From Akkermansia muciniphila (GTDB lineage Bacteria > Verrucomicrobiota > Verrucomicrobiia > Verrucomicrobiales > Akkermansiaceae), in assembly GCA_945860285.1 (NCBI GenBank), contig CAMAQB010000035.1, positions 1 through 34,425 on the forward strand: a stretch of DNA of 34,425 nucleotides, given 5' to 3'. Within the stretch, counting starts at the first letter, position 1. Every line of letters starts with the position of its first letter. The position numbers were made by a program, and so were the translations under genes. Below the pieces are notes generated by a model. That model searched no databases. It was given only the letters and a program-made list of their open reading frames with translations, and had not been told where the DNA came from. Positions 1-34,425 of this stretch are shown here, in pieces.

Positions 1-85
1 TTCCAACTGCGGAGCTTCTTCTCATCGATCTTTTCCTTGGCGCGGCCCACACCCACAGGAAATCAGAAACGACCCAATAGTACAA

Positions 86-101
86 GTGACAATTTTGTCA
101 C
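86..101. promoter_or_regulatory. 16-bp palindrome, possible operator
   Basis: GTGACAA-TT-TTGTCAC forms two perfect 7-bp half-sites with a 2-base centre, in AT-leaning non-coding DNA near the left edge. The form suits a dimeric repressor operator or a small hairpin. No regulator gene is adjacent within the window, so the role is unknown. Confidence 0.35.
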
Positions 102-194
102 ATTGGAGCACTAAATCGGTCAGCAAAGAGCATGCCGAACAGTTCTGGGAAGAGGCAAAATAAATTCAAGCTTCCATCCCGCCGCGGATGCGCT

Positions 195-345
195 CAAACG
201 TACGGCCCCGAAAGGGGTTTCATTCCGCAATAAATTCCCTACGCCGTAGCTGCGGAATCCAGCAGATATGTCGCCCCTGACGGGACTCGGTCATTTGATG
301 TTCATGTTCTACAAAGATGCCGCACCTACGGCGCTACTTCGCATG
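195..345. repeat. Non-coding block of consecutive small hairpins
   Basis: This covers much of the gene-free stretch 1-612. Hairpins in order: CCCC-GAAA-GGGG at 206-217, with a GNRA-type loop; ATTCCGCA at 222-229 pairing perfectly with TGCGGAAT at 251-258 and enclosing an inner CTAC-GCC-GTAG (239-249); CCC-TGAC-GGG at 275-284; and GCCG...CGGC at 319-332. No convincing reading frame crosses the block. It resembles dispersed multi-hairpin intergenic repeats of environmental bacteria, but only one copy is in this window, so repetition is unproven. Nothing else was recognised in 1-612. Confidence 0.4.
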
Positions 346-612
346 ATAACGCATAAAAAGACCGGTGCGGCAGGATGCCCGAGTGCCCGGACAATGTAGG
401 TTTATACCCCATGACGCAAGAGCACCTTCACCTCGCTGGTAACCATCTGCCCTTCCTCGGTAGTGGGATTGTCATCATCCCGATCCTTTTCGGGATACTC
501 CTGCATGCGGCATAAGAACAAGCCTGAAAACTGCCGGTATCGTCGGTCTTCATCCGTGAAAATCCTTGAAATCCGCGGTAAAATAACAAGGCAACAAACT
601 TCATTGACTGCG

Positions 613-1656
613 TTATTTTTTCCAGAACAGCGTGAACTCGTTGCGGTTGTAGGTCAGGTGGGTTTGTGCAACGGGTTTCAGGCCCGCTGTGGTCGCGCGG
701 TGGGAAATCGATTGGTGGAGTCCGACGATTTCATCCAGCGTGCCGAGCTTGTGGGTTTTCAAGGTGAAGACAATCAGGGCTCCGTCGCGAAGGCAGCGAA
801 GCAATTGCAGCACGGCCGCGAGTGAATCATGGGCATCGCCATTGAGATCGCAGAGCAGGGCATCATAGGATGCATCGCGGGGAGGCACAAAGGTGGCGGC
901 GTTTTCAGGAAAAAACTCCAGGCGCTCATGGTCGGCGATGCGTGGATCCATCGGCGCGCGGTCCACGGCGGTGACATGGCAACCGCGATGCAGCAACTCC
1001 GCCGTCATGCCGCCGGGACTGGCTCCGAGTTCCAGCCATCGCGCCTGTTCCGGCAGTGGGGGATGATCGAGGCGAATGAAATGCAGTGCCTCGGCGATTT
1101 TCGCCCCCGCGCGGCTGATGCTGTGCGCGGCGGAACGGCTGATGAATTTGCTGCCGCCCGGATGGAATCCCCGGCACTCGCGCGGGCTGGCGAGCCCGCA
1201 AAACAAACCCTCCCGACCCAGCAGCGCGAACAAGGTCGGCCGCGCGGGATCCTGCGATTCGGGGTCGCGCGATGCCGGCAACGGCGCAAACAACTGCAAG
1301 GCGCGCGCGCGCAATTGTGCGGCCAGTTTTCTGTAATGCGGGTTCGGCGATCCGGCAATCAAGGGTCCGACAAGAATGCTCTGCGGAGAAGCGGCGGAAA
1401 ATTTCCGCTCCAGAGCAAGACAGGATTTTTCAACGAAATCGACGGTCTTTTCCGGGTTGCAGGGCCAGGCGTGATGAACCGGCATGCGCCAGCCGACGAA
1501 AATCGCGTATGGTTCATCGGCAGCGGGAACGGAAGTGTCATGCTGGAAGAGAAAATACTCCGCGCCGAGTTTTTTAGCTCCGTCGATGCCGAGGCGCTTC
1601 AGAATTTCAGGATGATGAGGAGCGAAGACCTCGGAGATGCGGATCAGTTGTTGCAT
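613..1656 (-). CDS. RlmM-like FtsJ-fold rRNA 2'-O-ribose methyltransferase
   Basis: A 347-aa protein, last gene of a minus-strand operon, 21 bp after hisH. The C-terminal half is an FtsJ/RrmJ Rossmann methyltransferase: SAM-binding GASPGG at residues 211-216, an acidic residue after VD at 231-232, and a K-D-K-E catalytic set seen as K186, D270 (LLCDLNGD), K300 (FTLK) and E340 (NEFT). The segment FISRSAA...SRAGAK before the SAM motif matches the lead-in of RlmM (COG2933), the 23S rRNA C2498 2'-O-methyltransferase of gamma-proteobacteria. The N-terminal ~170 residues would be the THUMP-like RNA-binding part and are divergent. Methyltransferase class is secure. The exact rRNA target is inferred, so no symbol is given. 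A long plus-strand ORF over the same DNA is a shadow. Confidence 0.8.
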   Translation of the reverse strand: MQQLIRISEVFAPHHPEILKRLGIDGAKKLGAEYFLFQHDTSVPAADEPYAIFVGWRMPVHHAWPCNPEKTVDFVEKSCLALERKFSAASPQSILVGPLIAGSPNPHYRKLAAQLRARALQLFAPLPASRDPESQDPARPTLFALLGREGLFCGLASPRECRGFHPGGSKFISRSAAHSISRAGAKIAEALHFIRLDHPPLPEQARWLELGASPGGMTAELLHRGCHVTAVDRAPMDPRIADHERLEFFPENAATFVPPRDASYDALLCDLNGDAHDSLAAVLQLLRCLRDGALIVFTLKTHKLGTLDEIVGLHQSISHRATTAGLKPVAQTHLTYNRNEFTLFWKK

Positions 1657-1677
1657 GCGATGTCGGCATCCCTTTCG

Positions 1678-2289
1678 TTAGAGAGCGAGGAAATTCCGGA
1701 TCAGTTGCAAGCCGCTGTCCTGGCTTTTTTCCGGGTGAAACTGCACCGCCCAAAGATCGCCGGAAATCACTGCGGATGCGAACTCCTCCTGGTAGTCGGT
1801 GCTCGCGGCGATGATCGATGGATCCTCGGGCACCGGAAAGTACGAATGAACGAAATAAAAGTACGGTTCGGCGTCCATGCCATTCCAGCAGCGATGTTCG
1901 TGGTTGCGGAGTCGCACGGAATTCCATCCCATGTGCGGGATTTTTTTTCCCGGCTGAAATTTCTTCACGCTGCCCTTGAAAATCCCCAACCCTTCCACGC
2001 CGGGGCTTTCCTCGCTGTTTTCAAACAACATCTGGTAACCGATGCAAATGCCCAGAAAAGGAATGCCCGCGGCGATCGCACGACGCACCGGTTCGACGAG
2101 TCCGCGCGCTGTCAGTTCCTGCATGGAATCGCCGAATGAGCCGACGCCGGGCAGGATGATCCGCGCGGGTGACGACGGAAAATTCCCGCCCGAAGAAACC
2201 ACCTGCAGTTCCGCGCCGAGGCTGTGCAGGGCGTTCGCCACGCTGCGCAGATTGCCCGCGCCATAATCGATCAAAACAGTGCCGGCCAT
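1678..2289 (-). CDS. hisH: Imidazole glycerol phosphate synthase, glutaminase subunit HisH
   Basis: A 203-aa class I glutamine amidotransferase, normal length for HisH. It hydrolyses glutamine and channels ammonia to HisF, which forms imidazole-glycerol phosphate and AICAR in histidine synthesis. The triad is complete: nucleophile C82 in GICIGYQ, H185 and E187 in FHPEKS. The N-terminus VLIDYGAGNLRS and the HSYF segment near 148-151 are typical of HisH. The gene starts 6 bp after the hisB stop codon, so the two are co-transcribed and probably translationally coupled. The synthase partner hisF is not in the window. The stop lies in the word CTAAC, as for hisB. Confidence 0.96.
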   Translation of the reverse strand: MAGTVLIDYGAGNLRSVANALHSLGAELQVVSSGGNFPSSPARIILPGVGSFGDSMQELTARGLVEPVRRAIAAGIPFLGICIGYQMLFENSEESPGVEGLGIFKGSVKKFQPGKKIPHMGWNSVRLRNHEHRCWNGMDAEPYFYFVHSYFPVPEDPSIIAASTDYQEEFASAVISGDLWAVQFHPEKSQDSGLQLIRNFLAL

Positions 2290-2295
2290 CTTTTG

Positions 2296-2883
2296 TTAGA
2301 GCGATTCCTTGGTTGAGGGCACCCCGACGACGCGCGGATCCACGGTCACGGCAGTCCGCAGGGCGCGGGCCATGCCTTTGAAAATGGCTTCGGCCACATG
2401 GTGTCCATCGCGACCGTAGAGGACTTCCACGTGGATGTTGGCACGCAGGTTGGCGGCCAGCGCCCGACAGAATTCCTCGGTGAGGGTGAGCGGAAAATTC
2501 GGTGCCGAAGCCGTGCCCGGCGGCGTGCGGAATTCCAGGAACGGTCGGTTGGACAAATCGATCACCACCCGGGCCAGCGTTTCATCCATCGGCAGGTAGG
2601 CATGCCCGTAGCGGGTGATGCCGGACTTGTCGCCCAGCGCCTCGCGGAGGGCGGTGCCGAGAACGATGGCGGTGTCCTCGACTGTGTGGTGTCCGTCGAT
2701 GTGCAGATCGCCGATCGCCTTCAGTTGGAGGTCGATCAGACTGTGCCGCGAAAACAACGTGAGCATGTGATCGAAAAATCCAATTCCGGTGTCGATGGTG
2801 GAATTGCCCGAGCCGTCGAGGTCCAAGGACAAGGTGATGTCGGTCTCGGCGGTTTTGCGTGATTGTGAGGACAGGCGGGTCAT
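2296..2883 (-). CDS. hisB: Imidazoleglycerol-phosphate dehydratase HisB
   Basis: A 195-aa monofunctional IGP dehydratase that converts imidazole-glycerol phosphate to imidazole-acetol phosphate. The metal-binding signatures are all visible: GFFDHM (35-40), DGHHTVED (63-70) and the second-half DGHHVAEAIFK (159-169). The fused phosphatase domain of enterobacterial HisB is absent. The frame is open to 2985, but the ATG at 2883 gives the family-typical N-terminus (TRLSSQSRKTAETDI). The extra upstream residues overlap the preceding gene and are not HisB-like. It lies 10 bp after the stop of the YyaL-like gene and just before hisH. Confidence 0.95.
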   Translation of the reverse strand: MTRLSSQSRKTAETDITLSLDLDGSGNSTIDTGIGFFDHMLTLFSRHSLIDLQLKAIGDLHIDGHHTVEDTAIVLGTALREALGDKSGITRYGHAYLPMDETLARVVIDLSNRPFLEFRTPPGTASAPNFPLTLTEEFCRALAANLRANIHVEVLYGRDGHHVAEAIFKGMARALRTAVTVDPRVVGVPSTKESL

Positions 2884-2893
2884 CAGTGGCTGG

Positions 2894-5068
2894 TTATTCG
2901 GGATTGAGAAGTTTGGACAGTGCGGCGGGATCGGCAACCGCATGAGCGGGCTGGTCCGCCAACGTGACGCTAACCTTGCCGCCATTTGCGGGGACGGACT
3001 TGCGGCAAATCACCCGCAACGGAAGCCGGGTGACCGCCATTTTGAATTCCGCGGAGGCATCGTCAGGCACCGTGACAACAACGGGAAACTGCCGGTAGAG
3101 CAAGCCTAACAAATAATCGGTGTGCAGCACTGCGGCATCCTGCATGCCTTCGTGGTCGAGCTGGCAGGCGCTGACAAGAGTTTCAGGAACCGCGCAGCCG
3201 AGGTTCAACAGCCGTGCGGTGTTCTGTTTCATCAGACCGGTGGTTGATTTGTCAAAGATCATCGCAACATCGATGATGGGCAAGTTGATCAACCTGCTAG
3301 ACGGCGGTGATTCCTCGAGCCGACCCTCGACAAGGTGATCCTTCACCAGGATATCGCCCAGCGACATCGCGTAATCGATCCATTCGCGCTGCAAAGTCAC
3401 GTCGTAGAGATCGAGCGCCGATTGCATGGCGATGGCGACCAATGCGGTGCGGGCATCGGTGGTGGCGGAAGATGCTGATCCCGCGTAGTTTTGAATGACC
3501 GCACTGGAGTGGAATTGCGTCCGGAATGCCTTCATCGCGGCAATCGCCTTGTCCTGGAAATTTTTTTGCGCGGATGCGGTAAACAGCGCGGCGTAGGCCG
3601 ACACCGTTTGCGCGGTGGTGTTAGCATTGGCAATCAAAGGCGGCGGATTGACAGCGGACATTTTCTTGACGCGGATGGGCAGCAGTTTTTCGCGGATCGA
3701 ATCGATGATCGCGCTTCCTTGCCCGGGAGTGATTGCGAGCTTCTTGGCCGTTTCCTCAAGCGAGTGGCGCGGGACCAGGCTGTTGCGGCGGAAGAACTTC
3801 CGTTCCGGGTCGCTTTCCGGAGCCAAGTTGCCGATCCTGGAAAGATCGCAGTAGTTTTTGAGAAAGGCGTACTCTTCTGCAGAGAGATTTTTTTCGAGTT
3901 CCTCGGTGACCCAGTAACGGACCTCATCGGGCATGTTGGTTACCGGACCGGTCATGGAAAAGAGGGATTCGCCGAGCGCGAAATTCTTCTCCTGAAACAA
4001 CATTACCCGTTCCGCCGCTTGGAGAATCGTTTTGTCATTCGCAGCCTGGGCGATTTGCGCCAGACTAAAGGCCACCCTGGCCTGCATCAGAGCGTTGCGA
4101 TCCGGTCGTGTGACCTGCCATGAGGTGTCGGTGCGCGATGAATAACTACCTCCGTCGATCAGGTCGATGGCGGCGGAGTGGATCAGCATTCCGGCGTTGC
4201 CCTTGATGCAGGACAAACAGCGCTTGCGGGCGCTCGACGACAGCACGGGATTCATCGCGGACTGCGCGTAGTATTCCTGCATCGATGTCGGAAACAGCGC
4301 GCCCATGTTCTCGATGTTTCCGCTCAAGTCATCGTAAAGGGCGTTCATATTGCGCAAAGTGCTCAAATAGAACGCCTGTTGTTCGGAAGGACTCGTGATT
4401 TTCACTGCTGCCGGTTGTGTGCGCAGCTTGCGGGTCTTGCCGTCGTTTGCGCTGTTGACATTCATGTATTCGCGGTCTTCATTCCACATCCGCAGCATCA
4501 CGGTTTGCGCTTGATGGATGCGGTCGAGATTTGATTCGCGGGAATCTTGCGGGCTGATGGGAAGCCAGCTGACCGGATTGCCACTGGGGCTCAGCCAGAG
4601 CATGAACGGAAAGGAAATCGGCCGCTTGATCTCGGCACAAAGCATTGCGGCGAGGATGCCGATTTCCCTGGAGGAATCGACATCGATGAGCACGGGCACG
4701 AACTGGCTGTTGATTTCACTGATCAGCTGCGGATCGGTTACGATGTCGTCAAACACGCTGACAACGTTACCATCCAGGTTGGAAGCCGCATAGACGAGCA
4801 GAAGTTTGTTCGAATCCCTGGCATACTGAACCACGGCGGGGGTGAATTGCTGCCACTCGATCGGCGACTTGGAGAGGATCTGCATCAGCGGCGAGGGATT
4901 GTCGCGAATCTCCTGATTGGCGGGCTTGGGAACGGGCGCGGAATTGCCGCCCGGGCCGCTGTTCCGGCGGCATGCAGATAAAGTCAGCAGGATCAGAATT
5001 GAAAAAATCGGAAGCAAAGCAGCGACCGATACGCCGAGCTGTCGAAATCGCTTGGTGGGGAAATTCAT
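2894..5068 (-). CDS. YyaL/DUF255-like lipoprotein lacking the thioredoxin Cys pair
   Basis: A 724-aa protein from the ATG at 5068. The N-terminus has basic residues, a hydrophobic stretch and a lipobox (LTLSAC, lipidation at C33), so it is probably an envelope lipoprotein. Residues ~60-160 resemble the thioredoxin-fold DUF255 domain of YyaL/SSP411 proteins (IEWQQFTPAVVQYARDSNKLLL). Where those proteins carry CHWC, this one reads AASNLDGN, so the redox pair is gone. The rest is mostly helical and fits the alpha/alpha-toroid glycosidase-like part of the family. YyaL proteins have no firmly settled biochemical role, and none is claimed here. It is first in the operon with hisB, hisH and the RlmM-like gene, and divergent from parA across 107 bp. 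Homology to YyaL is moderately sure. Confidence 0.65.
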   Translation of the reverse strand: MNFPTKRFRQLGVSVAALLPIFSILILLTLSACRRNSGPGGNSAPVPKPANQEIRDNPSPLMQILSKSPIEWQQFTPAVVQYARDSNKLLLVYAASNLDGNVVSVFDDIVTDPQLISEINSQFVPVLIDVDSSREIGILAAMLCAEIKRPISFPFMLWLSPSGNPVSWLPISPQDSRESNLDRIHQAQTVMLRMWNEDREYMNVNSANDGKTRKLRTQPAAVKITSPSEQQAFYLSTLRNMNALYDDLSGNIENMGALFPTSMQEYYAQSAMNPVLSSSARKRCLSCIKGNAGMLIHSAAIDLIDGGSYSSRTDTSWQVTRPDRNALMQARVAFSLAQIAQAANDKTILQAAERVMLFQEKNFALGESLFSMTGPVTNMPDEVRYWVTEELEKNLSAEEYAFLKNYCDLSRIGNLAPESDPERKFFRRNSLVPRHSLEETAKKLAITPGQGSAIIDSIREKLLPIRVKKMSAVNPPPLIANANTTAQTVSAYAALFTASAQKNFQDKAIAAMKAFRTQFHSSAVIQNYAGSASSATTDARTALVAIAMQSALDLYDVTLQREWIDYAMSLGDILVKDHLVEGRLEESPPSSRLINLPIIDVAMIFDKSTTGLMKQNTARLLNLGCAVPETLVSACQLDHEGMQDAAVLHTDYLLGLLYRQFPVVVTVPDDASAEFKMAVTRLPLRVICRKSVPANGGKVSVTLADQPAHAVADPAALSKLLNPE

Positions 5069-5175
5069 GCGATGAAAAATGGTGGTTTTTTGGACGGGCG
5101 ACAAGCATTTTAAAGAAAAGACTTTCGCTATGGCGGGCGCTGGCTATCATATCCACAGATTTTTCCTATCAAATT

Positions 5176-5955
5176 GTGATCAGCATTGCCGTAACAAGTC
5201 AAAAAGGAGGGGTGGGAAAAACCACTATTGCAATCAACTTGGCACACGCCTTCGCGCGAGCGGGGGTGAGGACCCTGCTGGTCGATGCCGATCCCCAGGG
5301 TTCGGTGGGGCTTTCGTTGACCCGGCAATCGCGGATGTTGCCGGGATTTTACGATTTCCTTGAAGATCCCGGCCTGCCGCTGGAAAAACTGCTGGTGCCG
5401 ACGAGGCTTTCGACCTTTTCCCTGGTCGCCGCCGGTCAAGCAAGCAATTACGAGTCCGGTGGGGGCATTGCCGGAGCACATCTCGCGCGCAGCCGTGCGT
5501 TCATGCGCGCCGTTGCGGCGCGGGGCTACGAAATTTGCCTGCTCGACACCGCCGCCGGTCTGTTCGGTGTCTGTGCCGACGTGATTGCCTGCTCGGATGC
5601 CGTGCTCATTCCCCAGCAGGCCGAGCCCCTGGGCGTTCGCTCGGTTCCCAAAATGCTCGAAGGCCTGGGCCGCATTCGCATGCTGAATCCGAAACTGCTC
5701 GTGTTGGGAGTGGTCCTGACCATGGTGCAAAACGAGCTTGCCGAGAGCCGCGAGGCCGCCCAGGCATTGCGCCAGCTTCTTCCTGCGGAAATGGTTCTGA
5801 AAACAGTGGTGCCACGCGATGGAATTTTTGTTAGAGCGAGCGCCAAAGGTCTGCCCGTAGGTGTGCTCGAGGACGGCATGGGGGCGCAATCGGTATTTGA
5901 CTCACTGCGTGCGGAAATCGAGGCCAAAATGGAGAATAGTAACGTTCGAGCATAA
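5176..5955 (+). CDS. ParA/MinD-family P-loop ATPase
   Basis: A 259-aa protein from the GTG at 5176. It has the deviant Walker A KGGVGKTT at residues 10-17 with the signature lysine K10, then LVDADPQGS and [10 protein letters not shown] in the Walker A'/switch positions. These ATPases dimerise on ATP and bind DNA or membrane to position plasmids, chromosome origins or protein assemblies. The frame is open back to 4972, but that DNA lies under the divergent gene's start and encodes no ParA-like sequence. The GTG gives the standard beta-strand start [11 protein letters not shown]. There is no Shine-Dalgarno. No ParB or parS-like site is next door. Instead the stop overlaps the ATG of a Roadblock-like gene (TAATG), so the two are coupled. 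A chromosome-segregation role is therefore not assumed. Confidence 0.88.
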
Positions 5956-7019
5956 TGGACCCTGTGCTTCCATGGGTTGACCCCGGAGAAATGAGAAGGC
6001 TAGCCGAAGCATTGCTGAGCGTGGCCGTCCATGAACCGCGCGCGTCGGAAGATGCAGGGTTCGGAGGCGACTTCATCGGCTTCGAAGGATCCTCGACAAG
6101 AACCTCCGCAACCCCGGTTGCCCCGGTTGCCCCGGTTGCCCCGGTTGCCCCGGTTGCCCCGGTTGCCCCGGTTGCCCCGGTTGCCCCGGTTGCCCCGGTT
6201 GCCCCGGTTGCCCCGGTTGCCCCGGTCGCCCCGGTCGCCGCGGTCGCCGCGCCTGCTGCAACCACGCCGCTTGTGCGTCCGGCATCTGCTGCGGAGGAAG
6301 TCGTGCGTTTGCCAATATCCGTGCCCCGGCCTCTGATCATCGCATCTGCCCCTCTCAGGCCCCAGGCACCCGTTCATCAAAACCCGGCAAGTACTTCCGA
6401 GGCAGCCAAAGGAATTGTCCCCGCTGCACCTTCAGTCGAAACGCATCTGCTGAACGGCGCATTCAGCATCAGGGAAAAATCGATGCTCGAGCAGATCGCC
6501 GAATCATCGCAACGCCCTCAGGTTCAGCCTGATCGCGTTGTTGTTGACGTACCCGCCATGGCAGCAGCTCAAAGTATTGCCCCAAAGCCTCTGCCGGTCG
6601 CAACCCCGTCGATGCAGGATCCGGCCCGGCCTGCGCCGTCCGCCCAGTCAGCTCCGCTGAAAGTGCGCGGTCCGTTTCTCGAACGCATGGCCCGATTCCG
6701 CGATGGCCTGCACGGACAGTTCGCTGCAAAAGGCGTGTTCATTCTCGACAAGGACGGCTCGGTCATTTTCGACGAAGGCGACCACAGCCGCCTGCATTTC
6801 ATGGCCCGCAGCCTGGCGATGGCCGCGAAGAAATCATCCGATGGCCCGGGCAATGTGCACGTCAAGGTTGGATCCACCACAATGCTCGAAGTCATCCCGA
6901 TCGACACCGTATTCGGCCGCATGGTGCTCGGCCTGCTGGTCGAGCAACCTCTCGCGTCCGATTCGGTGGTCAGGATCATCAAGGCATTGCAATCAATGGT
7001 CGCACCACCGGCGGCCTGA
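5955..7019 (+). CDS. Repeat-containing protein with C-terminal Roadblock/LC7-like domain
   Basis: A 354-aa protein in three parts: a short N-terminal segment (1-50); a Pro/Ala/Val tract at ~53-97 encoded by a perfect 9-bp tandem repeat; a low-complexity linker to ~240; and a compact domain at ~241-350. The order of predicted elements in that domain (helix [10 protein letters not shown], strands GVFILDKDG and SVIFDE, helix [10 protein letters not shown], strands VHVKVG, MLEVIPI and MVLGLLVE, helix [10 protein letters not shown]) matches Roadblock/LC7 proteins such as MglB. Roadblock proteins normally regulate small GTPases. Here the gene overlaps the ParA-type ATPase by one base, which suggests a functional pair. 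mnmA follows 10 bp later. The fold assignment is by eye, with no search done. Function unknown. Confidence 0.7.
6112..6246 (+). repeat. 9-bp tandem repeat, unit CCCCGGTTG, about 15 units
   Basis: Twelve identical units run from 6112 to 6219, then two CCCCGGTCG units (6220-6237) and one decayed CCGCGGTCG. In the reading frame they encode (A/T-P-V)n. Because the unit is a multiple of three, gain or loss changes length but not frame. Identity at the nucleotide level, including synonymous positions, indicates recent expansion by slippage. All six frames remain open here, which produces spurious antisense ORFs. Confidence 0.97.
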
Positions 7020-7029
7020 ATTTTTTACT

Positions 7030-8118
7030 ATGGCGCGGGTACTGGTAGGATTGTCCGGAGGAGTGGACAGCGCGGTCGCTGCGGCACTGCTGATCGAGCA
7101 AGGCCATGAGGTCACTGCCGCGTTTATGAAAAACTGGATCAATGCCGAGGGAATCCCCGGCGATTGTCCGTGGGAACAGGACATGAACGACGCGCGGGCC
7201 GTTGCGAAAAAACTGGGGATCGAATTCCGGGTGATCGACCTGATCGATGCCTACCGCAGCCGCATCGTTGATTACCTGATCGAAGGCTACCGGCAGGGCA
7301 TCACTCCCAATCCCGATGTCTGGTGCAATCGCGAAATGAAATTCGGCGTCTTTCTCGACTATGCCCTCGCGCAGGGTTTCGAATTTGTCGGCACCGGGCA
7401 TTATGCGCGACGGCGGGTGCTGGCGGATGGCAGTGCGGCGATCCTTCGCGGCGCGGATCCCAACAAGGATCAAAGCTACTTTCTGGCGATGATGACGCAG
7501 TTCCAGGCGGCGCACGCGCTTTTTCCCGTCGGCGAAATGCTGAAACCGGAAGTGCGTAACATTGCGGACCGCTTGGCGCTGCCGGTTGCGGGAAAAAAAG
7601 ACAGCCAGGGAATCTGCTTCATCGGCGACATCAAAATGAGCGACTTCCTCCGCCATCACCTCGCCGATGCTCCCGGCGAGATTGTCGACACCTCGGGCCG
7701 GATCATGGGGCAACACCAGGGACTGCATCTCTACACCCTCGGCCAGCGCAAGGGCCATGGCATCGCCTCGCCGCGCGAGGGAATGGCTTACGTGGTGGTC
7801 GGCAAGGACATCGCATCGAACCGGCTGATCGTCGGCTGGGACAGCGGTGACTCACCGGGATTGTATGCTACTACGTGCATAGTAGGAACATTGAACTGGA
7901 TCAATGAAAAGCTCGAAGGTACACGCGGACTCGAGGCGCAGCCGCGCTATCGCGCCAAAGCCGAACCCTGCGAGGTGGCATACCTGGACAACGGTAAAGC
8001 CCGGGTGAGCTTCCAGCGCCCGCAGCGCGCGATCTCGCCCGGCCAGATCTGCGCGTTTTACGAAGGCGGGCGACTGCTCGGGTCCGGAGTGTTCGAAACC
8101 ACATCGACAGCAGATTGA
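7030..8118 (+). CDS. mnmA: tRNA 2-thiouridylase MnmA
   Basis: A 362-aa protein that thiolates the wobble uridine (s2U34) of Lys, Glu and Gln tRNAs, using ATP and persulfide sulfur. Visible features: PP-loop SGGVDS (9-14), catalytic C99 in PDVWCN, and the second active cysteine C196 in GICFIG, plus TGHYAR and KDQSYFL. All are family hallmarks and the length is normal. The open frame extends 5' into the Roadblock gene, but the ATG at 7030 gives the correct N-terminus MARVLVGLSGG. The gene begins 10 bp after the Roadblock gene and is probably its co-transcribed third member. It converges on rsuA with a 40-bp gap. Confidence 0.96.
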   Translation: MARVLVGLSGGVDSAVAAALLIEQGHEVTAAFMKNWINAEGIPGDCPWEQDMNDARAVAKKLGIEFRVIDLIDAYRSRIVDYLIEGYRQGITPNPDVWCNREMKFGVFLDYALAQGFEFVGTGHYARRRVLADGSAAILRGADPNKDQSYFLAMMTQFQAAHALFPVGEMLKPEVRNIADRLALPVAGKKDSQGICFIGDIKMSDFLRHHLADAPGEIVDTSGRIMGQHQGLHLYTLGQRKGHGIASPREGMAYVVVGKDIASNRLIVGWDSGDSPGLYATTCIVGTLNWINEKLEGTRGLEAQPRYRAKAEPCEVAYLDNGKARVSFQRPQRAISPGQICAFYEGGRLLGSGVFETTSTAD

Positions 8119-8158
8119 TATCGAGACTTTTACGGAAGCCCATAGGCATCTTTGCGCG

Positions 8159-8860
8159 CTATGCGAAGATGCGTGCCAGTTCTTCGGGTTCCAATGCCCG
8201 CCAGCTTCCTTCTTCCAGGCTGTCGGGCAGTTGCAGTCCGCCGATGGAGATGCGTTTGAGGCCGGTAACGTGGTTCCCGGTGGAGGCGAACATCCGGCGG
8301 ACTTGATGGTAGCGGCCCTCGTGAAGGGTGATGAGCGCTTCCTTTTCACCCAGAACCTCGAGTTTGGCGGGCAGGAGAGGGCGGGTCTCACTGGCAAGTA
8401 GCAGCGTGCCTGATGAGAAAACATCAGCCTCATGTCCTTCAAGCGGTCGATCAAGGGTGACATGATAGACCTTCAGGCATTTCGACTTCGGGTGGATGAT
8501 CTTGTGCAGCAAGATGCCATCATCCGTCATGAGCAGCAAGCCCGTGGTATCCTTGTCGAGGCGGCCGATGGGGTTGAGACCGGGGTTGCGGAGCGCGAAG
8601 CGTTCCGGCAGCAGTTCGTAAATCGTGCTGCCCGGGTCCTCGCTGCTGCATGTGAAGCCGTCCGGTTTGTGAAGCATGATGACAAGAGGCGATGGGGGAT
8701 CGAGCGCCTCACCACGAAAGAGGATCTGGTTGATAGGCGGCACGTTGTTTTCTCCCAGCACTTTTCCGTTGATGTCGGTGACGGTGCCCGCGCGGATCAG
8801 GCGCTGGACTTCCTTGCGTGAACCATAACCGAGATTGGCGAGCAGTTTGACGAGTTTCAT
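8159..8860 (-). CDS. rsuA: 16S rRNA pseudouridine synthase, RsuA family
   Basis: A 233-aa protein with an N-terminal S4 RNA-binding domain (about 1-60, KLLANLGYGSRKEVQRLIR) followed by the RsuA/RluB/E/F catalytic domain. The catalytic aspartate is D102 in GRLDKDTTGLLL, and the C-terminal EGRYHQVRRMFA motif is present. Length and S4 placement fit RsuA, which isomerises U516 of 16S rRNA. RluE- or RluF-like specificity cannot be excluded by eye. The ATG lies 9 bp after the stop of the RsmC-like gene, giving a small-subunit rRNA modification pair. Confidence 0.88.
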   Translation of the reverse strand: MKLVKLLANLGYGSRKEVQRLIRAGTVTDINGKVLGENNVPPINQILFRGEALDPPSPLVIMLHKPDGFTCSSEDPGSTIYELLPERFALRNPGLNPIGRLDKDTTGLLLMTDDGILLHKIIHPKSKCLKVYHVTLDRPLEGHEADVFSSGTLLLASETRPLLPAKLEVLGEKEALITLHEGRYHQVRRMFASTGNHVTGLKRISIGGLQLPDSLEEGSWRALEPEELARIFA

Positions 8861-8869
8861 GAAAAAATG

Positions 8870-9871
8870 TTAGATTTTGCCGGCGAAGAGGATTTTGTAG
8901 GTTTTGTCCTCCGCGATCTTGCTCCATGTTAGGCCATTCGCTTCGAGAACGGCTTCGTAAGGCAGTTGGCGGTTGGCGACCAGCAGCAATTTCCCTCCGC
9001 GCTTGAGGGCGGCGGCGGCGGTTTTGAGAAAGGCCCGGCCGAGATCGATATCGGTTGCCTGCGCGCTGTGAAACGGCGGGTTCATCAGGATGGCATCATA
9101 AATTTCCGACAGCCCGGTGGTGACATCATGCCAATGGCAGGTGATCGGGCGATCATGATGAGCGAGGTTCACGCGTGCACAGTCCAGCGCCCGCGCGTCG
9201 GCTTCGAACAAATCGATGCGCTGGATTTCGGGACAGCGCTTCAGCGCGGCGTCCGATAGAAATCCCCAGCCCGCACCGAGATCCGCAACGACTCCGTGCA
9301 GACCGGCGGGAAGATGATCGGCGAGTAGCTGCGAACCCGGATCGATGTGGTCGCTGCTGAAAATCCCGGCCTTCACGGTGAACCCGGAAATTTTCCGCGC
9401 TTCGCCCAGGGCGCGCCATTCGTCGAAGATTTCCTCGCGCCAAGCGCCGTTCTCGTACGCGTGAAAAGCCCGGCATTTGTGTTTCTGGATCGACACGATA
9501 TTGCCGGTTGCGTTCTTGAGTTGTTTCTCAAAGCGTCCGGCCCCAGCGGTGTTGGGCATGGCGGCAACCAATGTGCCACCCGGTTCCAGCCGGTCGCGCG
9601 CGGCGGCGAACCACGCCAGAGTTTCGTCGCGCGACTTGCCGGGCAGCACCAGCACGAGCGGCCATCTTTCCAGCGGCAACGGATCGCTGCGGAAAAATCC
9701 CTCCCGTTCCCAGCCGGTGGCAAAATGCTTCCACGGCTGCCAGCCCACAATCGTCGGCCAGGCCTTCAGCGCGGGATGCGGCTGCGCACCGATGAACAAA
9801 GCTCGTTCGGGCACGGAAATCCCGTCGTCCCCTGCAAAGGCGAGCATTAATGTTTCAAGGGCCGGATTCAC
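8870..9871 (-). CDS. rsmC: RsmC-like 16S rRNA guanine N2-methyltransferase
   Basis: About 333 aa from the GTG at 9871. The C-terminal half is a clear RsmC/RlmG-type methyltransferase: SAM motif VADLGAGWGFLS, acidic residue in LFEADARAL and catalytic NPPF in ILMNPPFHS. The N-terminal half is the degenerate duplicated methyltransferase domain of RsmC (ALFIGAQPHPAL...). In E. coli RsmC methylates G1207 of 16S rRNA, and RlmG is the 23S counterpart, so the target is inferred. The start is uncertain. The frame is open to an ATG at 9934, and an internal ATG at 9847 is also possible. The GTG keeps the family-like start NPALETLMLAF. It is paired with rsuA downstream. Confidence 0.78.
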   Translation of the reverse strand: MNPALETLMLAFAGDDGISVPERALFIGAQPHPALKAWPTIVGWQPWKHFATGWEREGFFRSDPLPLERWPLVLVLPGKSRDETLAWFAAARDRLEPGGTLVAAMPNTAGAGRFEKQLKNATGNIVSIQKHKCRAFHAYENGAWREEIFDEWRALGEARKISGFTVKAGIFSSDHIDPGSQLLADHLPAGLHGVVADLGAGWGFLSDAALKRCPEIQRIDLFEADARALDCARVNLAHHDRPITCHWHDVTTGLSEIYDAILMNPPFHSAQATDIDLGRAFLKTAAAALKRGGKLLLVANRQLPYEAVLEANGLTWSKIAEDKTYKILFAGKI

Positions 9872-10130
9872 ACAGGAGCTTTTACGCCGATCTCGTGCGG
9901 CATCAAATCTTTTCTCCCCACAAGCCGGTTTCATCGATCAAATCACTGCCTGGAATTGGCTTTTGGGGCTGGGAACATGGTGAACACACTCATTCCCGCA
10001 TACGCAAATTCCCATACAAATCACCGCAGAATTTGTTGGATGAAGGCAATGCAATTGATGAAAAATCACTCATTTCACAGCACCCGTATGTTCTGTTCCG
10101 GGCGATGGGGATACGCCCCCTGGCATTTCA

Positions 10131-11468
10131 TCAGCCCAGCCAACTTCCGACCAAGGCTCCGATGCATGCCAGGATCAACGCGATGCTGCCCCAGCCCGCC
10201 GCGCGTGACCACGGCCCCTGCCGCGCTGTGCCCATGATCGCGGCATTGCCCGCCAGCAGTTGCAGCGCGATCACATGCAGCGGCAGCAGCACGGCATTCA
10301 CCACCTGGCTCATGAAGATCAGCGGGATCAGCGGCAGTCCAGGCAGTGACACCACACTCACGGACGCGATCGTCAGTCCGATGAACGCGGCGTAGAACCA
10401 TTGAAAGTGATGCGAGTCGAGGTCGAGCGATGCCGGTTGACCCACGCCTTCGGCAATCGAATAGGCGGTGGCGATCGGCACGATGGCCGCCGCCAACAGA
10501 GAGGCTCCCAGTAGTCCCGCCCCGAAAAACACCGTGGCGAAGCGACCCGCCAATGGTTGCAGTGCCTTTGCCGCATCGCCTGCATCCGCAATGTGAATGC
10601 CCGCCTTGTTCAGCGTCGCCGCACAGGCGACGGCGATCGCCAATCCGATCACACCCGTCAGCACCGAACCGATCACCACATCCACCCGCGCCCAGCGCAG
10701 CGTCTCCAGGGTGATTTTTTTATCCACCGCGTAGGATTGGATAAACGCCAGTCCCCACGGAGCCAGCGTTGTGCCCAGCGCCGCAGCGATGGCGACCCAG
10801 CCGGCCGCATTCGTCGGCATGTGAGGAACCACCGAGTGGTGCCATACCGCTTGCCAGTCCGGCGCGGCCAGAATCCCATCGACAATGTAGAGTGCCAGGG
10901 AAGCTGAGATCACCAGCAGCACCCGTTCCACCCGGTGATACGATCCGAGCACCACCACCAGCGAGATCAGCACGCCTGCCACCGGTGCGCTGATCCACGA
11001 CGGAATGCCCACCAGCCCGCCTGCCGCCGAGATTCCCGCATACTCCGCGCAGATCGTGCCGAAGTTTGCAAACAGCAACCCGCAAACGGCGAAGTAACCT
11101 GCGCCCCGTCCCCACTTGTCGCGGATGACACCCACAAAACCCTTGCCCGTCGCCGCCCCGAGGCGCACGGCCATCAGATGAAACTGCACCAACAGGATCG
11201 TCGAGGCCGGGATGATCCACAGCAGCCGGTAGCCGAAGTCCGCGCCCAGCACCGAGTACGTCGTGATGCCCGCCGGATCATCATCCGAAAGCCCCGCCAG
11301 CAGACCCGGTCCCAGCACGGCGAGAAACGCCAGCCACGCCCCGCGACCCGACTTCATCAGCTTGGCAAACCGCAGTCCGATCCCGCGCTGGTGATGTGCC
11401 ACCGCATGAGGCGGCGCGCTGATTTGTCGCCGCTTGCGGGCGGCGAGCCGAGCCGCTTTAGACAGCAT
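10131..11468 (-). CDS. Nramp-related divalent metal transporter with altered metal-site motifs
   Basis: A 445-aa polytopic membrane protein with about 11 hydrophobic segments, of Nramp/COG1914 type (GPGLLAGLSDDDPAGITTYS, FGTICAEYAG). Classical Nramp proteins move Mn2+ or Fe2+ with protons, using Asp and Asn of DPGN in TM1 and Met of MPH in TM6. Here TM1 reads DPAG (D64, G67 at the Asn position) and the TM6 equivalent reads APW (A236-W238). The Asp is kept, but Asn and Met are not. This points to a divergent subfamily whose substrate may differ, so no symbol is given. The first ~37 residues are basic and M38 is an alternative start. It follows the cupin gene in the same orientation after 113 bp. 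Confidence 0.8.
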   Translation of the reverse strand: MLSKAARLAARKRRQISAPPHAVAHHQRGIGLRFAKLMKSGRGAWLAFLAVLGPGLLAGLSDDDPAGITTYSVLGADFGYRLLWIIPASTILLVQFHLMAVRLGAATGKGFVGVIRDKWGRGAGYFAVCGLLFANFGTICAEYAGISAAGGLVGIPSWISAPVAGVLISLVVVLGSYHRVERVLLVISASLALYIVDGILAAPDWQAVWHHSVVPHMPTNAAGWVAIAAALGTTLAPWGLAFIQSYAVDKKITLETLRWARVDVVIGSVLTGVIGLAIAVACAATLNKAGIHIADAGDAAKALQPLAGRFATVFFGAGLLGASLLAAAIVPIATAYSIAEGVGQPASLDLDSHHFQWFYAAFIGLTIASVSVVSLPGLPLIPLIFMSQVVNAVLLPLHVIALQLLAGNAAIMGTARQGPWSRAAGWGSIALILACIGALVGSWLG

Positions 11469-11581
11469 GCGAATGCCTCCCGTCAGTGATGGCAGAGAAT
11501 TTGCTTTTGCGGTTGGTGTTCATGGGAAGGGATATGCAGGCCTCGCCGCGCGGAGAAAAAGCAGGGGGGCGGTTTCCCATT

Positions 11582-12034
11582 TTACGCGCCCGGCGGCGGC
11601 AGAAATTCCAGGCCGAATTTTTTGGCAATCTCCATGACATGCGGGATGTCCTGCTGTTGCTGCGGAGTCATCGCTCCAATCTCGACAAAGAAGTTTTCGA
11701 AGCCTGCGGGGGTGATTACCACGGATAGCTTTCCACCGCTTTTGCTGGTGCAGCAGTAGGTGTGCGGAATCCCGCGTGGCGCAAACAACGTGTCGCCGGT
11801 TTTTGCCGTGATGGTTTTTCCAGCGACCATGAATTCGTATTCACCTTCCAGAATCTGGAACGTTTCGTCTTCGCAATGATGGATATGCGGCGGAGGGCCG
11901 CCTCCGGGCGTGTCGTGCGACTCAACCACGGCGAGCGTGCCGTTCGTTTCGCTTCCAGTGACGCGGAGGAGCATGGCAATGCCAAGGATGCTCAAGGCCA
12001 CGCCGCCGTCTTTCGGAACTTGGATGGGGGTCAT
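11582..12034 (-). CDS. Small single-domain cupin protein
   Basis: A 150-aa cupin. Motif 1 is visible as HIHHCEDETFQILEGEYEF, with metal-ligand candidates H50, H52 and E57. Motif 2 is visible as GDTLFAPRGIPH, with H91. Such proteins bind Fe, Mn, Zn or Ni and include dioxygenases, isomerases and sugar- or quercetin-binding forms, so the substrate cannot be named. The C-terminal tail (MTPQQQQDIPHVMEIAKKFGLEF) is like that of quercetinase-like cupins common in soil bacteria. It is upstream of the Nramp-like gene. The AT-rich 230 bp upstream probably holds its promoter, but I could not pick one with confidence. Confidence 0.85.
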   Translation of the reverse strand: MTPIQVPKDGGVALSILGIAMLLRVTGSETNGTLAVVESHDTPGGGPPPHIHHCEDETFQILEGEYEFMVAGKTITAKTGDTLFAPRGIPHTYCCTSKSGGKLSVVITPAGFENFFVEIGAMTPQQQQDIPHVMEIAKKFGLEFLPPPGA

Positions 12035-12326
12035 AAAAAATATCTTTCTACGGCGATTTTCTGTTTTCGCGAACCCGCTGGCAAGCGAATTATTTCATCA
12101 TGTTTTTTTGTCGCAATACGCTTTTTTCTGCCAGGATGGATATTTACGTATGGTATCGTTCCGGGCGTAAAAGAACATCTTTTTCTGCTCAATTGTAAAT
12201 TTTTGGACACTGGTATTTGTTAATTATTATTCCAAGGGGAAAATTGGGGACATGCTAACGAACATGCGCAGGTCATCCACGGCGATCAAGCTAGGGAAAG
12301 GATTGAAAAGAAATGTCGCAATCAAA

Positions 12327-12497
12327 AGGCAGGGAACGATTTCCGAGCGTTCCGGTGGGGGGCGGCCGCATCACGCCGTAACGTAATCTACCTTCACCCC
12401 ACGCTCTCGTGCGCCAACAACGCTGGTGAGTCAGGAAGGACCAGCGAGAGTTATGCACCCTGCCCCCACCGGAACTTTCGGAGAAACTTCCCTGCCT
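12327..12497. repeat. Double-hairpin repeat unit, copy 1
   Basis: The ends are AGGCAGGGAA and TTCCCTGCCT. The left arm folds as GGAACG...CGTTCC (12333-12353). The right arm folds as GGAACTTT-CGGAG-AAACTTCC (12471-12491), with one C-C mismatch. Both arms carry GGTGGGG facing inward. The middle, from CGGCCGCATC to GTGAGTCAGG, is almost identical to copy 2 and partly conserved in copy 3. Confidence 0.85.
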
Positions 12498-12510
12498 GAA
12501 AGGCATCAAA

Positions 12511-12678
12511 AGGGAACGATCTCCGAGCGTTCCGGTGGGGGGCGGCCGCATCACGCCGTAACGTAATCTACCTTCACCCCACGTTCTCGTGCGCCAACAA
12601 CGCCGGTGAGTCAGGAAGGAAGATGACCCGTCAACCATCCTGCCCCCACCGGATCGCCAGGGACAGCGATCCCTGCCT
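12511..12678. repeat. Double-hairpin repeat unit, copy 2
   Basis: Left arm GGAACG...CGTTCC (12513-12533). The right arm differs from copy 1 but still pairs perfectly: GGATCGC at 12651-12657 with GCGATCC at 12666-12672. The 60 bases 12541-12600 differ from 12361-12420 at one position. It lies in tandem with copy 1, inside the MITE-like element. Confidence 0.85.
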
Positions 12679-12766
12679 TTGAGCATCTCCCTGGCTTGAT
12701 CGCCGTGGCAGGTCATCGGCATTTCCCTGCTTGACCTGAGCGCTGCGGGTGATAGGTTCGTCACTC

Positions 12767-13453
12767 ATGATCCAAAGAAACATTCACTTGGTCACCGCGC
12801 GCAAATCGATGCCGGGTCGTCGCGACTTTCTGGCCAGGGCTGCTTTCGGTGCTGCTTTTCTCGCCGTTCCCGGTGCTTTTGCCGAGGCGCTGACACAGAC
12901 GCCGAAGCAAACGGAGGGTCCGTTTTACCCCGACCATCTGCCGCTCGACACCGACAATGATCTGCTGATTCTCAATAACTCGCTCACGCCAGCAGTGGGC
13001 GAAGTGACTTATTTGAGCGGTCGCATTCTCGATGCCAAGGGCGATCCGTTGCGCGGCGTGGAGGTGGAGATCTGGCAGTGCGATCACGAGGGTTCTTATC
13101 TGCACAGCAAAGGACAGAGTGGTGACAAGCGCGACCAGAATTTCCAAGGCTTTGGTCGTTTCCTCACCGGGGAAAAGGGTGAATACCTCTTCCGCACGAT
13201 CAAGCCGGTCAGTTATCCCGGGCGCTCGCCGCACATTCATTACAAGGTCAAGGCCAAGGGCAGGGACCTGCTGGTCACGCAATGTTACATCAAGGGCGAT
13301 CAGCGCAACAACAAGGACATGGTGTTCAAGAACATCAAGGATGAAAAAGCCCGCGCCGCCATCGAGGTCGATTTCGTGCCGATGAAAAACGCCAAAGCGG
13401 GTGAACTCAGCGCCACGTTTGACATCGTGCTCAGCCTCACGCCGGAAGGCTGA
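12767..13453 (+). CDS. Tat-exported intradiol ring-cleavage dioxygenase-like protein
   Basis: A 228-aa protein of the protocatechuate 3,4-dioxygenase/intradiol superfamily. The Fe(III) ligands of the family can be placed at Y111 (HEGSY), Y150 (VSYPGRSP), H156 and H158 (PHIHY). The N-terminus carries a twin-arginine signal (R18-R19, then DFLARAAFGAAFLAVPGAFAEA), so the protein is predicted to be folded with its metal and exported. Exported intradiol-like proteins are common in soil bacteria, and their aromatic substrate is usually unknown. No catabolic genes adjoin it. It stands alone between the MITE-like element and repeat copy 3. Start chosen: the ATG at 12767. An ATG at 12749 is also in frame, and no Shine-Dalgarno decides between them. 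Confidence 0.88.
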   Translation: MIQRNIHLVTARKSMPGRRDFLARAAFGAAFLAVPGAFAEALTQTPKQTEGPFYPDHLPLDTDNDLLILNNSLTPAVGEVTYLSGRILDAKGDPLRGVEVEIWQCDHEGSYLHSKGQSGDKRDQNFQGFGRFLTGEKGEYLFRTIKPVSYPGRSPHIHYKVKAKGRDLLVTQCYIKGDQRNNKDMVFKNIKDEKARAAIEVDFVPMKNAKAGELSATFDIVLSLTPEG

Positions 13454-13491
13454 GTCGATGGTCTTTGCGGGTTGTGCACAAGGCATTCAAA

Positions 13492-13662
13492 AGGCTGGGA
13501 ACGATCTCCGAGCGTTCCGGTGGGGGACGGCCACGAATCCTCACAACGCAACCAACCTTCACCCCACGCCCCCGTTCCCAAACAAAGCCGGTGAGTCAGG
13601 AAGAATCATCAAGACCTAACCACCCTGCCCCCACCGGAACTTTCGGAGAAACTTCCCTGCCT
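13492..13662. repeat. Double-hairpin repeat unit, copy 3
   Basis: It begins AGGCTGGGAA and ends TTCCCTGCCT. The left arm matches copies 1 and 2 (GGAACG...CGTTCC) and the right arm matches copy 1. The middle is diverged, but CCTTCACCCCACG and GGTGAGTCAGGAAG are kept. It starts 38 bp after the dioxygenase stop. No clear target duplication is flush with it, although GGCATTC occurs at 13482-13488 and 13674-13680. Confidence 0.8.
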
Positions 13663-13708
13663 GTGAGAGTTCGGGCATTCTGAATATGCTTTCCAAAATC
13701 AATGACTC

Positions 13709-15289
13709 GTGTTTTCTTGGCACGTGCCAGCTTCCGTGGAAATCGTCGATATCATCCTGCCGCTCGCCGTCTCGGAGGACCAATCGGCGTGGCGCGCTGC
13801 GGCGGCCGAAAAATTGAAAATCGCCGCGTCGAGGATCAAAAGTCTGAAGCTGCGCAAGCATTCGATCGATGCCCGCCAGCGCACGATCAAGGTGCAGTTG
13901 CGGCTGGAACTGGGCATCGATGCCGAGCTTCCTGCGGACCAGCATCCGGCGTGGACCTGTGCTCCGCTCGCCGCGAAGCCAAAAACAGCGGTGATCGTCG
14001 GCTGCGGCCCGGCGGGAATGTTCGCGGCACTTCGCTGTCTGGAGCGCGGCATCAAACCGATCATCCTCGAACGCGGCAAGGATGCCAGCGCGCGGCGCTT
14101 CGATCTGGCACCTCTGCTGCGCGAGGGCCGGGTGATTGAAGACTCCAATTATTGCTTCGGCGAAGGCGGTGCGGGCACGTTTTCCGATGGCAAACTTTAC
14201 ACGCGCGCCACCAAACGCGGCCACGTCGCCACCATCTACGAAATCCTGGTGGCCCACGGCGCACCGGAAAAAATCCTCACCGATGCCCATCCGCACATCG
14301 GTTCGAACCTGCTGCCGAATGTGGTCAAAGCGATTCGTGCTTCGATCCTCGCCGCCGGTGGCGAGGTCCATTTTCAAAGCAAGGTTGTCGATTTCCTCAT
14401 TGATCACAATACCTTGCGCGGCGTGCTCTGCGCGGATGGCAGGACTTTCGAAGGCGACTCCGTGGTGCTTGCCAGCGGACATTCCGCGCGCGACATCTAT
14501 CGGCTGCTGCAGCGGAAAAACATTCTCATGGAGAAAAAAGCGTTCGCTGTCGGAGTGCGCATCGAACACCCGCAGGATTTGATCGATCAAGTGCAGTATC
14601 ACATTCCGCGTGGTGAGCAGCGTCCGCGATTGTTGCCTGCGGCCCGGTATCGACTGGCGACAAAAATCGACGATCGGGGCGTGCACAGTTTTTGCATGTG
14701 TCCCGGCGGCTGGGTGGTGCCGGCGGCGACGGAAAACGACGAGGTGGTGGTCAACGGCATGAGCCTGGCGCGACGTGATTCGCCTTTTGCCAATAGCGGT
14801 CTGGTGGTGACGGTGGAACCGGAGGATACTGATGCGTTTGCCGGTGAGCACGGCATTCTTTCCGGCATCGCGTTTCAAAAAAACCTGGAATGCCTTGCAA
14901 AAAAATCCGGTGGCGGCGGCCAGAAGGCTCCGGGTCAGCGGGTGGCGGATTTTTTGAAAGGGAAAATTTCCAACGACCTGCCGCCGATGAGTTATTTCCC
15001 CGGAGCCACGTCCGCGCCCCTTCATGAACTGATGCCGGCATGGATCGTCGGACGCATGCGTTCGGGCCTGAAATTGTTCGGCAATCAAATCCGCGGCTAC
15101 AACGGTCATGATGCCTTGATGCTGGGATTTGAAACGCGGACCAGTTCGCCGGTGCGGATTCCGCGCGATGAGGAAACGCTGCAACATCCCTTGCTGGCGC
15201 GATTGTTCCCCTGTGGCGAAGGCGCGGGATACGCCGGAGGCATTGTCAGTGCGGCGATGGATGGCCTGAAAACCGCCGACGCGCTCTAA
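13709..15289 (+). CDS. FAD-dependent dehydrogenase, COG2509 family
   Basis: A 526-aa flavoprotein. The FAD-binding motif GCGPAGMFAAL begins near residue 98, and an acidic residue for ribose follows in IILERGK. The central YCFGEGGAGTFSDGKLYTR and the C-terminal FPCGEGAGYAGGIVSAAMDG are signatures of the large COG2509 (uncharacterised FAD-dependent dehydrogenase) family. The first ~85 residues form the small alpha/beta domain typical of these proteins. The substrate is not known for the family. The start is the GTG at 13709. A second GTG at 13724 would drop five residues. It begins 46 bp after repeat copy 3 and ends convergent with the ALDH-like gene. Confidence 0.9.
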   Translation: MFSWHVPASVEIVDIILPLAVSEDQSAWRAAAAEKLKIAASRIKSLKLRKHSIDARQRTIKVQLRLELGIDAELPADQHPAWTCAPLAAKPKTAVIVGCGPAGMFAALRCLERGIKPIILERGKDASARRFDLAPLLREGRVIEDSNYCFGEGGAGTFSDGKLYTRATKRGHVATIYEILVAHGAPEKILTDAHPHIGSNLLPNVVKAIRASILAAGGEVHFQSKVVDFLIDHNTLRGVLCADGRTFEGDSVVLASGHSARDIYRLLQRKNILMEKKAFAVGVRIEHPQDLIDQVQYHIPRGEQRPRLLPAARYRLATKIDDRGVHSFCMCPGGWVVPAATENDEVVVNGMSLARRDSPFANSGLVVTVEPEDTDAFAGEHGILSGIAFQKNLECLAKKSGGGGQKAPGQRVADFLKGKISNDLPPMSYFPGATSAPLHELMPAWIVGRMRSGLKLFGNQIRGYNGHDALMLGFETRTSSPVRIPRDEETLQHPLLARLFPCGEGAGYAGGIVSAAMDGLKTADAL

Positions 15290-15449
15290 CCATTGTGGGG
15301 AATTTCAACGATGCGGAGAAAGAAAACCACTGAGAGCCGCTGAAAGTGCTGTAAATAGGAATTCATCAGTGATGGCGTCAGTGGGCATCAGAGGGTTGAT
15401 GTGATCGCCTTACCTTGTGCATTCCAATTCACGGTCAGCTTGGTAATGC

Positions 15450-16316
15450 TCACACCCCGATCGGATGCCAGGTGGTTTTGGTTTCGATGAAATCGCGGAT
15501 GTGATAGAGACCCTGCGCGTTGTCCGCATGCCAGTCGATGCTTTTTTCAGCCGCCAGCAGTTTCACACGTTTGACGTTTTCGGCAGCGCCCTGCTGGAGA
15601 ACGATGCCTTCCTCCGCGGTCGCCACCGCGCTCACGCCGCGCAGATGGGCGTGGGTGGCGAAGGTGGAAAGCAGATCGCCGCGCTGACCTGTTAGAATGT
15701 TGACCACCCCGCCGGGAAGTTCGCTGGTGGCGAGCATTTCACCTAACAAAATCGCCGGATAGGGATGGCTTGCCGATGCCAGTGCCACCACGGAATTGCC
15801 GCTGGTGATGACCGGCAGCACCAGCGACAGCAGGGCCAGCAACGGGAAGTCATCGGCAGCGATCACCCCGATCACTCCCATCGCTTCAGTGACGGTGAAG
15901 TTGAAATGCGCCGATGCCACGGGATTCACACTGCCGAGCAGCGCTTCGTATTTATCCGTCCAACCGGCGTAATGCACGATGCGGTCGATGCTGGCGGTGA
16001 CCTCCTTGTCTGCCGCCGCCTGACCCATGCCCGCGAGGCGGATGGCGCTGCTCATTTCACTGCGTCGGGCCTCCAGCATCTCGGCGAGCCGATAGAGAAT
16101 CTGGCCGCGGTTGTAGCCGCTTCGTTTCGCCCATGCCGCACCCGCTTTGGCCGCCGCTTCCACGGCATTGCGCAGGTCCTTGCGAGAACATTGCGGCATG
16201 TTGGCAACAAAGCGACCCTGGTCATCGTGCCAGGCGGTCACGCGACCGCTTTCCGAACGGATGAATGCACCGCCGACATAACATTTGGGAGTTTTGGTGA
16301 TGCTGATGCGGGCCAT
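15450..16316 (-). CDS. Short aldehyde-dehydrogenase-like protein without catalytic motifs
   Basis: A 288-aa protein with the N-terminal part of the ALDH fold (RGQILYRLAEMLEARRSEM, EAMGVIGVIAADDFPLL, ELPGGVVNILTG). It ends before the region where ALDHs carry the catalytic Cys. Other active-site motifs are replaced: PWNF is AADDF, the KP(A/S)E lysine motif after GNSVV is ALASASH, and the FTGS nucleotide-site motif is VATAEEG. Full ALDHs are ~480 aa. Length and lost motifs resemble the non-catalytic second domain of ALDH16 proteins, here as a free-standing gene. No catalytic ALDH domain lies within the ~330 bp upstream. The clean start and stop with no internal frameshift argue against simple decay. 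A structural or regulatory partner for a distant ALDH is inferred. Confidence 0.82.
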   Translation of the reverse strand: MARISITKTPKCYVGGAFIRSESGRVTAWHDDQGRFVANMPQCSRKDLRNAVEAAAKAGAAWAKRSGYNRGQILYRLAEMLEARRSEMSSAIRLAGMGQAAADKEVTASIDRIVHYAGWTDKYEALLGSVNPVASAHFNFTVTEAMGVIGVIAADDFPLLALLSLVLPVITSGNSVVALASASHPYPAILLGEMLATSELPGGVVNILTGQRGDLLSTFATHAHLRGVSAVATAEEGIVLQQGAAENVKRVKLLAAEKSIDWHADNAQGLYHIRDFIETKTTWHPIGV

Positions 16317-16649
16317 GGTTCAGAACGGTTCGAAGTTGCCCGCGAGCCTTAGCAGCATGGCCCGGGAATGGCAAGGAAATGCCTCGTCATCTCATGGGTA
16401 AAAAATTCGCAAAATCGGTCCATTCGATGAAAAATAAAACAAATGCGCCCCGTATTTAATTTAAGATCAACAAACTATCAAGAAAATGTTATATTTTTTC
16501 GCGCACGAAAAAGTCATAAACCTTTGATTTTGCAACAAAAACTGTCCGATGAAGTGTCGGAAAAATTTCTTCAGCGAATATAAAGTATTTGATTGACCTT
16601 AGTTTGGATTTGAAGTGTACTGGGGTGTGTCCAAGTGGACTCGTGATTC
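16317..16649. other. AT-rich intergenic region before the dcw cluster
   Basis: This is 333 bp between the divergent ALDH-like gene and mraZ. From about 16390 it is strikingly AT-rich compared with flanking DNA. No reading frame was recognised. It is the likely promoter region for the division cluster and perhaps for the ALDH-like gene. The sequence TGGGG at 16621-16625 and TGGAC at 16636-16640 recall the TGGGN boxes bound by MraZ in other bacteria, but their spacing does not match the usual 10-bp period. Confidence 0.6.
16593..16621 (+). promoter_or_regulatory. Candidate sigma70-type promoter for mraZ
   Basis: TTGACC at 16593-16598 and TGTACT at 16616-16621 are separated by 17 bp, in the AT-rich gap 29 bp upstream of the mraZ ATG. 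The -35 is a 5/6 match and the -10 is weak. This is prediction by inspection only. Confidence 0.4.
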
Positions 16650-17117
16650 ATGGCCTTTAGCCTCCCCAAATTCAGCGGCTTTATCGAGCACAAGGTTGAC
16701 CCGAAGTATCGGATCGCCATTCCTGCGGCGTGGCGCGCGACGGAAGGGGAGCAGTTTGTGTTACAGCAGTTCTTGAAAAATGGCTTAACAATCATCCGGG
16801 TGCTGACAGTGGAGGCGCTCGAGGCTATGGTGACAACCATCGAAAATCACAGCAAACGCACGGCTGGGGAGATTCGAGAAGCAAAGGAATTTTTGTATGC
16901 CCACATTCTAACAGTGACACTCAACGCGCAGGGCAAGTTGTTGATCCCCAAGGAATGGAGTGAACGTGCCAATATCAAAGCCGAGTCCAGTATCGTTCTG
17001 GTGGGGCGCGGTGATTATTTTGAAATCTACAATTCTTCTGACTACCCGACAATTGATCGATCGCAGAAAGCCCGCGTTTTTGAATCGATGGCGGATTTGG
17101 GAATCTTTTCGAGCTGA
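16650..17117 (+). CDS. mraZ: MraZ, transcriptional regulator of the dcw cluster
   Basis: A 155-aa protein with two SpoVT/AbrB-type halves. The first contains GFIEHKVDPKYRIAIPAAWR and the second TVTLNAQGKLLIPKEW. These align with the paired D-x-K-G-R and D-x-x-G-R...IP motifs of MraZ, a ring-forming DNA-binding protein that represses its own cluster in E. coli. Both motifs have drifted: first half DPKYR, second half NAQGK. The position directly in front of rsmH is the classic one and supports the name. The ATG at 16650 gives a normal length. No Shine-Dalgarno is visible. A 252-bp gap to the rsmH ATG is unusually long for this gene pair. Confidence 0.88.
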   Translation: MAFSLPKFSGFIEHKVDPKYRIAIPAAWRATEGEQFVLQQFLKNGLTIIRVLTVEALEAMVTTIENHSKRTAGEIREAKEFLYAHILTVTLNAQGKLLIPKEWSERANIKAESSIVLVGRGDYFEIYNSSDYPTIDRSQKARVFESMADLGIFSS

Positions 17118-17212
17118 TGTGTGATGCAACCATTTTTTTATCATTGGACGTTCTTATCCCTGGCTTTGAGGGGCCTGGGTGGGATTTCCCTGGTGAAAAA
17201 AGACAGTTTTTT

Positions 17213-17262
17213 GGCTGGGCGGAGGAAAGGGCAAGGGACGGCTCTTTCCCCGCCAAATTTTT
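17213..17262 (+). repeat. Hairpin repeat copy A in the mraZ-rsmH gap
   Basis: The stem pairs GGCGG (17218-17222) plus GGAAAG (17224-17229) with CTTTCC (17244-17249) plus CCGCC (17250-17254), with one bulged A. The loop contains GGCAAGGGACGG. It is followed by AAATTTTT, so it could act as a weak terminator or attenuator. It is a direct, imperfect duplicate of copy B 159 bp downstream. Confidence 0.7.
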
Positions 17263-17369
17263 CCGCACTCGTTTGTTGGGTGCAAAGCTGGATGCCTCAA
17301 CCGCTGTGTTGCGCGTTCGAAATGGGATCCGGCTGCGGGGCTGCGACCCATCCACATCATGGATTTCTC

Positions 17370-18344
17370 ATGGCTGGGCGGGAAGAGGAGCAAGGGACGG
17401 CTCCCTTCCCGCCATATCATCGGCCGGTCCTGCCCGATGAGGTGGACTTTTGGATGGATGCCAAGCCGGACGACCTGATCATTGACGGCACTCTGGGCGG
17501 CGGTGGTCACAGTGAAATGTTTTTGCGAAAGAGCGCCACCGTGCTCGGCGTTGATCGCGACCCGCAGGCAATTGAATACGCGGCAGACCGGCTTCGCCCG
17601 TTTGGAACTTCTTTTCGCCCCTTTTTAGCGAACTATTCGGAGATGCGACAGCACCCCGGGCTGGCCGATGGTCAGTTGGTCGATGGCGTGTTGCTGGACC
17701 TTGGGGTGTCCTCTCATCAGATCGACACAGCGGAGCGGGGGTTTTCGTTTCAGAAGGACGGTCCGCTCGACATGCGCATGGGGCCTGATGCCGCACTCAG
17801 CGCGGAGCAGTTCGTCAATGAGGCATCGGAAGATGAATTGTTGCGGGTATTGCGCGACTTCGGTGAAGACCCCCAGGCGCGTCGGATTTGCCGGATCATC
17901 GTAGATCGACGCAAAAAAAAACCATTTGCCCGCACCGGCGATCTTGCGTCGTGCATTGAACAGGCGCTCGGTCGTCATGGCAGGATTCATCCCGCGACGC
18001 GGACATTCCAGGCGATTCGGATGCGGGTCAACCAGGAGCTTGACATGCTCACCAAAGCTCTCGTTGAGGCGACGGCCTGCCTCAAACCGAATGGCCGGTT
18101 GCTGGTGATCACCTTTCACAGTTTGGAGGACAAAATAGCGAAACACTTTTTCCAGCATCATGCCAAGCCGATGATCGACGATCCCACCTGGCCCGCGCCT
18201 CGGGAGAACCCGGAGTATTATCTCACCCTGCCCGTCCGCAAGGCCATTGGCCCTGGGCAAAAAGAGCTTTCCACCAATCCACGGTCCCGCAGCGCGAAAC
18301 TGCGGGTCGCCATGCGCAACAACCGACCCTTTGTCACGTCATGA
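17370..18344 (+). CDS. rsmH: 16S rRNA m4C1402 methyltransferase RsmH (MraW)
   Basis: 324 aa from the ATG at 17370. It methylates N4 of C1402 in 16S rRNA with SAM. Family signatures are clear: YHRPVLPDEV at the start, IIDGTLGGGGHSEMFL (SAM site), GVDRDPQA, VLLDLGVSSHQID, RGFSFQKDGPLDMRM, and RVNQELDML near the end. The frame is open upstream to 17121, giving a 407-aa form, but those 83 residues are unlike RsmH and cross repeat DNA. Even with the chosen start, the first ~14 residues (MAGREEEQGTAPFPP) are encoded by hairpin repeat copy B. It overlaps the next gene by 4 bp (ATGA). Confidence 0.95.
   Translation: MAGREEEQGTAPFPPYHRPVLPDEVDFWMDAKPDDLIIDGTLGGGGHSEMFLRKSATVLGVDRDPQAIEYAADRLRPFGTSFRPFLANYSEMRQHPGLADGQLVDGVLLDLGVSSHQIDTAERGFSFQKDGPLDMRMGPDAALSAEQFVNEASEDELLRVLRDFGEDPQARRICRIIVDRRKKKPFARTGDLASCIEQALGRHGRIHPATRTFQAIRMRVNQELDMLTKALVEATACLKPNGRLLVITFHSLEDKIAKHFFQHHAKPMIDDPTWPAPRENPEYYLTLPVRKAIGPGQKELSTNPRSRSAKLRVAMRNNRPFVTS
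17372..17420 (+). repeat. Hairpin repeat copy B, overlapping the rsmH start
   Basis: GGCGGGAAG (17377-17385) pairs perfectly with CTTCCCGCC (17405-17413). Inside, GGAGC (17387-17391) pairs with GCTCC (17400-17404), giving about 14 base pairs with one bulged A. It starts five bases after the chosen rsmH ATG. Loop AAGGGACG is shared with copy A, while the stem differs in a way that keeps pairing. Confidence 0.75.
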
Positions 18345-18682
18345 ACAAGTCACGCACCAACACTTCCTCCCATCCTTTCGTGAACCTGATTTTCGTCCTC
18401 GCCGTCGGCATCGCCGCGACAGGGGCCGTCAAGCATGTGCTGTATCGCAATGAACAAATCCAGACGGTTCGCAAAATCGAACTCACGGAAAAGAACATCT
18501 CCTCCATCATGCAGGACGAAATTCCCGGCGTGCAGGCGGAAATCTCGCGTCAACTGGTGCGATACGACATCAGGGAAAAATTGCGGAAAAACGGCAGCGA
18601 GTTGCGGGAGTATCCCCCGGGGTTTCCAGAAGTGATACGGGTCAAGCCGCTAGCGGATCCGGAAAAATTTGTCAGTCCTTGA
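18341..18682 (+). CDS. ftsL: FtsL-like bitopic division protein
   Basis: A 113-aa protein: short cytoplasmic N-terminus, one membrane segment (about 13-33, VNLIFVLAVGIAATGAV), then a helical, charged stretch (NEQIQTVRKIELTEKNISS...) suited to a coiled coil in the periplasm. Sequence similarity to known FtsL proteins is low, as is usual. Size, topology and position between rsmH and ftsI make the assignment. FtsL joins FtsB and FtsQ and activates FtsWI. Its ATG overlaps the rsmH stop (ATGA), and ftsI starts 3 bp after its stop. Confidence 0.72.
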   Translation: MNKSRTNTSSHPFVNLIFVLAVGIAATGAVKHVLYRNEQIQTVRKIELTEKNISSIMQDEIPGVQAEISRQLVRYDIREKLRKNGSELREYPPGFPEVIRVKPLADPEKFVSP

Positions 18683-18685
18683 TCG

Positions 18686-20602
18686 ATGTTCCAATCGTTC
18701 ACCACCCGATGCACCATGCTGTTCCTCTTCATCACGGCGGGGTTCAGCCTGCTGTCGTGGCGGTTGATTGAAATCCAGTATTTCAATCGCAGGACCTACC
18801 AGGAGGCATCGAAAAACTGCAGCTCGACCCAAACCGTGCTCGAGGGGCAGCGCGGCCACATCCTCGATTGCAACGATGAATTGATCGCCCGCAGCATTCC
18901 CGAAGCGAGCCTGTTTTTGGACCGCTATGCATTGGACAATCACGAGCTGTGCGCCTATGCGCTGGCTTGGAACCAGCTGAGTTTGTCATCCGGTTGGGCG
19001 GGCATGACCGAGGAGGCGAAGCGGAAGAAACTGCAGCCGCTGGTGAAAAAAATGCTACGAACCGAGAAGGAAACAGATCTGGAGAAAAATCATCTTGACT
19101 ATGCGATCGGCTATCTGGCGCCGGTGCTGCGCATCAAACGGGAGGAACTCCGCAAGCGCATCGAAGACAATTCCAAGATGTGGTTTGCCGTGGAGAAAAA
19201 AATGGATGAGGAGACCTTCGACCGGGTGCAAGCGGTGATCGATGATCAAAAGATCCAGGGATTCAGCCTGGAAAAAACATCGCGACGCCTCTATCTGTCC
19301 CCCGAACTAGCCAGTCACGTGGTGGGTTACGCCACCCCGGTGTCGAACACGCACGGCACCAACACCTACTTGAAGGAAGTCGGCAAAACCGGCGTGGAAT
19401 CCGCCATGGAAAAAATTCTGGCGGGCAAGGATGGCTATCGGATCACCAACACCAACGCGCGGGGTTTGTTGATCAGCGCCGAACCCGGACTGACCATGCC
19501 GCCGCGCCCGGGCATGAACGTCCAGCTTACGCTGGACATGGGAATTCAGAGGATCATCGAGGAGGAATTGCACGCCGCGATCGCGGAATACAAAGCGGCG
19601 CTGGGATGCATCATCGTGATGAACCCAAAGACGGGTGGCATCCTCGGCATGGCGAGCAACCCGACCTTCAATTTGAATACCAAGGAGGACATCAACACCA
19701 AGGGCACCAATCTGGCCACGCAGATGATCTACGAACCGGGTTCGACTTTCAAGGTGATCGCGGCGGCCGGGGCCTTGAACGAAAAGTTGTTGACTCCGAA
19801 CACGCCGATTTTTTGCCACAACGGATTCTTGAAACAAGGCACACTGGAAATTGATGAGAGCGACCACGCATACGGTACTCTCAGCGTGGAGTGGGTGTTG
19901 GGGAAATCCAGCAACATCGGCATTTTCAAAATCGCATCGCTTCTCGGCAGGCCGCAATTCTTCGACTATGTGGGTGCTTTTGGTTTTGGAAAAAAAACCA
20001 ACATCCAGCTCAGTTGGGAAGAGCCGGGTCGATTCACCGCCACCGACAACCCCACCATATTTTCGCGGATGACATTTGGCTATGCGATCAACGTGACCCC
20101 GTTGCAGATGGCCTGTGCGTATTCGGCCGTCGCCAACGGGGGAAAGCTGCTGAAACCACAAATCGTGAAAGCAGTGATTGCGAACGATGGCACGCGGATC
20201 CAGGAAATCAAACCGGAACTGGTGCGCGAGGTGATCAGCGGATCCACAGCGGGCAAGCTGCGTCAATGCCTGACCACGGTGGTCACGAAAAAAGGTACGG
20301 CGGTGCAGGCTGCGGTGCCGGGATACAAGGTGGCGGGAAAAACGGGAACCGCGCAAAAATTCGACACGGGCAGAAAGAAATACTATGAACATCGTTATAC
20401 AGTATCGTTCGCAGGCATGCTGCCCGCCGAGGACCCCGCCTTCGTCTGCATCGTGGTCATCGATGACCCGATGACCAACACCGTCCCCCGCTACGGCGGA
20501 ACCATCGCCGCGCCAACTTTTGCCAAGGCTTCCGCCCGCATCGCGGATCACCTGCGACTCACCCCCACGGAGGAAGTGGAGCCCCGCATCGTCGACCAAT
20601 GA
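18686..20602 (+). CDS. ftsI: Division-specific peptidoglycan transpeptidase FtsI (class B PBP)
   Basis: A 638-aa class B penicillin-binding protein. It has an N-terminal membrane anchor (about residues 10-27), then the pedestal region with GQRGHILD and GKTGVESAMEKILAG, then the transpeptidase domain. Active-site motifs are complete: S353-T-F-K356, S408-S-N410 and K552-T-G-T-A-Q. It cross-links septal peptidoglycan together with FtsW. The distance between S353 and the KTG motif is normal. The gene starts 3 bp after ftsL and overlaps murE by 4 bp. No PASTA domain was seen at the C-terminus. Confidence 0.95.
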   Translation: MFQSFTTRCTMLFLFITAGFSLLSWRLIEIQYFNRRTYQEASKNCSSTQTVLEGQRGHILDCNDELIARSIPEASLFLDRYALDNHELCAYALAWNQLSLSSGWAGMTEEAKRKKLQPLVKKMLRTEKETDLEKNHLDYAIGYLAPVLRIKREELRKRIEDNSKMWFAVEKKMDEETFDRVQAVIDDQKIQGFSLEKTSRRLYLSPELASHVVGYATPVSNTHGTNTYLKEVGKTGVESAMEKILAGKDGYRITNTNARGLLISAEPGLTMPPRPGMNVQLTLDMGIQRIIEEELHAAIAEYKAALGCIIVMNPKTGGILGMASNPTFNLNTKEDINTKGTNLATQMIYEPGSTFKVIAAAGALNEKLLTPNTPIFCHNGFLKQGTLEIDESDHAYGTLSVEWVLGKSSNIGIFKIASLLGRPQFFDYVGAFGFGKKTNIQLSWEEPGRFTATDNPTIFSRMTFGYAINVTPLQMACAYSAVANGGKLLKPQIVKAVIANDGTRIQEIKPELVREVISGSTAGKLRQCLTTVVTKKGTAVQAAVPGYKVAGKTGTAQKFDTGRKKYYEHRYTVSFAGMLPAEDPAFVCIVVIDDPMTNTVPRYGGTIAAPTFAKASARIADHLRLTPTEEVEPRIVDQ

Positions 20603-22146
20603 AACTTTCCCAGCTCATCAAACTGCTCGACCGGCCGATTGTCTCCGGCCCCGTGAACACGACGGTATATACCGTCACGGCTGATTCGCGTACGGTTGAA
20701 ACGGGCGCAATCTTTGCAGCCGTGAAGGGCGAATCGGCGGACGGCAACAGCTATGTCGCAAAAGCCCTTCAGGCCGGTGCGGTGGCGGTGCTTTCGGAAC
20801 GCGCACCGCAGGCCGATTTCCCTGCGGACAAAACCTGGATTCATGTAGCCGATGCACGACGTGGCCTCGCCGCCTGTGCGGTGGCTTTGGCGGGGAATCC
20901 CGCAGCAAAAATGAAAATGTGCGGCATTACCGGAACCAACGGCAAGACCACCAGCGCGTTTTTGGTGCATCATTTGATGAAGAAATCATGGCATCGCGCG
21001 GGCATGTTGGGAACCGTGCGCATCGACGACGGCGAGACCATCGTGACCGCCACCGGCACCACGCCCGACCCTGTGGAATTGCAGCAATTCCTCAAGCGCA
21101 TGGCGGATCACGATTGCCGTGGAGTCGCGATGGAGGTTTCCTCGCACGGCATCGACCAGCACCGCGTCACCGGAATTGCCTTTGATGCCTGCGTGTTCAC
21201 CAACCTCACCCAGGATCATCTGGATTATCATATCACGATGAACCGCTACTATCTCGCGAAACGGGCATGGTTTGAGGCACTTGCCGCCGATCCCTTGGGC
21301 AAAAAGCCCGTCGCTGTGATCAATGGCGATGATTCCTATGGCGTTGATCTTGCGGAGTTTTTGAATGGGAAAATGCAGGTGATCACCTTCGGTTTTTCCG
21401 TGCACTGCGATTACCGCATCAACAACCTGCGTCAGTCGGCGAGGGGAATGGAATTTGAACTCAATCACAAGGGTCGTCGATTTCTGGTTCGTGCACCGTT
21501 GATCGGTCGATTCAATGCCTATAACGTCACCGGAGCCCTTGCCGCCGCCTCCGCATGCGGCATCCCGCTGCGTGAATCCGTACCGCTGATGGCCGATGCA
21601 CCGCAGGTGCCGGGTCGCATGGAAAATGTCGGCAACGCCGGTGGCGCGACGGTCTTTGTGGATTACGCCCACACTCCGGATGCCCTGGAAAACGCCTGCC
21701 GCACCCTGCGCGAACTGGAGCCGGGGCGCCTGATCACTGTGTTCGGTTGTGGCGGCGATCGCGACCGGAAAAAACGTCCGCTGATGGGAGAAGTCGCCGC
21801 GCGACTCAGCGATTATTGCGTTGTCACCTCGGACAATCCGCGCAGTGAGGATCCCGATGCGATCATTCGCGATATTCTCTCCGGCATGGGCGGCACGCAC
21901 CACATCGCGATCAGTGATAGGGCGGAGGCGATCTTCAAAACCATCGAGGCAACCAAGGCGGGCGACATCGTGCTGATTGCCGGCAAGGGTCATGAAACCT
22001 ATCAGCAGTTCGCCGATCGCACGATCGATTTTGATGACAAAAAAGAGGCCGCCAAAGCGCTGCGTGAGCGCGTTCTAGCTGCCGCCAAATATCGCGAATC
22101 AAAACCCGCCCGCAAAACTCACAGCCCGCGCCGCAAGGAGCCGTGA
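20599..22146 (+). CDS. murE: UDP-MurNAc-L-Ala-D-Glu:meso-diaminopimelate ligase MurE
   Basis: A 515-aa Mur ligase adding the third stem-peptide residue. ATP site ITGTNGKTTS at about 110-119. The acceptor-specificity motif reads DNPR (412-415), which is the meso-diaminopimelate signature, so a Gram-negative type A1gamma peptidoglycan is expected. The Mur-ligase C-terminal motifs VFGCGGDRDRKKRP and IAGKGHE are present. The basic tail after ~495 (RESKPARKTHSPRRKEP) is a short extension. The ATG overlaps the ftsI stop by 4 bp, indicating translational coupling. Confidence 0.97.
   Translation: MKLSQLIKLLDRPIVSGPVNTTVYTVTADSRTVETGAIFAAVKGESADGNSYVAKALQAGAVAVLSERAPQADFPADKTWIHVADARRGLAACAVALAGNPAAKMKMCGITGTNGKTTSAFLVHHLMKKSWHRAGMLGTVRIDDGETIVTATGTTPDPVELQQFLKRMADHDCRGVAMEVSSHGIDQHRVTGIAFDACVFTNLTQDHLDYHITMNRYYLAKRAWFEALAADPLGKKPVAVINGDDSYGVDLAEFLNGKMQVITFGFSVHCDYRINNLRQSARGMEFELNHKGRRFLVRAPLIGRFNAYNVTGALAAASACGIPLRESVPLMADAPQVPGRMENVGNAGGATVFVDYAHTPDALENACRTLRELEPGRLITVFGCGGDRDRKKRPLMGEVAARLSDYCVVTSDNPRSEDPDAIIRDILSGMGGTHHIAISDRAEAIFKTIEATKAGDIVLIAGKGHETYQQFADRTIDFDDKKEAAKALRERVLAAAKYRESKPARKTHSPRRKEP
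22135..22140 (+). promoter_or_regulatory. Shine-Dalgarno of murF
   Basis: AAGGAG lies 10 bases before the murF ATG and within the end of murE. It is notable because almost no other start in the cluster has a recognisable Shine-Dalgarno sequence. murF is also one of the few genes here that does not overlap its upstream neighbour. Confidence 0.6.
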
Positions 22147-22150
22147 ACCC

Positions 22151-23518
22151 ATGACACCCATCACCGCACAACAACTTGCCCAAATCATCGGCGCCATGAT
22201 CGTCGCCGGAGATCCGCTGGCATTGGCCCGCGCGGGGGTGTCGACCGACACGCGCCGGCTCGGCGAAAGCTGTGTCTTTTTCGCGCTGCGCGGCGACAAT
22301 TTCGATGCCAATGCCTTCGCTCTCCAGGCCTTGGAGCAGGGAGCCGCGATCGTCGTGGTCAGTTCGTGGCAGGGCGGCGAACCCGCCGTGGGTGCAGTGC
22401 TGATGGTCGACAATACTCTAACAGCTTTGCAAAACCTCGCGGCCTGGTGGCGCGATCAACTGCAGTTGCACGTGGTTGCTCTGACGGGCTCGAATGGCAA
22501 AACCAGCACCAAGGATTTCACCGCCTCGGTGCTCGCGCAACAATACGTCGTCAATGCCAGCCGCGGCAATCTCAACAACCACATCGGACTGCCGCTGACG
22601 GTATTGGCAACCACCCCGGAACATACGGCCGCTGTTTTTGAAATGGGCATGAACCACGCCGGTGAAATCGCACCGCTGGCGACGATCGCCCGACCGCAGA
22701 TCGCCATCATCACCAACATCGGCAGCGCCCACATCGAGTTTCTGGGTTCGCGCGAGGCGATTGCCCGCGAGAAAGCCGCGATTGCCGGCGGGTTGACTGA
22801 GCGCGATGTGTTGATCGTGCCGCACGATTGTGATTTTCTTGAGCTGATCACATCCCTCACCCGCGCTCGCATTGTCAGCACCGGTTCGGAAATGGATGCG
22901 GTGCGGGCGGAAAACGTGCATGAAAAAAATGGCAGCGCGTGTTTTTCGTTAGTAATCGACGGGCAGGGCAGCGCTGAAGTGGAATTGCCCGTGGCCGGCC
23001 GGCACATGGTCGCCAACGCATTGCTCGCCGCCGCCGCCGGACATCTGCTCGAAGTGCCATTGCAAAACATCGCGACGGGTTTATCGCAGGCGGTTCTCAC
23101 CAGCGGCCGACTCCGTCGTTTCGTGAGTCGCGGCGTCACGGTTTTTGACGATACCTACAACGCGAATCCTGAATCTGTCATCGCCGGTCTGGAAACACTG
23201 GCCCAGGCTCCGGTCGCAGCGCAGGGCAGTCGATATGCCGTGCTGGGCAGACTGGCCGAACTGGGTGAACACGAGCACGATGGCGCACGCCGCATCGGCA
23301 GTTGCATCGTGAAAAACGGATTGTCAGCAGTCGCCGTGGGCGAGGGGGCCGATGTGATTTCGCGTTATGCCGGACCCACCGCGCGTCACTTTGCCAATCG
23401 CAGCGATGCGGCGGACCATCTGAGGCAAACCCTGCAAGAGGGCGATGCCGTTTTGTTCAAAGGCAGCCGGATCTCCGCGATGGAGTTGCTGATGAAGGAA
23501 ATTTTCCCAACAAACTGA
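22151..23518 (+). CDS. murF: UDP-MurNAc-tripeptide:D-Ala-D-Ala ligase MurF
   Basis: A 455-aa Mur ligase that adds D-Ala-D-Ala to complete the UDP-MurNAc-pentapeptide. ATP site LTGSNGKTSTKD (111-122), EMGMNHAGEI typical of MurF, the NIGSAHIEFLGSREAIAREKAAI stretch, and DDTYNANPES in the C-terminal half. Length is normal. It starts 4 bp after murE, with a good Shine-Dalgarno, and its stop overlaps the mraY ATG by one base. Confidence 0.97.
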   Translation: MTPITAQQLAQIIGAMIVAGDPLALARAGVSTDTRRLGESCVFFALRGDNFDANAFALQALEQGAAIVVVSSWQGGEPAVGAVLMVDNTLTALQNLAAWWRDQLQLHVVALTGSNGKTSTKDFTASVLAQQYVVNASRGNLNNHIGLPLTVLATTPEHTAAVFEMGMNHAGEIAPLATIARPQIAIITNIGSAHIEFLGSREAIAREKAAIAGGLTERDVLIVPHDCDFLELITSLTRARIVSTGSEMDAVRAENVHEKNGSACFSLVIDGQGSAEVELPVAGRHMVANALLAAAAGHLLEVPLQNIATGLSQAVLTSGRLRRFVSRGVTVFDDTYNANPESVIAGLETLAQAPVAAQGSRYAVLGRLAELGEHEHDGARRIGSCIVKNGLSAVAVGEGADVISRYAGPTARHFANRSDAADHLRQTLQEGDAVLFKGSRISAMELLMKEIFPTN

Positions 23519-24711
23519 TGTTATACTGGATCTATCAATACTGGAAAGAAACCTTCGCCCTGGAAAATGCCAACGGCACGGAGGGATGGGCGCATACGTT
23601 CGATGCTTTGAACCTGTTCCGTTACATCACATTTCGCGCCGCAGTCGCCTGCCTGCTTGCATTTTCTGTTAGTGTGGCTGTGGGACCACGGGTGATCCGC
23701 AAGTTGATTTCGATGAAACTCGGCCAGCCGATCCGCACCGCTGCCGAAGTGCACAAGCTGGCGGAATTGCACGGCGGAAAAATCGGCACTCCCACCATGG
23801 GCGGCGTGCTGATTCTCGGTTCGGTGCTCATCGCCACTCTCGTATGCGCCAATCCGCTCAACCCTTTTGTCGCCGTGTGCGCCTGCACAATGGGTGCCTG
23901 CGGCCTGCTGGGATTCTGCGATGATTACAAAAAAGTGAAGGAGAAGAAGTCTGATGGGCTGAGCGGCCGAAGCAAGTTGTTCTGGCAGTTGCTGATCGCA
24001 TTGATCGCCTCATCATTCATTTATTTCAAAAAGGAAATTTCCGGCTTCGGCGACCCGACACATGGTTTCATCCTCGGCAAGGAATCGATCAATATCGATG
24101 CGATTTGTTTCCCGCTTTTCAAATCCCCCTTGATTCATCTCGGCTGGTTGGTCATCCCGTTTTTCACCCTGATCATCATGGGCTGCTCGAACGCGGTGAA
24201 TCTCACCGACGGTCTCGACGGCCTGGCAACGGGCTGCACGATCACCACGGCATTGGCGTATTCGATCCTCGCGTATCTGGCCGGGCATTTTTTCCTGGCG
24301 ACCGACTACCTGGTCATTCCCCACAATCAATTCATCGGCGAGCTTGCGGTGTTCCTGATGGCGCTTGTCGGTGCCGGTTTCGGATTTCTCTGGTTCAACT
24401 GTCATCCCGCCCGCGTTTTCATGGGCGACACCGGTTCGCTAGCCATCGGCGGTGCGTTGGGAACCGCCGCGATTTCGACCAAGCAGGAACTGCTGCTGGT
24501 GATCATCGGCGGGATTTTCGTCATGGAAGCGATGTCGGTGATCCTCCAGGTCGGCAGCTTCAAACTCCGCAAAAAACGAATCTTCCGGATGTCGCCCATC
24601 CACCATCACTTCGAGCTGGGTGGCTGGCATGAAAGCCAGGTCATCATCCGTTTCTGGCTGCTTTCGATCATGTTCGCCCTCTTCGGTCTTGCCCTGTTGA
24701 AAATCCGATGA
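23518..24711 (+). CDS. mraY: Phospho-MurNAc-pentapeptide translocase MraY
   Basis: A 397-aa integral membrane enzyme with about ten transmembrane segments. It transfers phospho-MurNAc-pentapeptide to undecaprenyl phosphate, making lipid I. Signatures: GTPTMGG, GFCDDYKKV (first Asp pair), NAVNLTDGLDGLA, FMGDTGSLAIGGALG and the histidine-rich MSPIHHHFELGGW. It is about 35 residues longer than E. coli MraY because of a short N-terminal insertion (ENANGTEGWAHTFDA) and a longer loop after FKKEISGFG. The frame is open upstream to 23302, but that is murF sequence. The ATG at 23518 gives the family start MLYW. Confidence 0.96.
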   Translation: MLYWIYQYWKETFALENANGTEGWAHTFDALNLFRYITFRAAVACLLAFSVSVAVGPRVIRKLISMKLGQPIRTAAEVHKLAELHGGKIGTPTMGGVLILGSVLIATLVCANPLNPFVAVCACTMGACGLLGFCDDYKKVKEKKSDGLSGRSKLFWQLLIALIASSFIYFKKEISGFGDPTHGFILGKESINIDAICFPLFKSPLIHLGWLVIPFFTLIIMGCSNAVNLTDGLDGLATGCTITTALAYSILAYLAGHFFLATDYLVIPHNQFIGELAVFLMALVGAGFGFLWFNCHPARVFMGDTGSLAIGGALGTAAISTKQELLLVIIGGIFVMEAMSVILQVGSFKLRKKRIFRMSPIHHHFELGGWHESQVIIRFWLLSIMFALFGLALLKIR

Positions 24712-26009
24712 CCCTGCACGGAAAAAATGTCGTGATCCTCGGCGCGGGCCGCAGCGGCCGCGCCGCCGCCGCGCTGGCCCTGCGCGAGGGTGCGACCGTG
24801 TCGGTTTACGACGAAGCCGCGAGCATCAGCGGATTCACCGCGGAGGTCGCATTGCATCCGGCTGCTACTACGTTTATAGGAGAAAGTGTCGTCAGCGACC
24901 TGCTGGTCGTCAGCCCCGGCATCGACACCTACGGCCCGCTGGTCCAGTCATTCTCCCGGCACGCGGGGAAGGTGGTGGGCGAAATGGAATTCGCCTGGGG
25001 TTACTACGATGGCATTACCATCGTGATTACCGGCACCAACGGGAAAACAACAACCACGGAAATCATCAGCGCGATTCTCAACTGCAGTGGCATTTCCTGC
25101 GTGCCCTGCGGCAACTACGGCACGCCGCTCGCGGAAGTGGTGCTGGCACAGAACACACCGGAAGTCATTTCCCTCGAAGCCAGTTCGTTTCAGCTCGAAA
25201 CCATCGACCGCTTCAAACCGCAGGTGGCGTTGTGGTTGAATTTCGCGCCCGACCACATGGACCGCTATGCCAGCGTGGAATCCTATCGCCAGGCCAAGTT
25301 GCGGATCTTTGAAAACCAGGATAGCACCTGCACGGCGGTGGTGCGCAAGGGCTCGGGCCTGCCCGCGCTCGCCGCTCGGGTGGTCGAATTTTCCACCGAA
25401 GACGCTAGTGCCGAATGGTTTTCGAACGGCATCATCGTCTGTCATCACGGCGTCGAAGTACTGCACATGGAAAATGAAACCTGTTTGCGCGGTTTGCACA
25501 ATGCGGAGAACATCATGGCGGCGCTGGCGGCCTGTGAGGAGCTGGCGAGACCGCTGCAATACAAGGAGGCGTTCAAGACCTATGTGCCACCGCCGCACCG
25601 CTGCGAACTGGTGCGCACCCTCGACGGAGTGGAATATCTCAACGACTCCAAGGCCACCAATTTGCACGCCCTGGAAAGCGCGTTGCGCTCGCAGACCCGC
25701 CCTGTCGTGCTGATCGCGGGTGGAAAGGAAAAAGGGCTCGACTACAGTCCCGTCGTCCCGCTGCTCCAACAGAAGGCGCTGGCAGCCGTCACCTTCGGGC
25801 AGATCGCCCGTTCCCTCGGCGGGGTTCTGTCCAAGGGAGTCGGCACGACCGTGGTGGCTACTTTGGAAGAGGCGGTCGATGCGGCGCGCAAACTCGCTCC
25901 ACGCGGGTCAACCATTCTTTTTTCCCCGGGTACTTCCTCCTTCGACATGTTTACCGGTTACGAACACCGGGGCGACACATTCCGCAAACTGATCAATGAA
26001 CTTCTCTAA
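24708..26009 (+). CDS. murD: UDP-MurNAc-L-alanine:D-glutamate ligase MurD
   Basis: A 433-aa Mur ligase adding D-Glu. N-terminal Rossmann-like motif VVILGAGRSGRAAA, ATP site ITGTNGKTTTTE (107-118), LEASSFQLE, NFAPDHMDRY, YLNDSKATN and IAGGKEKG are all typical of MurD. It overlaps mraY by 4 bp. The next gene's first ATG lies 14 bp before its stop. The stop is in CTCTAACA, a word pattern shared with several other gene ends here. Confidence 0.96.
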   Translation: MTLHGKNVVILGAGRSGRAAAALALREGATVSVYDEAASISGFTAEVALHPAATTFIGESVVSDLLVVSPGIDTYGPLVQSFSRHAGKVVGEMEFAWGYYDGITIVITGTNGKTTTTEIISAILNCSGISCVPCGNYGTPLAEVVLAQNTPEVISLEASSFQLETIDRFKPQVALWLNFAPDHMDRYASVESYRQAKLRIFENQDSTCTAVVRKGSGLPALAARVVEFSTEDASAEWFSNGIIVCHHGVEVLHMENETCLRGLHNAENIMAALAACEELARPLQYKEAFKTYVPPPHRCELVRTLDGVEYLNDSKATNLHALESALRSQTRPVVLIAGGKEKGLDYSPVVPLLQQKALAAVTFGQIARSLGGVLSKGVGTTVVATLEEAVDAARKLAPRGSTILFSPGTSSFDMFTGYEHRGDTFRKLINELL

Positions 26010-26847
26010 CAAACCGATTATGAAACTACGTCCCATGCCCGTGAAACGCAAGCCATTGAAACGAGGCTTATTCCGCACGCTGCACGCCCGTATCGGCGGA
26101 AAAACGCACAAGGCCGCCACAACGGCTGATCCATCCCAATTGACCGGAGATATTCCCAACATGAACGTCGGACGCGCGTTGATCGTGATCGCCGTGCTTC
26201 ATGTTGTGGGAATCGGCGGTGTCTTCCTGCAAAAGCATTATGAAAACAAAATGGCATCCCGCGACCCGGGAGAATCCCCGCCTGCGGAGAATCCCACGGC
26301 GGCAGCAGGATTGACCGGGGAAAAATCCAAGTCGGGCGCGCTCACCGACATCAAGGACCTGCCGCAAATTCAAAAAAACGATGGTCGTCACATGGTGGTG
26401 CTGGGCGACACCTACGAATCGGTGGCGCACAAATGGGGCATCAACGTCGAGAACCTGCGCAAGGCGAACAACAGTGTGCCCTTGTGCTCCGGTTTGGTGC
26501 TGCGCGTGCCGCCTCGTGAGATTGTAGCGCTTGATCCGCCCGAAATGGCCGCACTTCGCAAAAACCAGCAAGCAAAGGACGACGTTCCCGCCGGATCGGC
26601 GCAGGTTCCGCGGGCCATCCGCGTGACTCCGAATCACAATTACCAAGCAGTGCCGAAAGCCACGCCCGTTGAGACGATCAGCTCGACGCGTCCGCAAAAG
26701 TACACGGTGAAAAGGGGTGACACGGTCAATACGATCGCACGCCGCTACGGCATTGGCACATCGCAGTTGATGAAATACAACAGCATCGGCAAATCGGGTT
26801 GGCTGAAAGAGGGCCAAACTTTGAAAATTCCGGCCAAAACCAACTGA
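25996..26847 (+). CDS. Membrane-anchored protein with two LysM domains
   Basis: A 283-aa protein: basic cytoplasmic N-terminus (1-57), one membrane segment (~60-78, ALIVIAVLHVVGIGGVFL), a low-complexity periplasmic spacer, LysM 1 at ~132-172 (VVLGDTYESVAHKWGINVENLRKAN), a linker, and LysM 2 at ~235-279 (YTVKRGDTVNTIARRYGIGTSQLMKYN). LysM binds the glycan of peptidoglycan. No catalytic domain is present, so it probably acts as a wall-binding division accessory or scaffold, inferred from its position between murD and ftsW. It overlaps murD by 14 bp. An alternative ATG is at 26020. Its stop overlaps the ftsW ATG. Confidence 0.85.
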   Translation: MNFSNKPIMKLRPMPVKRKPLKRGLFRTLHARIGGKTHKAATTADPSQLTGDIPNMNVGRALIVIAVLHVVGIGGVFLQKHYENKMASRDPGESPPAENPTAAAGLTGEKSKSGALTDIKDLPQIQKNDGRHMVVLGDTYESVAHKWGINVENLRKANNSVPLCSGLVLRVPPREIVALDPPEMAALRKNQQAKDDVPAGSAQVPRAIRVTPNHNYQAVPKATPVETISSTRPQKYTVKRGDTVNTIARRYGIGTSQLMKYNSIGKSGWLKEGQTLKIPAKTN

Positions 26848-27998
26848 TGCCCCGCCTCGCGACATTTTTGATCTGCGCCTCGGTCGCCCTGCTGGTGGCC
26901 ATGGGCATGGTGATGTTGGCGAGCACAAGCTACTGGGTGAGCGGTGTCGAACAACCACACTTTCTCATCAACAGGCAGACGGGGGTTCTGATTGTCTCGC
27001 TGGTCTGCTGCTGCGTTCTGGTTTTCTTGAAGCCCGATCAATTGCGTTCGCTTGCCCCATGGGTCTACGGATTCGGAGTTGTGTTGCTCGCCTTGTGCTA
27101 CGCGCCCTACGTGGGCGTCAAAATCAACGGTGCGAGCCGCTGGCTCGATTTTCCGGGGCTGCCGCGTTTTCAGGCATCGGAAATCGGCAAGATCACCACC
27201 ATGGTCGGCATTGCGGCATGGTATGCGGGGCGGGTGGCCGAGTTGCGCACGTTTTGGAAAGGCTTCGTGATTCCCGGCGCGATTCTCGGTTTGCCCACCA
27301 TGCTGATTTTTTTCGAAAAGGACATGGACACGGCGATGGCGGTCGGTCTAACAGGAATTCTGGTGCTGGTCTGCATCGGTGTGAAGCTCCGCTACATCAC
27401 ACCGGTGGTTGTCGCAGTGATCGCGGTGGGCTACGTGGTGATCATCAATGACGACACCCGGCGACAGCGCATCGAGGCCTGGCAGCACCTGGAGGAAAAC
27501 CTGAAGGAATACCAGGACATCAACCGCCAGCAATGGCGCTCTTTGCTGGGATTTGGCAATGGCGGGGTCGAGGGTCGCGGGCTGGGGAACGGCATCGAAA
27601 AACACGGCTACCTGCCCGAAGCGCACACGGATTTCATTTTCCCGGTGATCGGCGAGGAACTCGGGCTGTGGTTCACGCTGGGTGTCGTCATCTGCTACAT
27701 CGCTTTCGGCATCGGCGGATTCATCATCGCGATGAATGCGCCCGACATGTTCATGCGGACCATGGCGGTGGGACTGACGATGCTGCTGTTGATTCCTGCG
27801 TTCATCAATATTGCGGTGACCGTGGGATTGTTCCCCAACGCCGGACTTCCTCTCCCATTCATCAGTTATGGCGGCACAAACCTGATGTTTTCCCTTTGGT
27901 CGGTGGCTCTGCTGATCGGCATCAACCGTGAGAGCGTCAAATGCGAACGCCTGACAACCCCGGAGTTCATGCACACGCCGGTGCCGATGAAGCTCTGA
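26847..27998 (+). CDS. ftsW: Septal peptidoglycan glycosyltransferase FtsW (SEDS)
   Basis: A 383-aa SEDS-family membrane protein with about ten transmembrane segments. It polymerises lipid II at the septum with FtsI. Signatures: VKINGASRWLDFPGLPRFQASEIGK, then GNGGVEGRGLGNG, EAHTDFIFPVIGEELG, and GLPLPFISYGGTNL. The SEDS sibling RodA is excluded mainly by context. The frame runs upstream to 26799, but the ATG at 26847, overlapping the LysM gene stop by one base, gives the proper N-terminus. It is the last plus-strand gene of the cluster, converging on nth with only 8 bp between stops. Confidence 0.94.
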   Translation: MPRLATFLICASVALLVAMGMVMLASTSYWVSGVEQPHFLINRQTGVLIVSLVCCCVLVFLKPDQLRSLAPWVYGFGVVLLALCYAPYVGVKINGASRWLDFPGLPRFQASEIGKITTMVGIAAWYAGRVAELRTFWKGFVIPGAILGLPTMLIFFEKDMDTAMAVGLTGILVLVCIGVKLRYITPVVVAVIAVGYVVIINDDTRRQRIEAWQHLEENLKEYQDINRQQWRSLLGFGNGGVEGRGLGNGIEKHGYLPEAHTDFIFPVIGEELGLWFTLGVVICYIAFGIGGFIIAMNAPDMFMRTMAVGLTMLLLIPAFINIAVTVGLFPNAGLPLPFISYGGTNLMFSLWSVALLIGINRESVKCERLTTPEFMHTPVPMKL

Positions 27999-28010
27999 TT
28001 GCAAAATCAG
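27995..28010. terminator. Small hairpin shared by the ftsW and nth ends
   Basis: CTGATT-GCAA-AATCAG forms a 6-bp stem and spans both stop codons of the convergent genes. No T-run follows on either strand, so it is at best a weak bidirectional end signal. Confidence 0.3.
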
Positions 28011-28627
28011 GAAAACAGTTCGCGGCAAAGCAGGCAACTGCCGTCCTGGCAACCGCGGGCGGTGCAGTGCTGGCGCCCGGCGAAAATGATCTGCAGGTGC
28101 AGTTTGTTCCATTTGTCGCGCGGAAAAAGTTTTTTCAAGTCCGCCTCGGTTTGTTCGACCGATTTTCCCGAGGAAAGTTTCCAGCGATGGGCCAATCGAT
28201 GGATGTGGGTGTCGACGGGAAACGCGGGAACGCCGAAGGCCTGGGCCATGACCACCGAGGCGGTCTTGTGCCCTACGCCCGGCAATGCCTCGAGCGCCGC
28301 AAAGTCCTGCGGCACCTCGCCGCCATGTTGTTCGACGAGAATCCGGGAGAGTTCCACGATCGCCACACTTTTCCGCGGTGACAGCCCACAGGGGCGGATG
28401 ATTTCCTTCACGCTCTCCACCGGGACGTTCATCATCGCCCGCGGTGTGTCGGCTAACCGGAACAGCGCGGGGGTGACGAGGTTGACGCGGGCGTCGGTGC
28501 ACTGGGCCGAAAGCAGAACCGCCACCAACAAGGTATAGGCATCCTGGTGATCGAGCGGAATCGGCGTTTCCGGATAGAGTTGCTCCAATCGATCCAGCAA
28601 ATACGCGGCGCGTTCCTTCCGGTTCAT
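28007..28627 (-). CDS. nth: Endonuclease III (Nth) DNA glycosylase/AP lyase
   Basis: 206 aa from the ATG at 28627. It removes oxidised pyrimidines and cuts the abasic strand. The helix-hairpin-helix LPGVGHKTAS contains catalytic K121, and D139 sits in VDTHIHR. The C-terminal iron-sulfur region has four cysteines, C188, C193, C198 and C201, spaced X4-X4-X2 rather than the E. coli X6-X2-X5. The frame is open 25 codons further upstream, but that is cstA sequence. The ATG overlaps the cstA stop (ATGA), so nth is translationally coupled to the transporter. Confidence 0.93.
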   Translation of the reverse strand: MNRKERAAYLLDRLEQLYPETPIPLDHQDAYTLLVAVLLSAQCTDARVNLVTPALFRLADTPRAMMNVPVESVKEIIRPCGLSPRKSVAIVELSRILVEQHGGEVPQDFAALEALPGVGHKTASVVMAQAFGVPAFPVDTHIHRLAHRWKLSSGKSVEQTEADLKKLFPRDKWNKLHLQIIFAGRQHCTARGCQDGSCLLCRELFS

Positions 28628-30672
28628 GGCGTTGTTGCTTGGGCCACGTAAGGGCTTTCGTGCAGTTGGTTGGTTTTGCGACCGCTGAGAATCAGCCACC
28701 ATTCATACATGCAGCCGGTCACGATCGTTGCGACCAGCACGAGAAACAATGCGGTGATGCCGATGTCCACATAAGCATTCGTTAGAGCACGTCGGGCGGC
28801 TTCCAGTTTTTCCGGGGGCAGTCCGGCGGCGATGGCGCTTTGGTGTTTGGCGATCGCAGGCAGGAAACCGGCTGCCTTGGGCGAAAAAATTTTCATCCAT
28901 CCGGCGGTAAAGGTGACCACGGTGAGGAACATCATCGGCACCAGTGTCACCCAGGAGTGGCGCACCCGGCCCATCTTGATCAGGATCGTGGTGCCCAGGC
29001 AAAAGGCGATCACCGCGAGCAGCTGGTTGGAGATCCCGAAGATCGGCCACAGGCTTTTCGCGATGCCCTCGGGGTCGATGGCCCCCTGATAGAGAAAATA
29101 CCCCCACGCGGATACCAGCAAAAACGTTGCGGTGACATTGGCGCTCCACGAGGCGGTGTTCTTGAGCCGGGGCACGAAGGTGCCGAGAAAGTCCTGCAAG
29201 ATAAAGCGTCCGACGCGTGTGCCGGCATCAAGGGTGGTGAGAATGAACAAGGCCTCGAACATGATCGCGAAGTGATACCACAGCGACAGCGCGTCCTTGC
29301 CCTTGAAGACCTTTTGAAACATCACCGCCATGCCCACCGCAAAGGTCGGCGCCCCACCGGACTTGCCGATCATTGTCTCTTCCTGCAATTGCGACGCGAG
29401 CTGCCGCATTTCCGTTAGAGTCACGGCATACTCGGGACCGTAGGCATTGATTTTGGCGATCTGTTGCTCCACCGCCACCGGATCCTGCGGGTTGATGGGG
29501 GAGTTGATCGCGAAATACTGCCCCGGCGGCAGTACCGAGGCGGCGATGATTGCCATCAGTGCGACCAGCATTTCCACCACCATCGCACCATAGCCGACGA
29601 GTTTGATTTCCCTTTCGCGCGAAAGGAGTTTCGGCGTGGTGCCGGAGGAAATCAGCGAGTGGAATCCACTGACCGCCCCGCAGGCGATGGTGATGCAGAC
29701 GAAGGGGAACACCGGTCCGGGTACGACAAAACCCGAACCGTCGATGAACGGTGTGATCGCGGGCATCTGCAGTTGAGGCGCGAGAAAAACAATGAACAAT
29801 GCCAGCACCGCCACGGTTCCCAGCTTCATGAAGGTGCTCAGGTAGTCGCGCGGTGCGAGCAACAACCACACCGGCAGCACGCTGGCGGCGAAGCCGTAAA
29901 TCATGATCGACCACGCAAGCGTCGCTGGTTCCAGGGTCAGTGCTGCGTTCCATGAGGGTGGCAAAAATTTCCCCATCACCACGGCGAGCAGGAGGCCGAT
30001 CACGCCAAACACCGAGGCGGCGGTGACGCTGACCCTGCCCGACTTCATCGCCAGCCCCATCAGCATGGCGAGCGGAATGGTGCAGGCGATGGTGAACAGT
30101 CCCCACGGTGAGTGGGCGAGTGCCTTGACAACCACCAGTCCGAGCACGGCCAGCAGGATGGTCATGATCGCGAGCAGGCTGAAGGTGGCGATCAGTCCAA
30201 CCACGGGATTGATCTCCTCCTTGAGCATCTGCCCCAGCGACTTGCCGTCGCGGCGCATCGAGGCGAACAAAATGATGGCATCGTGCACACCGCCACCGAG
30301 CGCCGCGCCGATCAGAATCCACAAGGTGCCCGGCAGGTAGCCGAACTGCGCCGCCAACACCGGTCCGACCAGTGGTCCCGGCCCGGCAATCGCCGCAAAG
30401 TGGTGGCCGAACACGACCCACTTCGGCGTCGGCACGAAGTCCTTGCCGTCGGCCCGCGTCACCGCGGCCGGCGCGCGCATGTCGTCGATTGTTAGCACCT
30501 TGGCCACCAGCCACGACGCGTAAAAACGGTATGATACCGCGAAGGTGCAAACGCCGGCAATGACCAGCCAAAGAGAATTCACCGGTTCCCCGCGCGAGAG
30601 CCCCGCCACCGCCACCGCTCCCGCACCTGTTAGGGAGATGACGGTCCAAAGCAGCAGTTTCCAGATTCGCAT
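28624..30672 (-). CDS. cstA: Carbon starvation protein CstA-family transporter
   Basis: A 682-aa polytopic membrane protein of the CstA/BtsT family, normal length. Family features include FVPTPKWVVFGHHFAAIAGPGPLVGPVLAA, GGGVHDAIILFASMRRDGKSLGQ, and ACGAVSGFHSLISSGTTPKLL. E. coli members import pyruvate (BtsT, CstA) and are linked to peptide use in starvation, so a pyruvate or peptide-related substrate is likely by family. Inserts such as residues ~400-450 (QDPVAVEQQIAKINAYGPEY) are loop extensions. It forms a two-gene unit with nth and is divergent from the GH63-like gene across 96 bp. Confidence 0.93.
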   Translation of the reverse strand: MRIWKLLLWTVISLTGAGAVAVAGLSRGEPVNSLWLVIAGVCTFAVSYRFYASWLVAKVLTIDDMRAPAAVTRADGKDFVPTPKWVVFGHHFAAIAGPGPLVGPVLAAQFGYLPGTLWILIGAALGGGVHDAIILFASMRRDGKSLGQMLKEEINPVVGLIATFSLLAIMTILLAVLGLVVVKALAHSPWGLFTIACTIPLAMLMGLAMKSGRVSVTAASVFGVIGLLLAVVMGKFLPPSWNAALTLEPATLAWSIMIYGFAASVLPVWLLLAPRDYLSTFMKLGTVAVLALFIVFLAPQLQMPAITPFIDGSGFVVPGPVFPFVCITIACGAVSGFHSLISSGTTPKLLSREREIKLVGYGAMVVEMLVALMAIIAASVLPPGQYFAINSPINPQDPVAVEQQIAKINAYGPEYAVTLTEMRQLASQLQEETMIGKSGGAPTFAVGMAVMFQKVFKGKDALSLWYHFAIMFEALFILTTLDAGTRVGRFILQDFLGTFVPRLKNTASWSANVTATFLLVSAWGYFLYQGAIDPEGIAKSLWPIFGISNQLLAVIAFCLGTTILIKMGRVRHSWVTLVPMMFLTVVTFTAGWMKIFSPKAAGFLPAIAKHQSAIAAGLPPEKLEAARRALTNAYVDIGITALFLVLVATIVTGCMYEWWLILSGRKTNQLHESPYVAQATTP

Positions 30673-30768
30673 GGGCGCTTTTAGGATTGTTGCGCTTTCG
30701 CGGTCAAGGCGATTTTATTCCACTCTTGCTCGACAAGTCTGCACGTTTCCTGCTTACCCTTGCCGAGG

Positions 30769-33441
30769 ATGACCCGAGAGCACCAGAGATTGATGGAAGA
30801 CCGCCAGCGCACCAGGAATTGGAAACGCTGGGGTTCCTATCTGAGCGAACGGCAATGGGGCACGGTGCGCGAGGACGACTCCGATCACGGCAACAGCTGG
30901 GCGACGGTGACTCACGATCACGCCCGCAAACGCGCCTATCGCTGGGGCGAGGATGGCTTGAACGGCTGGTGCAACCGCAAAGGGCAGTTGTGCTTTGCCC
31001 CGGCTTTGTGGAACGGTGTCGACAGCATTCTCAAGGAGCGGCTTTTCGGTGTCGGCGGCAATGAGGGCAACCACGGTGAGGACGTGAAGGAATGTTATTA
31101 CTACCTCGATGCCACTCCCACGCATTCGTACACCAAGGCCTTATACAAGTATCCCCAGCGGGCCTACCCCTATAATGAAATCGTCGAGGACAACCGTCGC
31201 ATGGGTCGCGAGGGACCGGAGCGCGAACTGGCCGATATGGGACTGTTCGAGGGCGGAAGATATTTCGATGTCGTGCAGGAGGTCGCCAAACGCACGCCCG
31301 AGGATCTTTTGTGGCGCTTGACCATCATCAACCACGGTCCGGACGCCGCTCCGCTCTTCGTTCTTCCCAGCCTGTGGTTTCGCAACACCTGGGCCTGGGG
31401 CAATGAACGCGAGGCGACGATGAAAATGCCATCAATCTCCCGCGAAGATGATTTTCTCCGCGTGCGCCACGAAAATCTCGGCAACTTTCGTTTCTATGCG
31501 GAAGCCTCTGCCTGCGAGGGCGAAATGGAATGGCTGTTCACGGAAAACGAAAGCAACACCCAGGATTTGTTCGGGGTGAAAAATGCCACGCCCTATGTGA
31601 AGGACGCGTTTCATCGCTATCTGATTCACGGCGATCAGCATGCGGTGTCGCCGGAGCAAATCGGCACGAAGGCCGCCGCGCTGCTGCGCTTGATGATTCC
31701 TGCCGGGGCATCGGTGGTCATCCGCTGCCGATTGCATGCCGAGGCCGAGCACAACGATCTTGCCCGGCTCGAGCGGTTCGATGAAACAATCGCCGAGCGC
31801 TTTGCCGAGTGCGAGGAGTTTTATGCCGCGATCATCCCCGCGAACATTTCCGTTGAGGAACGCATGATCTGTCGGCAAGGGTATGCCGGGCTGTTGTGGA
31901 CGAAACAATTTTTCCACTACGTCGTCGAAGACTGGCTCAGGGGCGACCCGAACGGGCCGCCGCCATCGCCGCGCCGCATGCACGGTCGGAATGCGGACTG
32001 GTCCCATTTGTTCGCGCGCGACATTCTATCGATGCCCGACAAATGGGAGTACCCCTGGTTCGCGGCCTGGGACACCGCGTTTCACATGATCCCCTTTGCG
32101 GCCGTAGATCCCGACTTCACCAAAGACCAACTGCTGCTGTTGCTGCGGGAATGGTACATGCATCCCAACGGCCAACTGCCGGCCTACGAATGGAATTTTT
32201 CCGATGTCAATCCGCCGGTGCATGCCTGGGCGGTGTGGCGGGTTTACAAAATCGCCGACGCCAAGGGCAGTCGCGACATTCTTTTCCTCGAGCGCGCCTT
32301 CCAGAAACTGCTGATCAACTTCACCTGGTGGGTCAACCGCAAGGATGCCGAGGGCCGTCATGTTTTCGGCGGCGGATTTCTCGGGCTCGACAACATCGGC
32401 GTGTTTGATCGATCCCACGCGCTGCCCGATGGTGGTCGTCTTCATCAGGCGGACGGCACCGCGTGGATGGCATCGTACTGCCTGACCATGCTGTCGATTT
32501 CCCTCGAACTGGCATTGGAGAAACCGGCGTATGAGGACATCGCCTCGAAATTTTTCGAACACTACGTCAACATCACCGATGCGATCAACAGCCTGGGCGG
32601 CACGGGACTGTGGGACGACAAGGACGGCTTCTACTACGACCAGTTGATCATCAATCACGAACAACCCATCCCCCTGCGCATCCGCTCGCTCGTCGGTCTG
32701 CTGCCGCTTTGCGCCGTCACGGTGTTGAAGCAAAAGACCATCGATGCTCTGCCGGATTTCCGCAAACGGCTCGATTGGTTCCTCACCAACCGTCGGGATT
32801 TGTTCAAATACATCAAGGTCCGCCGAGCGGATGGCGCGAAAAATCCCGGCCGCTGTCTGCTGGCGCTGCCCACCGAGGACCGGCTGCGCAGCACTCTGAA
32901 GGTCATGCTCGACCCCGAGGAGTTCCTTTCGCCATTTGGCATTCGTTCGATGAGCAAGGCGCACGAAAAAACGCCTTTCGTTTTTGAACACGGCGGCATG
33001 CGCAACGAAGTGCGCTACACCCCGGGCGAATCGAACACCGACATGTTCGGCGGCAATTCCAACTGGCGCGGGCCGATCTGGTTTCCGACCAACTTTCTGA
33101 TCATCGAGGCGCTCGAACGCTACCACTACTTTTATGGCGACTCCTTCACCATCGAATACCCCACCGGATCCGGGGAGATCAAAACCCTGCTGGATGTGGC
33201 GATCGACCTCTGCGACCGCCTGATCGCGCTTTTCGTTCCTAACAAAAACGGCTACCGGCCCTGCTTCGGCGATGCTCCGCGTTATGGCGATGTGCCGCAT
33301 TGGCGCGACCTGTTGTTGTTTCACGAATACTTCCACGCCGAAACCGGCGAAGGTCTCGGCGCCTCCCACCAAACCGGCTGGACATCGCTGGTCGTGCGAC
33401 TGGTCCGCGAGCGCAGGGAGAAGCTGGTCCAGAGCCGGTGA
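30769..33441 (+). CDS. GH63-like (MGH1-type) glycoside hydrolase
   Basis: An 890-aa cytoplasmic-looking protein with no signal peptide. The N-terminal ~350 residues are a beta-rich domain. The C-terminal ~540 are an (alpha/alpha)6 toroid of clan GH-G type. Markers: ERQWGTVRED at the start, PDKWEYPWFAAWDTAFH (D435 is a candidate catalytic acid), YEWNFSDVNPPVHAWA, GGNSNWRGPIWFPTNFL near the C-terminus. Family members include alpha-glucosidases and glucosylglycerate or mannosylglycerate hydrolases, so compatible-solute or oligosaccharide breakdown is plausible but not shown. The ATG at 30769 was chosen. A TTG three codons earlier and an ATG at 30790 are alternatives. No linked sugar genes. Confidence 0.88.
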   Translation: MTREHQRLMEDRQRTRNWKRWGSYLSERQWGTVREDDSDHGNSWATVTHDHARKRAYRWGEDGLNGWCNRKGQLCFAPALWNGVDSILKERLFGVGGNEGNHGEDVKECYYYLDATPTHSYTKALYKYPQRAYPYNEIVEDNRRMGREGPERELADMGLFEGGRYFDVVQEVAKRTPEDLLWRLTIINHGPDAAPLFVLPSLWFRNTWAWGNEREATMKMPSISREDDFLRVRHENLGNFRFYAEASACEGEMEWLFTENESNTQDLFGVKNATPYVKDAFHRYLIHGDQHAVSPEQIGTKAAALLRLMIPAGASVVIRCRLHAEAEHNDLARLERFDETIAERFAECEEFYAAIIPANISVEERMICRQGYAGLLWTKQFFHYVVEDWLRGDPNGPPPSPRRMHGRNADWSHLFARDILSMPDKWEYPWFAAWDTAFHMIPFAAVDPDFTKDQLLLLLREWYMHPNGQLPAYEWNFSDVNPPVHAWAVWRVYKIADAKGSRDILFLERAFQKLLINFTWWVNRKDAEGRHVFGGGFLGLDNIGVFDRSHALPDGGRLHQADGTAWMASYCLTMLSISLELALEKPAYEDIASKFFEHYVNITDAINSLGGTGLWDDKDGFYYDQLIINHEQPIPLRIRSLVGLLPLCAVTVLKQKTIDALPDFRKRLDWFLTNRRDLFKYIKVRRADGAKNPGRCLLALPTEDRLRSTLKVMLDPEEFLSPFGIRSMSKAHEKTPFVFEHGGMRNEVRYTPGESNTDMFGGNSNWRGPIWFPTNFLIIEALERYHYFYGDSFTIEYPTGSGEIKTLLDVAIDLCDRLIALFVPNKNGYRPCFGDAPRYGDVPHWRDLLLFHEYFHAETGEGLGASHQTGWTSLVVRLVRERREKLVQSR

Positions 33442-33467
33442 TGTTCCTGATCCGTGATAATTTGTTT

Positions 33468-33523
33468 GTCCCCATCTCATCGTTTTGTGGTGTCGCTATG
33501 CGACACGGGAAGATTGCGGGGAC
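33468..33523. repeat. Nested palindrome downstream of the GH63-like gene
   Basis: The outer stem GTCCCC (33468-33473) pairs with GGGGAC (33518-33523). Inside, GTGTCGC-TAT-GCGACAC (33490-33506) forms a perfect 7-bp hairpin. There is no T-run, so termination is uncertain. It lies 26 bp after the glycosidase stop. Confidence 0.5.
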
Positions 33524-33529
33524 GAGGGT

Positions 33530-33549
33530 CCGTGGGATGAATCCCACGG
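33530..33549. repeat. 9-bp-stem hairpin flush with a CTAG site
   Basis: CCGTGGGAT-GA-ATCCCACGG is a perfect 9-bp stem with a two-base centre. The base after it begins CTAG, the left boundary of the inverted-repeat element. Such palindromes are often dispersed in related genomes, but only this copy is in the window. Confidence 0.55.
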
Positions 33550-33767
33550 CTAGCAGTCTGTCTGACTTAAAATTCCGCTCAAAATCAATATTTGGACTTT
33601 CAGGTCGAGCTAACACTTGATTTGGTAGTTGATTTTCACTAATTTCTGAAATTAATGTATATCAGGAAATCTAACGGTTAGTATGGGGCCTTGCCGCCAC
33701 AACATGCTGTATCGAAGGCGCTCAGACAGGCTTTATCTTGTGCTTTCTAAGTCCGACAGGCTGCTAG
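33550..33767. mobile_element. 218-bp element with terminal inverted repeats (MITE or IS relic)
   Basis: The left end, CTAGCAGTCTGTCTGACTTA (33550-33569), matches the reverse complement of the right end (33748-33767) at 18 of 20 positions. The outermost CTAG could be a 4-bp palindromic target duplication, with CAGNCTGTC as the true ends. The interior is AT-rich compared with its surroundings and encodes no transposase. The right end abuts the first recognisable methyltransferase codons, so insertion, perhaps with a deletion, seems to have removed the 5' part of that gene. Confidence 0.62.
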
Positions 33768-34425
33768 AACGTATCATTAAAACGAGTACCAACGAAGGCG
33801 ACCTCGTTGCCGATTTCTTCTGCGGTTCCGGCACCACCGCTGCCGTTGCCGAAAAACTCGGGCGCAAGTGGATCACCAGCGATCTCGGCAAGTTCGGCAT
33901 TCACACAACGCGCAAGCGCTTGATCCAGGTGCAGCGGGATTTGAAGAAAGAGGGCAAGCCGTTCCGCGCCTTTGAGGTGCTGAACCTCGGTCGCTACGAG
34001 CGCCAAGCCTACCTGAATGTCACCGGTCGCCTCAGCGGCAAGAAAAAGGAACAAGCCCTCGCCAAAAAAGAGCAGGAATTCCGCGAACTCATCCTCCGCG
34101 CCTACCGCGCCGAGCCGCTCGCCGATGCCGCCTTTTTCCATGGCAAAAACGGCAGCCGCCTCGTCTGCGTGGGCCCCATCAATCTGCCCGTGGGCCGCTT
34201 GTTTGTGGAAGAAGTCATTACGGAGTGCCGCAAGCGCGGTGCCTCGCGCGTGGACATCCTCGCCTTTGAGTTCGAGATGGGACTGTTCCCCGCCGTGCTG
34301 GAGGAAGCGAAGCAGAAGGGCATCGACATCGCGCCCAAGACGATCCCGCCGGAAGTCTTCGACAAACGCGCCGTGGAGAAGGGCCAGGTCCGCTTCGCCG
34401 ACATCGCCTACGTCGAGGCCACCCC
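33768..34425 (+). pseudogene. 5'-truncated beta-class DNA methyltransferase (runs off the window)
   Basis: From about 33764 the frame reads LLERIIKTSTNEGDLVADFFCGSGTTAAVAEKLG in short, recognisable pieces: the LLERII lead-in, motif I DFFCGSGTT and the following SDLG. These are typical of type III/beta-class adenine methyltransferases. The rest (INLPVGRLFVEEVI, FEFEMGLFP, VFDKRAVEKGQVRF) matches the C-terminal region of large site-specific methyltransferases. In beta-class enzymes the catalytic DPPY motif lies before motif I. Nothing like it is present here, because the inverted-repeat element stands at that point. The frame extends left to an ATG at 33704, but those residues are element sequence. 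Still open at the right edge. Probably inactive, although the true 3' end is not visible. Confidence 0.65.

Follow-up and report, generated by a model that had tools for sequence, protein, structure and literature searches.

The closest described systems to the repeat reported here are the GTAG-type REPs, in which a GTAG head is followed at once by the stem. Degenerate heads, GYAG included, are described for them, as are complementary changes in the stems and inverted dimers, whose spacers may be conserved or variable; they are present in Opitutus terrae, a member of the same phylum (PMC3733652; PMC2817692). Insertion of IS110-family elements into REPs is also known, IS621 and ISPpu9 being among the examples (PMC1525189; PMC11208160).

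Anatomy and copies of the repeat unit

The window, by which we mean the whole 34,425-nucleotide stretch of DNA analysed, is contig 35 of a 3.70-Mb genome in 162 contigs (G000). A repeat unit of approximately 170 bp occurs in it at 12318-12498, 12498-12678 and 13483-13663, units 2 and 3 being 77% and 83% identical to unit 1, respectively. These three copies with inverted ends, first noticed in the original prediction, are real, and G000 has at least 103 such places, these three included. The inverted ends span 35 nt and are 83% complementary for several pairs, and strict borders of the form AGGC(A/T)GGG...CCCTGCCT were found at 12327-12497 (unit 1) and 13492-13662 (unit 3). Each unit contains two inverted palindromes of ~21 nt, with a distance of 117 nt from stem to stem. 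Units 2 and 3 are separated by a dioxygenase gene (called 12767-13453); unit 3 lies 44 bp past its called end and 78 bp ahead of the next called gene. The features of the three units are as follows:

12327..12497, + strand: unit 1, REP doublet of type A
12329..12353, + strand: left palindrome of unit 1; head GCAG at 12329-12332, stem-loop at 12333-12353 (fold z -2.49)
12471..12495, - strand: right palindrome of unit 1; stem-loop at 12471-12491 with a C-C mismatch, head GCAG (- strand) at 12492-12495 (z 0.10)
12511..12676, + strand: unit 2, REP doublet of type B; left head degenerate, AAAG at 12509-12512
12513..12533, + strand: left stem-loop of unit 2 (fold z -2.41)
12651..12676, - strand: right B-type hairpin of unit 2; hairpin at 12651-12672, head GCAG (- strand) at 12673-12676 (z -1.81)
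13492..13662, + strand: unit 3, REP doublet of type A, without adjoining mini-element ends
13494..13518, + strand: left palindrome of unit 3; head GCTG at 13494-13497, stem-loop at 13498-13518 (z -2.34)
13636..13660, - strand: right palindrome of unit 3; stem-loop at 13636-13656 (C-C mismatch), head GCAG (- strand) at 13657-13660 (z 0.10)

Compared with shuffled sequences, whole units gave a z of -5.31 (unit 1 as DNA) and -4.88 (unit 3 as RNA), and units 1 and 3 are predicted to fold best as a single long stem that joins both ends. The two inward-facing hairpins proposed for each unit were borne out mainly on one side: the folding of the left arms is moderately better than that of shuffles (z -2.49, -2.41 and -2.34 in units 1, 2 and 3), whereas GGAACTTTCGGAGAAACTTCC, the right arm shared by units 1 and 3, carries a C-C mismatch and is no better than shuffles when folded alone (z 0.10). 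The right arm of unit 2 folds a little better than shuffles (z -1.81). No structure was predicted for the spacer in 12 units.

The motif GGTGGGG, earlier placed beside each stem, is present as GGTGGGGG/CCCCCACC, but it is probably the GCAG head, placed outside the stem, that is relevant. The left heads of window units 1, 2 and 3 read GCAG, AAAG and GCTG, respectively, and all three right heads read GCAG. Among the 56 full units of G000 (160-163 nt between scored ends; 35 of type A and 21 of type B), GCAG is found directly outside the stem at 34 left and 45 right ends, six more right ends being cut by IS110, and the left head is degenerate in 22 units. Across genera, GGCAG heads 39 and GGTAG four of 47 palindrome forms, which were picked with a GGCAG query. 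Because inverted palindromes with a GCAG head match the layout of GTAG-type REPs, the unit can be described as a REP doublet (BIME/REPIN-like); complementary stem changes, a degenerate head of the GYAG type and many intergenic copies with dimers were all found. The REP/BIME-like design suggested earlier was therefore right in its anatomy, as the units are inverted pairs, multi-copy, intergenic where scored in G000 (41/62 clusters), in part tandem, and hit by IS110. Title and abstract openings of the papers matched, subscription papers lying outside the scope of the search, do not name this palindrome family, and four 12-15-nt stretches of the G009-type palindrome (window stem excluded) matched only an unrelated human-cell paper.

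The collection of genomic copies and the covariance model that had been called for were built from the 56 full G000 units and four units of a second genome, G009. Among the matches listed (150 candidates were scored per genome), the model identified at least 103 distinct places, distributed over 56 contigs of G000 and comprising 63 single places and 16 runs of two to four; these copy numbers are lower bounds, since the 162-contig assembly often breaks inside units. Among the places listed in G000, 13 of 24 tandem spacings were 180-184 bp, and three were 99 bp. The 99-bp places are found on contigs 135 (6012-6371) and 160 (874-1132).

Mobile elements around and inside the units

Units 1 and 2 are enclosed by CACGGCGATCAAGC terminal repeats, outside of which the flanking 10-mers are identical at 10 of 10 positions. 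The parts of this composite element are listed below:

12278..12707, + strand: mini-element of 430 bp, non-autonomous, with ISAs1-type ends, holding units 1 and 2 in the order A-B
12268..12277, no strand: left copy of the 10-bp target duplication, GCAGGTCATC
12278..12297, + strand: left terminal inverted repeat, CACGGCGATCAAGCTAGGGA, which also bounds the ISAs1-family IS on contig 106 (4639-5914)
12688..12707, - strand: right terminal inverted repeat
12708..12717, no strand: right copy of the target duplication, GCAGGTCATC

Target duplications of the ISAs1 family are 8-10 bp long; the mini-element has terminal repeats shared with ISAs1 and a target duplication of the length usual for that family. 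The IS on contig 106 (1276 bp) has the same ends and encodes a 388-aa protein identified as an ISAs1 transposase (360.7 bits, cut-off 70). The first 26 bases of its left end are those of the right end of the mini-element save for one base, and this IS copy displays no clear target duplication (4/10). No evident transposase was found among the reading frames of a further region with repeat-like ends, on contig 7 (10792-12001).

At the fetched loci, 18 of 29 terminal-repeat pairs had flanking 10-mers identical at 8 or more of 10 positions (12 of them exactly; 0.37% in shuffled controls) and 11 fell short of this, in a set that includes the IS itself, one element devoid of units and probable chance pairings. 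Among 24 complete elements with a conserved left flank, 20 contained one B arm (mostly 244-251 bp long) and two no recognised arm; one, that of the window, was AB (430 bp), and one was AAB (613 bp). ISAs1-type terminal repeats at both ends with no REP doublet inside were seen at three loci (L155, L159 and L169). On contigs 10 (54802-55313) and 60 (1-409) mini-elements stand in pairs, side by side, and in the contig 10 pair a 10-bp duplication is common to the outer flanks only. At three other loci (L161, L162 and L020, on contigs 2, 11 and 120) CTAG marks the point where foreign sequence meets either the terminal repeat or the B hairpin, which suggests that another element inserts there.

It could be argued that the unit is itself a DDE-type mini-element, its 35-nt inverted ends serving as terminal repeats and its hairpins being incidental; the 83% complementarity of these ends and the single long stem of the best fold would fit such a scheme. 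Units without element ends, however, were not accompanied by target duplications: in G009 and a third genome, G007, 0 of 12 shared a word of at least 6 nt (2.7% in shuffled controls). A cruder set of 17 G000 units, some of them inside elements, had three that reached a 6-nt shared word as compared to 22% in shuffled controls. That free units make duplications was not supported; the shared words of the G000 set consist of a conserved linker, AAAGGCA or AAGGCA. Furthermore, the transposon-like ends with duplications sit outside the unit, single palindromes covary across genera (see below), and in 20 units local hairpin pairing (108/120 and 100/120) exceeds pairing from end to end (87/120 and 89/120). 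We therefore regard a DDE-type origin of the unit itself as improbable.

An additional mobile element uses the units as a target. The 169-nt left end of an IS110-type element was found at seven places in G000; at six of these it abuts the right arm of a type A unit at the same base, and at the seventh it abuts an arm remnant. Junctions of this type were observed on contigs 85 (L100), 46, 73, 88, 144 and 161. The partial frame on contig 85 scored 36.1 bits with the IS110 model, below the cut-off of 140, and had no Pfam match.

Pairing of the stems within and between genomes

The change of the right arm to GGATCGC/GCGATCC was initially read as compensatory. The CGGAG loop core is present in none of the 21 B arms, meaning that A and B differ by exchange of the entire hairpin together with its loop; in 28 of 29 B arms, moreover, the 3' end of the mini-element is found within 90 nt downstream. 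The B arm is accordingly a different hairpin tied to that end, and the contrast between A and B arms, from which selection for folding had been deduced, reflects the end of an ISAs1-type mini-element that the first reading had missed.

The broader claim, that pairing is kept as the arms vary, fares differently at different distances: between species and genera compensated changes do occur, whereas inside G000 pairs are often broken. The fifth pair of the type A right arm is broken in 31 of 35 units (C-C in 20, C-T in nine, C-A and T-T in one each). In the left arms of 60 aligned units, the six outer pairs are kept in 48-59 units, and the inner pair 9-17 is unpaired in 43. Arms that vary without keeping their pairing, which the original prediction had named as the evidence that would speak against it, are thus present within this genome. 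RNAalifold applied to the 60 units yielded 11 pairs, none of them compensatory; the A and B right arms are out of register in that alignment, and the result was set aside.

The unit was found in three of ten genomes of the genus (G000, G009 and G007) and is absent from the other seven; a scan of genome contigs returned four matching stretches, all in the Verrucomicrobiae MAG RE-26jul17-9 (G009). Stem forms in the genus include GGACCG/CGGTCC and GGACGG/CCGTCC, and the spacer is inverted in some G009 and G007 units. In an alignment of 20 units, 85.4% of cells were paired as compared to 78.0% in shuffles, and covariation was 0.196 as compared to 0.108 (each reached in 0 of 500 shuffles). Pair changes on both sides (8 vs 6.7 shuffled; 131 of 500) and further pair types (22 vs 21.0; 180 of 500) were not above shuffles. 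When the register was set separately for each right arm, 116 of 140 pairs were formed (93.7 shuffled; 0 of 5000), and for G009 and G007 alone 66 of 84 (58.3 shuffled; 1 of 5000).

In the family, scanned under stricter filters than the genus, the model matched 8 of 60 genomes; five of these are outside the genus, with weak matches (best E 1.6e-9). In one genome (G015) the palindromes are 61 nt apart and the first 14 nt of the spacer resemble the spacer of the window. At the level of the order, a query that allowed up to three mismatches showed 19 of 288 genomes, from 7 of 50 genera, to carry the headed palindrome, the reversed control being 0 in every row; the cross-genus pairing tests are based on the same query. 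Another pattern, TTCCGGTGGGGGNCG, was dropped, as its matches outside G000 were as frequent as those of the reversed control.

The stem covaries between genera. The 30 copies fetched comprise 22 distinct palindromes, in which 90.9% of cells were paired as compared to 82.5% in shuffles (0 of 500), against controls that leave the relatedness among the sequences in place. In these palindromes, six of nine pairs were changed on both sides (1.7 shuffled) and 12 further pair types were observed (6.6 shuffled), neither being reached in 500 shuffles; all five covariation measures were above shuffles, and versions slid out of register came nowhere near. A wider set of 47 forms, drawn from 66 listed places with repeats of the same form in a genome left out, gave 363 of 423 Watson-Crick pairs (324 shuffled) among the matches listed. 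Compensation in these 47 forms is incomplete: 20 of the changed pairs are compensated, and 38 are altered in other ways.

Another possible reading is that the units are structured RNAs or regulatory elements, acting as attenuators, terminators or mRNA stabilisers and preserved by host selection, for instance at the 3' ends of genes. Gene context was scored with our own codon-usage script, whose calls are rough. By these calls, several G009 and G007 units lie 4-16 bp from gene ends, and 5 of 13 clusters in these genomes are between convergent genes (the others being four tandem, one divergent, two overlapping a called gene and one at an edge), as compared to 8 of 56 unit-free neighbouring gene pairs (42 tandem, 6 divergent). 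In G000, on the other hand, copies are also found between divergent genes: the 41 of 62 clusters that could be scored comprise 22 tandem, 13 divergent and 6 convergent gene pairs, none inside a called gene, and the remaining 21 are at contig edges. Recent copies carry broken pairs, seven of ten genomes of the genus have no unit at all, the spacer has no predicted structure, and Rfam covariance models gave no match to 11500-14500 up to E = 1. A regulatory role under host selection is thus hard to sustain, and we consider it quite unlikely. On contig 33 of G009 (149-318; L062/L214) a doublet is seen by eye directly 3' of an rRNA gene, which we take to be 5S, and of a terminator-like hairpin.

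Routes of spread and comparison with known systems

The search for a RAYT gene that the original prediction had proposed turned up no unit next to a Y1_Tnp match in any of the three unit-bearing genomes: the flanks of these matches (up to 1.5 kb, some ending at contig edges; 21 matches in G000, 9 in G007 and 4 in G009) contained none. No RAYT was recognised at 36 palindrome loci by a home-made profile of 10 proteins, used without a positive control, and thus a RAYT flanked by the same palindrome, as in RAYT-associated REPINs, was not found. One possible explanation is that the doublets are ordinary REPINs still moved by a RAYT of G000 encoded away from them, the mini-element being a side show; the many Y1_Tnp matches and the REP layout of the GCAG-headed palindrome are in keeping with it. 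Not only do the units adjoin no Y1_Tnp gene in G000, G007 or G009, however, but the sole one of 29 Y1 loci to lie between inverted GTAG palindromes (L109, contig 8, 49309-49536) is bordered by a different palindrome, GTAG-CGGAGGC..., of a REP family other than that of the units. Since this case was found, a RAYT between its palindromes could be detected. Ordinary REPIN behaviour therefore appears possible but rather doubtful.

We consider it likely that the units are REP doublets, some of which travel as cargo of an ISAs1-type mini-element, and which also serve as a landing site for an IS110-family element. The composite structure with its 10-bp target duplications, the ISAs1 transposase gene with the same ends, and the fixed IS110 junction are all observed in G000. 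The doublet would be a non-coding, mostly intergenic repeat whose palindrome family is shared by several genera of the order, and ancestrally it probably spread via a single-strand, RAYT/IS200-like mechanism. Some G000 doublets would in addition have been taken on as cargo by an unrelated second carrier, namely a non-autonomous ISAs1-family derivative of ~250 bp (one unit) to 613 bp (three units), presumably moved in trans by the ISAs1 transposase; doublets may have been captured by the mini-element and then extended in tandem inside it. In the window, units 1 and 2 form such a composite element, and unit 3 is a doublet without mini-element ends. Going further, REP doublets with no dedicated RAYT may have been taken up as the whole interior of an ISAs1 mini-element, tandemly extended and multiplied, so that a single repeat family would now spread by two unrelated chemistries and also offer a landing site to IS110; to this fuller scenario we would give slightly less than an even chance.

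Several observations weigh against the cargo explanation. Units have no RAYT beside them, two of the five measures in the 20-unit alignment are at shuffle level, arms are broken within G000, the head is GCAG and not GTAG, and 22 of 56 left heads are degenerate. In addition, the duplication at the IS copy is only 4/10, 11 of 29 terminal-repeat pairs fail, the IS110 score is below its cut-off, and seven of ten genomes lack the unit.

The units add one more palindrome family to the REPs of Verrucomicrobiota, and offer a clear case in which a DDE-type mini-element, its target duplications intact, carries REP doublets; the two modes of spread are therefore separable copy by copy. They also demonstrate that an apparent compensatory change can be the swap of a whole module.

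With GTAG-type REPs (PMC3733652; PMC2817692) the units share a head tetranucleotide 5' of the stem, inverted dimers and complementary stem changes, and differ from them in a mostly GCAG head, in that no RAYT was found adjoining, and in the presence of some copies inside a DDE-type mini-element. Similarly to REPINs, as these are described in PMC3116915, they are inverted REP doublets with a spacer, able to form one long hairpin, and their free doublets are intergenic and in some cases clustered; unlike REPINs, they have no proximal RAYT, and their stems are separated by a conserved 117-nt spacer. The IS110-family junction corresponds to the insertion of IS621 and ISPpu9 into REPs in its one fixed position at the palindrome foot (PMC1525189; PMC11208160), the target here being the GCAG palindrome of the units. 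Finally, the element in the window resembles ISAs1-derived MITEs in having the ends of a full transposase-encoding IS, target duplications and many short copies, but whereas the interior of a typical IS-derived MITE is a deleted transposase gene, that of the G000 mini-elements is made of one to three REP doublets.
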